Positions 1 to 64,000 of a stretch of DNA of 64,000 nt are shown here, one piece after another; the first letter of the stretch is position 1, and each line of letters starts with the position of its first letter. The stretch comes from a virus. The stretch lies in IMG/VR virus record IMGVR_UViG_3300032287_003622, positions 62,001-126,000 of that record. One strand, 5' to 3'. The position numbers and the translations under genes were made by a program. Below the pieces are notes generated by a model. That model was given only the letters and a program-made list of their open reading frames with translations. It had not been told where the DNA came from and ran no database searches.

Positions 1-221
1 GGCCTGCCGACAAGGTTCTTGATCAATGTCATGCAGTTTACATCCGTGATCCAGCATTTCGTATGCGGCAGATGAAACAGTATTGTCGAGAACAGAATTT
101 AAGTTTGGTATGGTCAGAGCTGGTTGATACCACAGATGTCAGTGCATACTTTGATGAATCTGCAGCATTCTATTTTATTGACCCAGCAGATGCTACTTTA
201 TTCAGTTTGAAATACAAATGA
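1..221 (+). CDS. C-terminal fragment of an unknown phage protein (5' end outside window)
   Basis: An open frame (codons in phase with position 3) runs in from the left edge and stops at TGA 219-221, giving the last 72 residues of a protein whose start is not in view. It ends ADATLFSLKYK. The visible part is soluble, with alternating charged and aromatic residues and no recognised motif. Its stop overlaps the next start codon (ATGA at 218-221), which supports it being a real gene translated together with its neighbour. Function unknown. Confidence 0.75.
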   Translation, partial: PADKVLDQCHAVYIRDPAFRMRQMKQYCREQNLSLVWSELVDTTDVSAYFDESAAFYFIDPADATLFSLKYK

Positions 222-532
222 AAATAACTGTTAAAAAAAATCTAATCATATTCCACCGGGTGGATGAGTGGAGTGCGTTGTTCCAACGGTTGCTGAAGGA
301 ACATGGTGCCAAGATCGCTATCAGCACAGTATGCCGTCGTGAGTTGGGATTTACTATACGCAGACACAAGGGACTTGAACCGCACGATGAAAACACCTGG
401 GAAGTTATGAAAAGCGAAGGGTGGCATCATCGTTATTACTACCAAGATCAGATACATCTTGATTGGTATGATGAAGCAAAAATGACCTGGTTTGTGCTAA
501 AATACCTAAATAACTGCACGGTTGACCAATAA
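218..532 (+). CDS. hypothetical phage protein, 104 aa
   Basis: This small basic protein is rich in aromatic residues (WHHRYYYQDQ near residues 69-78) and has no signal peptide or membrane segment. The start overlaps the upstream stop as ATGA, so translational coupling is likely. I do not recognise a family. It is followed directly by a sigma70-type promoter for the next gene, and its stop lies between the -35 and -10 boxes of that promoter, so it probably ends an operon coming from the left. Confidence 0.7.
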   Translation: MKITVKKNLIIFHRVDEWSALFQRLLKEHGAKIAISTVCRRELGFTIRRHKGLEPHDENTWEVMKSEGWHHRYYYQDQIHLDWYDEAKMTWFVLKYLNNCTVDQ

Positions 533-550
533 ATCCGTTTTTGCTATAAT
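522..550 (+). promoter_or_regulatory. sigma70-type promoter for the metallopeptidase/VWA gene
   Basis: TTGACC (522-527) and a perfect TATAAT (545-550) are separated by 17 bases. Transcription would start near 557, leaving a leader of about 23 nt with AGGAG at 571-575, 4 nt before the ATG at 580. This looks like a host-RNA-polymerase (early or middle) promoter. Confidence 0.8.
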
Positions 551-579
551 ATTATATACAGTCAGATAATAGGAGCAGT

Positions 580-1875
580 ATGAGCACAGCCGCTACAAGC
601 CAGAACAAGAAAGAAGCCGACAAGTTCAAGGACTTGATTGGACCCATGGATCCCAAACTGGATCGTGAGGTTCGTGAAAAGCTGATCACAGCTCGTGTGG
701 GTCTATTGCTTCGTGCCAGCTTCTTTGGTAACTTGGCCACCCGCCTAAAGTTAGTAAACGCTGACGAATGGTGTGGCACAGCCGCAACTGACGGACGTCA
801 TTTCTATTACAATAGCAGATTCATTGACATGCTCCGTCCCAAAGAGATCGAGTTCTTGTTTGGGCATGAGGTCTTGCATTGTGTGTATGATCACTTTGGT
901 CGCAGAGGCGATCGTGATCCCATGCTGTTCAATGTGGCCAATGACTATGCTGTCAACAGTGACTTGAAAAAACACAGGGTAGGCGAGTTTATCACATCAG
1001 TGCCCTGCTTGTATGACAGCAAGTTTGAAGGCAAGAGCAGTGAAGAGATCTATGATATCTTGTACGAGAATGCTGAAAAGATCAATCTTTCTGATCTTGT
1101 AGACAAGCTCTTGGACGATCACTTGGATGGCGAAGGTGATGGTGAAGGTGACGACGATGGCGATGACAAAGACGGCAAAGGCAAAGGTCGTCCCAAACTC
1201 AGTCAAGAAGAACGTCAAAAGATCAAGGACGAGATCAAAGAAGCGGTCCTATCAGCAGCCGCGGCATCGGATGGCGCCGGTAACTTGCCTGCAGGTGTCA
1301 AGCGTCTTATCCAAGACATGACTGCGCCCAAGATGAACTGGCGTGAACTGCTTCGGATGCAGTTGGAATCAACCATCAAGAGTGACTTTACCTGGATGCG
1401 GGCCAGCCGACGTGGTTGGCACATGGACGCTGTCATGCCCGGTATGAAGAATGACGAAATGATTGATATTGCCATAGGCATTGATGCATCAGGTAGTATT
1501 GACGAGCGCATGCTTCGGGACTTCTTGGCAGAAACCCAGGGTATCATGGACCAGTTCCAGAGCTACAAAATCCATATCTTTACCTTTGATACCAAGACAT
1601 ACAATCCTGAAACCTATAACTCAGACAACTTAGACAGCATCTGCGATTATGAAGTCAAGGGTGGTGGTGGCACAGACTTTGATGCCATCTACAACTACTT
1701 GAAAGAAGAACAGATCGAGCCCAAACGCTTGGTCGTGTTCACAGATGGTTACCCATTCGGATCCTGGGGTGATGAAAACTATGCCGACACGGTGTGGATT
1801 ATTCATGGTAATCAAACTGTAGTTCCACCATGGGGTCAATATGCTTACTATGAAAAGGAAACAGCACATGCTTGA
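580..1875 (+). CDS. putative metallopeptidase with VWA-like domain
   Basis: The 431-aa protein has the two-part layout of the bacterial and phage predicted metal-dependent peptidases with a VWA-like C-terminus. The N-terminal half carries a zinc-metallopeptidase HExxH (HEVLH, residues 96-100). A strongly acidic Gly/Asp linker lies near residues 183-205. The C-terminal half carries a MIDAS-like D-x-S-x-S (IDASGSI, about 302-308), GGGGTDF, and a later FTDG strand typical of VWA folds. It is soluble and probably cytoplasmic. In bacteria and many phages such proteins pair with a MoxR-type AAA ATPase; none is visible here, though it could lie to the left. Substrate unknown. The start is fixed by AGGAG 4 nt upstream and the promoter just before it. 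Confidence 0.88.
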   Translation: MSTAATSQNKKEADKFKDLIGPMDPKLDREVREKLITARVGLLLRASFFGNLATRLKLVNADEWCGTAATDGRHFYYNSRFIDMLRPKEIEFLFGHEVLHCVYDHFGRRGDRDPMLFNVANDYAVNSDLKKHRVGEFITSVPCLYDSKFEGKSSEEIYDILYENAEKINLSDLVDKLLDDHLDGEGDGEGDDDGDDKDGKGKGRPKLSQEERQKIKDEIKEAVLSAAAASDGAGNLPAGVKRLIQDMTAPKMNWRELLRMQLESTIKSDFTWMRASRRGWHMDAVMPGMKNDEMIDIAIGIDASGSIDERMLRDFLAETQGIMDQFQSYKIHIFTFDTKTYNPETYNSDNLDSICDYEVKGGGGTDFDAIYNYLKEEQIEPKRLVVFTDGYPFGSWGDENYADTVWIIHGNQTVVPPWGQYAYYEKETAHA

Positions 1876-2038
1876 ACGTTTTAGACATTGGTATTTGGCC
1901 AACGCAACCCAAATCACTTGGTTTATCATTGGTGCCATGATCATGAGTGGACTAATCTACTTTGGTCAAGGACAGTGGTTGAATGCTCTAGTTTGTTTTG
2001 TAATTGCCGCAGGCAATTGGTATTTTAACGGCAAATAA
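1868..2038 (+). CDS. small membrane protein, 56 aa
   Basis: The protein begins MLERFRHWYLAN and has two closely spaced hydrophobic stretches (about residues 14-28 and 34-48), so it is probably a small inner-membrane protein. The start at 1868 is preferred over an in-frame ATG at 1841 because AAGGAAA lies 6-7 nt upstream. It overlaps the stop of the peptidase gene by 8 nt, suggesting coupling. An intrinsic terminator follows 20 nt after the stop. Function unknown. Confidence 0.65.
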   Translation: MLERFRHWYLANATQITWFIIGAMIMSGLIYFGQGQWLNALVCFVIAAGNWYFNGK

Positions 2039-2057
2039 CTTGATCAGTTTTACCAAA

Positions 2058-2082
2058 ATACCCTGGTTTGGGGTGTTTTTTT
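2058..2082 (+). terminator. intrinsic terminator
   Basis: The hairpin ATACCC (2058-2063) / GGGTGT (2071-2076) has a 7-nt loop and one G-T wobble pair. A run of seven T (2076-2082) follows. It closes the metallopeptidase/membrane-protein transcript. Confidence 0.7.
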
Positions 2083-2127
2083 ACGGCAAAAATAAAGTCG
2101 TGTGTGTTCTCAATCGTAAATATCTGC

Positions 2128-2343
2128 ATGGACGACAAACAAATTACAATAGCAGATCTTGATACCATCAAGAACATCATTGACCTGGCCTGCACTCGTG
2201 GAGCATTCCGCGGAGCAGAGGTCAGTCAAGTAGGCGCTGTCTATGACAAGCTGTCTTTGTTTTTACAAGCAGTAATAGCACAAGCCCAGGCCCAGTCTCA
2301 AGAATCAAACACAGCTGACGCCAACACAACTCAAGGAGAATAA
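2128..2343 (+). CDS. conserved small phage protein, 71 aa
   Basis: The protein starts MDDKQITIADLDTIKNIIDL. It is helical, with a Gln/Ala-rich C-terminal helix (AVIAQAQAQSQES), and is consistent with the many short phage proteins of unknown role. I chose ATG 2128. An in-frame TTG at 2068 would extend it back into the terminator hairpin and is unlikely. No clear Shine-Dalgarno precedes it; GTAAATAT sits at 2116-2123. The next gene starts 2 nt after its stop. Confidence 0.65.
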   Translation: MDDKQITIADLDTIKNIIDLACTRGAFRGAEVSQVGAVYDKLSLFLQAVIAQAQAQSQESNTADANTTQGE

Positions 2344-2344
2344 C

Positions 2345-3058
2345 ATGGCATTCATCAAACACGTAGGCAAACACGGAGACCGTAAGGTCTGTATCCTGTT
2401 CCGTCAGGTTCCTGGCGAAGAGCACATGGCCTTGATCATATATCCAGAGGTATTGCCAGCACACTGGCAGGATTCAATTCAAAAAGCCTTGGAAAGTGAC
2501 ATCGCGCAACAGAGCGAAGAGCTTGCAGACGCTTTACACCGTAACTTCCTGCCCGATGGACGACCAATGTTGCAGACCTTGCATGAAGAGCGCATGATCA
2601 AGAAGGTCCGCGCTGGTGATATCATTGTTACTCCTACACCGCAAAGCAGTATACGTCTTGACGAACTCAACAAGATGTTGAACGAAATGAAGTTGGGTGA
2701 AGAGGCCATTAAAAAAATGGCCGAGAACGATGCCAGCCGTGGCTTGGTTGACCCACAAGTAAAACGCCGTGCCGAAGCGGAATTCAAAGCACAACAAGCC
2801 GCACAAACCAAACCAGCCAGCTCACTGCAGGCACCACAGTCTGGTGCACTATCTGATCGTGACATTGCTGCCAACATGCTGGCCCAAGCCAAAAAAATGG
2901 AAACAGAAGCCAAGCAGTTGATCGCCGAAGCAGGCCGTATGAAAAAAGAAGCACAACGCATGGATCCTCGCGTGGTTGCCAAAGAAGCTACTCCTGCCGC
3001 AGAAATCAAACGCGGCCGTCCTGCAAAGACCAAGGCGGTAGCGGATGCAACACAATGA
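2345..3058 (+). CDS. conserved phage protein with C-terminal coiled coil, 237 aa
   Basis: The N-terminal ~85 residues look globular (MAFIKHVGKHGDRKVCILFR and following). The rest is charged and helical, with a predicted coiled coil around residues 178-220 and a basic Ala/Lys tail ending near residue 237. AGGAG at 2334-2338 lies 6 nt before the ATG and fixes the start. It overlaps the next gene by 14 nt. The layout resembles small conserved proteins of T4-like aquatic phages. Function unknown; it may be a scaffold or nucleic-acid-associated protein, but nothing in the sequence proves that. Confidence 0.75.
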   Translation: MAFIKHVGKHGDRKVCILFRQVPGEEHMALIIYPEVLPAHWQDSIQKALESDIAQQSEELADALHRNFLPDGRPMLQTLHEERMIKKVRAGDIIVTPTPQSSIRLDELNKMLNEMKLGEEAIKKMAENDASRGLVDPQVKRRAEAEFKAQQAAQTKPASSLQAPQSGALSDRDIAANMLAQAKKMETEAKQLIAEAGRMKKEAQRMDPRVVAKEATPAAEIKRGRPAKTKAVADATQ

Positions 3059-3347
3059 TGAATTTTTGACTCATTGGGAACGCATAGTAGCCGAAGTAAA
3101 CAAGACCGACGTTCCTCTTGAGTGCATTAAAAAGGTTGTTGTTAAACTGGCAGGTGGCCGCCAAAAAACCATAAATGTTCATACTCTTCTAAAGCAGGGT
3201 TTAGAATTAGAAGAAGTAGAAAGCATGCTCACAAGGTTCTTCAACGAAAACAACGAGCAGATACGCGATATAGATTTTGTAGTAGATGTAACTGCCGTGG
3301 CCGATCTGGTTCAACCCGAAACCGACAAATTGCTGAGCAAACTGTGA
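3045..3347 (+). CDS. hypothetical phage protein, 100 aa
   Basis: An acidic protein of mixed helix and strand with no recognised motif (ends VQPETDKLLSKL). It overlaps the preceding gene by 14 nt and the thyX start by 4 nt (GTGA), so it sits within a coupled three-gene unit ending in thyX. Function unknown. Confidence 0.7.
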   Translation: MQHNDEFLTHWERIVAEVNKTDVPLECIKKVVVKLAGGRQKTINVHTLLKQGLELEEVESMLTRFFNENNEQIRDIDFVVDVTAVADLVQPETDKLLSKL

Positions 3348-4009
3348 AGGTAACACTAGTAAGTTACAGCCAACCCAGTTTAGAACTACAAGCTCAAGGC
3401 ATCACAAATGCGCAAGAGCTTGTGGCCTATTGTGCTCGAGTCTCCAATCCTTCAAATCAACACAACACAGAAACTTCCCAAAAGCTCATACGCTATCTCG
3501 TCAAACACGGACATTGGAGCCCACTTGAAATGGTTTCAGCTTGCTTGGAGATTGAAACCACTCGAGACATAGCACGTCAGATCTTGCGACATAGAAGTTT
3601 CAGTTTTCAAGAATTCAGCCAACGCTATGCCGTGGCCGATGTGGAATTCGAAAACAGAGAAGCCCGATTACAGGATACAGCCAATCGTCAAAACAGCACA
3701 TCTACACAGGACGAAAGTTTAAAACAACACTGGGTCAAACAGCAACAACAAGTGCAGGCCTATACCCGCAGTGCTTATCAGTGGGCTTTGGCACGTGGCA
3801 TAGCCAAGGAACAGGCCCGTGCTGTCCTGCCCGAAGGCATGACTGCCAGTCGACTCTACATGCAAGGCACACTGCGATCATGGGTGCATTATATTGAACT
3901 GAGATCTGGACACGGAACTCAGCTTGAACATCAAGTTATTGCACAAGCCTGTGCCGATACCTTACAACCAATCTTTCCGATGATCCGCGAGTTCGTTGCA
4001 ACAGAATAA
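3344..4009 (+). CDS. thyX: flavin-dependent thymidylate synthase ThyX
   Basis: ThyX makes dTMP from dUMP using methylene-tetrahydrofolate, FAD and NADPH. The ThyX signature RHR-x7-S is present as RHRSFSFQEFS at residues 82-92. The C-terminal half shows the expected LPEGMTASRLYMQGTLRSW substrate-binding region and a conserved HGTQLEHQ segment. The length of 221 aa is normal. It starts at GTG, overlapping the upstream stop as GTGA. Phages use it to boost dTTP for replication, often replacing the host ThyA route. Confidence 0.95.
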   Translation: MKVTLVSYSQPSLELQAQGITNAQELVAYCARVSNPSNQHNTETSQKLIRYLVKHGHWSPLEMVSACLEIETTRDIARQILRHRSFSFQEFSQRYAVADVEFENREARLQDTANRQNSTSTQDESLKQHWVKQQQQVQAYTRSAYQWALARGIAKEQARAVLPEGMTASRLYMQGTLRSWVHYIELRSGHGTQLEHQVIAQACADTLQPIFPMIREFVATE

Positions 4010-4024
4010 CGTTTCTGTTATAAT
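3996..4024 (+). promoter_or_regulatory. sigma70-type promoter upstream of the 85-aa gene
   Basis: TTGCAA (3996-4001) and TATAAT (4019-4024) are spaced by 17 bases and begin inside the end of thyX. The first in-frame ATG (4030) is only 5 nt past the -10 box, so a transcript from here would be leaderless, or the protein starts at the later ATG 4060. Confidence 0.65.
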
Positions 4025-4029
4025 AAACT

Positions 4030-4287
4030 ATGCGTCGAGTCCTTTTTCATTCTTTCCGTATGGGTGATGTAGAAGATCCAGAAATCTATGCGGCCCAACC
4101 CATTCATGAATGGCAACAAACCGAACATGGTCAATGGGTCATGAGTCATTGTGCAGATCCTACCTATAACATAGGATCTGATCCTGCCTACATGGGCTAC
4201 CGAATTACATTGTGGGGCGAACTCAAGGACGAAGACGCAGTGTTTCACGAACTCAAATGGGGAAATATTGTTGGCACGTTGGCTTGA
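4030..4287 (+). CDS. hypothetical phage protein, 85 aa
   Basis: Contains MGDVEDPEIYAAQPIHEW, then HGQWVMSHCADPTYNIG, and a strand-rich end with YRITLWGELKDED. It resembles small conserved proteins of T4-like aquatic phages, but I cannot name a family. The start is uncertain: ATG 4030 is nearly on the predicted transcription start, and ATG 4060 is an alternative. Its end overlaps the next gene by 20 nt. Confidence 0.65.
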   Translation: MRRVLFHSFRMGDVEDPEIYAAQPIHEWQQTEHGQWVMSHCADPTYNIGSDPAYMGYRITLWGELKDEDAVFHELKWGNIVGTLA

Positions 4288-4516
4288 TACTGTTCGCGAA
4301 AAACAGTTAGAGTTCTGGATCAAATGGACTGCCAGCCCAATGGCCTTGATCCATGTCTATGTGACTGCCCATGATATCGCGCCTTGGTATAAATTTTCAG
4401 GCATAATATGTGCGGCTTTATGGTTGTGGCTGGGCTATCTATGGCGTCAACCCAGTCTGATGATACTGAATGCAATCATGGTCTTAATTTATCTCAAAGG
4501 AATACTAGGCTTATGA
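4268..4516 (+). CDS. small membrane protein, 82 aa
   Basis: A probable TTG start gives a protein with two hydrophobic helices (around residues 43-57 and 64-80) after a charged, Trp-rich N-terminus, so it is likely an inner-membrane protein. It overlaps the upstream gene by 20 nt, and its stop overlaps the next start as ATGA (4513-4516). Function unknown. It is the last small gene before the sugar-metabolism block. Confidence 0.6.
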   Translation: MLARWLDTVREKQLEFWIKWTASPMALIHVYVTAHDIAPWYKFSGIICAALWLWLGYLWRQPSLMILNAIMVLIYLKGILGL

Positions 4517-5493
4517 ATATATTGATAACAGGCGGTTTAGGATTTATTGGTCATAATGTGGTAGCACAATTAGAAGCACAAGGACATCATTGCATTGTAA
4601 CAGACACTAAAACTACCTATGGCATCGTGCCGCAGGCGGAATTAGACTGGTTGATTGCCGAGCGCAAGAAAAAAATCAAAACAGACAGGATCTACACCAT
4701 TGACATTGCCGATCTTGAAGGTATTGCATGGTTGATACAACGGCATCAACCTGACACGATTATACACTTGGCTAGTTTTCCCAGACAAAAAGTTGTCAAT
4801 GCCCATCCGCAATGGGGAAGCCGTAGCATGAGTGAAGGCCTATTGAATCTACTGGAAGCCAGTAGTAAAAATTCAGTATGCAAATTTGTATACGTCAGCT
4901 CAAGCATGGTTTACGGCGACTTCAATGATAACACCGGTGCCGGTGTCACTGAAAGCCATGCTACCAACCCTATTGGACAATATGGTATCATGAAGTTGGC
5001 CGGCGAATGGCTCACCCGAGATTATACACGTAGTACCGGGATGGCACATGTCATTATCCGACCTAGTGCAGTGTATGGACCACTGGATGTAGAGGATCGG
5101 GTAGTATCAAAGTTCTTGACCATGGCACGCCGGGGAGGCATCATACAGGTCAATGGGGACAACGAAGCCTTGGATTTTACCTATGTAGAAGATGCGGCAA
5201 GGGGTATAGCACAAGCCGCAGTCAGCGACAACACCTGTAACACTACCTACAACATTACTCGTGGACATGCTAGAACTTTAAAGGAAGCTGCACAAATAGC
5301 CATCAATCTTGCCGGACAAGGGCAAATGCAGATCAATGAGGCCGACAATAACTTTCCCAGCCGTGGAGCATTAAATATATCAAGAGCTCAACTGGATTTT
5401 GGCTATGAGCCCACTTTAGACATAGAACAAGGTTTTAGAACATATTATGAATGGCTTGACAATTCCGTTTACTGGTCTCAAAAAACAGTATAA
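4513..5493 (+). CDS. NAD-dependent sugar-nucleotide epimerase/dehydratase (extended SDR)
   Basis: The 326-aa protein starts MNILITGGLGFIGHN, the Rossmann GxxGxxG nucleotide-binding motif of extended short-chain dehydrogenases. It also has HLASFPR, the catalytic Ser/Thr strand SSSMVYG, and YGIMKLAGE (Tyr-x3-Lys). RPSAVYGPLDVEDRV follows, as in UDP-/dTDP-sugar epimerases and dehydratases. ATG 4513 is chosen because it gives the ATGA junction with the upstream gene and starts directly at the first beta strand; an upstream in-frame start at 4408 would add a meaningless extension. The exact substrate cannot be told. The neighbouring aminotransferase suggests a keto- or amino-sugar route. Confidence 0.9.
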   Translation: MNILITGGLGFIGHNVVAQLEAQGHHCIVTDTKTTYGIVPQAELDWLIAERKKKIKTDRIYTIDIADLEGIAWLIQRHQPDTIIHLASFPRQKVVNAHPQWGSRSMSEGLLNLLEASSKNSVCKFVYVSSSMVYGDFNDNTGAGVTESHATNPIGQYGIMKLAGEWLTRDYTRSTGMAHVIIRPSAVYGPLDVEDRVVSKFLTMARRGGIIQVNGDNEALDFTYVEDAARGIAQAAVSDNTCNTTYNITRGHARTLKEAAQIAINLAGQGQMQINEADNNFPSRGALNISRAQLDFGYEPTLDIEQGFRTYYEWLDNSVYWSQKTV

Positions 5494-6526
5494 CAACTTA
5501 CGAACTGAAATCTTAGATGTCACTGATGTGGTCTTAAGATCGGGCCAGGTCATGGACGGCAACTACACCGCCGAGTTTGAAGCCTGGCTGGCCCGGAAGA
5601 ATGGTGTGAAATATGCAGCCACTTGTCACAGTGGTACACATGCTTTAGAAATCATTGCCGAATACTATGCGTCACAGAAGTTCTGGCCTAATCCTCCCCG
5701 AGTGCTGGTTCCGGCCATGACCTATCCGGCCACCATCAATGCTTTCATGCGTGTGGGTTGGGATGTCGTGATCGTTGATACCGACTACCATGGCATTATG
5801 GATCTGCGCAAGATAGATCGCAACATGAGTGTGCAGGCATTGGTGGCTGTGGGCCTGTATGGACATGCACTCAACAAGCATGAGTGGCTCAACAACAATG
5901 GATCCGTAGTCATAGAAGATGCTGCGCAACACTGGTTAGGGTACGGGTGTAGGCGTGTTGCAAATTCAGCGGCCATAAGTTTTGATCCCATGAAGAATCT
6001 CAACAACTACGGCAACGGTGGTGCCATAGTCACAGACGATGTGAACCTGTTGGAGTATGCCCGTAGCACACGCAACAACGGGAAACCCACACACATGGAC
6101 ACTGGATCAAATAGTCGAATGAGTGAAATTGATTGTGCGCAGATGTTGGTCAAAGCCGAACACATAGATACCTGGCAGGCTCGTAGAGCCAAGATCAGTG
6201 CTTACTGGATGCAACGTCTCAAAAGCACAGCGGCAAGAAGCCTCATTGACGAAGGCAATCATCAGCATCATGCCTATCACAAGTTTGTGATCGAAGTCAG
6301 TAATCGTGATATCCTGCAACGTAATTTAGCATTACATGGTATTGAAACACGGATCCATTACAAGGAACCCTTGCATGAACTACCGGCCTATCAGCACTTG
6401 TCTGGACCAGACGTGCTCAGTGCGGCATCGGCCATGGCCCGCAGAGTCTTGACCTTGCCCTTGTATCCTGAACTAACTGATTTAGAAGTTGAATATATCG
6501 TGGATCAGGTGCTGGATAACATCTAA
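5447..6526 (+). CDS. DegT/DnrJ/EryC1/StrS-type PLP aminotransferase
   Basis: This 359-aa protein belongs to the sugar aminotransferase family, which transfers an amino group to keto-sugar nucleotides using pyridoxal phosphate. Seen: IPFTGLKKQY at the N-terminus, HSGTHALEI (PLP phosphate binding), VIEDAAQHWLG (Asp that contacts the PLP ring), and FDPMKNLNNYGNGGAIV with the likely Schiff-base Lys183. The start lies 47 nt inside the epimerase gene, so the two are co-translated and probably act in sequence (keto-sugar, then amino-sugar). It is convergent with the next gene: the two stop codons overlap at 6523-6526. Confidence 0.92.
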   Translation: MNGLTIPFTGLKKQYNNLRTEILDVTDVVLRSGQVMDGNYTAEFEAWLARKNGVKYAATCHSGTHALEIIAEYYASQKFWPNPPRVLVPAMTYPATINAFMRVGWDVVIVDTDYHGIMDLRKIDRNMSVQALVAVGLYGHALNKHEWLNNNGSVVIEDAAQHWLGYGCRRVANSAAISFDPMKNLNNYGNGGAIVTDDVNLLEYARSTRNNGKPTHMDTGSNSRMSEIDCAQMLVKAEHIDTWQARRAKISAYWMQRLKSTAARSLIDEGNHQHHAYHKFVIEVSNRDILQRNLALHGIETRIHYKEPLHELPAYQHLSGPDVLSAASAMARRVLTLPLYPELTDLEVEYIVDQVLDNI

Positions 6527-8319
6527 TCTGCCACGAGATTTCTTTTCAACAAAGCATATGAGGCCAACCAGGCCCAGTCGTAGCTCTTGCGTAGTTGTTC
6601 CATGTCTCCGTTGACTGCATCGTAGTATTCCACAGCATCTTCGGCACCATGGATACTCCACTCACCATGTTCCAATGCGCCGCGGTTCAGCCATTTGTCA
6701 AGTCTGTATTTGCTTTCCACATCAGTTTGGCTACACAATTTCACACACTCGCGGAATGCTGTACGCCAGGCCATCCAAGGTGTGTGAGCGTACTCGGCAG
6801 TGCCAGACAGTATGGGCACCACCTCGTGTGCTGAATCCAAGGTAAAGTCTAAACCCGTTCCTGTGTTGGTCAATACCAACCGCTTGTTGTATGCGATCAT
6901 GGCCTGATGTCCGTACTCCAGACCATTCACAGGATTCCTTGCATGGAAGATATAGTGTTTGGGTTCTTGCATACGATCTGGTTGCCAGGACCAATCAAAC
7001 TCTGGATCGATCTTTAACTTGGCAAAAACAGCAAAGAACCATGGTGTGGTGCTCATTTCAGCTGCGGCATGATATGCAACCACGCGACCCGTTACTCCTG
7101 AACTTCGCACTACTCGATTGTCCAGACTGGCCGTGGCCGCAGACAATGCCCGCAAGTTATCTAGCGCATTTGGCTCACCATTTTCTATAAACACTATGTC
7201 AAGTGGTTGCTCATCGTGTAGATGTTTTTGAGTTTTATCTATATAGGAATAATCATAGAGTTGTGTTTTGATATAAGGCACGGCTGATTTTGGCACAATG
7301 ACCTGGCTGGCTCCGGCACTAAGTGGCACTACAGTCTTGACTTTTTCTCTCCACAAGGACACCGGTGGAGTCTGTGTGACTGGTTCCTTGGCAAACACTG
7401 CCAGAGGTCCTGCCCACGAAATTGTTTTCACCGCTTCAACATGTGTATCAAAATCATGTTCAATCACTGGCAAAGGTCTGCGCGGCACCGAAACACCAAC
7501 AAAGTTCAAGTCATACCAATCTAACAGTTCAAACTGACCTATGCGTTGTCTAAAGCTGGGCACATGCATGTAAAATGTGTCACCAAACTTTTCGCCGTCA
7601 CTGGCAAAAACGTGTAACATGGTGCTCTGCCAAAATTCTGGATGCCACGAAAAATCAAATCCAGTGTAATCACACACACTGCTCACAATCCACACATATT
7701 CATGTTCAACTGTGTTGGCTATGCGTGTGAGAACATCTTTGTAGTTGTCAAAATAACGCACAGTTTTGATCGTTCCGGGTACTTGGCCAGCGTTACTGTC
7801 CAGGTGATCAATCTCAATGACAGGTGTGACTCCGGTTTTGGTATTGCCACGTATTTGATCTACAAATTTCAAATCAGTGGCACCTGGCACCGGATATTGT
7901 GGACCGCCAGTACGTTGATGTTGCGTGCCAAATTGATAAATGTAGGGTGGGTCAGTTGGGTCCGGGTGCCATGACCAGTCAAAACTAGTCACATCAAATC
8001 CTTGAGGTATGGTCCAACTTGGCAAATCATAAAATCTGCGCAACACTGTTTCATTACGATAATTGGTGTCGGTGTAACCAGCGCAAGGCACTAGATATGT
8101 TCCTGCATCTTTTTGCCATTGGCTGGGCCATGCATGGCGTTGATGTGCTTGCCAAGGCACTGGTTCCCATAAAAAATCAAACCCAGTGTAATCAGTTAAA
8201 TAGTTTACCCACCAAAAATATCTTGTCCGTGAAAGTTTCCTTGCATGCTCCAAAGAATCTGCTGCTTGCTCGTGTGCAAACAGATTAGGCCGGATTCCAG
8301 AATAAAATACGTCAAACAT
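6523..8319 (-). CDS. repeat-containing, degenerate GT-A-like protein, 598 aa
   Basis: The protein contains repeated units rich in Trp and Asp-Phe. DYTGFDF is followed by Trp-x-Pro at residues 43-54 and 217-228, and related blocks lie at 110-120 and 440-450 (FDWSWHPD, FDWSWQPD). The C-terminal third (about 372-555) aligns by eye with the GT-A-like protein at 29791-30720: DIVFIENGEPNA, AYHAAAEMSTTPWFF, NPVNGLEYG, AWRTAFRECVKLC. Where that paralogue has IDGDN, the metal-binding Asp-x-Asp, this one has VFAKLK, so catalysis is probably lost. It may be a binding or scaffold protein of the glycan pathway. No signal or membrane segment is seen. Its ATG overlaps, on the opposite strand, the ATG of the next gene. 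Confidence 0.75.
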   Translation of the reverse strand: MFDVFYSGIRPNLFAHEQAADSLEHARKLSRTRYFWWVNYLTDYTGFDFLWEPVPWQAHQRHAWPSQWQKDAGTYLVPCAGYTDTNYRNETVLRRFYDLPSWTIPQGFDVTSFDWSWHPDPTDPPYIYQFGTQHQRTGGPQYPVPGATDLKFVDQIRGNTKTGVTPVIEIDHLDSNAGQVPGTIKTVRYFDNYKDVLTRIANTVEHEYVWIVSSVCDYTGFDFSWHPEFWQSTMLHVFASDGEKFGDTFYMHVPSFRQRIGQFELLDWYDLNFVGVSVPRRPLPVIEHDFDTHVEAVKTISWAGPLAVFAKEPVTQTPPVSLWREKVKTVVPLSAGASQVIVPKSAVPYIKTQLYDYSYIDKTQKHLHDEQPLDIVFIENGEPNALDNLRALSAATASLDNRVVRSSGVTGRVVAYHAAAEMSTTPWFFAVFAKLKIDPEFDWSWQPDRMQEPKHYIFHARNPVNGLEYGHQAMIAYNKRLVLTNTGTGLDFTLDSAHEVVPILSGTAEYAHTPWMAWRTAFRECVKLCSQTDVESKYRLDKWLNRGALEHGEWSIHGAEDAVEYYDAVNGDMEQLRKSYDWAWLASYALLKRNLVAD

Positions 8320-9409
8320 GATTAGAATAGATGAAATTTACAACCATACGTTTTGGCCTTGGCTGGACAAACATTGCCCAGGAACTAGAATGTTTTTTTG
8401 TGATCCTCCAGGCCACACTGGTCCAGAGCATTTATTTAATCTAGGGCAAGATAATGTCATAGAAACTGACTATGTGTTTTTTCACGATCAAGAACCAGTG
8501 GATGCCGACTTGTACGACCCTTTGTTCCGTGATGTGATAAGACGGAATCTTGATATTCCAGACAATCCTCCAGGACACGTTGTAGTAAGTGAACGTGGAG
8601 AAATGGTTCAACAATTATGCGATCGCTACAACTGGACCAGTCATTATTATTTTTATCATGGCTGGGCCTGTTTGGATTGGTTCCGTGGCTATGATCGAAC
8701 ATTTTTAATTCCTCGTGCTCAAGACAGAAAGCCCACTCAAACGTTTATGAGTCCGAATCGCATTGTGGCTGGCAAGCGTGATCATCGTGTGTTGTTTCTT
8801 TATAATATATTCCGACATGGCTTGCAAAATAACCACATATCGGCACCCAGAACATGTCCAGTTGAAAACATAGATATTACTAGTATAGCACAAAAATATA
8901 CCGATGTATACCAGGACATCATCCAGGTGTTTGAACAGGCCCAATTGCCCAGACTGTTTGCTGGCGAGGACACCCAGAACATGACTTCGTGTTGGTTGAC
9001 CAATTTTGCCGAAGCTCGAGACAGTTTGATTTATGTGCCCACAGAAACTGTGTATTTTGGTCGCAGAACACACATAACCGAAAAAACATTCAAGGCCATT
9101 GCTTTGGAAATGCCATTTGTGCTGGTTGCACCAGCAGGCAGCCTTGAATACATGCGGAGTTACGGATTCCAAACCTTTGCTTCAGTGTTTGATGAAAGCT
9201 ATGATTGTGAAACCGACGACCATGTCAGACTAGCACGTGTGACGGCCTTGTTAAAAGACCTTGATTCGCTGTCTATCAAAGAAAAAAAACAAATACACAA
9301 TGCCTGCCTGCCCATGGTTGAGCACAACTACAATCATTTTTATCGAGGTGGGTTGACTGAAATACTGTGGTTGGAATTACAGAGAATGTTAGATGCCTTT
9401 AGAATTTAA
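8318..9409 (+). CDS. TEK-motif (glycosyltransferase-like) protein, paralogue 1
   Basis: The 363-aa protein carries the domain shared by six proteins in this window. It has ITEKTFKAIALEMPFVLV at residues 253-270, then a Gly-Ser loop, YGFQTF and DESYD (292-296). The Thr-Glu-Lys followed by a hydrophobic patch and Pro-Phe is reminiscent of the acceptor/donor motif of GT10-type fucosyltransferases, so a glycosyltransferase-like role is inferred, not shown. The N-terminal half (HDQEPVDADLYD, HGWACLDWF) is specific to this copy. The start codon overlaps the divergent gene's start. It overlaps the next gene by 17 nt, forming a three-gene + strand unit with it and the amidinotransferase. Confidence 0.75.
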   Translation: MIRIDEIYNHTFWPWLDKHCPGTRMFFCDPPGHTGPEHLFNLGQDNVIETDYVFFHDQEPVDADLYDPLFRDVIRRNLDIPDNPPGHVVVSERGEMVQQLCDRYNWTSHYYFYHGWACLDWFRGYDRTFLIPRAQDRKPTQTFMSPNRIVAGKRDHRVLFLYNIFRHGLQNNHISAPRTCPVENIDITSIAQKYTDVYQDIIQVFEQAQLPRLFAGEDTQNMTSCWLTNFAEARDSLIYVPTETVYFGRRTHITEKTFKAIALEMPFVLVAPAGSLEYMRSYGFQTFASVFDESYDCETDDHVRLARVTALLKDLDSLSIKEKKQIHNACLPMVEHNYNHFYRGGLTEILWLELQRMLDAFRI

Positions 9410-10598
9410 TTTTTCAGCTGAAAAAATCTTAGGCGATAAAGCCTACCCGTCGTTGGCACAATGGACTGCACAACCTTATACTGATGATTGGCACGAATTC
9501 GGAGAACATTGGCCATACACAGTTCCAGTTGCACTCTATGACTACTGCCAACAACACGATTTTCCAATCAAAGTTCATGATATCAGATCAGCCCCTAAAC
9601 ATTCTTTTTATACTATAGCACCTCAAACATTCAATTTTGATATTGACTACATAGGTCTGTTGCCCAATCTAGTTATGAGCAATTGCAGGTCTCATAATAA
9701 CCATACACGGTTGTTGTTTTATTACAATGAAGGAGACGATCCTAACCCCATCAAAACACGCATAGAACAACTTTTGCGAGATTACAGCTTGCCACTAGAA
9801 TGTTATCGTTTTATCAGTGCCAACACAGCAGCTCGAGATTTGGAAAGATTTGAATATTTTGCAGCACATGAACTTTTGTTTTGGCAAGCCAACCAATCAC
9901 AGTCGCCGTTGCAAATACATGATAGACCTAGATCTAAATTATTTACTGTGTTGAATCGCACACACAAATGGTGGAGAGCCACAGCAATGACAGATTTGTT
10001 GCATCGTGGGCTATTAGACAATTGCTACTGGAGCTATAATACACAAATCGATATATCAGAAAACAAAAATTCTAATTCCATCATGACCGGCGACATTTTT
10101 GATCAGTATGTTGATGATTTTTTATCTCATGGACCTTATACCTGCGATTCATTATCACAATCTGAGCACAACAATCATGCCGCCGTGGTAACCGAGCATT
10201 TCCAAGATTCTTATTGTAGTATAGTTTTTGAAACGTTCTTTGATTTGGGTTACTCTAATGGCACATTTTTAACTGAAAAAGTATTCAAGTGTCTCAAACA
10301 CGGGCACCCATTTGTGGTGGTAGGTTGCCCAGGAGCCTTGGCCGAATTGAGAGCCATGGGATATCGCACATTTGATCATGCCATAGACAACAGTTATGAT
10401 CACGTGCAAGACAACACGCAACGTTGGTTAAGCATAGTAAAAACCATAGAAAAAATTCGTAGACAAGACATGCATGTATGGTTTGCGTCTTGTAGATCAG
10501 ACATAGAACACAATCAACGTTTATTTTGTCAGTCCAAATACGACCGATTAAATAGTTTGTTCACACGCATACTCAACAATGATCAATTCTTATACTAG
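9393..10598 (+). CDS. TEK-motif (glycosyltransferase-like) protein, paralogue 2
   Basis: The 401-aa protein shows LTEKVFKCLKHGHPFVVVG (about residues 291-309), then GALAELRAMGYRTF and DNSYD. This is the same C-terminal module as its upstream neighbour, while the N-terminal 200 residues differ. It has no membrane segment. It overlaps the upstream gene by 17 nt and the amidinotransferase gene by 20 nt, so the three are probably co-translated. Likely a glycosyltransferase-like enzyme by analogy with the TEK motif; activity not demonstrated. Confidence 0.75.
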   Translation: MPLEFNFSAEKILGDKAYPSLAQWTAQPYTDDWHEFGEHWPYTVPVALYDYCQQHDFPIKVHDIRSAPKHSFYTIAPQTFNFDIDYIGLLPNLVMSNCRSHNNHTRLLFYYNEGDDPNPIKTRIEQLLRDYSLPLECYRFISANTAARDLERFEYFAAHELLFWQANQSQSPLQIHDRPRSKLFTVLNRTHKWWRATAMTDLLHRGLLDNCYWSYNTQIDISENKNSNSIMTGDIFDQYVDDFLSHGPYTCDSLSQSEHNNHAAVVTEHFQDSYCSIVFETFFDLGYSNGTFLTEKVFKCLKHGHPFVVVGCPGALAELRAMGYRTFDHAIDNSYDHVQDNTQRWLSIVKTIEKIRRQDMHVWFASCRSDIEHNQRLFCQSKYDRLNSLFTRILNNDQFLY

Positions 10599-11598
10599 CT
10601 GGCAACCCTTGGAAGAAGTCATCGTAGGTCGAGCCTACACTCCAGACTACTTTGATTTCATTGACAATGCCCAGGTTAGGAATCAATTGCAACAGATATT
10701 GGTTGAAACACAAGAAGATCTCGACAATTTGCAACGCACCATAGAACAATATGGAGCGCGAGTGCGGCGGCCAAATCTTCCCGACAAACACTGGTTTCAC
10801 GAACAACAGATTTCGGGGCAAGGAGTTCCGTTGCCGCCTTTGACTCCCCGAGACTGGCAAATAAGCCTGGGTCAAAAACTCCTGCGTGTGTTGCCCATCA
10901 CCGAACTAGATGAAATCTGCGACAATTACAAAGATCAAATTGTAAACCCCCATGGCATTGAATGGAATCCTGATTGCATATTGAATGGTGCGTCGGCAAG
11001 CTGTATCGTTCGTGTAGGTCGTGACGTGTTTTTTGACAATAGCGATTTTTTACGACCAGAACAGACCGCCTGGATCGTGGAAAACTGTCTGGGGCCAGAA
11101 TATAGAATACACGAAGCAGTCACTGACGGGCACGGCGATGCGGTTTTCGCTATTTTGAAACCCGGTGTCATACTTTCCAGCAAACATGACATGCATCTAC
11201 ATCTGGCACAAGACTTTCCTGGTTGGGAAGTGCTAAAGATCTGGGATAGTTCAATCTGGGCAGCCATGGAAGTGGGTAAATTCAAATATGAGGAAAGTCC
11301 CGGAGCTTGGTATGTGCAAGGACAGACTCCTACACCTGAATTCACAAACTTTGTAAACACCTATCTAAACAAGTGGACTGGTTTTGTGGCCGAAACAGTG
11401 TTTGATGTCAACTGCTTGGTGCTGGATGAATCTAATGTGATCTTCAGTGCCTACAACAAAGATGTTTTTGATTTTTGTTATCGGCATCGAATCAATCCCA
11501 TAATCTCAGAATTGCGTCATAGTTATTTCTGGGATGGTGGTATAAGTTGTTGCACGCAGGACCTTCGTCGTCGTGGTGGTCTCGAGACTTATCTTTAA
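10579..11598 (+). CDS. amidinotransferase (glycine/inosamine amidinotransferase family)
   Basis: These enzymes move an amidino group from arginine to an amine, giving a guanidino product and ornithine. The 339-aa protein begins SYTSWQPLEEVIVGRA, very like the family N-terminus. It has GHGDAVFAILKPGVIL with catalytic-type His185 and Asp187. It ends GGISCCTQDLRRRG, LETYL, matching the family's C-terminal Cys motif (Cys324 by position). The conserved acidic stretch that normally precedes VRVGRDVF appears replaced by small residues (ASASCI), so activity may be altered. The gene overlaps the upstream TEK gene by 20 nt and converges on the carbamoyltransferase, with stops overlapping at TTAA. Amine substrate unknown; an amino-sugar is attractive given the aminotransferase nearby. 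Confidence 0.88.
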   Translation: MINSYTSWQPLEEVIVGRAYTPDYFDFIDNAQVRNQLQQILVETQEDLDNLQRTIEQYGARVRRPNLPDKHWFHEQQISGQGVPLPPLTPRDWQISLGQKLLRVLPITELDEICDNYKDQIVNPHGIEWNPDCILNGASASCIVRVGRDVFFDNSDFLRPEQTAWIVENCLGPEYRIHEAVTDGHGDAVFAILKPGVILSSKHDMHLHLAQDFPGWEVLKIWDSSIWAAMEVGKFKYEESPGAWYVQGQTPTPEFTNFVNTYLNKWTGFVAETVFDVNCLVLDESNVIFSAYNKDVFDFCYRHRINPIISELRHSYFWDGGISCCTQDLRRRGGLETYL

Positions 11599-13061
11599 CT
11601 GAACACGGGTATATTATAGGCGGTTTGAAATCTATCAGCGTCAGCACGATCATTGACCATGGGTTCACCACGGATGTTGAGACTAGTATTAAGCAGTAAA
11701 GGACATCCAGTGCGCTCATACCAGGCCTCTAATAATTTTCTAATGCCAGAGCCATCAGCTGACACAGTCTGTACTCGACTAGTGCCGTCCACATGACACA
11801 CAGCAGGGTATAGCTCAGGACGGAGACAAGTTCCGACTGACTGCATATAAGGGCTGCTACGCCAACCCCGGGGCATATGAAAAAATTCATCCACATGCTC
11901 TGCCAGGATAACCGGTGCAAACGGTCTAAACTTTTGCCTACGTTTGATCTCATTGACTTGATCCTTTATATCAGATCCTCGGGGGTCTGCGAGAAGACTT
12001 CGATTTCCAAGGGCTCGGGGTCCAAACTCGGCTCGACCACTAGCGACACCGACGATTCTATCACTGAGTAAATGATCAACGAGGGCGCAAACAGGATATT
12101 CTCCTGGGATTTCATGGCCAAGGTACGCATCTGTCCAGCGTAGACGTCTTCCATGGGCCAGTGCGGCAGCACCAAGGCTGTTACCAGCATCGCCAGGACA
12201 AGGCATGATCCAAATGTTTTCAAAATATTCACCGAGTTTTCTATTAGCAAGACAGTTCAAAGCCACGCCGCCCTGATAGACCAGATTAGAGCTCCAGTTG
12301 AACTCTTGGGCACGGCGCATAACACTATATATCAATTCTTCTGTTAAAACTTGTGCAGATGCCGCAATATCTTCATTGGCGGCCAGCCACAACCACGCAG
12401 GATCTATGCCTATGTGTAGATTGTCTTCCAGCAAGGCGCGGCATTCTTCCACATATCGTGGTTGGCCATATGCGGCCATGCCCATGGTGATGTATTCCTC
12501 GTCTAGCGGGTGTAGGCCAATGCGCTGAGTAATTGCACTATAAAACAGCCCAATCGATCTGGGATAACTTTGGCTCCAAAGTTTCTTATACTGCGCTTTA
12601 TCCGTTGTATCATATTCTGCTCCCCATATACTTATGGTATCAAATTCTCCAATGGCATCTATGACCACACAGGTGGCACGGTCATATGGGCTGGTTTGGA
12701 AACCAGCAGCCGCATGGCACAGGTGATGACTGTAAGTTTTTACTTGTCTAGGTAGACATTGCAACCATGATCCTAGTTGATTCCGCAATACTTGTTGAAT
12801 GGTCACATTAGACCAATCTATGCCTTGCCCTGATACAAGATTACGTGCTTGTTTAAGCCAGGGTCGCTCATAGTAGGTAATGGTGTCTATGGGATATTCA
12901 CAAAATTCTTCCAGCAGACTTGTACATATATCTGCATCATTTTTCTTTTTTGAATAGCGTTCGCTGTGTCCAGCGAACATTATCTCACCGTCGCCGCGGA
13001 TCAATGTGGCGGCTGCATCGTGAAATCCGGCACTTAATCCAAGAATATACTGTTGTTTCAT
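11595..13061 (-). CDS. carbamoyltransferase, NodU/CmcH/TobZ family
   Basis: Family members transfer a carbamoyl group from carbamoyl phosphate to a hydroxyl of a sugar, antibiotic or similar acceptor through a carbamoyl-adenylate. Seen: LGLSAGFHDAAATL at the N-terminus, SHHLCHAAAGF (His112 and His116), VIDAIGEFDT, GGVALNCLANRKL, CPGDAGNSLGAA, GPRALGNRSLLADPR, and LLLNTSLNIRGEP near the end. At 488 aa it is shorter than typical 540-600 aa members, but all core motifs are present. The start overlaps the stop of a 33-aa gene as ATGA. It ends convergently with the amidinotransferase gene. Confidence 0.93.
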   Translation of the reverse strand: MKQQYILGLSAGFHDAAATLIRGDGEIMFAGHSERYSKKKNDADICTSLLEEFCEYPIDTITYYERPWLKQARNLVSGQGIDWSNVTIQQVLRNQLGSWLQCLPRQVKTYSHHLCHAAAGFQTSPYDRATCVVIDAIGEFDTISIWGAEYDTTDKAQYKKLWSQSYPRSIGLFYSAITQRIGLHPLDEEYITMGMAAYGQPRYVEECRALLEDNLHIGIDPAWLWLAANEDIAASAQVLTEELIYSVMRRAQEFNWSSNLVYQGGVALNCLANRKLGEYFENIWIMPCPGDAGNSLGAAALAHGRRLRWTDAYLGHEIPGEYPVCALVDHLLSDRIVGVASGRAEFGPRALGNRSLLADPRGSDIKDQVNEIKRRQKFRPFAPVILAEHVDEFFHMPRGWRSSPYMQSVGTCLRPELYPAVCHVDGTSRVQTVSADGSGIRKLLEAWYERTGCPLLLNTSLNIRGEPMVNDRADADRFQTAYNIPVFS

Positions 13062-13159
13062 TTGTAGATAAAAGGATCTCTCTTGCGTAGTTCTTTGAGT
13101 TTTTTCCGATAGCGGATTTCCAATTTTATTCTATCTATTAGATTACGAATCCATTTCAT
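13058..13159 (-). CDS. 33-aa basic peptide
   Basis: This short gene runs from ATG at 13159 to TGA at 13060-13058. It is supported by AAGGA 8-9 nt before the start and by the ATGA overlap with the carbamoyltransferase start; its own start lies 17 nt inside the preceding gene. The peptide is strongly basic and helical (MKWIRNLIDRIK, then KKLKELRKRDPFIYK). The RDPFIYK ending looks like that of tiny conserved proteins of T4-like aquatic phages, from memory. A precursor-peptide role next to radical SAM genes is possible but weak, since it lacks a Gly-Gly leader end and Cys. Confidence 0.6.
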   Translation of the reverse strand: MKWIRNLIDRIKLEIRYRKKLKELRKRDPFIYK

Positions 13160-13844
13160 TTGTTTTTTCCTTTAGTAAGGGGTCATACAGTGGTACAGCG
13201 CAAAATGTTACTTTTTCTTTATTAATCACTGTGGCTCGTTTGAGGGCGATTACAGTTTCTAAATTGTAATAATTGTAATTAGTGTCGATTCGTTGATGCC
13301 ATTTCATTGCTGTTCCTATGCTGGTTCCGTCACAGATATTGTAATTGGGGTCTACCATGCCCGCGAATTCATTCCAATCGTCTGACCAATCTAACAAATA
13401 CGGTAAAATTACAAGTCTCCACCCGGACTTCATTTTGGCACGCCATGGCCAATGCAACAATCTCACTGAGTATTCATACAAGCTGTTATCTTCTTGTGTC
13501 CAAGGTTTTCGACCTTTGTTGGCCCATTTTGTGCCATACAACATTTCGGGATGTAATCTTCCACGATTAAAGTAGGTGTCGTGACATGTCAATTTTTCCG
13601 GCAAAGGTATAGTGTAACCCAAATTGCATATTCCTCGAAAACCCAAACAATTTCGTATAGTTTGCCGATCCGCAACTGCATCACCGTGATGAGTTTGAAT
13701 CTCCTGTTTGAGGGCTTTTTGATTTTTGAACCAGTTGGGAATAAAACGATTCATTGGTTCCGGTGGAGGACATTGCAAATACTGTATCTCAGGATCTGAG
13801 CAATATTCCCAGGTCAAATAGTCGTTAACTGATATATCGTTCAT
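13143..13844 (-). CDS. hypothetical phage protein, 233 aa
   Basis: ATG 13844 is chosen because it forms an ATGA overlap with the upstream gene's stop (13841); an earlier in-frame start at 13892 has no support. The sequence includes CPPPEPMNRFIPNWFKNQKA, TIRNCLGFRG and GYTIPLPEK, then HDTYFNRGRLHPEMLYG. This Pro-Trp-Phe plus Cys-Leu-Gly-Phe plus Gly-Tyr-Thr-Ile layout resembles a family of phage proteins of unknown function often found among aquatic phage accessory genes. No catalytic motif recognised. It sits between the radical SAM genes and the carbamoyltransferase in the same - strand operon. Confidence 0.7.
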   Translation of the reverse strand: MNDISVNDYLTWEYCSDPEIQYLQCPPPEPMNRFIPNWFKNQKALKQEIQTHHGDAVADRQTIRNCLGFRGICNLGYTIPLPEKLTCHDTYFNRGRLHPEMLYGTKWANKGRKPWTQEDNSLYEYSVRLLHWPWRAKMKSGWRLVILPYLLDWSDDWNEFAGMVDPNYNICDGTSIGTAMKWHQRIDTNYNYYNLETVIALKRATVINKEKVTFCAVPLYDPLLKEKTNEMDS

Positions 13845-14896
13845 TTTAATGCTTTTATCTGCCTTGTTATAAAGTCCGAATCCGACCAGCAATAGTCATA
13901 GAAAGCATGGGCTTCACTGGTGCCTACGGAATAAACGTTTAAATGAGTTTTTAACTGCGCCCAAATATCACGATAGTCTTCAGTGCCAAAACTGCGTAAT
14001 AGATCTACTTGACCTACCTGTGGATGTCCAATAGTTAATGTTTTGTCCTCGGGATCAAAGCCGTTGGCCACTAGCCAATCACGGAACTCTGCCAACTGCT
14101 GGATCTGCCAAGGAAACGTTCCAGGATTGTTGGCCCACTCTATGTCAAAGTCGCCGGCGGCTTCGGTCTGTGCTTTCAAGCTAGTGGTTGTGAGTTCGCC
14201 TATGCGACTGTCTTGTCCTTCGTCCTGGAAAACTTCCCAATGATGCTTGCCCACTGCTTTGTTGACACCCACATAAACTCCACCTAGGCTACGATTGATA
14301 GTTTCAATACCAAACAATTCGTAGTCTTCTGGTTCCAATATAAATCTTGGAGCCGATAACCAACACATAAGTTGGCTGGGTCTTTGCCATTCTGGTGCGG
14401 TGTGTTTTTTGCGCCAGCTCAATTGCCAGCTTTCAAACTCGTGACACAACAAATTTAACTGGCGAATGTGCCAGCGTGTTGCATTATCAGCTTGCCAGTA
14501 GTAGTCGCTGATGTGCCCACTGCCTCCTTGTAAGTCCTCAAAGTATCTGTGCAATTGATTGAAGTGATTGTGGTTGACTCCGCCCTTTTCATCCACACTG
14601 TTGCTTATGTCAAAATAGTCATCAATGTAATAATTAAGTCCACTGGCATTTATGGCCGCGATACTGCGATTTATTTGATCCAGGATATATGACCCATTTC
14701 TGGGGCCATCTGCAAATCCAAAAAAGCAGTAATTTTTTTCCAGGTGATAATCATTGACCAACAAGTCGTTCAAGGCAATCAGCCATTTGCGACTGAGACT
14801 GTTGTCATAGACGTCGACATACACCCGCAATAAATCTTTGGGGGTGCCTAGATCTATTTCTACTACATCAAGTAGCAATCGCTTGGTACCAGTCAT
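13841..14896 (-). CDS. hypothetical protein of the radical SAM operon, 351 aa
   Basis: AGGAG lies 6 nt before ATG 14896, which decides the start over a longer in-frame start at 14944. The protein is soluble and rich in Trp, Tyr and His (NHNHFNQLHRYFEDLQGG near residue 130, SDYYWQADNATRWHIRQLN, LCHEFESWQLSW). No domain recognised. The start lies 29 nt inside the radical SAM gene upstream and the stop overlaps the next gene (ATGA), so it is an integral part of the operon. It could be an acceptor- or substrate-handling partner of the radical SAM enzyme; this is inference from position only. Confidence 0.7.
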   Translation of the reverse strand: MTGTKRLLLDVVEIDLGTPKDLLRVYVDVYDNSLSRKWLIALNDLLVNDYHLEKNYCFFGFADGPRNGSYILDQINRSIAAINASGLNYYIDDYFDISNSVDEKGGVNHNHFNQLHRYFEDLQGGSGHISDYYWQADNATRWHIRQLNLLCHEFESWQLSWRKKHTAPEWQRPSQLMCWLSAPRFILEPEDYELFGIETINRSLGGVYVGVNKAVGKHHWEVFQDEGQDSRIGELTTTSLKAQTEAAGDFDIEWANNPGTFPWQIQQLAEFRDWLVANGFDPEDKTLTIGHPQVGQVDLLRSFGTEDYRDIWAQLKTHLNVYSVGTSEAHAFYDYCWSDSDFITRQIKALK

Positions 14897-16175
14897 ATAT
14901 CTCCTGATTGGGTTGCAGTATATCTGCCATGGTGTAGGTATCACCGCGTATTTGTTCTAATTTTAATACACGACGCTTGCCTTTAGCAAGTCCGGCTTGC
15001 CATTCAGCAGGCCACTGTTCTTCAAATGTGGGTCGCTGTTTGAGTTGTAACAACACATCTTGCAGGGCACCCGGCGGCAAGCGGTCTACTAGATCATTCA
15101 CTGTGATGTCTAGCAACTGTCTAGGCAAGGCCAAGGGACTCATTATAATATCTGGAGTAAAACTGAATATGACCTTGGCCAAAACATCTACATCCAGCTC
15201 ATCGGCCAAACGTTGTATGCGTTCAACTTCAAACAGACCTGGCAAGGTCAATGTAAAATCTATACGCATCTGTCGGCGATGTCGTGCTATTTTATTACCT
15301 TGCCGGAAGTTGGCCAGCCAGGATTCATAATCTAGTCCAGTCCTTATGTATTCACCTGTGGCCTCTGTTCCGTCCAGGCTGGCACATATCTGCCAGTCAC
15401 GTATGTGTGCCAGGATATCCGTATAAAGATTTGTTCCTTTATATTCCACTCGGCTTAAATTGGTATTGTATCTGGCATATACCCTAGGTCCATCGCCTAG
15501 TTCAATGATACGTTTCATGTAACGCCAATGTTGTTCGTACATGAGCGGCTCACCACCTACCCAGTAAACTTCTTCCACTCTGTGCTGTTCCACAGCCAAG
15601 GCAAATTCGGCTTCAATTTGCGTGTCTTGATAGGCCGTGATCTGTTCACGCACTTCGGGACGCATCCAGGTGTTCTTGGGGTTTGACCAATCAATCATGT
15701 TGTGCTGACGTTGTTCCGTTTCCCAGGAACTGGACAACATGTCTCCACACATGCGACATTTGAAATTACATAGATTGCTGAATCTATAGTCCCAACTCAC
15801 AGGTCTTGTTCGGGTAAAACCATAGCGATCAGTGGCACGCATGCATTCTTCATACTTGTGCTCAAATAATCTATTGAAATAATCTCTGTATACGTCTGTG
15901 TTCAATAACTTGTTGTTGCACACTTCACACTCGGACAAAGTTTCTCCCAGCATCATGCGCAATCTTACACTGCGCATGTGTTCGCTGTTCCAATGTTCGT
16001 CCAGACTCACAGGATGATATTTGCCTGTTCCAGATTCAGTGTCTATGTATTGTTCAAAGTTCTGCGCAGGTTCTCTTGACGCACAACACATTCTGCGTTC
16101 GGTCTGCGGACTGAGGTATGTGTGTGTCCATGGTGCCATGCACAAGGTTTCAGGACGTTGTTTAGGGGCCGGCAT
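14868..16175 (-). CDS. radical SAM protein with N-terminal Cys-rich (twitch/SPASM-like) region, copy 1
   Basis: The 435-aa protein has the radical SAM cluster motif CNFKCRMC (about residues 135-142, C-x3-C-x2-C) and the SAM-binding GGEP (VYWVGGEPLM). Before it lies a Cys-rich stretch, CMAPWTHTYLSPQTERRMCC and later CEVC, which may hold an auxiliary iron-sulfur cluster as in twitch/SPASM proteins. Radical SAM enzymes use a 5'-deoxyadenosyl radical to modify sugars, peptides or cofactors; the substrate here is unknown. It is adjacent to and paralogous with the next two upstream genes. It overlaps them by 14 nt and the downstream gene by 29 nt. Confidence 0.88.
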   Translation of the reverse strand: MPAPKQRPETLCMAPWTHTYLSPQTERRMCCASREPAQNFEQYIDTESGTGKYHPVSLDEHWNSEHMRSVRLRMMLGETLSECEVCNNKLLNTDVYRDYFNRLFEHKYEECMRATDRYGFTRTRPVSWDYRFSNLCNFKCRMCGDMLSSSWETEQRQHNMIDWSNPKNTWMRPEVREQITAYQDTQIEAEFALAVEQHRVEEVYWVGGEPLMYEQHWRYMKRIIELGDGPRVYARYNTNLSRVEYKGTNLYTDILAHIRDWQICASLDGTEATGEYIRTGLDYESWLANFRQGNKIARHRRQMRIDFTLTLPGLFEVERIQRLADELDVDVLAKVIFSFTPDIIMSPLALPRQLLDITVNDLVDRLPPGALQDVLLQLKQRPTFEEQWPAEWQAGLAKGKRRVLKLEQIRGDTYTMADILQPNQEIYDWYQAIAT

Positions 16176-17376
16176 AGTCTATGAGTTCTGCAAATTCTGG
16201 TTCAACCCAAGCAAGGTTTTGTTGTCGCTTGCGATCTAAATCTGCTATGCGCATTTTTAGAATAAATCCATCAAGACTGACGCCATTGTTCATAAAATCA
16301 ATGATGCGGGCGAATTCATTGTGTGTGGCCTTATCAACATCAGCGACAGCCAATCGCTCAGCAATGATTTTTTTGGCCTTGTCTGGTAAAGTGCTGATAC
16401 TAAAATAGTAAGCTTCATGCATCATGTTCCAATAAACAAAATCAAATCCTTGCTGAGCAACCCAAGCAGCCACTTCGGCAATGTAATAAACATTAAACAC
16501 ATTGACGGTGGTGCACACCTGTAACTGTATGTGGCTGTGACGCTGTCTCAATTCTTTGAATTTGACAATGTTTTGTTCAACTTCGGTCCACACAGCATTG
16601 GTGCGCTGATATTCAAATCTGGATCCAATATCGTCGATGCTGAATGCTATCTCAACCAGTTTGAAATGTTTCCAAATAGTTTCGGCATTTTCTGGCCATT
16701 GTGTGCCATTAGTATTGTAGTGTATTTCTATGTTGCCAGCCAGTCCACGATCGACCAAACCTTGCAACACGTCAAAGTGCTCCTGGATCATGAACGGTTC
16801 GCCGCCGGTGAACTCGATATATTGTATTTGATCTACAATTTTTTCAATCTCGGTCCAAAACACAGGATTTTCTCTGGGCCAGGCACCTTGTCGCAACATG
16901 TGATAGTGATGATTGGATTTTTTGTCTTCATCTGGTCCAAGATTAGCCAGTTCTTCTGTGGCAAAGGTGCTTGAACTCCAGCTTCCACAAATCCTGCATT
17001 TTAAATTACAAATATTGCCTAATTTAAGATCTAAAAACATCAATGGTTTGGCATCCACTGTCCAATGTTGTTGTGGTAGAATATGCTTGAGGCGATCCAG
17101 GGTATGCATGCGTTTGCTGGTGCGACCAGCACGCTCTTCTCTCCAGCACTTTCTACAGGTTTGAGGCTGTTGCCTATCCAAGAACTGCTGGCGCAGATTT
17201 TTCATGTAAACACTGTTTTGTATACCACCAAAACTGGCTGTGTTAAGATCAAACTTGCACCCTTGGTCGTCCACGATCTCTTCTTCGGCCAAGCAACAAG
17301 GCCGCACTGTGCCAATGGGACTGCTCTCCAGGCTGATCCAGGGTAAAACACAAAATTTATCGTGAGGCAAATTCAT
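16162..17376 (-). CDS. radical SAM protein with N-terminal Cys-rich region, copy 2
   Basis: The 404-aa protein contains CNLKCRIC (about residues 121-128) and FTGGEPFM. The N-terminal block CVLPWISLESSPIGTVRPCC followed by CRKC matches copies 1 and 3 (C-x2-PW ... PxG ... CC ... CxxC), defining one subfamily of three adjacent paralogues. Later FSIDDIGSRFEYQRT corresponds to the conserved radical SAM strand with the Asp-x-x-Gly turn. It overlaps both neighbours (14 and 20 nt). Substrate unknown. Confidence 0.88.
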   Translation of the reverse strand: MNLPHDKFCVLPWISLESSPIGTVRPCCLAEEEIVDDQGCKFDLNTASFGGIQNSVYMKNLRQQFLDRQQPQTCRKCWREERAGRTSKRMHTLDRLKHILPQQHWTVDAKPLMFLDLKLGNICNLKCRICGSWSSSTFATEELANLGPDEDKKSNHHYHMLRQGAWPRENPVFWTEIEKIVDQIQYIEFTGGEPFMIQEHFDVLQGLVDRGLAGNIEIHYNTNGTQWPENAETIWKHFKLVEIAFSIDDIGSRFEYQRTNAVWTEVEQNIVKFKELRQRHSHIQLQVCTTVNVFNVYYIAEVAAWVAQQGFDFVYWNMMHEAYYFSISTLPDKAKKIIAERLAVADVDKATHNEFARIIDFMNNGVSLDGFILKMRIADLDRKRQQNLAWVEPEFAELIDYAGP

Positions 17377-19270
17377 GGTCTATAATCTCTGTGAGTCGAT
17401 CGGCCCAGGCTTTGTGACATCTCGCACTATGATGCACACCGTCGTTGCCTTGATTATCAAATATCCAACTGCGCCCAGCTTGTGTTTGGTTGTCGTGCAT
17501 GACTATGTGCTTTTTTTCCAATATGTGTTTGCACACTGGATCTACACTTTCCAAAAATATATTGACAATGGGTATGTCCAGGGCCTTGCAAATCTCATTG
17601 GTAGTGACAATATCATCTAGCCAAGTGGCCAAGAAGTTCTGTTCACCGGCTTTGAGTTGGTTGGACAGTATAGCGTGTGTGTCTGACATGGTCATTGGAA
17701 CTGGGACATTTTGTTTCCATACAGTGCGTCTCATAGGATTTGGCCATTGTGCAATTATCAATCCAGGCCGGTTTCCGGCTCCAATCCACTGCATGAAATT
17801 ATGACGACATATGGTAGAATTTCCGCCATCCTTGGCCAAATTGTGTATGGTGCGTTGATAGTGCTCACTGAGTAGAATGACATAAATTTCACTGTGCAGG
17901 ACACCGATACCAGCAGTATGGCTGCACCCAACAGCGACCCAATCGTTGGGCTGGCTATGCTGTCTTGGTTGCCAAGTCCATGGCTGGTCAAAATATGTTT
18001 GCAGTGTAGTAACATTTAATGCGTGCAATTCTGGCAAAACCTCTAACACTTGTTCTCTACGTATTTGATCCAACTGTGAGGTCTTCTGCCAAAATTTTTC
18101 AATGAGATCATTGTTGTTGGTGGCACGCATGAAATTCATGGCACTTTCAAAACCCATGGTGGCACGTTGTAAAGGATCTTTGGGACGCAACCAGGCCAAA
18201 TGTTCTTCATACTTGGTCCTAATACATTTCTTATATGGATCTGGTGCTATGTCTATTCTTAAATAATCGGGATCTTGAAGGATGTTGACATTTAGATCTT
18301 GAGGTCGTATAAACCCAAGATCAGTCCAAGCGCGATGGAAATCTGGCAGGTGCCAAGCATTCAAGATACTGAGAGTGGAACTGATATAAAAATCAACTTC
18401 GGGGCATGTTTCCAACATCTGAACACGATTGCGTTCCACAGTGTCCCAGTTGGTCCCTTGGCGTATATATTCGGCTCTGGGACCCATGGCATCTAGACTG
18501 GCACCTACCGCTACACTTTTGAACTTTTTCCAGTAATCAAACACTGTGCGGTCTTTGAGTCGGACATGTGTGAAGTTGGTATTATAGATCAAACGCACAT
18601 CAAAACGTCCACGACGCTCTAGTTCGTCTAAAATATTATAGTGTTCTTTCATCATCAACGGCTCGCCACCGGCAAAGTAAATTTGCTCAACATAGTCCAG
18701 ATGCGGAATCAACTGTTCCCACATGTCTGTTTCGGTGCGTCCTGCGTAATTTAAAGCCAGATTCTGCTGGGCCCATGTTGCCCCGGCCAATTTTGCCTGA
18801 TCTTGATACCAAGAACTGCTGAAGATATGTCCGCAACTACGGCAACTGAGATTGCACAAGTTACTGAAACGTATGTCCCAGTAGGTCATACGGAATTCGC
18901 CATCGTCGATGCGTTTGATATGATGTCCATGATGTTTGTTGGCACTGCGACGACCGCTGAAGAATCCAGATTCTTCCTGTTCATAACAACGATTGCAGGC
19001 CGGATTGAATCGCTCGTTGAGCATGTCGTTTCTCAACTCACGCATTGGTGCGTCTCGATAAATTTCTTCAAGAGTTTTAAGACGAGTGTTGCCCACAGGA
19101 TAGGCCATTTCAGCATGACAGCAAGGATAGGCTTCGCCAGTGGGATAGGCATGCAGGTGTATCCAGGGATAGATGCAGAATCTTTTTGATTCCTTCAGCA
19201 AGAATTCCTCACGCTGGGTGAGTTCTATGGGTTGGACCAGATCGGCTGAATTATACTTGTATTGACTCAT
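17357..19270 (-). CDS. radical SAM - SGNH hydrolase-like fusion protein
   Basis: The 637-aa protein is about 200 residues longer than its paralogues. Residues ~30-420 are a radical SAM enzyme: CIYPWIHLHAYPTGEAYPCC at the N-terminus, CNRC, CNLSCRSC (about 137-145), and YFAGGEPLM. Residues ~435-637 form an SGNH-hydrolase-like domain: WVAVGCSHTAGIG (block I, with Cys in place of the usual Asp), KDGGNST (Gly/Asn block), and GVHHSARCHKAWADRL at the end, in place of the catalytic Asp-x-x-His block. SGNH enzymes commonly act as esterases or acyltransferases on glycans. A fused pair suggests successive steps on one substrate, or tethering. It overlaps both flanking genes by 20 nt. Confidence 0.85.
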   Translation of the reverse strand: MSQYKYNSADLVQPIELTQREEFLLKESKRFCIYPWIHLHAYPTGEAYPCCHAEMAYPVGNTRLKTLEEIYRDAPMRELRNDMLNERFNPACNRCYEQEESGFFSGRRSANKHHGHHIKRIDDGEFRMTYWDIRFSNLCNLSCRSCGHIFSSSWYQDQAKLAGATWAQQNLALNYAGRTETDMWEQLIPHLDYVEQIYFAGGEPLMMKEHYNILDELERRGRFDVRLIYNTNFTHVRLKDRTVFDYWKKFKSVAVGASLDAMGPRAEYIRQGTNWDTVERNRVQMLETCPEVDFYISSTLSILNAWHLPDFHRAWTDLGFIRPQDLNVNILQDPDYLRIDIAPDPYKKCIRTKYEEHLAWLRPKDPLQRATMGFESAMNFMRATNNNDLIEKFWQKTSQLDQIRREQVLEVLPELHALNVTTLQTYFDQPWTWQPRQHSQPNDWVAVGCSHTAGIGVLHSEIYVILLSEHYQRTIHNLAKDGGNSTICRHNFMQWIGAGNRPGLIIAQWPNPMRRTVWKQNVPVPMTMSDTHAILSNQLKAGEQNFLATWLDDIVTTNEICKALDIPIVNIFLESVDPVCKHILEKKHIVMHDNQTQAGRSWIFDNQGNDGVHHSARCHKAWADRLTEIIDHEFASR

Positions 19271-20594
19271 ACCAGCTTTTCAGTGAAGGGAAAGTTTCTG
19301 CAAAGTTTTTGTTTCTGCGTTGATCGTATTGTGTGTAAAACTGTCGGAAGTCATTGAGCAGTTTTGGCTTATCAAAAGCTTCGCTGTGTGGAGTCTTGAC
19401 CTGATCCAAATAATTTATCAAACGTTCAGTGTGACGGATTTCGTGTTCGTGCATGTAGTCCTGACCACGATGTTGATCCAACCATGCTGTCAAGCGTTGT
19501 GCATAATCTTGCTTGATAGACTCAGGCAAGACCAAGGCACTTTGGAAACTGGGGAATCGCAGTATATTCAATGTAAAGTTCACACGATCTCGGCCATACA
19601 CTTTCTTTAGTCTGATCAGTTGATCCAAGAATGTATCCAAACTGTCCAAGCACAGGGCATTGATGGTGGCCATACAATGCACAGCTCGTATGTGTTCATG
19701 TTCTAATAGCTCTTGGACATTGTGCATCCATAAGTCGTAGTCCAGACCATCTCTGATGTATTCAGCTTGGGCACCATAGGCTTCATTGCTGGTATAGATC
19801 TCCACGTGTGGAATATCCTTCAATGCATCTCTAAACTCAAACAAGCGCAACCGATCCATGCCCAAGTTGCTGTTGATAGCCAATCTTGTTTGACTCCGTC
19901 CCTTGTTGGCTTTGAACCAGTCAATCAGTTTCCACAGTTCTCCACTCATGGTGGGCTCACCTCCGGTGATTCTCAGTTCTTGCAAGGTCCGATGTAGATC
20001 ACTTTCCCACCAGGCAAAGAAAGCTTCAACATAGGGATTGGTTTCTCCAAAACGATACAGTTGACTGGCTCCGTGCTCGTGCGTGAAATGATTACGACCA
20101 TCACTGACCAGATCCTGATAAGGGCCATTATTCTTGATGTCTCGGACCCAGGTGCTAGAAAAAGCCGGATTACAATAGCTACATGCAAACTGACAAGTGC
20201 GATCAAAGGCAATTTCAAGAGTGCGTAAATCCACGTCTTCTGCAGGCGGTGTCTTATAGGCTCGATCCAAGGCCTCAATGGGATATATTTTACTTTTGTA
20301 AACACGATCACTTACAGCATCTACACCCATGTCTTCGATTTTCCAGCAGTATTCACAGCCGGCAGGACGTTGGCCTTCCTGCATCATTTTGCGTTCTTTT
20401 TTCTTTAGATAGGTATTGTGCAAGGCTCGTGGATTTTTTTCTACATCTGCTACTTCAACTCTGTGTGCCGGAGGATGATGACAGCTTGTGGTTTGTCCGC
20501 TGCCCAACCATATGGTAGCATTGTACCATTTGGCTGCACAGAAACTGGCACTTTTAGTATCAAGGATCTGACGTCTAAACTCTAGGTCATTCAT
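19251..20594 (-). CDS. radical SAM protein, second subfamily, copy A
   Basis: The 447-aa protein has CQFACSYC (about residues 131-139) and RITGGEPTM. Its N-terminus CAAKWYNATIWLGSGQTTSC with HHPPAHR, then NPRALHNTYLKKKERKMM and CEYCW, is shared with the gene at 21638-22987 but differs from the three PWxx-type copies. It has the typical YTSNEAYGAQAEYIRDGLDY strand. Probably a twitch/SPASM-like radical SAM enzyme of unknown substrate. It overlaps the TEK-motif gene by 8 nt. Confidence 0.88.
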   Translation of the reverse strand: MNDLEFRRQILDTKSASFCAAKWYNATIWLGSGQTTSCHHPPAHRVEVADVEKNPRALHNTYLKKKERKMMQEGQRPAGCEYCWKIEDMGVDAVSDRVYKSKIYPIEALDRAYKTPPAEDVDLRTLEIAFDRTCQFACSYCNPAFSSTWVRDIKNNGPYQDLVSDGRNHFTHEHGASQLYRFGETNPYVEAFFAWWESDLHRTLQELRITGGEPTMSGELWKLIDWFKANKGRSQTRLAINSNLGMDRLRLFEFRDALKDIPHVEIYTSNEAYGAQAEYIRDGLDYDLWMHNVQELLEHEHIRAVHCMATINALCLDSLDTFLDQLIRLKKVYGRDRVNFTLNILRFPSFQSALVLPESIKQDYAQRLTAWLDQHRGQDYMHEHEIRHTERLINYLDQVKTPHSEAFDKPKLLNDFRQFYTQYDQRRNKNFAETFPSLKSWYESIQV

Positions 20595-21654
20595 GGAAAT
20601 AGTGTTTTTTTATAAATTGTTTGAATCGTTTTGGGAATTCATGCCGGACCTTGACTCTCATGTCGGCAAGATGTTGCTGATTGTATTTACATACATTGTC
20701 ACAATCCTCAAGGAAAGCTGCCAGATCCTGATTACATAAGTCTTCTACTATGACAGCAGTTCGTTGTAATCTGTCTTGATTGTTGTCAATGAGATCAAAA
20801 CTTTCATCTATGACCTGACCAAATGTTCGAAATCCCATGTTGTGCATGTCTCTGTAAAAACCTCGATTGGCCACAGCTATCCAAGGATGACCCATGGCTA
20901 TGGGTTTCCAGATTTTTTCAGTTCTAAAACTGTAGGGGTAATCATACACGGTTTCTGTGACCAAGCTGAAATAGGTGTCAAGATAAGGTTGAGCTTTGAG
21001 ATAAATCTCGCCCCATAGGCCACCAAAACGTTGATATTTAACGAATCCATGGTTGTCTATTACGGTATCAGCAAAATGATCAAATTCATATTTTTTGTCT
21101 AGTATTTTCAAGGGACCGGCGGCACTGTCAAGGTTGGTCCAAATACATTGATCCAACAGACCGTGCAATCTCGACAACAGGTATTTTCTGTGAGGTCTAT
21201 TGCGTCCATTGAGAAACAAAAGTTTATAGGGTCTAACAAGTCCTTGTTGTTTTTTGTATTCATCGATGGCCTGTAGATTTTCCTCATAGTCCAATATCTT
21301 GGGCAGAAAGCTGTCATACTGTAAACAGGGCCATGCTGGATCCATATCGCCGCCGCCAATCAATAGAATTGTTCCGGACTTGACCCAAGGTTCTATGCCA
21401 TACATGGCACAATGACGTGCCAGAGTTTCTGAGCCTTCGGCAGGATTACTTAAAATAACCTGTATCACTTTTTGAGAAACCAGATTCTTGATCAAATCAA
21501 TGTGTTGGGTAAATTGCGCACGGCCAATCAAATATACTGCGCCTGGCACTATGTGGTGTTGATCCAGGTTCCAAAATTCTGCATCAGCCCATGGTCGCAA
21601 CAGGTCGTATACTTCACAGAATGTATCCAACACCAGTTTACGATTGCCTAGCAT
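20587..21654 (-). CDS. TEK-motif (glycosyltransferase-like) protein, paralogue 3
   Basis: The 355-aa protein has RTEKIWKPIAMGHPWIAV (about residues 240-257), GFYRDMHNMGFRTF and DESFD. It lies between the two second-subfamily radical SAM genes and overlaps both. An in-frame GTG at 21681 could add 9 residues; ATG 21654 is preferred. The N-terminal half (VLDTFCEVYDLLRPW, LLFLNGRNRPHRKYLLSRLH) resembles the cores of paralogues 5 and 6. Likely a glycosyltransferase-like enzyme; inference from the TEK motif. Confidence 0.75.
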   Translation of the reverse strand: MLGNRKLVLDTFCEVYDLLRPWADAEFWNLDQHHIVPGAVYLIGRAQFTQHIDLIKNLVSQKVIQVILSNPAEGSETLARHCAMYGIEPWVKSGTILLIGGGDMDPAWPCLQYDSFLPKILDYEENLQAIDEYKKQQGLVRPYKLLFLNGRNRPHRKYLLSRLHGLLDQCIWTNLDSAAGPLKILDKKYEFDHFADTVIDNHGFVKYQRFGGLWGEIYLKAQPYLDTYFSLVTETVYDYPYSFRTEKIWKPIAMGHPWIAVANRGFYRDMHNMGFRTFGQVIDESFDLIDNNQDRLQRTAVIVEDLCNQDLAAFLEDCDNVCKYNQQHLADMRVKVRHEFPKRFKQFIKKHYFHE

Positions 21655-22987
21655 GATACTCGCATTCCTGCCACCAAGCACGCATTTCTGGAAAGGTCTT
21701 TAAAAAATCTGTGGCGCGGCGGCGGTCATGTTCGGCAAAGAATCTATAGAAGTCGGCTTTGTTCTTGTTTAGGTATTCTGCGGATAACTTTTGACCATCA
21801 CGCATCCAGGCAATGTCTCTATCAAGTCTAGCAAGCTCGTAATCTTTAAATCCGTGGAACGGATCGTCTTCACGTTCAATTTGTCTGATCATCCATGCCC
21901 ACAATTGTTCAAGCTGATCCACATAACTTTCTGGAAGCAGTTGCAAACTTTGCCAAGTGGGTTGTCGTAACACCGGTGTATCAAACCATACACGCTGATA
22001 AGTTTTACTATATAATTTTCTCAGTCCCAATATGCCAGCAAATAAGTGCGGAAGACCGGTTACACTTAAATTGTTCATGGTAACAATAAAAGTAACCGAG
22101 TTACGACCTGGAATGTCTGTCAAGAATTGGTTAACACGATCCCATAAGAGATCAAAGTCCAGGCCGTGTCTAATGTATTCGGCTTGGTCGCCAAAGCTAT
22201 CTAAACTAACAAACTGCATAAAGTGTTCAATCTTCTCGCCTTCACACAACTGTTTGACATAGCCTTTGTATTTTTGCCAAGACTTCTCATCAACACTGAA
22301 GTTGCTGGTCACATTCAAGTGCAAATCGGGCTTGGGATTGGCCAGCACCCAGTCAAACACACGATAAGTGTTCTTGTCCAACATGGGCTCACCCCCGGTC
22401 ATGCGGAAGTGCTTGAGTTCTGGATACAAGTCGGGCCACCATGACCAGAAAGCATCTACATAGGGATTGTGCTCACGAACAGGTATAGGACAGCGACGGC
22501 CTACAAAATGACTGGGATCATTGTGCGTAGTTGTGGTAGGATATCCACCGTGGGATTCAACTTCTTGTTGCCAGGTGCTCGAAAACTGCGGACTGCAATA
22601 GCTACAAGCAAGATTACAAGCATGATTAAAATTGACTTCAACATAACTAGGGATAACATCTTCTTCTCCATTTGAATTTACTATAACATCAAAGTCCTTG
22701 GCGGCCCAGGGCTCACCCGATCGATAGTGTCGATCGCTTAATTTATTGTTATCTTCCATGGCCCAACAGTAGCCGCACTCACTAGGGCGTTCTTGCTTGA
22801 GCATGATCTTACGTTGTTCTTTCTTGTAAGGAGTGTTGTGTAGTGCGCCTGGATTATCTTTTAACAAGTCTGCGTCTATAGCGTGTAATGGCGGATGGTA
22901 ACACGAGTTGTTGAGCCCAGTAGGCAAGTGCAGGCTTACTTGTTTCCACTTAGCAAGGCAGAGAGCATGACCTAACTGCTCTTTCAT
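21638..22987 (-). CDS. radical SAM protein, second subfamily, copy B
   Basis: The 449-aa protein contains CNLACSYC (about residues 123-130), FRMTGGEPML, and the N-terminal CLAKWKQVSLHLPTGLNNSC with YHPPLH, NPGALHNTPYKKEQRKIM and CGYCW. Side by side with the gene at 19251-20594 the layout is the same throughout, so these are duplicates separated by a TEK gene. Both end with a Phe-Pro-x-x-x-x-Trp segment. The start has only a weak GAAGA ribosome site. It is the second gene of the - strand unit starting at 23924. Confidence 0.88.
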   Translation of the reverse strand: MKEQLGHALCLAKWKQVSLHLPTGLNNSCYHPPLHAIDADLLKDNPGALHNTPYKKEQRKIMLKQERPSECGYCWAMEDNNKLSDRHYRSGEPWAAKDFDVIVNSNGEEDVIPSYVEVNFNHACNLACSYCSPQFSSTWQQEVESHGGYPTTTTHNDPSHFVGRRCPIPVREHNPYVDAFWSWWPDLYPELKHFRMTGGEPMLDKNTYRVFDWVLANPKPDLHLNVTSNFSVDEKSWQKYKGYVKQLCEGEKIEHFMQFVSLDSFGDQAEYIRHGLDFDLLWDRVNQFLTDIPGRNSVTFIVTMNNLSVTGLPHLFAGILGLRKLYSKTYQRVWFDTPVLRQPTWQSLQLLPESYVDQLEQLWAWMIRQIEREDDPFHGFKDYELARLDRDIAWMRDGQKLSAEYLNKNKADFYRFFAEHDRRRATDFLKTFPEMRAWWQECEYHARQS

Positions 22988-23024
22988 TTCTTCTGCTGAA
23001 CTTAAAAATTTTGATTTTGTAATT

Positions 23025-23924
23025 TTAAAATCTCTTTTCTGGCCAAACAGTAGACCATTCTTTCATGTCGTAGGGTTGTTCTTTTGACATAACTTTTTTA
23101 TCATACTCTAGTGCCCACTGCACAGTATCTTCACTTAGTTGTATCTCTGTTAAAACTTTTTGCAGATATTCTAAATGTTCAGCTGGAGTAGGATGAGGAT
23201 CTGTGCGTATAAGACGTTTATCTAATTTAAAATGTCCGTTAATTTCGTTCCAAATATTAGATTTGATACCTTTAAAATTCTGAACTATAAAATCTTTCCA
23301 ACTTGGCCAGCTTGGACCTTCTAAATTTGCATAAGACTGTTTCCAGTGGCTCCAGTCTACGTGTCCGGGTCTGCTATACCAATCCTTATTAAAGATTACT
23401 TCATACACACTAGGACGTATCATTTCAAATTCAGACTGATACAGGTCTATAATTTGCTGATCAAAATTATATTCACGACAGTCTTCAATGTCTATGTTAT
23501 TGTCATGATATGTAAAAGGCACCATGGATAAAAAATACCAACGACATCCAATGGATTTTAATAAAGTAACTGTGGCAGATACTATAGACAAGTCTCTAAT
23601 AAGATAACCAGTGGGATCTACATACTGTTCAATATAGTCTGGAGTATAATCAGTTCTACCATACACGCTGCCTTCTAATTGCCAATTGCCGTTGATCCAT
23701 CTGTCGTCGCGAGTAATACCAGACCACATGATAATTACAGTATCATCTTTGTTAATTTGCCGACGCTTAACACATTCGGTCAATGAATTTAATATGAATA
23801 AATTACCGCCGCCATTCATGCCCCAATTTTCAAATTGATCGAATTCGCTTCCTACTATGTCAGCCCATGTGGGCCAACAATAATTGGTAAAACTACAACC
23901 AAAAGTAAACAGTCTATTATTCAT
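23025..23924 (-). CDS. SGNH/GDSL-like hydrolase, 299 aa
   Basis: Block I is FTFGCSFTNYCWPTWAD at residues 6-22 (Gly-Cys-Ser-Phe, with Cys where Asp is usual). Block II is NWGMNGGGN (Gly/Asn oxyanion). The C-terminal catalytic Asp-x-x-His is in TDPHPTPAEHLEYL. The middle has IIMWSG, a strand seen in this family. Likely an esterase or acyl/acetyl-transfer enzyme acting on a glycan or lipid; substrate unknown. It is the first gene of the long - strand operon reading to 11595, with a promoter immediately upstream and no room for a leader. Confidence 0.8.
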   Translation of the reverse strand: MNNRLFTFGCSFTNYCWPTWADIVGSEFDQFENWGMNGGGNLFILNSLTECVKRRQINKDDTVIIMWSGITRDDRWINGNWQLEGSVYGRTDYTPDYIEQYVDPTGYLIRDLSIVSATVTLLKSIGCRWYFLSMVPFTYHDNNIDIEDCREYNFDQQIIDLYQSEFEMIRPSVYEVIFNKDWYSRPGHVDWSHWKQSYANLEGPSWPSWKDFIVQNFKGIKSNIWNEINGHFKLDKRLIRTDPHPTPAEHLEYLQKVLTEIQLSEDTVQWALEYDKKVMSKEQPYDMKEWSTVWPEKRF

Positions 23925-23932
23925 ATCATATT

Positions 23933-23961
23933 ATTATACTATAAATATTTCCACGATACAA
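23933..23961 (-). promoter_or_regulatory. sigma70-like promoter for the SGNH/radical SAM operon
   Basis: On the - strand, TTGTAT (23961-23956) and a perfect TATAAT (23938-23933) are spaced by 17 bases. The ATG follows 8 nt after the -10 box, so the mRNA would be leaderless or nearly so. The spacer contains the late-type octamer of the divergent gene. Confidence 0.6.
23940..23947 (+). promoter_or_regulatory. perfect T4-type late promoter octamer (TATAAATA)
   Basis: The octamer TATAAATA is identical to the T4 late consensus recognised by the gp55/gp33/gp45 system. It lies 27 nt before the GTG start of the next + strand gene. A gp55-type sigma is encoded at 63068. The region is AT-rich, so chance is possible. 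Confidence 0.5.
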
Positions 23962-23974
23962 GAATAATCCACAC

Positions 23975-25120
23975 GTGAATGCAAAAATCCTAGCCAGAGC
24001 ACCATTTGATCAATGGACTTTTGACTTTTTTTCTGAATGCGTTCCAATGATCCCGGAGCAGTCAGATGTATATTATGTTTGGTCAGACCCTGCAGAAAAC
24101 ATTGGACCTATTTTGAATGGTTTGGAATACAACAATGCCAACGTTTTTATATTTATACCCGAAGATCTTAACTTATACGACTTTAATCCCTGGACTGAAT
24201 CAATTACCATGGGTGTTCGTGCCATACTTGAAATTGTGAATCGGCACCTAGATAAAAAATTTGTAATAATTACTGATGTTATTGACCTACAGCAAGAAAT
24301 TAAAAATGTGTCAAATTTGCGTGTGGTCCAAACTGAATTTATAACAACCGAACACGAGCAGTATCAACACCTTCCAGCAGTGGCAGATAAAAATTTTAAT
24401 TCAGACAAGAGCTATATTTTTCTTAACAATAGGCCAGCTGCGCACAGAGTATCTGCTGTAGGTTATCTATTATATCACGGTTGGGACAAACACGGGCTGA
24501 TAACTATAAGCAAGTTTTTTCACGATCACGTAAACAAATATGAGTCATATTTAGATTTTGTAGGATGGCAATTTAGTCCAGAACAAGAATCAACGATCAA
24601 ACCAATTTTGTTAGATGGGTTTAAGCAATTACAAACATATCCCAATTACAATGACGAATATGTAAAAATTGCACATCAAAATGTTAACAATTATCAACAA
24701 CATCTTATACCAAGATATCAAAATAGTTTTGTTGAAATTGTCCCTGAAACTTATTTTGCGGAACCATCCAGTATGCTTACAGAAAAAACTCTCAACAGTG
24801 TGTATGGTTGTAATTTTCCTATTTTCCTGGCCACACCAAATCTAGTAGGGTATCTAAGAAATTTAGGACTAGACATGTTTGATGATGTAATAGACCATAG
24901 CTATGATCAATTGACTAATGTGTTTGACCGTATGACCCAAGCACTCAAACTTAACCAGCGCCTGTTAGTTGATGTTGATTATGCCAAATCTTGTTGGCAA
25001 GCAAATCAGCAAAGATTTTTAAAAAATGTAGACTTTGTGAGGCACAGTATGTATAAAACAATTCATCAACGGGCCAGAGATCAATTCAAGTCAGCGGTGG
25101 AGTGGGTAAATGCCAATTGA
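23975..25120 (+). CDS. TEK-motif (glycosyltransferase-like) protein, paralogue 4
   Basis: The 381-aa protein starts at GTG and shows MLTEKTLNSVYGCNFPIFL (about residues 266-284), then YLRNLGLDMFDDVIDHSYD. The TEK motif is retained but the Arg/Lys-Pro-Ile and Gly-Phe-x-Thr-Phe positions are diverged, making it the most distant of the six copies. It is flanked on both sides by - strand genes and converges with paralogue 5, overlapping it by 40 nt. It is more AT-rich than its neighbours, judged by eye, which may mean a separate origin. Confidence 0.72.
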   Translation: MNAKILARAPFDQWTFDFFSECVPMIPEQSDVYYVWSDPAENIGPILNGLEYNNANVFIFIPEDLNLYDFNPWTESITMGVRAILEIVNRHLDKKFVIITDVIDLQQEIKNVSNLRVVQTEFITTEHEQYQHLPAVADKNFNSDKSYIFLNNRPAAHRVSAVGYLLYHGWDKHGLITISKFFHDHVNKYESYLDFVGWQFSPEQESTIKPILLDGFKQLQTYPNYNDEYVKIAHQNVNNYQQHLIPRYQNSFVEIVPETYFAEPSSMLTEKTLNSVYGCNFPIFLATPNLVGYLRNLGLDMFDDVIDHSYDQLTNVFDRMTQALKLNQRLLVDVDYAKSCWQANQQRFLKNVDFVRHSMYKTIHQRARDQFKSAVEWVNAN

Positions 25121-26130
25121 ATTTGTTGATTGGTAAGATTTCTAAATGTATAATAGTTGTGATCTAGTATTGACTGCATGTCTATTAAACTGTTATGAAG
25201 TTCTTGAACCGTCCACAAACTTATAGTTTTTAGCACCTGTTCAATCATGCGAATTCTATCTCCTTCGCAATAATCGTCATAGTTTTCGTCCCAATAATCA
25301 TTGAATGTTTTAAATCCTAAACGGCGTAGATTTTGTAAGTATTCAAAATTAGACATGACTATAAAAGGCCTACGGGCTAGTATGGGTCTCCAAATTTTTT
25401 CTGTAGGCAAAAAACAACGCCCTGATGCATTTGGTTCACATACTATATCAACAAAAATTTTGTTGTAATACTGTAACAAATTTAAATTAGCAGGATGTTG
25501 TATAGGATAATAACTGTTGACATGCTGAAACAAAGAATCAGAATAATCACGATTTTTTAAAAATTCAAGATCTAAAGTTCTTGGGCAAGTGGTTAAAAAC
25601 TTTGCCGATTCTGACACTATGTTGCAACCAAATTGAAAAAGATCATCCAATCCCAAATAACCATTGGCATTATAGTTTTCTCGTGTCGGATCATAATGAT
25701 AAGTTTGTAAAGTTTTATTTTTATGTTGGGTATCTAGGATGGTAGCAATCCATAATCTAAACCAATTGCTCCGACTCACAAAGTTTGCAAAGTGCCAACC
25801 GGGATGCGTATGGTTGCTGATTACTTTATCTTTTGCCCAGTGGTTAATCTCATCAATTTCATACCAATAATTAGAATCAAACACCACTCGGTAATGATCA
25901 TGTTGCTCTAGAGCATTGGCAGTTCGCACAGTGATATGTTGTTTGTTATATCCTGTTGATCCGCAAAATTCATCCAGTAGTCTATACAAGCCCAGGGCTT
26001 CTGCACAACTTCCTTCGGGCCCAAAATCAATGACCGCAGGCAGATTTTTTGCCTGGTGATGATGCAAATAGGAAATCACAAGATCCTTACGCCAAATTTT
26101 CCTGTCAAGCGTTTGTACACTCAAGGTCAT
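25081..26130 (-). CDS. TEK-motif (glycosyltransferase-like) protein, paralogue 5
   Basis: The 349-aa protein has TEKIWRPILARRPFIVM (about residues 243-259), LRRLGFKTFNDYWDENYDD and a helical end. It is very close to the C-terminal part of the fusion gene at 27984-29810, and the two genes share an exact 51-nt stretch over this motif. ATG 26130 is chosen for its ATGA overlap with the radical SAM gene upstream; an in-frame start at 26190 is not supported. Likely a glycosyltransferase-like enzyme. Confidence 0.77.
   Translation of the reverse strand: MTLSVQTLDRKIWRKDLVISYLHHHQAKNLPAVIDFGPEGSCAEALGLYRLLDEFCGSTGYNKQHITVRTANALEQHDHYRVVFDSNYWYEIDEINHWAKDKVISNHTHPGWHFANFVSRSNWFRLWIATILDTQHKNKTLQTYHYDPTRENYNANGYLGLDDLFQFGCNIVSESAKFLTTCPRTLDLEFLKNRDYSDSLFQHVNSYYPIQHPANLNLLQYYNKIFVDIVCEPNASGRCFLPTEKIWRPILARRPFIVMSNFEYLQNLRRLGFKTFNDYWDENYDDYCEGDRIRMIEQVLKTISLWTVQELHNSLIDMQSILDHNYYTFRNLTNQQIQLAFTHSTADLN
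25354..25404. repeat. 51-nt exact direct repeat, copy 1
   Basis: The stretch from catgactataaaaggccta to the final ttttttctgt is identical, base for base, to 28233-28283. It encodes the TEKIWRPILARRPFIVM motif in both genes on the - strand. Flanking sequence diverges at once, including at silent positions. This fits recent recombination or gene conversion better than protein-level conservation alone. Confidence 0.85.
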
Positions 26131-26966
26131 TTTAGTTTGACGTTTTCTAAATGTATCAATTTGGATTGAGTATCTTGCACTGTAGGGCACATGGCACAGA
26201 CCGATGCAGGACGGCCAAAATTGTGTAAAAAATTTTCTAATTCTTGATCAGAACAATCCGGTCCTATGCCATTTTGCAAATACGGTTGCCATAGTTCCCA
26301 ATTTGGACGACCAAATCTTTCCAATGTTTCTCTAAGTAGTCCGCTGGTGCTGCATTTATAAATGCGACCGTTGTATAACAAAGGACAAGTTTGTTGGCAA
26401 CAAATAGAAAATGCCTGTGCAGGGTCGCTAGTATGCGGCCGCATATCCTGATAGGTGCCTTGGAAGGTCTTCCAGAAAATGTCAGGTCTGCGCACATGAA
26501 ATCTAAAATTATTATCAGTGCGTAAGCGATTGACTCCGTGTTCTGTCACCGGTTGCCAATTGTACATGTTTAATATTCTTTGTATAACTTGTTCTAACTG
26601 TTCATCGTGTTGATGCACAGCCACTTTAAAAACACAATTGCCAATTTCATGTAATAGTTCTACAATATCAAAGTTTTTTTCCAACAACAATCCATTGGTT
26701 GTAAATCTAATTTGCGTTGTGGGCATAAGTTCACGTAACCCAACAATCCAATCACGTATGCGAGGATTCATCAATGGCTCACCACCTAATATGCCAAAGT
26801 CAGGAAGGTCAACACGGGCCAACCACGACTCTAGTTGCGCTCTTCCTTCTGCCCAGGTTAAGTATCCAGCATGTTTTAAATCGCTATAGTTTGTACAGCC
26901 TGTGCAACTGAGATTACACGCCTGTGTGACCATAATCTCAATAAAAGGAAGAACTGGTTTTGTCAT
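26127..26966 (-). CDS. short radical SAM protein, 279 aa
   Basis: The cluster motif is at the very N-terminus, CNLSCTGC (Cys17, Cys21, Cys24), followed by GILGGEPLMNPRI and RFTTNGLLLE. Later CCQQTCPLLYNGRIYKCS and CAMC form a C-terminal Cys set that may hold an auxiliary cluster. The architecture (N-terminal core, C-terminal Cys) differs from the five longer copies and is closer to classic SPASM-type enzymes. It overlaps both neighbours as ATGA-type junctions and sits between the dTDP-glucose dehydratase-like gene and a TEK gene. Confidence 0.88.
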   Translation of the reverse strand: MTKPVLPFIEIMVTQACNLSCTGCTNYSDLKHAGYLTWAEGRAQLESWLARVDLPDFGILGGEPLMNPRIRDWIVGLRELMPTTQIRFTTNGLLLEKNFDIVELLHEIGNCVFKVAVHQHDEQLEQVIQRILNMYNWQPVTEHGVNRLRTDNNFRFHVRRPDIFWKTFQGTYQDMRPHTSDPAQAFSICCQQTCPLLYNGRIYKCSTSGLLRETLERFGRPNWELWQPYLQNGIGPDCSDQELENFLHNFGRPASVCAMCPTVQDTQSKLIHLENVKLK

Positions 26967-28009
26967 ATTTTTATCCAGCGGTTGTTAGCCAAAGTCCAAT
27001 TTACTACTTGTGCTATTCTATCTTGTAGTCTAAATTGTGGGTGCCAACCCAGATCGAGCATGTATTCCCCACTGAGTGCATAACGCAAGTCATGTCCAGG
27101 GCGACTACTGTGAAAGTCTACCAATTGATAATTCAATGGTTTGCCTATAACTTGTGCTATGGTCTGTGCCAAAGTCAAATTATCAATTTCCTCGGGCCCC
27201 ACCAGATTAAACTTAGGGCATTTGGCGCCGCCAAAATCTTGCGGTAACATTAATAGATCCAAAGCAAGAATAAACATGACACCGGCAGCCACATCCTCGG
27301 CATGGATATAATGTCTTGACCCGGCCACCGTGCGTTCTTTGTTGGAATGTATCAGCACTTCTTCACCGGCCTGTATTCTACGAATGCACAACGGGACAAA
27401 TTTTTCTGGATGCTGACGTTCGCCGAACACATTCATGGTGTGCGTTATCACGATAGGCAAGTTATAAGTGTTTTCAAAAGCCACACACATTTCTTCACCG
27501 GCTGCTTTGCTGGCCGAGTAGGGATTTGTTGAGTTGTAGCGATCCCTTTCGGAATAGGCCACTCCAATGGGCGCTGGGCCGAATATTTCGTCCGTGCTAA
27601 AATAAACAAATTTTTCCAGGGCAGGTTGAGTTCTGGCAAACTGTAATAAGTTTACTGTTCCTACAACATTGTCCATAACAAATTCCATGGGACGGGCTAT
27701 GCTGCGATCAACATGGCTACTGGCTGCCAGATGCAGGATATAATCAACCGGACCGATGTCGGCCGACAACATAGAATTGATTTCGGCTCGCAGGTCATGA
27801 TATATCACACGCACTCGGGCTCGATCCTGTGGAGAGAATTCCATCATGATATCCTGCAAGCGGTTGAGGTTTCCGCTGAAATCCAGTCGATCCAAACTGA
27901 TCACCGACCAATCAGTGTGTCGTATGATATGTGCTATCATGTGATGGGCTATAAAACCGGCACCGCCAGTGACAAGAACTGTTTTAGATTTTTTTAATAT
28001 TGGTTGCAT
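26963..28009 (-). CDS. dTDP-glucose 4,6-dehydratase-like SDR enzyme
   Basis: The 348-aa protein has VLVTGGAGFIAHHM (Rossmann), HLAASSHVDRSI, and YFSTDEIFGPAPIG with the dehydratase-type Thr-Asp-Glu triad. YSASKAAGEEMC (Tyr-x3-Lys), NVFGERQHPEKFVP and HYIHAEDVAAG follow. This pattern is that of RmlB-type NDP-glucose 4,6-dehydratases, which give the 4-keto-6-deoxy sugar that aminotransferases and epimerases then modify. The usual last Gly of GFIG is Ala here. It overlaps the radical SAM gene by 4 nt and the fusion gene by 26 nt. Confidence 0.9.
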   Translation of the reverse strand: MQPILKKSKTVLVTGGAGFIAHHMIAHIIRHTDWSVISLDRLDFSGNLNRLQDIMMEFSPQDRARVRVIYHDLRAEINSMLSADIGPVDYILHLAASSHVDRSIARPMEFVMDNVVGTVNLLQFARTQPALEKFVYFSTDEIFGPAPIGVAYSERDRYNSTNPYSASKAAGEEMCVAFENTYNLPIVITHTMNVFGERQHPEKFVPLCIRRIQAGEEVLIHSNKERTVAGSRHYIHAEDVAAGVMFILALDLLMLPQDFGGAKCPKFNLVGPEEIDNLTLAQTIAQVIGKPLNYQLVDFHSSRPGHDLRYALSGEYMLDLGWHPQFRLQDRIAQVVNWTLANNRWIKI

Positions 28010-29810
28010 ATGATTGATTGATCAACATGTCGTAGTTATGCTGTAATTTTTTGGTCATTGATTTATAGATTTCTGTAAAATTTCTTAATGGTTGGCTGGC
28101 CAATTTATTGATCAGATCTAAAATTTTATAGTAGCGATACGCACCATCATACCCATCATAATCTTCGTCCCAAAAATCATTGAAGGTTTCAAAACCCATT
28201 TGACGTAAATATTCCAGATAGTCTCGACTGCCCATGACTATAAAAGGCCTACGGGCTAGTATGGGTCTCCAAATTTTTTCTGTGGGATAAAAACTCAAAC
28301 CCTGGCTGACTGGTTCAGCTACCAAATCAATGAGAATATTATCGTAGAGATCAACCAGTGTATTTGTCCAATCATAATAGCCCTTTTTGTAATCAATGTC
28401 ACTGTGATATTTTGGATCTCGCAAAAGATTGAGATACTGCACACTTTCAGGGTCCCAGCTGAACAATCGTTGAATATCAAATAAATTTCTGGAATCGAAG
28501 TTATCAAAATTAAATTTGTGCTGTATGTAAGAAATAGCGGAATGGTTCCTGGCAAGATGCGTTGCGATGCCCAGCCTTGGTGCGCTGGGCCGACCGTAAA
28601 AACATCCAAATATCTTATTTTGATTCCAGTCTCGACGGCGGGCCTGATCAAATCCAGATAAGTTCTGCATCCAGTCCAACCATGACACTGATTCTACTTG
28701 ATATTTGTCATGAGTTTCTAATCTATTACTGGTTTTGATAATGACTGATTTGTGAGTGAATTGATCCAGTATGTCATACACACCGCAGTAAGTCAAACAA
28801 TGAGCTTCATTGTTAATCTGCAAAACAATGTTTTGATTTTCACTGTGATGACAAAAAGAAACAAATTTATCCACTTCCAGCAATCTATCATTCTCAAGTT
28901 TTACTTCATAGAAGTTGTTGATTTTTCTTAAAACATACTCGGCAAAAAATCCATGACATTTTATGCTTGGGTGCATGAGTTCTAAGAAATTTTCTTGATC
29001 ATTTTTACACATTTCAGCACGGTCGTTGGCAGTGTCTGCTAACTCATTGGCCCAATGCAACCAAACATTTTTTCCTAGTTCAGGAGCTAAATCTTGTGCG
29101 ATTTGCAATTTTTCAATGATCCAAGGGGATACCAGATAACACATATTGGTATCTTTGGGCACACCTCTGCGGTCACAGATCACCTCTAACCAGGATTTAT
29201 CAAAAAAATAAGGTTTTAACTTGTCCATGCCAATGGCATCAACAAAATTTGTTCCAAAATAAAAACTATACCTTTGATCAAATTTTGCCAATTGCGAATG
29301 GATGGCATCGGCTATATGTTCATTTATGAATTTCAAGAAGCTATAGTAGTCTCGGTAAGTGTTGATATTGTCAATAAGCCAGGATCTATAATCGATATGA
29401 CGGTCATCGTCGCTGTCAAAATCTCTGCCAACTTCGGTAAAAATTGAAATCACAATGATTTGTTTGTAATCTAAATCACTTGATATTTTGGCCAATTCTT
29501 TTATCTTTCTTGCTATGTGCCAGTTGCCAGCACCGGGCTCGCCAAGATTTAAAAAATCTGCTTTCATTACCCCGGACACGGTTCCACCATAAACGTAATT
29601 TAAACGCACTGTGTGATCGTCATGCAAGTCATCACCCCAAGTCCAACTATCACCAATGGTGACCAATAAGGTCTCACTGTTGGTATTGTATTTGATAAAA
29701 TTATAAGGATTAGTTCCTGCTACCACTGCCGAAGTGCGATCCGTGGGAAGCGAAAAAAAATCATCTATATTGTCGTTTGTCAACAAAATTTTACCAACCC
29801 TCCTGGCCAC
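27984..29810 (-). CDS. SGNH hydrolase-like / TEK-motif fusion protein (paralogue 6)
   Basis: This 608-aa protein is two-domain. The N-terminal ~300 residues are SGNH-like: LLVTIGDSWTWGDD (block I, residues 49-61), NLGEPGAGNWH (Gly-x-Asn block, about 88-98), and MHPSIKCHGFFAEYVL in place of the final His block. The C-terminal ~290 residues are the TEK module: YPTEKIWRPILARRPFIVM (about 504-522), MGFETFNDFWDEDYDGY. The second half is almost a copy of paralogue 5. The fusion suggests acyl (or similar) and glycosyl transfer to the same acceptor. It overlaps both neighbours (26 and 20 nt). Confidence 0.8.
   Translation of the reverse strand: MARRVGKILLTNDNIDDFFSLPTDRTSAVVAGTNPYNFIKYNTNSETLLVTIGDSWTWGDDLHDDHTVRLNYVYGGTVSGVMKADFLNLGEPGAGNWHIARKIKELAKISSDLDYKQIIVISIFTEVGRDFDSDDDRHIDYRSWLIDNINTYRDYYSFLKFINEHIADAIHSQLAKFDQRYSFYFGTNFVDAIGMDKLKPYFFDKSWLEVICDRRGVPKDTNMCYLVSPWIIEKLQIAQDLAPELGKNVWLHWANELADTANDRAEMCKNDQENFLELMHPSIKCHGFFAEYVLRKINNFYEVKLENDRLLEVDKFVSFCHHSENQNIVLQINNEAHCLTYCGVYDILDQFTHKSVIIKTSNRLETHDKYQVESVSWLDWMQNLSGFDQARRRDWNQNKIFGCFYGRPSAPRLGIATHLARNHSAISYIQHKFNFDNFDSRNLFDIQRLFSWDPESVQYLNLLRDPKYHSDIDYKKGYYDWTNTLVDLYDNILIDLVAEPVSQGLSFYPTEKIWRPILARRPFIVMGSRDYLEYLRQMGFETFNDFWDEDYDGYDGAYRYYKILDLINKLASQPLRNFTEIYKSMTKKLQHNYDMLINQSYATNIKKI
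28233..28283. repeat. 51-nt exact direct repeat, copy 2
   Basis: Identical to 25354-25404. It lies in the C-terminal TEK module of the SGNH fusion gene. Confidence 0.85.
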
Positions 29811-30720
29811 GAATGATGTCTATTTCTCTGATCATTAGACCTTGATTGTGCCAATTTGACCGGAAGTGCTGTTTGAAAAACCTACTTTCTGGGCCAAGCA
29901 CTGTGAGCATGGGCAAGTCTAATTGTGTGGCTAGATCCTCAGCTACTCTTCCGGCCAAGATTTCTGGATTAGAATCACACACAGTTGACCATAATTTTTC
30001 TAACTGATCAAAATCTTGAACCACTCGATGATTCCACTGTGGAGTGATCATGGTCATATATGTTCCCATCCTGGCGCCAGCCATGCTCCAAATTCCATGT
30101 TCTACATCTCGCCCTATGTTGTGCCAGATAGTTAAATGATCTAGATTGCGTTGATGGACCTGATCCTTAAATTCAGCCGCGGTGAGTCTGGCACCTCGGC
30201 TCAAGCACATCTTGACACCTTCTCGGAATCCAGCTCTCCATGCATGGAAAGCCGATCCATTGGGATACGTGGTGCTATAACAATCATGCATGGCCCAATA
30301 TAAAGGGTCAAAACAGAATTCTACCTCTGTCTCTACAGTTCCATCTGTGGCTTCATGAGTGCGCATGTTGTTGACAAAGGCTCGGGTCCATGAACTCAGA
30401 CCTCCGTTGCCATACATGAGTCCATTGATGTGATTCCTGGCACGCCAACGGAACACAGCAGATTCCCATGCCTCGTCTGGCGTTTGCAGTGTGAGATTGA
30501 AAAAACCAGGATCTGGCAAATTATCACCATCGATCAAAATAAAACGTTCGGTGTCAGACGCCTGGGCTGCGGCTTTATGAGCGGCATCCGATCCTTTAAC
30601 TCCGTCCACACGTTTGGCCCATGGAACCATGTTGCGTATTTTGACCCAAAACTCTTCGCGTTGAGGTTCGTCATAGGTCAAGTAGATACAATCAAGATCT
30701 GCTATGTCAACTGATTTCAT
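29791..30720 (-). CDS. GT-A-fold glycosyltransferase-like protein, 309 aa
   Basis: Begins CIYLTYDEPQREEFW, then RVDGVKGSDAAHKAAAQAS and RFILIDGDNLPDPGFF, with the Asp-x-Asp-type metal site (DGD) near residue 80. Then NHINGLMYGNGGLSSW, AWRAGFREGVKMCL and HGIWSMAGARMG. It aligns with the C-terminal third of the 598-aa protein at 6523-8319 but keeps the DxD that copy lost, so this one may be active. Soluble; acceptor unknown. It overlaps the fusion gene by 20 nt and the upstream 117-aa gene by 14 nt. Confidence 0.8.
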   Translation of the reverse strand: MKSVDIADLDCIYLTYDEPQREEFWVKIRNMVPWAKRVDGVKGSDAAHKAAAQASDTERFILIDGDNLPDPGFFNLTLQTPDEAWESAVFRWRARNHINGLMYGNGGLSSWTRAFVNNMRTHEATDGTVETEVEFCFDPLYWAMHDCYSTTYPNGSAFHAWRAGFREGVKMCLSRGARLTAAEFKDQVHQRNLDHLTIWHNIGRDVEHGIWSMAGARMGTYMTMITPQWNHRVVQDFDQLEKLWSTVCDSNPEILAGRVAEDLATQLDLPMLTVLGPESRFFKQHFRSNWHNQGLMIREIDIIRGQEGW

Positions 30721-31060
30721 ATGTTTTTTTACTCCATTTTGTATGATCCCGATCGTCGGCTACCACCACACAAACATCTCGAGGATCGCAGGCTGTGCCC
30801 GATTCCGAAGGGGTTAATTTTTTGGAAATTCTTGTTTGTTTGAGTTTTATTAATTTTCCTTCTACCACTCGCACATCCATACGATGATTAATATAGGTCT
30901 GCTGATCAACTTCTATGAAATCTCCTGGCAGATCCTCCATGGTATAACAACAAGGACTTCCGTCGGTGTTGTAGTAGAGTCGATATGTGATGGGTTTGGG
31001 TTCTGGCCAGACAAATTCGGCCATGACTTTTAAAAAGTTTTCTGTGGTTTCATTGGTCAT
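30707..31060 (-). CDS. conserved hypothetical phage protein, 117 aa
   Basis: Starts MTNETTENFLKVMAEF. An in-frame start at 31171 is possible, but ATG 31060 fits the usual short overlap (11 nt) with the upstream gene. It contains YRLYYNTDGSPCCYTMEDLP, GDFIEVDQQTY and SGTACDPRDVCVVV. I recall proteins of this layout in T4-like aquatic phages, with no assigned function. Three Cys near the end and in the middle are notable, but no metal motif is clear. Confidence 0.72.
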   Translation of the reverse strand: MTNETTENFLKVMAEFVWPEPKPITYRLYYNTDGSPCCYTMEDLPGDFIEVDQQTYINHRMDVRVVEGKLIKLKQTRISKKLTPSESGTACDPRDVCVVVADDRDHTKWSKKTYEIS

Positions 31061-31316
31061 TTTTGTTGCGTTGATCGGCGATAATTTGTTTTTCAAAACG
31101 CTGTTCTTGTATGGTTTTTTCTTTCCAGATGCGTCGTGGATTACTACACAACATACAGTGTGGCCGGCCACAGTTCATGCTGTGATGTTTGGCATATCTG
31201 TGATATTCTCTTACAGTGATACCATGTGCTTGTGCAATTTTGACCTGCTTGATTGTGGCTGATCTTTTTTTGCTTATACGTTTGCTGTGTTTGATTTTAT
31301 CAATGTCGTTGCTCAT
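31050..31316 (-). CDS. conserved small phage protein with Cys motif, 88 aa
   Basis: ATG 31316 is chosen for its ATGA overlap with the upstream glycosyltransferase-like gene; an in-frame start at 31358 lies inside that gene. The protein is basic, with NCGRPHCMLCSNPRR (Cys-x4-Cys-x2-Cys) and WKEKTIQEQRFE. Proteins with this small zinc-ribbon-like Cys cluster and Pro-Arg-Arg tail are common in T4-like phages. Function unknown; nucleic-acid binding is plausible. Confidence 0.72.
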   Translation of the reverse strand: MSNDIDKIKHSKRISKKRSATIKQVKIAQAHGITVREYHRYAKHHSMNCGRPHCMLCSNPRRIWKEKTIQEQRFEKQIIADQRNKNDQ

Positions 31317-32038
31317 TGCATCCTCCAATCTTTGATGTGATAGTGCACCAGGCCCCACTGTGTCACTGTGTTGATCCTTAGTGGATCAGTTTCCCAAATC
31401 AACTCCTTGGTCCAATCTGGAGTTTTTATAGGATTGACATGTTGCTTCATATGCACAATCGTTGGTCCAAATCCGGTTGGCAAAGTCACAGAATCTGGAC
31501 CCATGATCTGTGCAACCATGGCATAAACAACATCAGTGGTGGGTTGATCATCTGGAAATTTCAGCAATTTTTTATAATCATTCCACTGCTCAAATATGTT
31601 CCTTACTAGTTGGAAAAATTCTTGTGCTGTTTTACTTAGTCTCCAATAGGTTATGGCGTTATAAACATCAGGCAGTTTGTTTTGATCAAAGATTTTTCTA
31701 TAATGTCTTGACGTCACTGGTTCATCATAAAAGTTTCTGGCTCCTTGGCTGACCACAACATCTCGCAATTCGAACAAGGTCCACCAATGATCTATGGCGC
31801 TGGCAACAATCATGTCAGCTTCGAGCTTTATGGTTTGTCTGTAAGGACTAATCCAAAACATTTGCCAATCATTGGCAAAGCCGCCTTGATCTCCATGCGG
31901 TAACATATTTTTGGTTACAATAGTGATGTGAGCATCTGGATGAAAATGCCTTATGCTGTCTGCCAACTGTTCCGCACATTCTTGGTATATCTGCCCAATG
32001 GCCGGAATCAAATATCCTCTTTCATGTGTTACTGGCAA
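31313..32038 (-). CDS. glycosyltransferase-like protein (GT-A/GT8-type), copy 1
   Basis: The 241-aa protein has ITIVTKNMLPHGDQGGFANDW and then TIKLEADMIVAS, where the usual Asp-x-Asp site reads Glu-Ala-Asp, followed by FYDEPVTSRHYRKIF and NAITYWRLS. The layout is that of nucleotide-sugar transferases of the GT8-like group. Its neighbour at 32022-32777 is a paralogue with an intact DADY. It overlaps both neighbours (4 and 17 nt). Confidence 0.68.
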   Translation of the reverse strand: MPVTHERGYLIPAIGQIYQECAEQLADSIRHFHPDAHITIVTKNMLPHGDQGGFANDWQMFWISPYRQTIKLEADMIVASAIDHWWTLFELRDVVVSQGARNFYDEPVTSRHYRKIFDQNKLPDVYNAITYWRLSKTAQEFFQLVRNIFEQWNDYKKLLKFPDDQPTTDVVYAMVAQIMGPDSVTLPTGFGPTIVHMKQHVNPIKTPDWTKELIWETDPLRINTVTQWGLVHYHIKDWRMQ

Positions 32039-32777
32039 CTATGTCTCCTAGATGTTTTTTGTTCATACAGTGAAAATCTTGTCTTAGTTCCACCCAACGA
32101 GTCTGCCCTTGGGTATTGACATAATCTATGCGATATCTATCTGTGTCGAGTTGACTCAATTGATGGTCCGGCATGACTGTTGCCAATTGCCAAGGTATTC
32201 CTGGTGAATTCGTGACATGGCCGTTGACCATGCCAAGGGCTATGCTCATGGCATGGTCATTTCGATACAAAGATCCAGAAATCTTATAAAGATCTCGATA
32301 GTGCGACCAATGGTCTCGTATCATGGCCATGCTTTGAAATATAAATTCTGCATGCCGACTGCGTCTAAACACTACAACGGTGGCCCACCATTGAGGCATA
32401 CAATTGGCTCCAAAATAATTCAATCCAGAAAAATCGTTGTTCTGGGTCACATCATAGGACCATCTATGTGCTAAAAAATCTTGATCAACATCCAACAATA
32501 CCTTGAGCTGATCTGTGGCAACCACATAGTCCGCATCAAGTAACAAGGTGCAATCCCAAGGGCTCGCTTGATATGCATCCATGCGATTGGTGTTATGCCA
32601 TGATACTGTGCCTAGATTGGCAAAACTTCTTATTCCAGAATCTGTGCGAGAATCATCTGTGACTATGTGAGTTGGTATACTCAGATGTCTTTCAATGTTT
32701 TTGGCACTCCAGTGAGCCATGGCTACATAATCTGTGTGCTCGTTGTTGCGAGCAAATATCAAAGCCCCTGTGGTCAT
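32022..32777 (-). CDS. glycosyltransferase-like protein (GT-A type) with DxD, copy 2
   Basis: The 251-aa protein has GALIFARNNEHTDYVAMAH, HIVTDDSR and CTLLLDADYVVATDQL with an intact Asp-x-Asp site, then NCMPQWWATVVVFRRS and RNDHAMSIALGM. These are typical elements of GT-A glycosyltransferases. It is likely active, using a nucleotide sugar and divalent metal. It overlaps the 102-aa gene by 4 nt and copy 1 by 17 nt. Acceptor unknown. Confidence 0.78.
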   Translation of the reverse strand: MTTGALIFARNNEHTDYVAMAHWSAKNIERHLSIPTHIVTDDSRTDSGIRSFANLGTVSWHNTNRMDAYQASPWDCTLLLDADYVVATDQLKVLLDVDQDFLAHRWSYDVTQNNDFSGLNYFGANCMPQWWATVVVFRRSRHAEFIFQSMAMIRDHWSHYRDLYKISGSLYRNDHAMSIALGMVNGHVTNSPGIPWQLATVMPDHQLSQLDTDRYRIDYVNTQGQTRWVELRQDFHCMNKKHLGDIVASNT

Positions 32778-33082
32778 CTATTCTTGTTGATCTGTTCGTA
32801 TTCCAGTAGCCATGCGTTCATTTGCTCATTGTGCCGCGCTTGACTCATCTGCATGAGTTCATTGGTGTCAATACGCACCGGGTTTCCGTAGAGATCTTCC
32901 AAGACCACTTCTCCCATGCGTCCACAGGTAAAGATTGTGGCATTGAGTTCTGGGCCGGCACGCCACATGCCACCGCGGTAGGCAAACGTAAGTTTGGCTT
33001 GATATTTTTCACGCAAGGTCCTGCGTGCAGCTTCGTGCTCGAATCTGGCACGGCTGTGGGCGATCAATTGGTCAGTGTCCAT
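32774..33082 (-). CDS. conserved small phage protein, 102 aa
   Basis: A helical basic N-terminus is followed by LTFAYRGGMWRAGPELNA, LEDLYGNPVRIDTNEL and a helical end. This Gly-Gly-Met-x-x-Ala-Gly-Pro-Glu pattern with a Tyr-Gly-Asn-Pro loop is a small conserved protein of T4-like aquatic phages, of unknown function. It is the first gene of the - strand block reading left from the terminator. A -10 box lies only 6 nt before its ATG. Confidence 0.75.
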   Translation of the reverse strand: MDTDQLIAHSRARFEHEAARRTLREKYQAKLTFAYRGGMWRAGPELNATIFTCGRMGEVVLEDLYGNPVRIDTNELMQMSQARHNEQMNAWLLEYEQINKNR

Positions 33083-33088
33083 AAGTTA

Positions 33089-33116
33089 ATTATACAAGGA
33101 AAAGTGAGAAAAACAA
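33089..33116 (-). promoter_or_regulatory. candidate sigma70-like promoter, leaderless
   Basis: On the - strand a perfect TATAAT (33094-33089) has a weak TTGTTT 16 bases upstream (33116-33111). The ATG at 33082 begins 6 nt after the -10 box, so transcription would start at or beside the A of ATG. It would restart transcription after the late terminator. Confidence 0.5.
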
Positions 33117-33134
33117 AGCCCCTTGCGGGGCTTT
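33115..33134 (-). terminator. strong intrinsic terminator ending the late structural operon
   Basis: The 8-bp stem AAAGCCCC / GGGGCTTT closes a 4-nt loop (GCAA, a GNRA tetraloop on the - strand). TTTGTTTTT follows on the - strand. Being nearly symmetrical with T-rich arms, it may also work in the other direction. Confidence 0.85.
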
Positions 33135-33154
33135 TGGTAAAGCAAAACTGCCTA

Positions 33155-34156
33155 TTAGGCCACTGAAGCTGCGATTGTGGGTGTGCCCCAGCTGTTGGTA
33201 AGATATGTGGTGCTGGGTGGTATCACATTGACCAAGGTAGTAGGAGCCGTGCCAGTGATGGCAGTAGCCGGGCTGGTAGTGTCTGTTCCGCCAGAAATGT
33301 CGGAGCTGACCCCAGCGCCGCTGGATCCATCATCGTACCAGGTAGTGACCAAGGTCAAAACCGTAGCGCCTGCATCGACAGCTGCTGTGGTTTGGATATA
33401 TTCTGGCGTGTATGGACTAGTGGGATTGTTAAGTTGGAACAAGGTAGTGGCTGCTCCACCTGGAGTAAGGTTATACCATCCTGTGGTGGTTGCTAGAGCG
33501 GTTTGGGTGCCACCTGTGTCATTAAGCCGTGTAGTTCCTGTATAGACCTGGCTGGCTATGGTCTGGCTAGTGCCGTTGACGCGGCCGGAAATGAATATGT
33601 TTCCGCAGTAGCCGGCCAGAGTGTTCCAGTCTGGGTCATGGTCAGTGCCGGTACTGGTTTTGCCATACATGATTTTGACCAAGCCACCTGCGTTCCAGAA
33701 ATATCTGGCCGAGTTTGCATCTGCGAATGTGACTGTGTGGGTGAATGTTATGGTCCATGAGCTCTGGCCACTTCCAGTGGCCGTGGTCTTGCTTGTAGAA
33801 CCCGAAAATGTGCCAATGGTTGTTCCGCTGGCTGCTGCGTTTCCACGATTATTGGTGATAGTGTTGATATCTGTGGCCACGTTGGCCAAGATTGCAATGG
33901 TGTTTCCAGCCACGGGTTGTGTGCGGCTGGTCAAGGTCGAATTGGTCTGATTTCCAGCAGTTGCCAAGTTGGCTACCAAAGTGTCCCATTGCGTGGCTGT
34001 TACTGTGCCACCAACTGAGACCTGGCTGATGTTGGTTTGCCCCCAACCATAATCGCCAGAACCTGTGCCCCAAACCGTGTTGATGTTGTTTGCGCCAGTG
34101 GCCACAAATGTATTGTAGTCTGTTGCTTGTATTAATCCGCCTACGGAATATGTCAT
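33155..34156 (-). CDS. virion structural protein, tail-fibre-like, 333 aa
   Basis: Rich in Thr, Gly, Ser and Asn with long beta-type stretches, starting MTYSVGGLIQATDYNTFV and containing WGTGSGDYGWGQTNISQVSVG, then FTHTVTFADANSARYFWNAGGL. This resembles structural proteins of aquatic T4-like phages, probably a fibre or appendage. It is the last gene of the late operon, followed 20 nt later by the terminator. AGGAA precedes the start. No enzymatic motif seen. Confidence 0.75.
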   Translation of the reverse strand: MTYSVGGLIQATDYNTFVATGANNINTVWGTGSGDYGWGQTNISQVSVGGTVTATQWDTLVANLATAGNQTNSTLTSRTQPVAGNTIAILANVATDINTITNNRGNAAASGTTIGTFSGSTSKTTATGSGQSSWTITFTHTVTFADANSARYFWNAGGLVKIMYGKTSTGTDHDPDWNTLAGYCGNIFISGRVNGTSQTIASQVYTGTTRLNDTGGTQTALATTTGWYNLTPGGAATTLFQLNNPTSPYTPEYIQTTAAVDAGATVLTLVTTWYDDGSSGAGVSSDISGGTDTTSPATAITGTAPTTLVNVIPPSTTYLTNSWGTPTIAASVA

Positions 34157-34175
34157 TTTTTCTAGTTCCTATCTA

Positions 34176-35456
34176 TTACTTGATCGTTACAATGGCTTCA
34201 ACAGTGCCTTCACTGTTGTCTAATTTATCAGTCAATGCGCGACCAATCACATTAAATGCTGTGGCTTCTCCGGCTACAGCAGATCTGGCCAAGCCATTGC
34301 CAGCTGATACCAGCCTGTCACCTTTGCGCACCTGTCCTACAACTTTGACCGGCACTCGTCCAGTCATTGCAACTGGGGGATGTGTAGCGTCTGTGCCGGC
34401 ATTGCTGTTCATCAAGTATGCTGCTCGTGTACTTATCACGCCAAACACATTTTCGCTGAGTGCGGCAGATACTTTGGTTATTTCTGCTGGGCCTCCCAGT
34501 TCAACCACAGTTCCAGGAGTCAAAACTTCATCGGCTGCAAATCTTTCAGCTACGTCAGCATAATTGGCATTGATTTGATTGCCTGCTATTGTTCCGTTGG
34601 CTCCATATATGGTCATGGCAGTTGTGGGTGTGCCACCAACGTTTACAGAAAAGGACATGTTGCCGCCACTGGTTTGATTATATACTGAGACATTGGTTCC
34701 GCTCACGCCTACACGGAAATCACTGTTTACACCAACCGACAGGCCGGTATTGTTGAGCACACCCAACGTTCCTGTGGTGCTGGTATTGGTGTCGGTGCGC
34801 ATGAATGCGTTGGCATTGTAGCCGACCAAGGTTTGTGCAGAAGTAGCTATGCCCTGGAACAATGGAACTTGACCTCCTATGTTGGTGGCCAATGTAATAC
34901 CTGGGCGCACTGTGGTATAACCAGGTATGGCTACAGCTGGAGTAAATGTTGCATCTTTGCTGACGATGCCCACGATGCTGTCATTGACAAACAATTCAAT
35001 GACCACATGGCTCACTGAAACATTGTCTACAATAGTAGCTACGATAGCGCCAGTGGTTCCCTCGCCGGCACTGAATTGTGGACCGACTAACAACCACGCG
35101 GTGCCAGTCCAAACTTTGAGCTGTTGATTAACAGTGTCGTACCATAGGTCGCCGGTGCTGTTGCTGGTTGGAGCTGTGCCACTGCTGGTTGCGGCTGAAA
35201 TGGTCTTGAATGTGATTCCGTTATAGACCTTGAGCAGAGAATTGCCCGAATCCCACCAAAGTTGTCCGGTCAGTGGATTAGCCGGCTGGGTAGTATTGCT
35301 GCTGTTTTCCAACAGATGTATAAAGTTGGTATCAAGAAAGTCACCATAGCCAGCATAGTTTTTACCAATCAAGGTCATGGAACTTGATGTATTGATAGTG
35401 CCATCTGGAATGGTGGCAAACAAGGTTCCATCTGTTAAGTTAATTGTATATGCCAT
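34176..35456 (-). CDS. tail-fibre-like structural protein, 426 aa
   Basis: The N-terminus (MAYTINLTDGTLFATIPDGT) is followed by repeated Leu-Trp-Trp/Tyr-Asp blocks (GQLWWDSGNSLLKVYNG, GDLWYDTVNQQLKVWTG) typical of phage tail-fibre and chaperone-type regions. A Thr/Gly/Asn-rich shaft follows. The C-terminus has YADVAERFAADEVLTPGTVV, as in fibre end domains of T4-like phages, and ends EGTVEAIVTIK. GGAG lies 6 nt before the ATG. Late-type motifs lie 18 and 44 nt upstream. Probably contacts the host surface. Confidence 0.8.
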   Translation of the reverse strand: MAYTINLTDGTLFATIPDGTINTSSSMTLIGKNYAGYGDFLDTNFIHLLENSSNTTQPANPLTGQLWWDSGNSLLKVYNGITFKTISAATSSGTAPTSNSTGDLWYDTVNQQLKVWTGTAWLLVGPQFSAGEGTTGAIVATIVDNVSVSHVVIELFVNDSIVGIVSKDATFTPAVAIPGYTTVRPGITLATNIGGQVPLFQGIATSAQTLVGYNANAFMRTDTNTSTTGTLGVLNNTGLSVGVNSDFRVGVSGTNVSVYNQTSGGNMSFSVNVGGTPTTAMTIYGANGTIAGNQINANYADVAERFAADEVLTPGTVVELGGPAEITKVSAALSENVFGVISTRAAYLMNSNAGTDATHPPVAMTGRVPVKVVGQVRKGDRLVSAGNGLARSAVAGEATAFNVIGRALTDKLDNSEGTVEAIVTIK

Positions 35457-35474
35457 TTATTGCTCCGTATTCGT

Positions 35475-35482
35475 GTATTTAC
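35475..35482 (-). promoter_or_regulatory. candidate late promoter motif GTAAATAC before the tail-fibre gene
   Basis: On the - strand GTAAATAC ends 18 nt before the ATG, matching the 17-nt position of CTAAATAT in front of the gp6 and first baseplate genes. It keeps the TAAATA core of T4 late promoters. Confidence 0.5.
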
Positions 35483-35500
35483 CAGGTAGTAATATGCTCA

Positions 35501-35508
35501 TATTTATG
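35501..35508 (-). promoter_or_regulatory. candidate late promoter motif CATAAATA
   Basis: On the - strand CATAAATA matches the T4 late octamer at 7 of 8 bases, 44 nt before the tail-fibre ATG. It overlaps the stop codon of the upstream gene. Confidence 0.5.
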
Positions 35509-36112
35509 TTACACTGAGATTTGTCAATGTTTGTATGCGCAGAGTATAATCTATCTGTATCTGCCGATTCAAACTCTTTTGCACAGGATGGAAAATCACA
35601 TGAGTAATCAACAAAAGATTGGTAGATGAACCATTCCAGCACTGTAATCCTAGCTCGTCAAATACGTATTCGCCATTGAAGTTGGTGGAATTATCAAAGG
35701 CCTGTTGTCCATAGGGTTCGCCGTAGTCCAAAAGACAAGTTGTCACGATGTCGGTGTATACATTGCCTGAAGTATGCAACACTGTCATGTAGTTGTTGGC
35801 CGGATCCGAATTTGCTGCTGAATTGTCATCAACAACTTTGCTATAGGTTTGGTTGTAAAGACTGGCATTTTGCCCAGTGGTATTGGGCGGCAAATAGGTA
35901 ATAACTCCAGTGGGATCTACTGTGCTGCCACCGTTGCCAAAGGCCATGCTGTAGATGTATCCAACTGTGCGATCAGCCAAGGTATTGGCCATGCAGATGC
36001 TGATGTTTTCGTAATGTATGGCGTTCTTTTTGTCCACAAAAACTTCGCCAGAATTAGGGTCGTAGATTTTCAGAAAACCCTGGATGGTAGTAAAACTGGG
36101 CGTGAGAATCAT
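35504..36112 (-). CDS. virion structural protein, 202 aa
   Basis: Begins FTTIQGFLKIYDPNSGEVFV then DKKNAIHYENISI, a common N-terminus of small structural proteins in T4-like aquatic phages. It continues with a Gly/Asn/Thr-rich body (MAFGNGGSTVDPTG, PPNTTGQN). Probably a virion appendage or neck/tail accessory protein. The ATG overlaps the stop of the 48-aa gene (ATGA), which carries a related N-terminal motif. Confidence 0.75.
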   Translation of the reverse strand: MILTPSFTTIQGFLKIYDPNSGEVFVDKKNAIHYENISICMANTLADRTVGYIYSMAFGNGGSTVDPTGVITYLPPNTTGQNASLYNQTYSKVVDDNSAANSDPANNYMTVLHTSGNVYTDIVTTCLLDYGEPYGQQAFDNSTNFNGEYVFDELGLQCWNGSSTNLLLITHVIFHPVQKSLNRQIQIDYTLRIQTLTNLSVT

Positions 36113-36255
36113 GCTCGTTTCTCCACAAAAACTTTCTTGGTCACAGGGTCAAAAATCTTGATGAATCCCTGCACCGAGATCGATCCAGTTTCATTGGGTT
36201 TTTTTGTAGCACTAGCTGTGCGATTGGTTGCTGTAGATGAGACACTTTTGTTCAT
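36109..36255 (-). CDS. 48-aa protein, truncated paralogue of the 202-aa structural protein
   Basis: The short frame starts ATG 36255 and stops TGA 36111-36109, in ATGA overlap with the next gene. A polar Ser/Thr-rich N-terminus is followed by ISVQGFIKIFDPVTKKVFVE, clearly related to IQGFLKIYDPNSGEVFV at the start of the next protein. AAGG lies about 9 nt upstream. It may be a duplicated N-terminal domain that stands alone, or the remnant of a longer gene. No frameshift back into a longer frame is seen. Confidence 0.7.
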   Translation of the reverse strand: MNKSVSSTATNRTASATKKPNETGSISVQGFIKIFDPVTKKVFVEKRA

Positions 36256-36271
36256 GCTGTATTTACCTTGT

Positions 36272-39200
36272 TTAAAGGCCCCTCAAAAACCTTGCTGGTT
36301 GTGTGTTGGTATCTTGCAAAGGAACACCGTCGCTGGCTGTGGTTGGCCCTGGCTGATACCAGGATATGCCCTGTCTTACATAAATGACAACCTCCAGTCC
36401 TGCGGGTATTGATTGGGCGAATTGAACAGTGACTAGGTCCAATGAGGTAACCAAATAAGTACTAGGATCTTGTTCAATGCCACCAATCAACACACGCACC
36501 GGGATTGAAAGATCTATGTTGGTGACAAATGTCGTGGTTGATCCATCTGCAAACGTAAAATAAAATTGATCTTCGGCTCCTTGTTGGGTTCTTATATAAA
36601 CGCAAAGACCAGGGAAAGGTGCAGTGTTGAACGTAACAGTGACTGGATTGAAGTCATCTAGCACATAGGTATTAGAGGCTTGTTCTTGCAGTCCAATGTC
36701 AAGCGATGTCACAAACTTGGCACTGCTGCCGGTGGCAGTAAACACCTGCTGTTGTTCTGTGGAGTCTAGATATAGCACAGTCACAATAACCTGTTGATCC
36801 AGAGCCGGAATAGCAACAAACTCTATGGCCACTGGTTCAACCTGTGTCACCACATAGGTAGAAGGATCTTGTAGATTTCCGCCCACAGTCACTTGCACTA
36901 TGCCACCAAGATAAACCAATGGTCGATTGTCTACGACTATGTCAGTTACATAAGTGCTAGTGGCTCCATCTGCCATAAAAGTGTTGCTGTTGATATAATC
37001 TTGATACAGAGTTGGCAATAAGTTTTCGCGACTCATGTCATAGACTGTGGCACCAGATTCATGAGCAGCAACAGCAGTTCCTGCAGTTCCTCTCAACAGA
37101 CTGCTGATAGTGTTGTTGAGGATGTTGCGTTCACGATACATAATACGTTCAGCATTAATGGTTACCACACCCCATGAATTGATTTCAAAATCTGGTGTAT
37201 TCAAAGCACTGGCATCTTTGACATAGATCACGTCGTCGGTAATAGACACCGGGGCAGTGATTGATGTGGTAGTTTCTGAGGTGATACGATAAGTGGCTTG
37301 TAGCCCACGCATGTCTTGGAAGATACGGAATGCCATGGCTCCTGGGACAACACTTTGGGTAAGACAAGTAATAGCTATCACCGAATTAGAAGTTATAGGT
37401 AGTCCTGTGATTCTAATCTTGGTTTCGCCCACAGTAACAAAGTTCAATCCAGCAAACAACCATTCTCCGTCTAAGGTAACAAGAATCCTGTCAGGATTAG
37501 AAATAGGATGTGAGGTGTCATAGGTATGATATGGAGATTCCCCTTCGCCTACAAATACCTGTGTAAGCAATCCTTGTTGGCTGGTATCGTTCCATGTAAC
37601 GATGTCAATGATATCTCCCGGAGTTGGAGAATATCCGTTGGCGGGCTGAAATACCAATTCGTCACCTAAAATCCAATATTGTGCCTTGGTTCTCACACTG
37701 ATCAATATCACACTGCCCATTGCCGGAGCATCAAAAAATGTAATTGTTCGTGCAGAGGATCCATCCCATGCATCAACTTGATAATTAATTCCTTGAATAG
37801 TTGGTTGATTGTCAACATATACTGAAACATCGTTGTCAGAAATAAGGCCTTGACTATATCCACCATTCATAGGCAAATCAAATGTCACGGTGGTTCCGTC
37901 GCCCATGTGCTCCATACCTTCTGATGGTCTTAGACGTGCTCCGTTGCTGACCACTATCAAATTCACAGGATTTGTTCCTTGCAGACTATTAACTAAAGGA
38001 ATACTCAAACTACCATCAGATATCTCTGTCTGAAACACTGGCAGACTCCAGCTATGTGTGGTCTGTTCAGGAGGAGCATATCCCAAGGTGCAAAGATTTA
38101 TGCGATCTGAGGCTCCATAGGTGTTAACAAATGTTATTCGAGTAGACGTTTGAGTTTGTGATGCCCAGGTGTAATCAACACCGGGCTCTAGTCGTGTTTC
38201 ACCATTGTAGATCAAGAATTCATAGATAGAATTATAAGGAAATGGCACCGTGATAGTATCGCCAACTTCATTGCCCAGATAAGTGCGATTGTAAAGCTGA
38301 TTTCCACCACCAACTCCAGTTACGTAGACATTGATGATATCGCCATCAGTTTCGGTCAGCCCTAGGGTGACTTCATAGTTGGCCCAGTCATAACTGACCG
38401 GTTCTATGGCTATGCCCAAGGTGGCATTGAAAACCTGCACTGTAAACGGCAAATCAATTATGCCAGCAAAGCTCACAGTGGGGTTGGCCGAGTCATACAC
38501 ATATCTACGGTTACCTGCTGGAAATCCATGTCCGCCACCGGTCCAATCACTTCCGGGTGTAGTGTAAACTCTAAAATCCAAAGTATCAAATTCGCTGCCG
38601 GGTATGAGTTCTTCAGGAGCATGGCTGCTGAATGTGTCTATGTAAGCACCGCCATCTACGTTGATGTCTGTAGGTCTAGTTCCCAGATATAGATCAAGAT
38701 AGCTGCTGGCATATTGCACATCTAAAATACCATAGTCATAGGTTGGTCGACCTTCGCGATCCACAGAAAGATTATCAAAGGGATTGATATCAAAATTTCC
38801 AACATCATACCCAGTGTTCTGATTGAAATCCGGAGCATCTACTTGAACTCCAGGATAGTCAACACCATCCACCAGCAGTGGCAGGCTTAGGCCTGGCATG
38901 TTGGGACCTGGCAAGTAGAAGCCCATGGTGCGATCTACGCCACTGAGAGATGCTGCAGAAACACGGGTCCAGTCAGATGGTATGAATACCGGGCCCGATA
39001 GTGTGCTGTTGGCCGACCAAACCAAATTGGACCAACGCACTCGAGTCCCGGCCACATAAACCACATTGGGTTCCCAATCTACGATTGTGCTGCGATATTG
39101 ATACCGATCATATTTTATTGTGGTCTTGAAAGAACGCACAAGATTGTTGCCCATCTGTGCTCGTGCTGTGGCTCCGGTGCCGCCGCCACCTACCAAAGTA

Positions 39201-42200
39201 AGAACGGCGGTAGTAGTATATCCTTCGCCCGGGTCATCTATTGTTATAGCCACAACTTTTCCTGCGCTGTTTATGATGGCGGTCATTTGTGCCTGTCGCA
39301 CACACTCGCCCGATACCGACACTGTTGGTGCTGTGGTGTATCCGCTTCCTTGATCTAACACTTCTACTGCTTGGATGCTCAACAAATAATTGTTGAACCA
39401 ATCACTCCACGGTCTTTCCAACCAAATCTGTGCGTTGGCTGGTGCATCGCTTACAAAAGATTGATTGATACTGTCCGAATAGGTGTATGGTAAAAGTATT
39501 GGACTTGTAAATTGTGGTGATTCCAGCGAGGTATTATAATAGGCTGGCACATCATAATCAGTCAAAGCACCTGGATAACGATCTAGTCCATCATAGACCA
39601 AATTGAATTCAAGATTTTGAACATGATATGGTTTGACTTCGTTTAGGTAATCCAGCACAAAGGTTTGATTGTCAGGCTGATACAATTGTATTGGCAATAA
39701 TCCCCGGATCACATGATTGACATTGATGTAACTGGTCTTTACCAACCATTCTGGGCTGTTTAACTCTGTATAGATGAACTGGAACATCAGTATGAGAGCA
39801 CGATTTCTTTCAATTAATAATTCATCTATGAGCAGTTCCTCGTTGATGGCACGTATGATCTGTCTGGTTTCAATCGTTGGCTCTTGATCAAAAAATTGTG
39901 AATCAAAAACCTCAGCATCAAAACCAAATCGTCCCAATGCATAGTCCCATAGCTTGGCACTGAATTCTATGGTTCCATCTTGCAATCCTACCCTGTTCCA
40001 TCCTGTGTCGGTTCTAACATAGATTTCAAATTTGCCCTGGCCATTGGCAGCCACTTTAACGCTGCTGCCCACTGAAGCTGTTTGCAGACTCAAGGTCTGT
40101 AATCCTGCTGTGTTGGCCACAGTGGCTATGGGCGTGATGCTGCTGTTGTATCCTGGCTGATACCAGTTGATATAGTTCCAATAAGCTGGTGTATAGTAAT
40201 TTTGAACCAGTGTGAGACTAAGTTCACGTTGCCCGCCCGAGATGTCTGTTACTGTGTAGATACTCCATAATCCATTCAAGCTGGCATCTGACATTACCAA
40301 ATATTTGTAGCCCAGCGGCACTGCGGCAATATTTTGGTAGGCCAAGATTTCTAAATTTGGCACTTCTAAATTCCAAGCCCCGGTATTTGCTGCAGGAATT
40401 GGCTGAGCACTGTTCAACAAAGAAAAACTTTTAGTTTCTGATATAGGAAATTGCGCCAGGATTTTGTTGACATATTGCAGATAATTTTTCAAGGCCAACA
40501 ATCTGTCTACAAACATGCTCTGGCGCGGACGGAATTGCACCCCATAACGCATGCCTGGACTTAGAGTTGGGTCCGGAACTGCATTGCCCAAAGTGTCTAT
40601 ACCACAAAAACTGTCAATGAATTTACGATACAAGTTGGCATTTAGAAAACTGGATGGTTTGCCGTCGGTAATAAATTCATATTCGGTATGTATGTTTGAA
40701 TTTCCTCCTAGGATCTGGCGGTCGTATTCTACATGTAGGATGGTGTCGTTGGCCGACAACAAACCATTGGCATTGTAGAGAGCCAAAGCATTGGCACTGA
40801 GTGCGGCTATGTAAGGCAACCCGCTGCCTAAGGGATTTTGAATATAGGATGCAATTGCTGATACACTGAGAGTTTTTCCTGCCTCAGTTGCCACGGTGGT
40901 TAGACCTCGAACCCAGAAATAATAATTGGTAACCAATATTCCTTGGTCATTGATCAAGGAACTTACAGTATAACTCACTGTGCTAAAGGGGGTGCCACTG
41001 CCGGTATAATTGACAGGGGGCACTGAACTTTCAATCCACTGATATACATCTACTTCACTGCCAGGAAACACTTGGCCCCAACGCCGACTTGCATATATGA
41101 GATTGTCCTGATTGGCATCTATAAATCTTACCCGGTTGGTGTCCCACCAAATCTGTCCCAAATGTGCAGATCCCCAACTGGTTCCAACATTATGAATCAG
41201 ACCTGCATTATAACTGGCCGGATCCACAGCACCTATGTAGTCTATGTTTCTGCGTGCAACCCCTAATATTTTGCCTTGCAAAGGGTCAATGTAATCAAAA
41301 TAGGTTTGTGTGTTGGTCAATAGTTTGTCGTAGGAATAGACAGAATTAAGCAAATTAACATCAACCATGGGTAGTTGATTATAGATCACTGTCCATACCG
41401 GTGCATCGCCGGCATTGTCAATCACAGTCACTGAACCATAGTTGGTGTCGCTGTTGTTGATTTCGTCGCCGGGGGTGCCTACCACCAAACGACCACGGCG
41501 ATAATTCACCGAATGACCAAATTGATCATTAGTCTGCACGCTATTTTTGTAAACCTGTTGACCAAACACAAATTTACCTGGATTTTCTAAACTGGAATCT
41601 GCACTAGGCAAATAATCAAATGTATAGACCACTCCTGAATTAGCTATGGTGTTGAAATAGGTGGTGCTACGGTCATCGAAATAGGTAAGATTGTTGTCAA
41701 AGGTAGTGGCCTCATAAACCTCTCCATTGGGAGCTCCTATCACGAGATTGATCGATCCAGTGTTGACATTGACACTGGAACCGAAGTAAGCATAGTCTGT
41801 GGGATTTGGACTGCTGATAGATTGAGTGTAGGCGTAGGTAACGAATCCTAAATCGTAAAATGCAGAAATTTCTGCACTGTCGTTGGACGAAATACCAGGT
41901 AATACTGTGAGCTTGTTGAATTCTTGTGCTGCATTGGCATTGATCACGCTGATGGTCATTCTTCCAGCTACGACCTCTATACGGGCACGTGCTGCTGGGG
42001 CCGACACAAAAGATATCTGTTGAGTTGAATTGTTATAGGTGTAATCAATGTTTAATATCTGTAAAACATTGTTGACATACACAATCGGCGTGTAAGAAGA
42101 TGCCGTAGAATAGATATTTCCAATATCAAAAACTTGTCGGGAACCTGTGCCTTGCAAGATCACATTGGGGACCAAAGACGCTACCACATTGGGTATCTGT

Positions 42201-45200
42201 GCTGAATTAATTGCTCCGACCAGCCCGGCCACAGTGTTGTTGGGTTCGGCCGGGACCGACACCTCCATGTCATTGATGCGTATGGTGTTTTGAGGCACCA
42301 GGGCGGGGTTGGCCGCGGTGGTGGTTATAATTCCATAGACTCTGGATTGATTCACTTGTCGTTGCACCATGCCCGATTGATGCACCTGGCTGACATAGCT
42401 GTCCAAGGGAGCTCCTATGTATACACTGCAATTGTTGGAGCAGATGTCCAAGGCATACCCAAATTCAGACTCGTCTATGACAGTATTGGCTGTTATTTTT
42501 TGCACAAGTTGGAACTGATTGGTTTCAATTTCTATACTGTCCCCTATGTTCAAAGTCAGTCCAGTGTTGAGAACAATATTTGATCCAACAACTGAATACT
42601 GCCCATTGATATATTGGTCGGTATTGGTGAGATATTGATTGTTCAAGGTTACTTGTATGGGTTCTACAAATGATCCTGGAATAGCATAGGTCAGTTGACC
42701 AGGATTGTCAACAATATATTTGATCACTCCACGATCTATGGCATAGACCGCTCCGGCATAGACCACCGGACTACCTTGAGAGTCCAAGGCTGTATCAAAA
42801 GGTGCTCCAATTAACACTTGTCGACCATTTTGATCAGTGGTTATGCTGGCGCCAAATTTGGCATTGATGTCCACGCCCGAAACAGTGATGGTGTCAATGT
42901 ATTGCCAATAGGTCCCAGCAGTGGCTCCTATGATAGCGCCGGCAGGAGGAACATTTAAAAAAGTCACATTAGGATAACTGAAAATGTAGTCAATGTTGGG
43001 ACGTTGCAACACTCCGTTCACAGACAAAGTGAATGCATCAATGCTGGTGGCAGTGTAAAGAAATTGTGCCAAAGAAAACACAGCAGTGTTGCTGACACCA
43101 AATCCAGAAATAGTAAAATCAGTGATGCCTCCAGATGTAACTTCGGTCACCGTGATTGTTAGATCATTGGCCACGCTGCCAGACGGATCAATCTGCGTGT
43201 AGGATACAGTCAGTGTGTCACCGATGTTGTAGTTGATACCCGGTGATGTGATCGAGACACTGTATTGTCCTCGTGTATTGCTCACTGTGAACACAGCACC
43301 AGTGCCAGATCCAGAAGCAAAATCTTGTGTGACACCAAAATATATGGCAAAATCCAGTTGCGCAACTTGTTTACGAGCTATGATCACTCGTTGCCCTGCA
43401 ACAGGAACAAAAGTCAGTTGCACCAAAGTTCCAGAAATGGTATAATCTCGGAGATAAACACATTCCAAATTATTGACCAACACTACCAACTGTTCTGGCT
43501 GTGCCGAATTGATGGCTATCTGCGTGTTGTAAGTAAAAGTTGCTGTGACGCCATTAGCAACATAAGTTATAATTTGAGTGGGTATGTCAACTCTTCCATA
43601 AGCATATACCCGATTACCGTCGGGCGCCCCCACGTAGGCCATGCGCTCATCATCTGACACAATCACAGATGCACCAAACCCAATGGCCGAGAAATCAAGA
43701 TCTGGTGCGGTCAGCAATTGTGTCTGAACAAATGCCTGACTTCCTGGTTGCTGATAAAGTATTACCGCATAACCTGCAGCTGAGTTGCTGGCACTGGCTC
43801 CGGCCATGGCCCAAGATCTATTGCCAAAGTCAACACTGTTGCCAAATCCCTGCGTGCCTGGGGCTGTCAGAGTCAATACCAAACTTTGAGCAAATTGATT
43901 GTCTTGATCGACAAAATAGCTGTAAACAGCTCCTGTGCCAGATAAAGTGTTTGGAGCACCTACCAGCAAGGAGTAATTATCATTGCTCTGCGACACGCTG
44001 GAACCAAAATACGAATTGGGATCGAGATTTTCGGGCTGTATTTGTTGTAATTCTTCAAACGGACTTTGTTTTTCAATGACCTGCCAGTGTCCCGACCCGT
44101 CATTGTCTACCCACACTCGGGCTCCAGGTAGCAAGTCGTTGGCATAAGACAGCTCGGCCACATCGCTGGCCTGGGCGACTCTCATAGACTGCAGATAATA
44201 CACCAACCCTGTGCCGCTGATCGAAGTTTGATTTGAATTGGTAAATGCATACTCAATGACCACAGTATCTATAGCCGGCACACTGATCACTCGATAAACA
44301 CCATCTACTGCCGAATCAAAATACCTTACAATTATCAAATCACCGCGTTCAAGATTAGTGGTTTGTGAAAATTGTGCTTGACTGGTTCCATTTAAGTTGT
44401 CAGTCAGTCTGATAAGACGTCCTGGAACCTGGGCACAACGATATATTGCCCAATCATATCCATTGATTTGTGCAACCCAGATACTTGTGCCATTGCCTAT
44501 GGTTCCAATGTCTCTGGCAATAGCACTAGGATTATTGAGATTGAAAACCGTGATGTCAACATCATTGATATTGACGTATCCAGCCGATGGCAACGCACTA
44601 TCAGAATTGGTCACGTAGGTAGTAGGTAGTATGTCTGTGGAGGGGGTAACATAACTTTCGGCCCAGAGATCTTCGAGCAGAATAGTTTGATTGGCCACGC
44701 TGGATTGTCCTGGTTGGATTATCTGCACTGTGCTGGGATTTCCGTTTAGCAAAGCTTCATTCAATGCTATGTCAAACCAACTGCGATTGGCATTGGCTCC
44801 ATACGTTCCAACCAATATACCCCAGTTTTCAAAAATATTGTATTCGCCGATTTCTTTGTTGAAGTTTACTTTGGTAAACAGATCGGTGGCCTGTGTGGTT
44901 CCTTTGGTCTTAATAAACTGTTGATAAATCATGACCTGGCTGGAACTGCTAAGATCCAGATCAGTCATGTATTGTCTTGGCCTAAATCCGATCAATCCAT
45001 AGGCCAAAAGATCGTTGTCGTTGTTTAAATTGGCAGTCTGAGTGTTATAACTGTTGGCAAGTTGTTCAGCCTTGGTTGCCAAATTTTGTAAAAGCCCCTG
45101 TTCTATTAGGTCATAGTTGCTCTTATACCAGTCACCATATTCAAATTTTGCCTTGGGTTGTATGATGTCAATGGCCTGCCAGTAACTGTTTTTGTATAAA

Positions 45201-48200
45201 ACCATGTCACCCTTGGTATACTTGGTATTGGTCTGCCAATCAACCACATTGTCTTGGTTGAGTATGAATCCTTGAGCATTAAGCACTCCGTTCCAACCGG
45301 TGCTGACACTGGCCATGAGTCTGAGACGATTTTGTCTTTCTGCTGTGATGGTGTCATAGATCAAGTCATTAAAAATGGTGCGATTGTCCAACACCATCAT
45401 GTTTTCATAATCGGTATATTTTAGTTGCAAATAACTGATGGTTTGACTGCCGGCCGGATCGGGATTCAAGGAAAACACATTGCCTTGGCGACGTATAATC
45501 AAATCTCTCGAGTCAAAAGCCTTGCGATTTTGATCCAGCAGTAGATTCTCTGGTGTATAAGTCACTATGGAATCTACCACTGCACCAGGACGGAAAGATG
45601 TTATTTGCGTGGCCGATGGATTGAGATTGATTATAGTGCCTGGTGCCCATCCTTGATTGGCAAAATACAAGAATTCCTGGGCCATCTGTATCCAGTTCAA
45701 GGTGTATCCATTTTCTTGCACTGTGAATGACAATCCTTGGCTTGCCAAAAACTGTCCATAACTCAACAAAAAGTCCACTACACCGGTAAGATTTGCAAAT
45801 GTATAACCATACGGTATCTGTGCGACCTTGTTGGTATAAGAACTAGGAACAGTGACAGTGACATTGCCGGCTGTCAAAGTTTGGCTGGATCCTGCTACCT
45901 GGCTGGTCAATATAGAAAAATAAGGGTTGATAGCACTGTAACCATATACGCTGTAACCGTCTTCAACTACCTCTACAATGACCGCACTGTAATCTAAACG
46001 ATTGAAAGGTTGATTTTTATACAGCAACAGATTGAAGCTTTCGGGCGGCACCAGCAAACTGGTGTTTTGACTTTGAGCGCTGCCTTTTTCTAGATAAACC
46101 GCTAGATTTGATTCGGCCACAAACGAGGCGAATCTATAGCACAAACGCACATCTATGTTGTCTAAGTCTGTGGTCAAAGCATCGGTGCTGTCTATTCCTA
46201 GTTGCTGATTGTAATCAACTATCCAGTCAATATAACTGGCCTTGCTGATTCCGTTGCCATAAACTTCTATCTGCTTGGGTTGTATGCGACCACGACCATC
46301 ATAAAGATATTGGTCAAACTCAGGACTGTATTTGTACAAATCTCTGTCTGCAAACAGACTGAAAAATTCTGCTGGTCTTGTCAATATCAGCAAGCGCATG
46401 ACTGCAAAAGGATAGCTGGAACTTGACCACCACGAAGCTTCTACCGGTCCACCGTCTCCCACTTTCCAACTGGCAACAAATCCCTGAGGATCGTATGGAC
46501 CTACCACACTCTGCAACGGAGGCAAAAGATTTCCTTGATTGTCCACAGGAATAACTTGTGTGAGTCCAGGTCTACGATATTTTGGAATCACATAAGGAGC
46601 TACCGGGTCAGCCACCAATCCCTGTTCAAGATCACCCCAAAGCACCAAGTTGTCACTGGTGTAAGGCACTGGACCATAGCGATCTGCCCACCAGCTTGGT
46701 TCTTCGCTTAAACCCAACATTTCCCAAGGTGTGGTATTTGGCGAAGTGGTGTCATAGAAATAACGATATATGCCACGCCAGGCTCCCAACAGTGGCTGAT
46801 TATTGATTCTATTACCGGCCTGACTGTAGTTGTAGGTAAATTCATTGTTGGCCAGATAAGTTTGTTGCGTATAATCCAGTTTGTTGGCTCCTACCCAGGC
46901 CAGAAATTGTTCGCCCAATATCTGATTTATTTCTTGTTGATTGTAATCGGTAGTGCGGAAAAATCCTGGAATAACATCTTCAGCTACCAAAGGCGGTGGG
47001 TTACCATCATTTTTTAAATTGTTATAAATTCTGGTCTCAAATTCCAACAACACCCGATCTCTGATGTCACCAAATGCTGTGGTAATAGATCCATCATGTC
47101 CTTGAATAACCAAAGTTGGATTCACATAATTTGTGTCATAAAATATCTTTGGTTGATATTTGGGATACAAACCCAGTTTGGTAGGTGTGTTGGGGACAAA
47201 ATTTCCCACGGTGCTGGTATATTCATTGATTGTCACGGTAGACCCGACAGCAAAAGGCACCTGCGGTTCAATGGTCAATGTGGGTCCTTCAGTTGACACA
47301 ACATAATCTGTATCTCGTGTCAGAAGAACATTGTCTATGTAAACACACAATCCTTGGTAGTTTGATTCGGTATAACTGTAAGTTTGTGTGAGATTGAATG
47401 TTCTTGTGGTAACAGGATTGATTACATATGAATTGGAAGTGAATGTTGGACTCGTAGGCAACATATCACTCCAGTAAAATGGATTTACGCTGGTTTTGCC
47501 AAGATTGATCTGTGATATTGATTCATCCAGCAGGCGGGACACGGTCCAATTATCGTAGTCAGCTATGCCAAATGTGGTCACCGTGTTTAATAATTGTGTT
47601 TTGAATTTGATATATTCAGAACTGTTGTATTGCAAGGCACCAAAAATGTTATAGTTGGGATCTCGCATGAAATATCCAGTCAAAGTCAAAGGCGAACTTT
47701 GCTGTAATATTTGCAAGCCATAAGGTATCACATTGCCCAGGTCTCTCACGTTGTTGGGGCCAATGGGAGGTCCGGACAAATCAATAAGATTTTGGGCTAT
47801 GGTAACATAATGATTGCGTATGGTGCCCAGGCTGAATTGCTGGCTGTTTTCGTTGAGAGGATTGTTTTGGAGATTGATAGGAACCTGATAAAATCCTTGT
47901 TGACTTATCTGATCGCTCAACACTGCCACAATGATCTGATCACCGGGCACATAAGTGGTCAAGAGATTGATAGTGGTAGTGTCGGTGCCTACTGTATATT
48001 GATAATTATAGGACTCCTGGAATTCTCCATTGATAAAAATCTGTATGGCTGGCACTGTGTTATTGTCATTTACAGCAACATCCAGCAACAAAGGACCACC
48101 GTCGTAGCTGAACTGAAATTGTTGCCGCACCAAGCTAGAGGTCACAGCCGTTTGCCAACCTATCTCTCTTACAAAATCAACCCGGTCACGATATTGACGC

Positions 48201-50929
48201 ACAAAACCTGTGCTAAGAGGCACAGTCAGTCCTGTTCCTTCTACAGTGTAGTTGAAAGAATCCTTGTAAAAATTGTTGTCAAATACTATGTCCCCTATGT
48301 TGCTGAGACTCAGATAAGTGAGGGGGAATCCCAATACGATATCTGGTACAGCATCTCCAATGGCGTAACTAAACAAGGGGCTACCTGCAAAATCCGTGCT
48401 GGGATAAATCGCTCTGTTGCCAAAACTCACACCATTTCTATCATAGATGTCAAACAATGGAGGTTGATTGACATTGTTTTTTTGTTGAGTTTTGATCCAA
48501 TCTACACCGTCATATCTGTATGTGAGTCCTTGTTCTATCAGGCCACTGAGAACCACAACATTTTGATCGACCAAGGCTGTGCCATCAGTGACTGGTATCA
48601 GTGCAATAATGGGTTGAGTTATCAAAGGCGGAACTGAATCTGGTGTTACGAACCGCACTTCGTATATGGTTTTACGGACATCTGCATCTAGATCTGCTGC
48701 AAATATAATCCTGGTGCCGTCCAGCACTGTGTAACCATCGGTGCTGTAACCGGTGCTGCCATTGACCACACTTAATGCGTCAGTTTGTCGAAAATCAATG
48801 ATGTCAACAGGCTGTTTGCTTTGTGTTCCAAAATTGAATAACCTGGTGCCACCACGGAATTCCAAAATAGGTCTTTTGGCTCTGAGTTGATTGTCTATTA
48901 CTGGTTGGGTATTGTTATACAAAGCAGATGCTGTGATAACGTCGATATGGAACCATCGATTGCTGCGCGACCATGGATTTAGATCCGGCGAATCTCGCGA
49001 TATGGTTATGTAATCAGGCGTCAAGGGTTGATTCAAACTGGCATCATAATTGCCCAAATCATAGGGCGTGGTATCGTAGGGTATTGACGCACTTTTAGTG
49101 TAAGTTTCTGGAGTTATGTAATCAGAAGTGGGCAACAACTGTATGGCAGTTCCGACACCTTGAACATAGTAAGATTTATTCTTATATTGAGTTGGAAAAA
49201 CATCGCCTCTAAATATTACTTTGAGTCCGTTGGTAAAAGTCACTCCGTTGGGGCTCACATAGTTTTTTTGACCTATGATTTCTTCGACATTGAGTGTGTC
49301 GGCCTGGGTTTGATCAATGATACGTATCTGACCAAAAATTTCTGGGTCAGTTCCATCCTGATACCATAAAATATTTTTGATTGCTGTCAACAATGGAATC
49401 TGTTCAAAGAAACCAGATTCATTTTTGTACCATCCGGTGTTGCTCCACTGATCGCCAAATGCTATTGAAAACTTGTTGAGAGCGTCAACTTGCAAAATAC
49501 TTTTGAGGCTCATATAGACCCCACCACCGGCAGCTATTTCATACTGTATCTGCCAAACACTGTATTGCACCGCTGGATCAGTGATAGGGGTTGTCTGATC
49601 AAAGGTCACAGAATCAAAGCCACCGGGCCCTGGAGGATCGCCTGCCGGCAACGGATCAAAAAATGTTGTTTGTTGCCAGCCGCCGGTGACAGGATCTGTG
49701 CCTTGATTCATAAACACAATGGTTCTACCGTTGAGATTGGTAATACCGTCTATGCCGTTGGGATATTGTGTGAAAAAGTTGTCGACGAATTGATTGTTGA
49801 TTTGATCAAATTGAAGGTCAGTTATCAAATCCACAGAACCTATGCTGGGCAGGTCATAATAAAAATTTTGTGCCGTTGACAAAGGCACATCAAAAGTCAC
49901 TGTTCCAAGATCCTCGCCATTGTTGACGACTCCCAATACATCTCGACCACTGATGTTTGGAGTGGCTGGAATACGTCCACTTACTCCAGGGTCTGTCTGT
50001 ATCCAGAATCCAGGGCCATTGCCAGGAGTGCCATCCACAATATTGATTTGGCCTTGTAAATTTATTTGCACATCATTGCAATAATACAAGGTATCAGGCG
50101 CATCTTGTGGCACAGTAAAAGTAACAAGCCCCTGCGCACCACCATTGTTGAAAACACCGTTGGAATATATGTTGGTAGTGCCAAGACTGATCTGTGTTTT
50201 AATGTAGAAAGACCAATCAAATGTCTGACTGAGGTTGAAAACATAGGTATTGCCGCGCACCAAAGTAAGAGTGGGGTTTGGCTGATAGTCTATGTTCCAA
50301 CTACTGGTTCCGTTGTTGGTCACTCTAAAGTTGACTGTTTCCTTGTCGTTTTGGGCTACATTGAAAGTGTAGCTGCCGCCGCGAACCAGAGTCAATATTG
50401 GATTGTTGCCACTTACTCCGGAAAAAGTATACACACCATTTTCTCTGGTCACATCAAAACTGTCGGTCGATGGTATGCCAGTGGCACTTACGTCTACCGC
50501 CAGCGGTCCTCCAGGTAACCAAAAATATTGTGCATAGTTGATCAATTTATCAAAATCAACAAATGGATCCCAGGCGTAATAATCACTAGTGTAGAGTCGT
50601 TGAGCATTGTCAACATAAGAACCTTGCATTTGCAAAGCATCTGTGATTCCCGGATAAGTTATGGCATCAACCACCCGATGAAAATCTTTTGGATCAACCT
50701 GGACCACTCCGGGCTCAAGTTGATAGTCCGTTCTTGTTTTGGTAGGTTCAACAACATAATTGTCGTTGGCATTGACTCCGGGGCCAACTCGCCGACCAAT
50801 AAATCCTTGCGATTGTGTGAATCTTGGATTTTGGATCAACTGATCCAGGGTGGCTGACAAAAACTGCTCATTGATGGGAGTTTGAAAAATTTCTGGTAAG
50901 AATTCTACACTGCGCACTTGCTTGGCCAT
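36272..50929 (-). CDS. giant virion structural protein, 4885 aa
   Basis: An unbroken frame of 14.6 kb encodes about 530 kDa. Conserved N-terminus: FLPEIFQTPINEQFLSATLD. Residues ~170-300 hold two tandem LTLVRGxxYxFN modules ending in LYYCNDVQ, cupredoxin-like. Residues ~2306-3156 hold seven FG-GAP motifs (FGSSV...VGAPN type) with other beta modules inserted between them. Near 3480-3700 is a segment with EWLVKTSYINVNHVIRGLLP and DYLNEVKPYH, and near 3860-3930 GSGYTTAPTVSVSG. The C-terminal ~400 residues have VTINAERIMYRER and three repeated VGGxxQDPSTYxVT units. It sits just after gp6 (TAATG junction, GGAG before the ATG), where T4 has wedge genes 7, 8 and 10. I infer a baseplate or fibre-network protein. 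Confidence 0.85.
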   Translation of the reverse strand: MAKQVRSVEFLPEIFQTPINEQFLSATLDQLIQNPRFTQSQGFIGRRVGPGVNANDNYVVEPTKTRTDYQLEPGVVQVDPKDFHRVVDAITYPGITDALQMQGSYVDNAQRLYTSDYYAWDPFVDFDKLINYAQYFWLPGGPLAVDVSATGIPSTDSFDVTRENGVYTFSGVSGNNPILTLVRGGSYTFNVAQNDKETVNFRVTNNGTSSWNIDYQPNPTLTLVRGNTYVFNLSQTFDWSFYIKTQISLGTTNIYSNGVFNNGGAQGLVTFTVPQDAPDTLYYCNDVQINLQGQINIVDGTPGNGPGFWIQTDPGVSGRIPATPNISGRDVLGVVNNGEDLGTVTFDVPLSTAQNFYYDLPSIGSVDLITDLQFDQINNQFVDNFFTQYPNGIDGITNLNGRTIVFMNQGTDPVTGGWQQTTFFDPLPAGDPPGPGGFDSVTFDQTTPITDPAVQYSVWQIQYEIAAGGGVYMSLKSILQVDALNKFSIAFGDQWSNTGWYKNESGFFEQIPLLTAIKNILWYQDGTDPEIFGQIRIIDQTQADTLNVEEIIGQKNYVSPNGVTFTNGLKVIFRGDVFPTQYKNKSYYVQGVGTAIQLLPTSDYITPETYTKSASIPYDTTPYDLGNYDASLNQPLTPDYITISRDSPDLNPWSRSNRWFHIDVITASALYNNTQPVIDNQLRAKRPILEFRGGTRLFNFGTQSKQPVDIIDFRQTDALSVVNGSTGYSTDGYTVLDGTRIIFAADLDADVRKTIYEVRFVTPDSVPPLITQPIIALIPVTDGTALVDQNVVVLSGLIEQGLTYRYDGVDWIKTQQKNNVNQPPLFDIYDRNGVSFGNRAIYPSTDFAGSPLFSYAIGDAVPDIVLGFPLTYLSLSNIGDIVFDNNFYKDSFNYTVEGTGLTVPLSTGFVRQYRDRVDFVREIGWQTAVTSSLVRQQFQFSYDGGPLLLDVAVNDNNTVPAIQIFINGEFQESYNYQYTVGTDTTTINLLTTYVPGDQIIVAVLSDQISQQGFYQVPINLQNNPLNENSQQFSLGTIRNHYVTIAQNLIDLSGPPIGPNNVRDLGNVIPYGLQILQQSSPLTLTGYFMRDPNYNIFGALQYNSSEYIKFKTQLLNTVTTFGIADYDNWTVSRLLDESISQINLGKTSVNPFYWSDMLPTSPTFTSNSYVINPVTTRTFNLTQTYSYTESNYQGLCVYIDNVLLTRDTDYVVSTEGPTLTIEPQVPFAVGSTVTINEYTSTVGNFVPNTPTKLGLYPKYQPKIFYDTNYVNPTLVIQGHDGSITTAFGDIRDRVLLEFETRIYNNLKNDGNPPPLVAEDVIPGFFRTTDYNQQEINQILGEQFLAWVGANKLDYTQQTYLANNEFTYNYSQAGNRINNQPLLGAWRGIYRYFYDTTSPNTTPWEMLGLSEEPSWWADRYGPVPYTSDNLVLWGDLEQGLVADPVAPYVIPKYRRPGLTQVIPVDNQGNLLPPLQSVVGPYDPQGFVASWKVGDGGPVEASWWSSSSYPFAVMRLLILTRPAEFFSLFADRDLYKYSPEFDQYLYDGRGRIQPKQIEVYGNGISKASYIDWIVDYNQQLGIDSTDALTTDLDNIDVRLCYRFASFVAESNLAVYLEKGSAQSQNTSLLVPPESFNLLLYKNQPFNRLDYSAVIVEVVEDGYSVYGYSAINPYFSILTSQVAGSSQTLTAGNVTVTVPSSYTNKVAQIPYGYTFANLTGVVDFLLSYGQFLASQGLSFTVQENGYTLNWIQMAQEFLYFANQGWAPGTIINLNPSATQITSFRPGAVVDSIVTYTPENLLLDQNRKAFDSRDLIIRRQGNVFSLNPDPAGSQTISYLQLKYTDYENMMVLDNRTIFNDLIYDTITAERQNRLRLMASVSTGWNGVLNAQGFILNQDNVVDWQTNTKYTKGDMVLYKNSYWQAIDIIQPKAKFEYGDWYKSNYDLIEQGLLQNLATKAEQLANSYNTQTANLNNDNDLLAYGLIGFRPRQYMTDLDLSSSSQVMIYQQFIKTKGTTQATDLFTKVNFNKEIGEYNIFENWGILVGTYGANANRSWFDIALNEALLNGNPSTVQIIQPGQSSVANQTILLEDLWAESYVTPSTDILPTTYVTNSDSALPSAGYVNINDVDITVFNLNNPSAIARDIGTIGNGTSIWVAQINGYDWAIYRCAQVPGRLIRLTDNLNGTSQAQFSQTTNLERGDLIIVRYFDSAVDGVYRVISVPAIDTVVIEYAFTNSNQTSISGTGLVYYLQSMRVAQASDVAELSYANDLLPGARVWVDNDGSGHWQVIEKQSPFEELQQIQPENLDPNSYFGSSVSQSNDNYSLLVGAPNTLSGTGAVYSYFVDQDNQFAQSLVLTLTAPGTQGFGNSVDFGNRSWAMAGASASNSAAGYAVILYQQPGSQAFVQTQLLTAPDLDFSAIGFGASVIVSDDERMAYVGAPDGNRVYAYGRVDIPTQIITYVANGVTATFTYNTQIAINSAQPEQLVVLVNNLECVYLRDYTISGTLVQLTFVPVAGQRVIIARKQVAQLDFAIYFGVTQDFASGSGTGAVFTVSNTRGQYSVSITSPGINYNIGDTLTVSYTQIDPSGSVANDLTITVTEVTSGGITDFTISGFGVSNTAVFSLAQFLYTATSIDAFTLSVNGVLQRPNIDYIFSYPNVTFLNVPPAGAIIGATAGTYWQYIDTITVSGVDINAKFGASITTDQNGRQVLIGAPFDTALDSQGSPVVYAGAVYAIDRGVIKYIVDNPGQLTYAIPGSFVEPIQVTLNNQYLTNTDQYINGQYSVVGSNIVLNTGLTLNIGDSIEIETNQFQLVQKITANTVIDESEFGYALDICSNNCSVYIGAPLDSYVSQVHQSGMVQRQVNQSRVYGIITTTAANPALVPQNTIRINDMEVSVPAEPNNTVAGLVGAINSAQIPNVVASLVPNVILQGTGSRQVFDIGNIYSTASSYTPIVYVNNVLQILNIDYTYNNSTQQISFVSAPAARARIEVVAGRMTISVINANAAQEFNKLTVLPGISSNDSAEISAFYDLGFVTYAYTQSISSPNPTDYAYFGSSVNVNTGSINLVIGAPNGEVYEATTFDNNLTYFDDRSTTYFNTIANSGVVYTFDYLPSADSSLENPGKFVFGQQVYKNSVQTNDQFGHSVNYRRGRLVVGTPGDEINNSDTNYGSVTVIDNAGDAPVWTVIYNQLPMVDVNLLNSVYSYDKLLTNTQTYFDYIDPLQGKILGVARRNIDYIGAVDPASYNAGLIHNVGTSWGSAHLGQIWWDTNRVRFIDANQDNLIYASRRWGQVFPGSEVDVYQWIESSVPPVNYTGSGTPFSTVSYTVSSLINDQGILVTNYYFWVRGLTTVATEAGKTLSVSAIASYIQNPLGSGLPYIAALSANALALYNANGLLSANDTILHVEYDRQILGGNSNIHTEYEFITDGKPSSFLNANLYRKFIDSFCGIDTLGNAVPDPTLSPGMRYGVQFRPRQSMFVDRLLALKNYLQYVNKILAQFPISETKSFSLLNSAQPIPAANTGAWNLEVPNLEILAYQNIAAVPLGYKYLVMSDASLNGLWSIYTVTDISGGQRELSLTLVQNYYTPAYWNYINWYQPGYNSSITPIATVANTAGLQTLSLQTASVGSSVKVAANGQGKFEIYVRTDTGWNRVGLQDGTIEFSAKLWDYALGRFGFDAEVFDSQFFDQEPTIETRQIIRAINEELLIDELLIERNRALILMFQFIYTELNSPEWLVKTSYINVNHVIRGLLPIQLYQPDNQTFVLDYLNEVKPYHVQNLEFNLVYDGLDRYPGALTDYDVPAYYNTSLESPQFTSPILLPYTYSDSINQSFVSDAPANAQIWLERPWSDWFNNYLLSIQAVEVLDQGSGYTTAPTVSVSGECVRQAQMTAIINSAGKVVAITIDDPGEGYTTTAVLTLVGGGGTGATARAQMGNNLVRSFKTTIKYDRYQYRSTIVDWEPNVVYVAGTRVRWSNLVWSANSTLSGPVFIPSDWTRVSAASLSGVDRTMGFYLPGPNMPGLSLPLLVDGVDYPGVQVDAPDFNQNTGYDVGNFDINPFDNLSVDREGRPTYDYGILDVQYASSYLDLYLGTRPTDINVDGGAYIDTFSSHAPEELIPGSEFDTLDFRVYTTPGSDWTGGGHGFPAGNRRYVYDSANPTVSFAGIIDLPFTVQVFNATLGIAIEPVSYDWANYEVTLGLTETDGDIINVYVTGVGGGNQLYNRTYLGNEVGDTITVPFPYNSIYEFLIYNGETRLEPGVDYTWASQTQTSTRITFVNTYGASDRINLCTLGYAPPEQTTHSWSLPVFQTEISDGSLSIPLVNSLQGTNPVNLIVVSNGARLRPSEGMEHMGDGTTVTFDLPMNGGYSQGLISDNDVSVYVDNQPTIQGINYQVDAWDGSSARTITFFDAPAMGSVILISVRTKAQYWILGDELVFQPANGYSPTPGDIIDIVTWNDTSQQGLLTQVFVGEGESPYHTYDTSHPISNPDRILVTLDGEWLFAGLNFVTVGETKIRITGLPITSNSVIAITCLTQSVVPGAMAFRIFQDMRGLQATYRITSETTTSITAPVSITDDVIYVKDASALNTPDFEINSWGVVTINAERIMYRERNILNNTISSLLRGTAGTAVAAHESGATVYDMSRENLLPTLYQDYINSNTFMADGATSTYVTDIVVDNRPLVYLGGIVQVTVGGNLQDPSTYVVTQVEPVAIEFVAIPALDQQVIVTVLYLDSTEQQQVFTATGSSAKFVTSLDIGLQEQASNTYVLDDFNPVTVTFNTAPFPGLCVYIRTQQGAEDQFYFTFADGSTTTFVTNIDLSIPVRVLIGGIEQDPSTYLVTSLDLVTVQFAQSIPAGLEVVIYVRQGISWYQPGPTTASDGVPLQDTNTQPARFLRGL
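41461..44012 (-). repeat. seven FG-GAP-type repeats within the giant protein
   Basis: Seven motifs of the form (Y/G/K/E/Q)-F-G-x-(S/A)-(V/I/L)...(V/I)-G-(A/T)-P occur: YFGSSV, GFGNSV, GFGASV, KFGASI, EFGYAL, YFGSSV and QFGHSV. Five of the matching second halves read VGAP or IGAP, one reads VGTP, and the second blade is degenerate (AMAGAS). FG-GAP units are blades of integrin-alpha-type beta-propellers, and seven is the closed-ring number. Spacing is uneven: about 55 residues between blades 1-3, then about 275, 130, 225 and 90, so other modules are inserted. Confidence 0.75.
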
Positions 50930-53900
50930 TAGATTACTCCACTACCAGGTGCAGTTTGTAGATTCGTGCTGGTCAAGGCAGTGATAACTTCTATATCATT
51001 GACTGTGGCGCCATTTACAAAAATCTGATTGGGTGCCGATCTTATCTCGTATAGATCACCAAAACTTTTCTGTGGATTCAAAGGAACCAACACCACCGAG
51101 CTGACCACGTCACCTATGTTTTGATGTATGTAGGCTGCCAGCTCGCTGAAATAAAACGTGTCTCCAAAATTCCAATTGGCCAAATCAAAGTAAGCATTCA
51201 TGTTGGCCACCACAAGATTTTTTATAGCACTGACACTGGCTGTGCTGTTGGCAGACCGTATGACCTTGATAGTGGCACGCAAAGCTGGGTCGGCCTTTTG
51301 ACCAAACAATGGTTGGAAAGACACACTGTTTAGAATCATGTTGTCTGAAATCATTTTGTAATTTTGCAAACCTTGATAAGCTGTGTTGAGATCATCCAAT
51401 GTAGGTGCGCTGGGCTTGGAAACTGTGCCTGTGGTATCTTGTAACCAGTTGATATAGGAAGTGTAGTAGGCGTTGGTTACCAAATACACATCAATGATGT
51501 TTGTGCTTCCAGGATCAATGCGACTGGTCAGAGGACTGTTGTGTCGATATTGGAAATATAAACCTTGACGTCCTACTTTGGCCAGATAGGAATTATCTTG
51601 AGTCAATGTGGGATTACCCAAGATATCAACTCCTAACACATAAAAAAGCTGTGTTTGATAGGCATAAAACACTTGGCCAACTTCGTATTGTGTTTGGACT
51701 GCTTGGATGCTGGCCAAGGTAGGGTAATCACTGTTGACAATTCCTGCATCAATCAATAGATAGCGTTGCAAATTGTCAAAATCCACTGTTTGTTGGAAAT
51801 AGACATATTTTTGATTGCTGTTCACATTAGGAGCTACAATTTCATCAAAGAAATCTGGATTAATAGGAATTCCATCGCCTAGGGCTCGAGTATAACTGAC
51901 TTCCACCTGGAAATCGTCAACCAAGCCATCACTCAGGACTGGCTGATCAATAATGGTAACCACAGTATCGGATCCCAAAGGCACGCTGGCATCGGGTCTA
52001 CTGTTGATTTTCAAGATGTTTACATAATCGCGTATCACAGTTCCAGATCTACTGTCATAGATAGGATCGGCGGTATAAAAGAAGAATCTGGTCTGTAGAA
52101 CGCTGCCAAAATAATAATTCAGAGATCTGTATACAACTGTGTAGGTAGATCCATTGAATGTGGCCTGGATCAGCCAGGAAGCGTCAAGATTGGATCCAGA
52201 TGTGTTTTGAGCATAGGTTTGATTCCAGCTGGCATTGACAGCTAGATTGTTTGAAGTGATCAGATACCAGGTAGCAGTGAGATTATCATAGCCCAGACCA
52301 AAGTTTTGATTGAGATAGATTTGTTGCACCATCTGTTGTTGTAAACTTACAGGAATGTCTGTGACAAATGTAGGAATTACCTGTGTGGGCAAGGCTCCTG
52401 TGGGAACAAAGTTGTTTAAGACCACTGGACCTTCGCCGGAAGGCAAGTTGCCAAGTCCTTCTGCAGTGCCGGATGTATAGACTGCTGTGGGGCTGGCCCA
52501 TATGGTCAGTTTTTCATCAGGCCGTGTTGGCACCCCAACAACCAAACGATTGTCAGAATCAAAATAACGGCCGGTGGGTGCAACAAATTTTACCAAGCTG
52601 CCTTCTGTGATATATTTGGCATTGTTGCTGGCATAATTGCCTATGGCCTGAGGATTGCGTGCGGCATTTTGAAAATACCCTGTGCATTCATTGACCAACA
52701 CAGTGCTCTGATTCCAACTGTAGTTCAGCACACTCAAATCTGGGCGTGTGTAGTTGGCAAAATAAAATTGTTGCAGACCGGCCTTGAGCAACAAAGGATT
52801 GATCTGATTTATCACAGCATCAGAGATGTCATTGATAGTCAACCAACTGAATTGAAATGCCGGCAGTGCAAAATTTTGATAGATAGCACCATCGCTGGCA
52901 AAAATATTTGTGCTGGAATACTTGCCTGTGCCATCCACCAAATCGAGATATCGACTGGTTCCTATGCTGGCACGATTGACAGCGCTGCTTTTTAAAATAC
53001 TGTTGTATTGAGTAAAAGGAAATTGGGTGTAGTCCTCGCCATTGACCATGCGATTTTGAGTATAATATTGAGCAGGAGCACGTTGTTTTATTTCTTGTAT
53101 GGTTTCGCGTGCCTGTGCATTGGTCACCGGCTCTGTGATGCCGCAGGTGAACGTGATGGTTTCGATCTGACCTGTTCGGCTCACATAGTTGATGGGCACA
53201 GTCACGCTCTGCATTTCGACAGGATTAATGATATAGCTCAATCCATTTGAAGCACGCACATAGGTCCTAAAGGTTCCAACTGGTATGGTGCTGAAAATTC
53301 CATCTCCAAAATTCAATGTGATTTGGTCATTGGTGCGACTGGTCACACTGTAGATATCTCTGGTGCCCGGAGCCAATTGTTCCACGGCAGCTGCGTATAC
53401 GCTCTGAACCTTTTCCCAATACCCGGCCACGTTGCCTAAGTTGTTTAATCTATACAACCAAACGTCGGTATTGTTGATGCCTTCTATGTTGATGTTGACT
53501 GCACGATTGATGATTTTTTCTGGCAAATTGAAGTCTTGATTTTGCAATACTCCCTGTTTGAACAAAAAGAAAAAACCTGTGTTGTTGCTGAGGAAACCTT
53601 GTTTGTCATTGCGATACATTATATTGAATTGTCCCACCGGCAGAGGAGGTGGTTCATACACATAATCTTCGCCGGCTGTGGTGGAATTGACCACTTCAAA
53701 AGGCATATTGACTGTGTCAATGGTGGCCGTGAACGGAACCACAGGAATATAGCCTGGTATGAGATTTATGGTATATTCTTGTGTGTCAACACCCATGATG
53801 CTTTTGTTGCTGGATGGTTGCCCAAATTTTTGTGTGTTAACCAGGCTGGCATTGAGTATAGTTATAAATTGTTCTTGCCAGTCGGCATTGGTAGGATCTG

Positions 53901-54333
53901 CCCAGTTCACGGTGATATTGGCCAGATTGATGCCATTGTAATCAATGATATTCTCAGTGGTAGTCACAGAAAAAACTTTGAGATATCCCGATGCACAGGT
54001 ATTGCGCAAAGGTGTATAGCTGACCAAATTGGCCAATTTTACCACGCTGTCTCTGCGTTCGGCGGTGTCTAAGTAGTTTTCTCGGGTGTTTAAATCGGTT
54101 CTAAATGCCAGGCTTTGACCCATAAAAGCCATGACGTCCAGCAAGGCAATGAATTCTGAACTTTCAATGTAGTCGTTGAAAGTTTCTGGGTAATACAGGC
54201 GCAGATAATCTATGAAACTTTTGCGTAGAGTTTCAAAATCGTAACTTTGGAAGTCGGCTTCTTGATAGACCTGATAGATTTGTTTCCAGTCTTCTACGCC
54301 AAAAATCGCTGTTTGTCTTGATGTTGTAGCCAT
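50929..54333 (-). CDS. gp6: baseplate wedge protein, T4 gp6-like
   Basis: The 1134-aa N-terminus has IYQVYQEADFQSYDFETLRKS, YLRLYYPETFNDYIESSEFI, ALLDVMAFMGQSLAFRTDLN and TRENYLDTAERRDSV, the signature of T4 gp6-type wedge proteins. In T4, gp6 dimers form the ring that joins the six wedges around the hub. It is much longer than T4 gp6 (about 660 aa), with Asn/Thr-rich insertions in the middle. Near the end FYFSELAAYIHQNIGDVVSS resembles the gp6/gpJ C-terminal domain. A CTAAATAT motif lies 17 nt before the start. Its stop overlaps the giant gene's ATG by 1 nt. Confidence 0.92.
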   Translation of the reverse strand: MATTSRQTAIFGVEDWKQIYQVYQEADFQSYDFETLRKSFIDYLRLYYPETFNDYIESSEFIALLDVMAFMGQSLAFRTDLNTRENYLDTAERRDSVVKLANLVSYTPLRNTCASGYLKVFSVTTTENIIDYNGINLANITVNWADPTNADWQEQFITILNASLVNTQKFGQPSSNKSIMGVDTQEYTINLIPGYIPVVPFTATIDTVNMPFEVVNSTTAGEDYVYEPPPLPVGQFNIMYRNDKQGFLSNNTGFFFLFKQGVLQNQDFNLPEKIINRAVNINIEGINNTDVWLYRLNNLGNVAGYWEKVQSVYAAAVEQLAPGTRDIYSVTSRTNDQITLNFGDGIFSTIPVGTFRTYVRASNGLSYIINPVEMQSVTVPINYVSRTGQIETITFTCGITEPVTNAQARETIQEIKQRAPAQYYTQNRMVNGEDYTQFPFTQYNSILKSSAVNRASIGTSRYLDLVDGTGKYSSTNIFASDGAIYQNFALPAFQFSWLTINDISDAVINQINPLLLKAGLQQFYFANYTRPDLSVLNYSWNQSTVLVNECTGYFQNAARNPQAIGNYASNNAKYITEGSLVKFVAPTGRYFDSDNRLVVGVPTRPDEKLTIWASPTAVYTSGTAEGLGNLPSGEGPVVLNNFVPTGALPTQVIPTFVTDIPVSLQQQMVQQIYLNQNFGLGYDNLTATWYLITSNNLAVNASWNQTYAQNTSGSNLDASWLIQATFNGSTYTVVYRSLNYYFGSVLQTRFFFYTADPIYDSRSGTVIRDYVNILKINSRPDASVPLGSDTVVTIIDQPVLSDGLVDDFQVEVSYTRALGDGIPINPDFFDEIVAPNVNSNQKYVYFQQTVDFDNLQRYLLIDAGIVNSDYPTLASIQAVQTQYEVGQVFYAYQTQLFYVLGVDILGNPTLTQDNSYLAKVGRQGLYFQYRHNSPLTSRIDPGSTNIIDVYLVTNAYYTSYINWLQDTTGTVSKPSAPTLDDLNTAYQGLQNYKMISDNMILNSVSFQPLFGQKADPALRATIKVIRSANSTASVSAIKNLVVANMNAYFDLANWNFGDTFYFSELAAYIHQNIGDVVSSVVLVPLNPQKSFGDLYEIRSAPNQIFVNGATVNDIEVITALTSTNLQTAPGSGVI

Positions 54334-54350
54334 ATGGGTTCCCAGTTCTA

Positions 54351-54358
54351 ATATTTAG
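54351..54358 (-). promoter_or_regulatory. candidate late promoter CTAAATAT before gp6
   Basis: On the - strand CTAAATAT lies exactly 17 nt before the gp6 ATG, the same octamer and spacing as in front of the first baseplate gene (62974-62981). It has the TAAATA core of T4 late promoters. Confidence 0.6.
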
Positions 54359-54378
54359 TTTTGCTATAAACTGGGTAG

Positions 54379-54753
54379 TTAAACGTAGGTGGCCGAACGT
54401 TGTTGTTGGTCGAAAAATATACTCAACAATTGCGCATTGGTGCTGGGAACCACGGCTAGGCCCAGTTGGATCAAGATACCATTTTGTTGTGGAAATATCT
54501 GCAGACCACTGACATAGACTCGAGGATCGCCGGCACATACTCGCTGTATTTCTTGATACAATGCAGCCTGTGTTTCGCTGGTTTGATTTTCAAACAAATA
54601 GTTCCAAATAACTGTGCCATATCCAGGACGGCCTGGCAACTCTCCTTGTCTGATGTTGAAGGCATTTAACAAATCGATCTTGATCAGATCAAAGTCCACA
54701 GCGGTAAACTTTTTGTTCTGATTTATGGTATTGAATCCAATAAAAGTAGGCAT
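54379..54753 (-). CDS. gp25: baseplate wedge protein, T4 gp25-like
   Basis: The 124-aa protein shows the gp25/GpW lysozyme-like wedge pattern: an N-terminal strand, then VDFDLIKIDLLNAFNIRQGE, LPGRPGYGTVIWNYLFENQT, IQRVCAGDPRVYVSGLQIF and a C-terminal amphipathic strand. In T4, gp25 joins gp6 and gp53 in the wedge core and helps set sheath contraction. Placement just before gp6 fits. GTAAATAA ends 4 nt before the ATG. No strong ribosome site is seen. Confidence 0.93.
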   Translation of the reverse strand: MPTFIGFNTINQNKKFTAVDFDLIKIDLLNAFNIRQGELPGRPGYGTVIWNYLFENQTSETQAALYQEIQRVCAGDPRVYVSGLQIFPQQNGILIQLGLAVVPSTNAQLLSIFFDQQQRSATYV

Positions 54754-54767
54754 GTTGTTATTTACTC

Positions 54768-56375
54768 TTATATCAGCGTAGAAGAATTTGGATTAAAAAC
54801 TGTGGTTCCCACACTGGCCAATGAGCCACTGTTTAATGATGACAAATTAGAAAATGCCCCCTGGGCTCTTCCCTGCAAATCTTTTAAAACATTTTGTGCT
54901 TTGGCTATGTCCAAAGCAGCACCGAGGCTGGCAGAATCCGGCAACTTGGGCTCAAAACTGGGCACAGGAATTTTGTTGCTGCCAAAAACTTTGATCATGG
55001 CCACGTCTACTGTGGCGCGATTCACAGTGTTTGAAAAACCTGCGGCTTTTTGCACCGATGCTACCAAACTGTCGCCAACCCCACCAAAAAGATTGGTCAC
55101 ATTGAAACTTCCCAATTGTCCAGTCAATGAACCCAGCTGAGCCTGGGCCTGTCCCAACAAGGCTGTGGCCTGTCCCTGTAGTTGTCCGGCCAAGGCTGTG
55201 ACCTGGCCAGTTACTGCTGATTGCGCCTGACCCAGTAAATTGCTGACGCTGGGCAGATTTGAAGTTAAATTGCTTAGACTGAGGTTTGACAAATTACTTA
55301 GACCATTGGTCAAAGTGCTGGCGGCACCGGATGCAAATTGGCTGACTTTGCCAAGACTGTTCATGGCTGTCTGCACCGACGCAAGACTGGGTGTAATTCC
55401 TGAGGTCAAGTTGCCTAGTCCCGGCAATCCTGAAAACACTTGAGAAGACAAACCTTTGATATTGACCAGATTTGTTGTAAGATTGGTCAGTCCTGGCAAA
55501 CCCTGTGCCCATTGGGCTGTGAGTTGGGTGCCAAATCTACTGGCATTGTTGACCAAGGCTGCTATTTGACCATTAACATTGTTGGTCAAAGTAGATGTGA
55601 TAGCATTGACTGGCTGATTGGACCCCATGAATATCTGTCCATTCACAGCGGCGATACTTTGTGCCGCAGGAGTTGTTATTACTCCAGTTGCTTGCAAGCT
55701 GTCATAGCCATTGACCATGAGGGTGCTCTGAGCAGTATTTTGAGCCGTTGGGTTGATGAGGAATTGGTCAGCGGTGTTGATTCCATCTTTGCCGGTCCAG
55801 ATACCTGGTGCTTTCAAAACATCAACCAAGTTGTTAGATCCTGATTTCAGAAACTGTTGCCAAGTTCCGGGTTTGACATATCCTGACATTTCCAACTGTT
55901 GACAACTCAGACCATATTGTCCTACTCCTTTTTCATTGGTAATGACCGTGGCCGGCTGATCCACGGTGTTAGCTACCTGTGCCATGAGAGCCTGAGTTTG
56001 ATTACTGGTCAATGACCCAATGGCCGGAGGTGTAAATCCTGTGGAAGTAATGGAGGCTATGTCGGCTTGGTCAATGGGATTCTGCAACGGCACATCAACC
56101 AAAGGTGGCACACTGGCCACAGTTGGCAGGCCATTTATTATGGCCAATATAACAGTGTCGTCTACACCTGCTGTGCCTCGGTCCAAGCGACTCAACTCAA
56201 ATTTGACCAAGGAAGATCTTGCTCCGGATATACTTTGTCCTGGCACAAATCCTACCAAAGCACCAGCAGCAACCTGACTGTAAAATATCTGATCTGCCTG
56301 CTCTTGAGTAGTTCCTGTAGGAGTTTGCATGGTAAATTTTGCGCCGGAAGGAAGAGTATATTTGAACTGGCTCAT
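54768..56375 (-). CDS. tail/baseplate-associated protein with low-complexity helical region, 535 aa
   Basis: The N-terminal ~50 residues (YTLPSGAKFTMQTPTGTTQE, then QADQIFYSQVAAGALVGFVP) are followed by a region with GVGQYGLSCQQLEMSGYVKP, GTWQQFLKS and APGIWTGKDGI. That region looks like a small helical module sometimes linked to peptidoglycan-active or hub-associated phage proteins. Residues ~285-430 are very rich in Leu, Asn, Ser, Gly and Gln with heptad-like spacing (SNLSLSNLTSNLPSVSNLLG), suggesting an elongated helical or spike-stabilising segment. It lies between the spike and gp25 genes, so baseplate hub is the likely site. Exact role unknown. Confidence 0.7.
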   Translation of the reverse strand: MSQFKYTLPSGAKFTMQTPTGTTQEQADQIFYSQVAAGALVGFVPGQSISGARSSLVKFELSRLDRGTAGVDDTVILAIINGLPTVASVPPLVDVPLQNPIDQADIASITSTGFTPPAIGSLTSNQTQALMAQVANTVDQPATVITNEKGVGQYGLSCQQLEMSGYVKPGTWQQFLKSGSNNLVDVLKAPGIWTGKDGINTADQFLINPTAQNTAQSTLMVNGYDSLQATGVITTPAAQSIAAVNGQIFMGSNQPVNAITSTLTNNVNGQIAALVNNASRFGTQLTAQWAQGLPGLTNLTTNLVNIKGLSSQVFSGLPGLGNLTSGITPSLASVQTAMNSLGKVSQFASGAASTLTNGLSNLSNLSLSNLTSNLPSVSNLLGQAQSAVTGQVTALAGQLQGQATALLGQAQAQLGSLTGQLGSFNVTNLFGGVGDSLVASVQKAAGFSNTVNRATVDVAMIKVFGSNKIPVPSFEPKLPDSASLGAALDIAKAQNVLKDLQGRAQGAFSNLSSLNSGSLASVGTTVFNPNSSTLI

Positions 56376-56384
56376 GTTATTTTG

Positions 56385-58259
56385 TTAACCGTTGTATCCT
56401 ACAGATGCGCCTAATCTGGCATTCATGGCTTTGAAGGCTTCCAAGGCAGCCACCGCACGGGGGTCATCACGACCAAACTCTGCTACCAGCTTTTCATATT
56501 CATTCTGTTTGGCTTCTATATCATTGATTAAAACTCGCTGTGCAGCCCGGTCAAGCGTGGCGGAACTAGCTGTTGCGGGCGACACTGCACCGTTGGTAAA
56601 ACCCAACCCAGACGGCAAGGCATTGGTTATGGCCCCGGCTCCGGGTATGCTGGACAATGCGCCGGTGATGGCTCCTGCCCCGGGAATGCCAGACAAGCTA
56701 GGCAAGCCAGGTATGCTGGGTAAACCAGTAGGCAAGCTGGGTGCAGTGGCCGTTATGGTTACATTTTCGGGCACTTCGGGAGCATCAGGTGGCGGTGTCG
56801 GTGTGGCATCAGACAATTTGACTGATGTAGACACGCCTTGATTGTGATAAGGATAAGGTTCATGTGTGGGTGCTCGAGTCACTATGCTTTCGGTTGTTGC
56901 TGGAGTGGCCAACCAACCCACACTGGCATTGAATTCAACTTTGGGGTGCAGATACTTGGTAAGACCCGGTGGTGTTTCTACATCAATACGCGGACCGCCA
57001 TTGAGCTGTATTTGTCCGCTGTTGAAACTGAGACTGCTGTCAGCTGCCCAGCTGCCCAATTGACTGGTGATGGCCAGTGTGCCAGGAGTTTTTATGCCTA
57101 CACTGTTTTGGCTGAACAAAGTCAGCTTGCCTTTGTTTGACAAGCTCATGTCGCTGTCGCTTTGCAAAATTGTGCCTTTGATACTTTTGGTATTGATCTT
57201 GCCTCCAGCATACATGTTGATGTCTTCATCGGCATGTAGATTGATAGTTCCTTGAGTGCGTATGTTTACACTGTTAGTGGTGTAAACATCCAAGGTTCCT
57301 TCCTGGCCCAACTCAATCCAGGATTGTCCGTTGGCATGACAGATATAAAAGCAATTGCCGTCATCACTCATGGTTATCTGATGACCCTTACTGGTGCGTA
57401 TTCTTATTAGATTATCATTGCCATTGAGATCACCGTCGTCCATGACCAAGCTGTGTCCGCCACGGCGAGCTATTACTGTGGCTGCTGAGGCCGGACGTGA
57501 GGCCAAAGACTGTGGATTTATGTCTTCTTCGGCCTCGTTGGCTCCGCCAACATTTTGATAAATGGCTCGACCCGGTGTGCTGATACCATAACATCCACTG
57601 GGACTTTCTCTTTGACTAGTGCTGCCAATGGTGCCACGTATGTCATCATTGATAAGACCTTGTTGAAACAGGATACCGGCCACATAACTATGAACAGGCT
57701 TGGGTTGATCAAAATATTTAGGATTGTCAGCTATGTTAGGATTGCGGGCATTTATCTCAGTGACTGGCAGTTTTTCAGCCGAAGCAAAATAGCTGGCCTG
57801 TGTTTTGTTCTGTGTGACAGCCTCTGATTTTTTTACCGATCCAACGGCTGGAATCATGTGTGTGATTCCTTGCTCGGGTATGCATCCTATGTAGTAGCCT
57901 TGATTGGGATCGCCACCAACAAAAAAACACAGCACCTGCACACCTATGTCTGGTGGAGTGAACCACATGCCGTAGCTTTGAGGATTACCCTGTTCAAAGG
58001 CCCCGGTCCCGGCACTTTTTCCAGCGGGTGTGGCTCCGTAAAATGGTGGGCAGTAATTGACTGTGCGCCACAGGCTAGAGTCTTTTGGATTGGGTCCACC
58101 AAACTGTTCGATGTATACCTGTAGACGTCCGGATCTGGTGGGGTCTACATTGTTGGTAACTGTTCCTACGAATGGCCCAAATTCTGTGGGCATGCCTCCA
58201 CGATCAAACTTGTAATTGGTAGGTTGTCCGCGATTGCGTCCTAGATTTTCTCCGGCCAT
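56385..58259 (-). CDS. gp5: baseplate central spike, gp5/VgrG-like, no lysozyme domain
   Basis: The 624-aa protein begins with an OB-fold region typical of gp5 (PTRSGRLQVYIEQFGGPNP, GMWFTPPDIGVQVLCFFVGG, DPNQGYYIGCIPEQG). It then has a needle of beta-helix repeats of the gp5/VgrG kind (IRIRTSKGHQITMSDDGNCF, YTTNSVNIRTQGTINLHADE, DINMYAGGKINTKS, KLTLFSQNSVGIKTPGTLAI). The lysozyme domain found in T4 gp5 is absent. The C-terminus is Pro/Gly-rich (PSLPTGLPSIPGLPSLSG) with a final helix. The spike pierces the outer envelope during injection. It overlaps the upstream gene by 1 nt. Confidence 0.88.
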   Translation of the reverse strand: MAGENLGRNRGQPTNYKFDRGGMPTEFGPFVGTVTNNVDPTRSGRLQVYIEQFGGPNPKDSSLWRTVNYCPPFYGATPAGKSAGTGAFEQGNPQSYGMWFTPPDIGVQVLCFFVGGDPNQGYYIGCIPEQGITHMIPAVGSVKKSEAVTQNKTQASYFASAEKLPVTEINARNPNIADNPKYFDQPKPVHSYVAGILFQQGLINDDIRGTIGSTSQRESPSGCYGISTPGRAIYQNVGGANEAEEDINPQSLASRPASAATVIARRGGHSLVMDDGDLNGNDNLIRIRTSKGHQITMSDDGNCFYICHANGQSWIELGQEGTLDVYTTNSVNIRTQGTINLHADEDINMYAGGKINTKSIKGTILQSDSDMSLSNKGKLTLFSQNSVGIKTPGTLAITSQLGSWAADSSLSFNSGQIQLNGGPRIDVETPPGLTKYLHPKVEFNASVGWLATPATTESIVTRAPTHEPYPYHNQGVSTSVKLSDATPTPPPDAPEVPENVTITATAPSLPTGLPSIPGLPSLSGIPGAGAITGALSSIPGAGAITNALPSGLGFTNGAVSPATASSATLDRAAQRVLINDIEAKQNEYEKLVAEFGRDDPRAVAALEAFKAMNARLGASVGYNG

Positions 58260-59893
58260 TATGCATCATCCCTTGCAATTATTTGAGGTGCTTCGTTGGT
58301 TGTTCCGCCATCGGTGCCGGCCAATCCTGCGGCATAATCAATGTCACCGGTAGAGGTAGGATCTTCGGGTGGTGGTGCTGGCTGTGGTTCGGGATACTCA
58401 AAACCTATGTTGGCATCATCAATGCGACTGGGTTCAAAACCTATGTTGGCATCGGCCACCCTGCTGGGTTCATTTTCAAAACCAACATTGGCATCCTCTA
58501 CACGACTGGGCAAACGAGATCCTGTAGCAGTGCTGGTCGGTGTTGGACGACCCTGTGCTGTCTGGGAAGGATTTACAGAATTGCTCAATGGCAGAAGACT
58601 GCCTACCAGTTCTTGTGTGAACTGACCTTTGCTGAAAACATTTTTACAGCTCTTGGATATAAATGCAAACGTTTCCTGGGGAGCTCCGGATCCTGAATTT
58701 GTGTTCATAATACCTGTGTTGAAATCATAGTCAGTGGGTCGATTAAAACTCACTGTGAATGTCACTTCTTGACTGTCATAATTTATGCTGCCATCGGCAT
58801 TGAAAGGCTTGAATTCAAAACTGCGTGCATTGACGCCAAAAGCCACTTCGCCTTGTTGCAACCAGGCCGGATCGCCCACAATGCGCAACCTTACTTCGCT
58901 GAAATCACTCACACTGTAGAGAAAAGATGCAGCGTTGTCGGCTGGCTCATTGATGTAGTTGGGTTGTCCTTGTCCTCTCTGTTCACTGGTAGCCATGTGG
59001 AACTGTTTGAACTGATCTCTTCCTTTGGGGGGAGGAACTGCCAAGGCACTGGCGTTACCACTCAGTGTGACATAATAGGCCTGATTGTATTCTTGTTCAT
59101 AGTGCAATATGGCATTGTTCAAACCGGTGAACCAATAGTTATAGGCCTTGTGAGCGCCACGATAGTTGCTGTTGGGAAAATAAGGACTGGCCATCTGGTT
59201 GATAGAATATGGCGAGATCACAAAAGTCATGCGATAGGCATGATCTCTGCGTTTGTTATCATAGGCCAATTGTTTGGCATTGACACTGATCTTGTACCAA
59301 GCAGTGACCCCGCTGTTGGCCTTGGCATTCTTGGTTTGTTGACCGTCCTCATCAAAATTTACTTTTTGCTGATCTGTAATATATTTGCTGCTACGCATGA
59401 CCTGATCTATGAACTGCACTATCTGCGTGCCGGCCAACACCTGCCAGATCTGGCTGTTTTTGTTGACAGAATCAGTATTTTGATCCAGTTTGGCAGCCGC
59501 TGTGTTGACATTTTTTGGTGCAGTGTTTCTATAGATAACAGGGCCGGGCTTGACAACTTCTGAGGCTCCTATGGATGCCGGGGCAAATTCTATGGCATAT
59601 TCGTCGGCCACTGCATAAGTGCCACGTTTGACCAAATCTTTTTGGTATTGATTTAAGGCCTCGCATAGGCCAGTGAAAATATTGTTGTTGCCTTTGCTAG
59701 GGGCATCAGGAGCCTTGGGAGCGGCCGAGCCCGGATTGGCGATTTGGTCAAACAATTTGTTTTTGACTGCTATTGTGCCGGGCGTGTCGCCACCGTAAAT
59801 TCTCACAGCACCACGACCGGTATTGCCGGCGGCATCCAAAGCAGCTTGAACTTGATTTTGTTGTTGAATACGAGATTTTGATATTCCAGGCAT
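58259..59893 (-). CDS. baseplate hub-region structural protein, 544 aa
   Basis: Residues ~100-400 include YAIEFAPASIGASEVVKPGP, MTFVISPYSINQMASPYFPN, YNYWFTGLNNAILHYEQEYN and ARSFEFKPFNADG, a layout seen in hub-type proteins of T4-like aquatic phages. The tail is a Pro/Ser/Asp-rich linker with three DANxGFE repeats (separate entry). It sits directly upstream of the spike gene, so it probably belongs to the hub that holds the spike, the place of gp27 in T4. Assignment by position and layout, not by a named motif. Confidence 0.7.
   Translation of the reverse strand: MPGISKSRIQQQNQVQAALDAAGNTGRGAVRIYGGDTPGTIAVKNKLFDQIANPGSAAPKAPDAPSKGNNNIFTGLCEALNQYQKDLVKRGTYAVADEYAIEFAPASIGASEVVKPGPVIYRNTAPKNVNTAAAKLDQNTDSVNKNSQIWQVLAGTQIVQFIDQVMRSSKYITDQQKVNFDEDGQQTKNAKANSGVTAWYKISVNAKQLAYDNKRRDHAYRMTFVISPYSINQMASPYFPNSNYRGAHKAYNYWFTGLNNAILHYEQEYNQAYYVTLSGNASALAVPPPKGRDQFKQFHMATSEQRGQGQPNYINEPADNAASFLYSVSDFSEVRLRIVGDPAWLQQGEVAFGVNARSFEFKPFNADGSINYDSQEVTFTVSFNRPTDYDFNTGIMNTNSGSGAPQETFAFISKSCKNVFSKGQFTQELVGSLLPLSNSVNPSQTAQGRPTPTSTATGSRLPSRVEDANVGFENEPSRVADANIGFEPSRIDDANIGFEYPEPQPAPPPEDPTSTGDIDYAAGLAGTDGGTTNEAPQIIARDDA
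58399..58510 (-). repeat. three tandem DANxGFE repeats in the hub protein tail
   Basis: The C-terminal tail contains three copies of (P)SR(V/I)xDAN(V/I)GFE: RVEDANVGFE, RVADANIGFE and RIDDANIGFE, about 12-15 residues apart. The nucleotide copies are also similar, which fits recent tandem duplication. A flexible linker or protein-binding repeat is likely. Confidence 0.8.
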
Positions 59894-59902
59894 GATTTCT
59901 CT

Positions 59903-61210
59903 CTATGGTGCCACTATTGAAAAAGGACTTTCGGTCTCGCCTGTGAAGTTACCCAAGGCATCTACTCCGGCACTGGCACGGATATCATTGACTGTGGCCC
60001 CAGGATTGGTTGGAGTAAAGATCTGGGCCGGACTGGGAGATTCTGTGCGAGCACCCGACTCTTGTTGAACAGCAGGGGCTCCTGCAGCACTGCCTTGTAG
60101 AATCTGTGCCACGGTCTGACCAGAAAATTGGAAGGCAAATGGTATGGTGCCTCTGGCTTGACTGGTGCCTGTGGAGTAAGGCACTGGTTTTCCAACAATG
60201 TTATATTCGATCTGATTGGCCACAGTCCTGAAAGTTAGATTCTCTATAAGGAAAGGATAATATTTTTTGATTACTGCTTGACTGGTCGATCCAGAAACAC
60301 CGCCGCGTGCAGGAGCCACTAAATTGCCTTGACTGTCGTAACCGTAGAATTCTATGGTCAGACAATACTGCGCGGCTCCATAATTGGGGGCCTGACTGGT
60401 CTGATTTGCTGTAGTATTGGCGGTGGTTGTGGCCTGAGCACCACTGCCTGCTGTGGGGTTTTTGTAGGCTGTTTGCAAAGCACTGTAAAGATTTTGTATC
60501 AAAGTCAACCCATTGGGTTCCACAACTTTGAATCTTATTTCTGTGGCATTGTTGCTCATGTTGGTGCCTTTGCCCATGAGCACGGTTTCTATTTCCAAAT
60601 CATCTAGATAGTAGTCATAGGGAAAATATTGATTGCGGCCGCCGGTAGGTGCCCCTCCGCTTTGCATGAGCAGGCTCCAATTGCCAGTGCCGGGCGCTGG
60701 CGCAAGTCCTGTGGTAAGATTGTTGTATTGATCCGGGGTCAACAACCACCAAGAAATAGCGTAGGTATAACTGGCATACTGATCCAGCACATTTGGCTGA
60801 GGTGTTATAGGTTGGTTGGCAAAGGTCTGATTGATGACCTGCTGGTTGCTGGTGCTGGATCTGGGTGGAGTATCATCATTGCCTCGGGCTCCGTAAGGAT
60901 CAGATGAGGTTCCGGCACCTACTCCAGATGAGGTAGGAGCTTTAGGAGTTTGAACAGGTGCATCTTCTTGTGCACCGGCTTGTGCAGGACCGCCCAAGAT
61001 TTGTGTTGGTTCGGCTAATTCTGTAGTGGCTTGGGTCTGCTCGATTGTGCCTGTTTTGGGATTTGTTGCCTCATAGGCTTGTTGTTGTTCTGGAGTAGGT
61101 GCGGCCGCAAGATCCAGAATTTGACCTGTGCTTGGATCATCGTAGTAGTATCCGCCCGACGGCGACGGCCCTACATAACGATAAAATGACGGGAATTCTC
61201 CTTGTGCCAT
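59903..61210 (-). CDS. baseplate hub-region structural protein, 435 aa
   Basis: The N-terminal ~130 residues are Gln/Thr/Pro-rich (a disordered linker). From ~145 the body has YTYAISWWLLTPDQYNNLTT, DLEIETVLMGKGTNMSNNA, TEIRFKVVEPNGLTLIQNLY and CLTIEFYGYDSQG. Its C-terminus is again low-complexity, with NPGATVNDIRASAG. This core recurs in T4-like aquatic phages next to the 544-aa hub protein, and the two are probably partners in the baseplate hub. It ends 9 nt before the 544-aa gene. Exact T4 equivalent not certain. Confidence 0.7.
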   Translation of the reverse strand: MAQGEFPSFYRYVGPSPSGGYYYDDPSTGQILDLAAAPTPEQQQAYEATNPKTGTIEQTQATTELAEPTQILGGPAQAGAQEDAPVQTPKAPTSSGVGAGTSSDPYGARGNDDTPPRSSTSNQQVINQTFANQPITPQPNVLDQYASYTYAISWWLLTPDQYNNLTTGLAPAPGTGNWSLLMQSGGAPTGGRNQYFPYDYYLDDLEIETVLMGKGTNMSNNATEIRFKVVEPNGLTLIQNLYSALQTAYKNPTAGSGAQATTTANTTANQTSQAPNYGAAQYCLTIEFYGYDSQGNLVAPARGGVSGSTSQAVIKKYYPFLIENLTFRTVANQIEYNIVGKPVPYSTGTSQARGTIPFAFQFSGQTVAQILQGSAAGAPAVQQESGARTESPSPAQIFTPTNPGATVNDIRASAGVDALGNFTGETESPFSIVAP

Positions 61211-61211
61211 G

Positions 61212-61514
61212 CTAGAATCCCAACACTGATTTGAGAGTGCTCAATCTAGGCAGGTATATCACTGTTCCTGCTTCAAAATCCATGGGTGGTTCAGTCAAAG
61301 TATTGGGGTTGCGTTGATAAAACACCCACCACAAGCCGGCATCCCCATAAAGGTCAAAGGCCAATAGATCGGGTCGGTATTGAAAAGTGGTATTGATCGT
61401 AAACAAGATGTCGTCGGCTGACTTGGGTATAGGCCGATTGTTCATGACATCCAAAAAGAATTGGCTGTAACCTGTAGTAAAATAAGGACTCGTCGCGCTG
61501 TAATTGCCGGCCAT
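61212..61514 (-). CDS. gp53: baseplate wedge protein, T4 gp53-like
   Basis: The 100-aa protein contains TFQYRPDLLAFDLYGDAGLWWVFY, RNPNTLTEPPMDFEAGTVIYLP, the LysM-like pattern of gp53 and related wedge proteins (Leu-Tyr-Gly-Asp ... Leu-Trp-Trp-Val ... Gly-x-x-Ile-Tyr-Leu-Pro). In T4, gp53 binds wedges to the hub. Overlaps the upstream gene by 1 nt and abuts the 435-aa gene. Confidence 0.85.
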   Translation of the reverse strand: MAGNYSATSPYFTTGYSQFFLDVMNNRPIPKSADDILFTINTTFQYRPDLLAFDLYGDAGLWWVFYQRNPNTLTEPPMDFEAGTVIYLPRLSTLKSVLGF

Positions 61515-62956
61515 TACCAGAATCCTCCTTTCAACAAGTTACCGTTGGCAAAGTTCTTGAGACTGAACTGTTTGCTTACCTGGCTTCGGCTCTGCACCGG
61601 CAACAATGTCAGTTGCATGTCGATTTTGGTGGGCACGTAGGTAGGATTATTTAATAAACTTCGCAATGGGGCAGCCACTTCGTTTTCGGCTCCGCGTGGC
61701 AAGAAAGCAGCTGCCAATCGCGTGACTGTTGGACTGACAGCATTGAGTGTGGTGGAATAAAGATTTTGCAAAGGTTGTAGATTCAAGCCCAGATTGTTGG
61801 GGCTTCCAGAACTTATATAATCAACATCAGCAGGCAGGGTATAATTGAATTGCGTTACCAAGCAAGGATGATTGCTGAATTGATAATCTCCTAGGCCACT
61901 GAAAAAAACCAAGGGTGGCGGACTGCCGCGTTGCGCATCTTGGCCATAAAACATCTTGGTCACACTGCGGAAAAAGTGTATGACTGCCAGCACATAGGCC
62001 GCATCTGCTGTGCTCTGCGCTGTGAATGGAGCATTGATTGTGACCTGATCAGTATAACTGTTTTGATAGAAATATCCTCGATAGTTGCTGTGTGTAAGAT
62101 CGTAAGGATTGTAATTGGCCTTGTAGGCTGTGCTTATGGTAGGAGTAAAAGGAAATATTACTCCATTGGTTGTTTTCAATGGTTGCAATATGCCTGCATC
62201 CGGAGCATTATACAAATAAGTAGCACCCGGTGCCAATCTCAAGGTAACACGCCAGTCGGTGTTGACTGGCATCTGTGCGAGGCTGGAATTGGTCTCTTGA
62301 TTCTGTGCCTGGATCACGCCAGTGGTCACCTCACTTTGTCTAGGAGCACCCCCGAATACCCTCTCTGCCTCAAACAACTGTGCGTCTGTTATGCCAACTT
62401 CAATGTCAGGTTCGCCCTGGCTGACACCATTGGCCGCTGCCAAGGCATCCAAATCCTCGGCCGAATACTTGATATCCGAAGCTGGCACAGCGATTTCATT
62501 TTGTGAACCATAGCCGTCGGTGTTGCCAGATTCCTGGAATTCATTGGGGGTTACCTGGTCGGCCGGAATTATCTGTTCATTGGCCTGGGCGGAATCTGTT
62601 TGTTGAGCTTCAGGATCTACCTGTGGACTGACAGTGTTGTTTGTGGATGTTGTGACAGATCCGTCTGGAGAAGGCAATGTTGAGGTTTGCCCAGATTCGG
62701 CCTGTTGTGCTCGTTCCAGATTGGCCATGTCGTCATCATACTGGATCTTTAGCGTATCTGCAAATGATTGCTGACTGTTTACCAAGCGATTTTTGGCTTC
62801 AAGAAACTCAGGTGTGCCCGGTGTTAATCTACCCGCAGCTACTTCATTGTCTAACTGCTGGCGGCCGGCGGCAACTTTGTCCAGGGCGTCCTGGAGCAAG
62901 AATCTTGATTGATTCACAGCTTTGTTAGCAGACTGCACTGTAGGAGTAAATGCCAT
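61514..62956 (-). CDS. baseplate/tail-tube-associated structural protein, 480 aa
   Basis: The first gene of the late operon. The N-terminal ~100 residues are a coiled-coil-like helix (LLQDALDKVAAGRQQLDNEV). A Ser/Gln/Thr-rich linker follows to ~215. From ~235 a beta-rich core has WRVTLRLAPGATYLYN, GVIFPFTPTISTAYKANYNP, NAPFTAQSTADAAYVLAVIH and LVTQFNYTLPADVDYISSG. The end TKIDMQLTLLPVQSRSQVSK resembles tube-cap or initiator proteins (gp48/gp54 type) by layout, but that is tentative. GGAG and AGGA lie 8-12 nt before the start, and a CTAAATAT motif 17 nt before it. Confidence 0.75.
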   Translation of the reverse strand: MAFTPTVQSANKAVNQSRFLLQDALDKVAAGRQQLDNEVAAGRLTPGTPEFLEAKNRLVNSQQSFADTLKIQYDDDMANLERAQQAESGQTSTLPSPDGSVTTSTNNTVSPQVDPEAQQTDSAQANEQIIPADQVTPNEFQESGNTDGYGSQNEIAVPASDIKYSAEDLDALAAANGVSQGEPDIEVGITDAQLFEAERVFGGAPRQSEVTTGVIQAQNQETNSSLAQMPVNTDWRVTLRLAPGATYLYNAPDAGILQPLKTTNGVIFPFTPTISTAYKANYNPYDLTHSNYRGYFYQNSYTDQVTINAPFTAQSTADAAYVLAVIHFFRSVTKMFYGQDAQRGSPPPLVFFSGLGDYQFSNHPCLVTQFNYTLPADVDYISSGSPNNLGLNLQPLQNLYSTTLNAVSPTVTRLAAAFLPRGAENEVAAPLRSLLNNPTYVPTKIDMQLTLLPVQSRSQVSKQFSLKNFANGNLLKGGFW

Positions 62957-62973
62957 GTCGTTGTCCTCTCCAC

Positions 62974-62981
62974 ATATTTAG
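62974..62981 (-). promoter_or_regulatory. candidate late promoter CTAAATAT of the structural operon
   Basis: On the - strand CTAAATAT ends 17 nt before the ATG of the first baseplate gene. Same octamer and spacing as before gp6. It lies in the 111-bp divergent region with the late sigma gene. Confidence 0.65.
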
Positions 62982-63015
62982 CGGAAAAATAAACCACCTA
63001 TATTATGAATAAAGG

Positions 63016-63043
63016 TTGACAACCTGGCATTTCGTGCTACAAT
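63016..63043 (+). promoter_or_regulatory. sigma70-type promoter of the late sigma gene
   Basis: TTGACA (63016-63021, perfect) and TACAAT (63038-63043) are spaced by 16 bases. This would let host RNA polymerase make the late sigma factor before late transcription begins. Confidence 0.75.
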
Positions 63044-63048
63044 AAATA
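63041..63048 (+). promoter_or_regulatory. late-promoter-like octamer AATAAATA before the late sigma gene
   Basis: Matches TATAAATA at 7 of 8 bases, overlaps the -10 box above, and ends 19 nt before the GTG start, close to the spacing of the late motifs on the other strand. It would allow the sigma factor to raise its own expression. Confidence 0.4.
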
Positions 63049-63067
63049 ATATCTTAGGAGAATTTTA

Positions 63068-63970
63068 GTGTCAACTACTGTCACACGAACCCCAGCAAAG
63101 ACAAATTATTTAAATAATCGAGATATCTTAAAACAGATACACCTAAGCAAGAACACCTACTGCACCTATCGTGATCCTGCGACAGATCACCAGTATGATA
63201 TCATCCTGCCCACGGTCACAAAGATCAATCAAAGAACCATAGTCGAAGCACGCAGGAATCGTGCAGATCGCATACGGCGCGAAACTGGTGTAGAAATCGA
63301 TCAAAAGAAAATACCCAATACTGATCTGGTGTTCCGTATAACCTGCTGGGAACACATACCCATGGCACCTAAAAAAATTCCAAAAAGTCAGCAAAAGAAA
63401 AAGAAAATAGAAGACATGTTTGAGTTGGACGTGTTGGATGAGGACGATCCACTTGCTGAATTGTTGGAACAACCTGTGTTGGATGAAAAACATGTGCGCT
63501 TGAACTTTCCTCCTTTTTACCACTATCGCTTGGATAAAAACAAGGCGCCGTACCTGGTGGGCAAAAGCCACTGGCGTGGCGACCTTGACAAGGGCGAGTT
63601 TTCAAAAGATCACGGCATCATGACCCGCACCTTGGCCACCATGTTTATGAAATTATGCGAACGCTATGCCACACGATCAAACTGGCGTGGCTATACCTAC
63701 AATGAAGAAATGCGTGGGCAGGCACTACTACAACTCAGCCAAATTGGTCTGCAGTTTGATGAATCAAAAAGTCAAAATCCATTTGCTTACTACACCGCGG
63801 CCATTACAAATAGTTTCACACGCATCTTGAATCTGGAAAAGAAAAATCAAAACATCAGGGATGACATGCTGGAACAAGCCGGACTCAATCCATCGTGGAC
63901 AAGACAAAATGCTGGCAAGAAAAATCCCAACTTTGCACCCAGCGAGGTTGTAATTATCACTGAAGAATAA
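63068..63970 (+). CDS. gp55: late-transcription sigma factor, T4 gp55-like
   Basis: The 300-aa protein ends with the gp55 core: YATRSNWRGYTYNEEMRGQAL, LQLSQIGLQFDESKSQNPFAYY, TAAITNSFTRILNLEKKNQNI, RDDMLEQAGLNPSW. This resembles the sigma region 2-like part that lets host RNA polymerase read late promoters. It is far longer than T4 gp55 (185 aa): the N-terminal ~110 residues (NNRDILKQIHLSKNTYCTYR, TIVEARRNRADRIRRE) and a Lys-rich then Asp/Glu-rich linker (KKKKIEDMFELDVLDEDDP) are extra. GTG start, with AGGAG at 63056-63060, 7 nt before. Divergent from the structural operon. Confidence 0.9.
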   Translation: MSTTVTRTPAKTNYLNNRDILKQIHLSKNTYCTYRDPATDHQYDIILPTVTKINQRTIVEARRNRADRIRRETGVEIDQKKIPNTDLVFRITCWEHIPMAPKKIPKSQQKKKKIEDMFELDVLDEDDPLAELLEQPVLDEKHVRLNFPPFYHYRLDKNKAPYLVGKSHWRGDLDKGEFSKDHGIMTRTLATMFMKLCERYATRSNWRGYTYNEEMRGQALLQLSQIGLQFDESKSQNPFAYYTAAITNSFTRILNLEKKNQNIRDDMLEQAGLNPSWTRQNAGKKNPNFAPSEVVIITEE

Positions 63971-64000
63971 AAAAATTCGGGCATGAATTTGTCAAAAACC

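Follow-up and report, generated by a model that had tools for sequence, protein, structure and literature searches.

A gp55-type late sigma factor with an inserted domain, and a host-type promoter overlapped by a putative late element

The window, a stretch of 64,000 nucleotides that makes up bases 62001-126000 of a virus record of 134,932 bases (which may itself be a fragment), encodes a gp55-type late sigma factor that carries an inserted domain and lies behind a promoter in which a predicted late element sits on the host-type -10 hexamer. We consider it fairly probable that this promoter hands the gene over from host to phage. The gene and its promoter are real, well conserved and belong to a known family. 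For the superimposed promoter and for the insert we found no description in the literature, in searches that were not aimed at exactly either. T4 late transcription is the model for the coupling of transcription to replication, and a gene whose predicted start signals, for host and for phage, both lie within one stretch of 11 bases offers a testable case.

The late sigma factor and its relatives

The gene (63068..63970, + strand) has a GTG start at 63068, behind a Shine-Dalgarno sequence, AGGAG, read at 63056..63060 (+). Its product of 300 amino acids matches phrog_12791 at E 2.2e-72 and phrog_234 at E 9.5e-24, and T4 gp55 is matched among PDB sequences at E 2e-06. A gp55-homologous core is present: the sigma-2 core (residues 186-258; 63623..63841, +) aligns with T4-type gp55 in hhalign at E 5.6e-18, and with T4 gp55 (7d7c_F) in VIA-align. 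The protein is a gp55-type late sigma factor of the T4-like jumbo-phage branch; the preliminary description had named it a late sigma factor, and both family matches bear this out.

Relatives are encoded in at least 597 viral-contig stretches, the best 80 of which were kept and are 76-94% identical to the window protein. In 1,727 records of named phages there is a match at E up to 1, and 56 of them match 80% or more of the protein at a single place. Of those 56, 40 were listed, and these are jumbo phages of 284-490 kb at 34-41% identity, including Phosso, Atu_ph07, PA5oct, Serratia BF, 121Q and Munch. The late sigma of CBB, GAP32, RaK2, 121Q, PA5oct and Atu_ph07 (phrog_12791) is the same protein with the same insert. 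A scan of viral contigs with the protein of Vibrio 2.275.O found no relative, and bases 52001-64000 of the window had no near match in the phage collection. Much of the jumbo-phage late system is already in print: the CBB report (PMC5259590) describes a gp55-like protein, CBB_244, behind a variant of an RpoD-like promoter, and finds ATAAATA as a late motif in 35 places.

With T4 gp55 (7d7c) the window protein shares helix 1, the sigma-2 core and two further helices after the core, and the likeness extends to T4-type late elements in the genome. Of the seven T4 -10-pocket residues compared (N13, L54, R57, F86, H95, Y97 and T99), five are identical here (N17, R203, F230, Y241 and T243), and the differences are L54 to Y200 and H95 to F239. 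Among the T4 residues tested in PMC7892883, N13, R57, F86, Y97, T99 and E70 are kept and R114 is replaced by K. Two others, D74 and E77, through which T4 gp55 touches the clamp helices, are not kept, the corresponding residues being Q218 and L221. The window protein also differs from T4 gp55 in having about 155 residues between helix 1 and the core, and a C-terminus without a recognisable clamp motif of the SLDFLYE type.

AlphaFold2, given 33 sequences (the window protein and 32 chosen from the 122 usable of 132 loci), produced a full-length model with pLDDT 80.3 and pTM 0.69. In order along the chain it has helix 17-29, strands 32-34 and 45-47, helix 55-73, strand 88-92, a low-confidence loop with helix 106-118, strands 150-155 and 161-167, and helices 187-201, 212-229, 238-270 and 277-285. 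The best PDB match of the model is T4 gp55, 7d7c_F (Foldseek E 2.4e-03), and the best viral match an uncharacterised protein of 340 amino acids (E 3.2e-16). Between helix 1 and the core the models place an inserted alpha/beta domain with invariant residues of its own (residues about 31-185; 63158..63622, +). Within it lies a Lys-rich and then acidic loop (residues ~102-140; 63371..63487, +), which the preliminary description had taken for a linker: the charged stretch exists, but as a low-confidence loop inside the insert that does not join a domain to the sigma part.

A host-type promoter and an overlapping putative late element

Upstream of the gene, a -35 element of the host sigma70 type, TTGACA (63016..63021, +), is followed after a 16-base spacer by a -10 element, TACAAT (63038..63043, +), with the TG of an extended -10 (TGnTACAAT) at 63035..63036 (+). 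The putative gp55-type late element AATAAATA overlaps the -10 hexamer at 63041..63048 (+). TTGACA-16-TACAAT overlapped by AATAAATA was what the preliminary description had claimed, and the sequence reads exactly so. By the usual spacings, transcription is predicted to start at ~63050 from the host-type promoter and at ~63054 from the late one, both just 5' of the Shine-Dalgarno sequence. Consensus match alone was dropped as promoter evidence because it is not strong: scanned loosely for a -35 and a -10, the record yields 100 sites, and three Markov copies of it yield 81, 74 and 58.

Early in infection, host sigma70-RNA polymerase would make the first late sigma, which would then direct the host core polymerase to late promoters of the TAA(A/G)TA type, that of the divergent structural operon among them. 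The sigma factor would also act on its own gene via the overlapping element, so that expression would pass from host to phage control, with starts ~4 nt apart. A dual early and late promoter had been proposed at the outset, and comparison of sequences supports it through the conserved composite and the enriched late hexamers. We infer positive feedback of the sigma gene on its own promoter; hand-over or damping is equally allowed. It is possible, if on the unlikely side, that the overlap serves as a hand-over or brake, the late holoenzyme excluding the host-type promoter and giving lower or steady expression with no amplification. Two polymerases presumably cannot occupy the overlapping sites together, and published accounts describe basal late transcription of T4 without the clamp as low in level and sensitive to conditions (PMC2988020, PMC7892883), which also counts for a brake. 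We found no point against it, and a brake and positive feedback read alike in sequence.

Conservation bears on whether there is a late element at all. The composite was followed in 75 window-clade upstreams (the window and 74 relatives, duplicates kept, anchored on a protein motif; 6 of 81 sequences were dropped for having less than 120 nt upstream or no anchor). All 75 read TTGAC[A/C/G], a 16-base spacer and TAnAATAA[A/G/C]TA, the -35 being TTGACA in 73 and the -10 hexamer TAnAAT in every one; the variable base of the late element is A or G in 71 and C in 4. In the 57 distinct upstreams, whose rows were anchored on TTGAC (L077, one of the 75, is missing there through a wrongly chosen start and was recovered by anchoring on the protein motif), the TG has T in 57/57 and G in 52/57, and the late element reads AATAA[A/G/C]TA in 57/57, with A at the variable base in 47, G in 8, C in 2 and T in 0. 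Among 22 dissimilar upstreams, TTGACA occurs in 21, and the element is AATAAATA in 17, AATAAGTA in 4 and AATAACTA in 1. The composite pattern occurs exactly once per record, at the late sigma gene, in 7/7 clade records, and in 0/9 other records searched whole (seven named jumbo phages, one contig and T4). Controls gave 0 matches in the 16 records, and the pattern is more than chance.

Could the AAATA after the -10 be only an A/T-rich discriminator tuned for the host polymerase, the gene having just one promoter, of host type, and none for late transcription? A/T-rich discriminators are ordinary, 10 of the 57 distinct upstreams depart from AATAAATA (AATAAGTA in 8, AATAACTA in 2), and the host-type promoter is spread more widely than the overlap: in the sister clade of PA5oct-like contigs, by a loose criterion, it occurs in 44 of 47 upstreams (a set that includes near-identical contigs), 40 of the 44 with a 17-base spacer. 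Yet AAnTA keeps its four fixed bases in 57/57, whereas the spacer and the seven bases after the element vary: mean entropy is 0.04 bits over the -35, 0.16 over the -10 and 0.16 over AAnTA, as against 1.23 over the first 12 spacer bases and 1.22 over the seven bases that follow. In the sister clade, moreover, the late element stands in register in 1/44 (TAACTA), and TAARTA there in 0/44; the overlapping promoter belongs to one clade and is nearly absent from its sister. Together with the preference at the variable base, described next, this makes a host-only promoter improbable.

Late promoters like TATAAATA are present in the genome. When hexamers 8-60 nt before ORF starts were counted against whole-record frequency in two records, from greedy ORF calls with unrefined starts, TAAATA ranked first in both. 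It was found 19 times against 1.5 expected in G000, a count that includes the sigma site (antisense 3), and 71 times against 5.0 expected in G001, first of 4,079 hexamers (antisense 23). TAAGTA came 5th in G000 (5 against 0.6 expected) and 3rd in G001 (17 against 1.4); TAACTA was seen 5 times against 0.7 and 4 times against 1.8, and TAATTA once against 0.8 and 5 times against 2.2, respectively. The order of A, then G at the variable base agrees in both records, and C over T only in G000; TAACTA and TAATTA are alike in G001, so that the lack of T at the sigma promoter is matched in G000 only. Intergenic DNA is A/T-rich, which inflates such hexamers, and others such as ATAATA also rank high. The TAAATA of the sigma promoter lies 25 nt before the start codon, and 12 of the 25 listed TAAATA sites, the sigma site included, lie 24-33 nt before a start. 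The A-then-G preference that the sigma promoter shares with elements enriched before genes in two records speaks most strongly for the late sigma reading the overlap, which is how we take it from these sequence comparisons, and it counts against a mere discriminator for the host polymerase.

The dual promoter lies between divergent gene groups, an order shared with the seven named jumbo phages inspected. In all seven, the late sigma gene opens a rightward group with nuclease genes, which follow it directly in 6/7; in Phosso they come after a glycosyltransferase and a small gene. The leftward group that faces it has genes labelled structural or baseplate in 6/7, and in Phosso and Atu_ph07 a nucleotidyltransferase-type gene comes first. 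In the window, a TAAATA late element (62975..62980, -) precedes the divergent structural-gene operon, facing the ORF at 61514-62956 (-). An antisense TAARTA occurs somewhere in the up to 230 nt upstream in 75/75 sequences of the window clade and in 46/47 of the sister clade. Unlike the named jumbo phages, the window clade has in addition a long charged loop and the late element superimposed on the -10.

The sliding clamp and the coactivator

The charged loop is conserved in the window clade, with IED(I/M)FEL and DPLAxLxxxPVLD recurring across 81 aligned sequences, and is missing from the sister-clade sequences compared, which argues that it is more than a spacer. One might ask whether the insert is a built-in coactivator, in which the loop peptide IED(I/M)FEL would replace the C-terminal clamp motif and the domain would do the work of gp33. 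Besides the conservation of the loop, IEDMFEL resembles the C-terminus of the DNA polymerase of the same genome (FQALFDW in G000, FQTLFEW in G001). The sigma C-termini share no clamp motif, a conserved hydrophobic-acidic C-terminus not being found across 33 or 81 late sigma sequences, and gp33 (phrog_254) reaches at best E 0.026, in Phosso, among 15 non-T4 records, some of them fragments, compared with 1.6e-33 in T4. However, gp33 is poorly conserved, so a missing match means little, and the resemblance of loop and polymerase was noticed before it was scored. In shuffled proteins the clamp-motif pattern is just as common (2.05 expected and 3 seen in G000, 3.35 and 4 in G001). In a ranking of heptamers the loop site comes 24th of 41,792 in G000 and 51st of 104,128 in G001, a rank reached by chance in a protein of 300 amino acids about one time in six or seven. 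With the motif also missing in the sister clade, we regard a built-in coactivator as quite improbable.

Two of the pattern matches may be mentioned in passing. One of the three in G000 falls, judged by eye, in an aminotransferase-like protein and is a chance match. In G001 the motif of the polymerase C-terminus has its second-best match in a protein of 165 amino acids that starts MTRKLESLFDF (L184:610-1107, G001 320610-321107) and is, by eye, perhaps small-terminase-like.

For the sliding clamp itself, a search with PF02916 found gp45 in 0/15 non-T4 records and phrog_223 found it in 1/15 (Vibrio 2.275.O), some of these records being fragments; the CBB report (PMC5259590) likewise gives no gp33 or gp45, and attachment sites may vary between phages, as stated in PMC2988020. 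A candidate for a divergent gp45-like sliding clamp is phrog_12062, whose gene closely follows that of the DNA polymerase, on the same strand, in 14/15 non-T4 records, the exception being a 182-kb record without a polymerase match. Its members include L083:139-858 (= G000 20139-20858), L176:5643-6362, L160:1414-2130 and L188:233-976. The member from Vibrio hits phrog_223, the gp45 family, at E 6.7e-05; PDB searches with phrog_12062 gave nothing relevant, and its hhalign probability against T4 gp45 is 2.6. A wholly self-contained late sigma is an idea we hold to be highly doubtful: its insert, placed like the sigma70 nonconserved region, would contact polymerase or upstream DNA; in the window clade an internal peptide, IED(I/M)FEL, would bind the clamp in place of a C-terminal one and tether late polymerase, without gp33, to a divergent sliding clamp for which phrog_12062 is the candidate; and its gene would be under both host and its own control. 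In Pseudomonas phage Cassandra (L191), the DNA polymerase frame runs, by eye, into intein-like sequence.

Site and fold of the inserted domain

Where the insert sits depends on the position of helix 1, the conserved segment 1 of gp55 (residues 11-30, with NYLNN; 63098..63157, +). A second hhalign alignment pairs residues 6-24 with T4 gp55 4-20 (E 0.0013, probability 18); the primary alignment, instead of covering helix 1, extends weakly across the last part of the insert and puts T4 N13 at N158. An HMM of residues 11-29 was run against 958 sequences (11 T4-type, 397 proteins of G001 and 550 shuffles). After an orthologue, it ranked four T4-type gp55 N-termini best, at E 0.07-0.23; T4 itself came at E 1.3, below two decoys and above the first shuffle, and 6/11 T4-type proteins were not above the shuffles (one cut short by ORF choice). 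In VIA-align 7d7c_F is again the best match (Z 14.0, rmsd 3.5 over 123 residues, model 13..285 to chain 10..153), so the aligned range takes in helix 1. Weak singly and consistent together, these three lines indicate that the N-terminal segment 1 of gp55 is kept before the core. The preliminary description had counted ~110 extra residues at the N-terminus; the T4-type N-terminal segment, at residues 11-29, comes before the extra residues, which number ~155 and are internal (about 31-185). An N-terminal fusion of gp55 with an independent domain, proposed there, is very hard to credit and we reject it: local sequence similarity to T4-type gp55 does start at residue ~158-189, and the primary hhalign alignment leaves helix 1 out, but helix 1 and NYLNN match T4 gp55 4-20 ahead of the insert, lead the HMM ranking and fall within the structure-alignment range.

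The place of the insert recalls bacterial sigma factors. Sigma70 chains reach Z 10.4 in VIA-align, and 8ftd_L aligns at Z 9.9 and rmsd 2.5 over 92 residues (model 13..257 to chain 109..446), although a Z under about 13 can reflect a common arrangement for helical bundles. With 92 residues aligned over such ranges, both chains skip a long stretch: by subtraction ~153 residues of the model and ~246 of sigma70, the break points following from the end points. The ~246 skipped residues of 8ftd_L are what we take to be the extent of the sigma70 nonconserved region. On the model, the insert lies by position at the site of that region, between regions 1.2 and 2.1, and the likeness is one of position only, the insert alone having matched nothing relevant in structure and profile searches. 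According to PMC7403470, the nonconserved region of bacterial sigma70 makes contact with beta-prime and with promoter DNA at -16/-17, influences both DNA opening and promoter escape, and is where RbpA and GrgA bind. By analogy, the insert would probably be placed next to the polymerase clamp and to the DNA immediately 5' of the late element, and probably helps to bind polymerase or to open promoters without a -35 element; it is position, and nothing further, that suggests such a sigma70-like role. A 2010 review did not settle whether segment 1 of gp55 is the counterpart of sigma region 1.1/1.2, and asked why no fused, larger late sigma exists (PMC2988020). In the jumbo branch, as modelled, helix 1 falls on region 1.2, and the next site holds a whole extra domain, as in sigma70.

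Modelled alone (residues 28-186), the insert has pLDDT 81.8 and pTM 0.71, and is predicted to fold as a separate domain. Against solved structures, Foldseek gave unrelated proteins only (best E 0.61), VIA-align a best Z of 2.3 among 981 chains, and a profile search of PDB sequences a best E of 1.3; absence of a solved-structure match does not make the fold new. Pfam gave only a sub-threshold match to YihI (E 0.1) over the charged loop, which we attribute to composition. The domain might also exist as a gene of its own, a possibility raised in the preliminary description. In tblastn at E up to 10, it matched 56 of 50,697 phage records, all annotated functions at these places being late sigma, in a search that would miss a much diverged separate copy and in which not every hypothetical or unannotated place was opened. 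The whole protein, too, is matched over at least 80% of its length in 56 records; in 42 of the 56 tblastn records less than 80% of the insert was matched, among those listed mostly the last ~50 residues. A separate gene was rejected as a candidate, no other function being annotated at any of the 56.

Sister-clade late sigmas (at Cassandra-like loci such as L117, L129 and L148) are, by eye, often extended at the N-terminus by an acidic stretch of ~20 residues ahead of the NYLNN helix. Eight of the 132 viral-contig relatives carry intein-like in-frame inserts, complete in L146, L147, L149, L150, L151, L155 and L156 and partial in L152. They lie in the sigma-2 core, after NWRGY and before TY(L/V)DEM, are 330-338 amino acids long in the five measured, and have Cys first, GN last and Thr next. 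Their LAGLIDADG and intein-N matches fall below curated cut-offs, and an intein-bearing reductase model matches two of them at E 2e-10 to 5e-10. Interrupted in the sigma-2 core, those sigma factors would need protein splicing to work.
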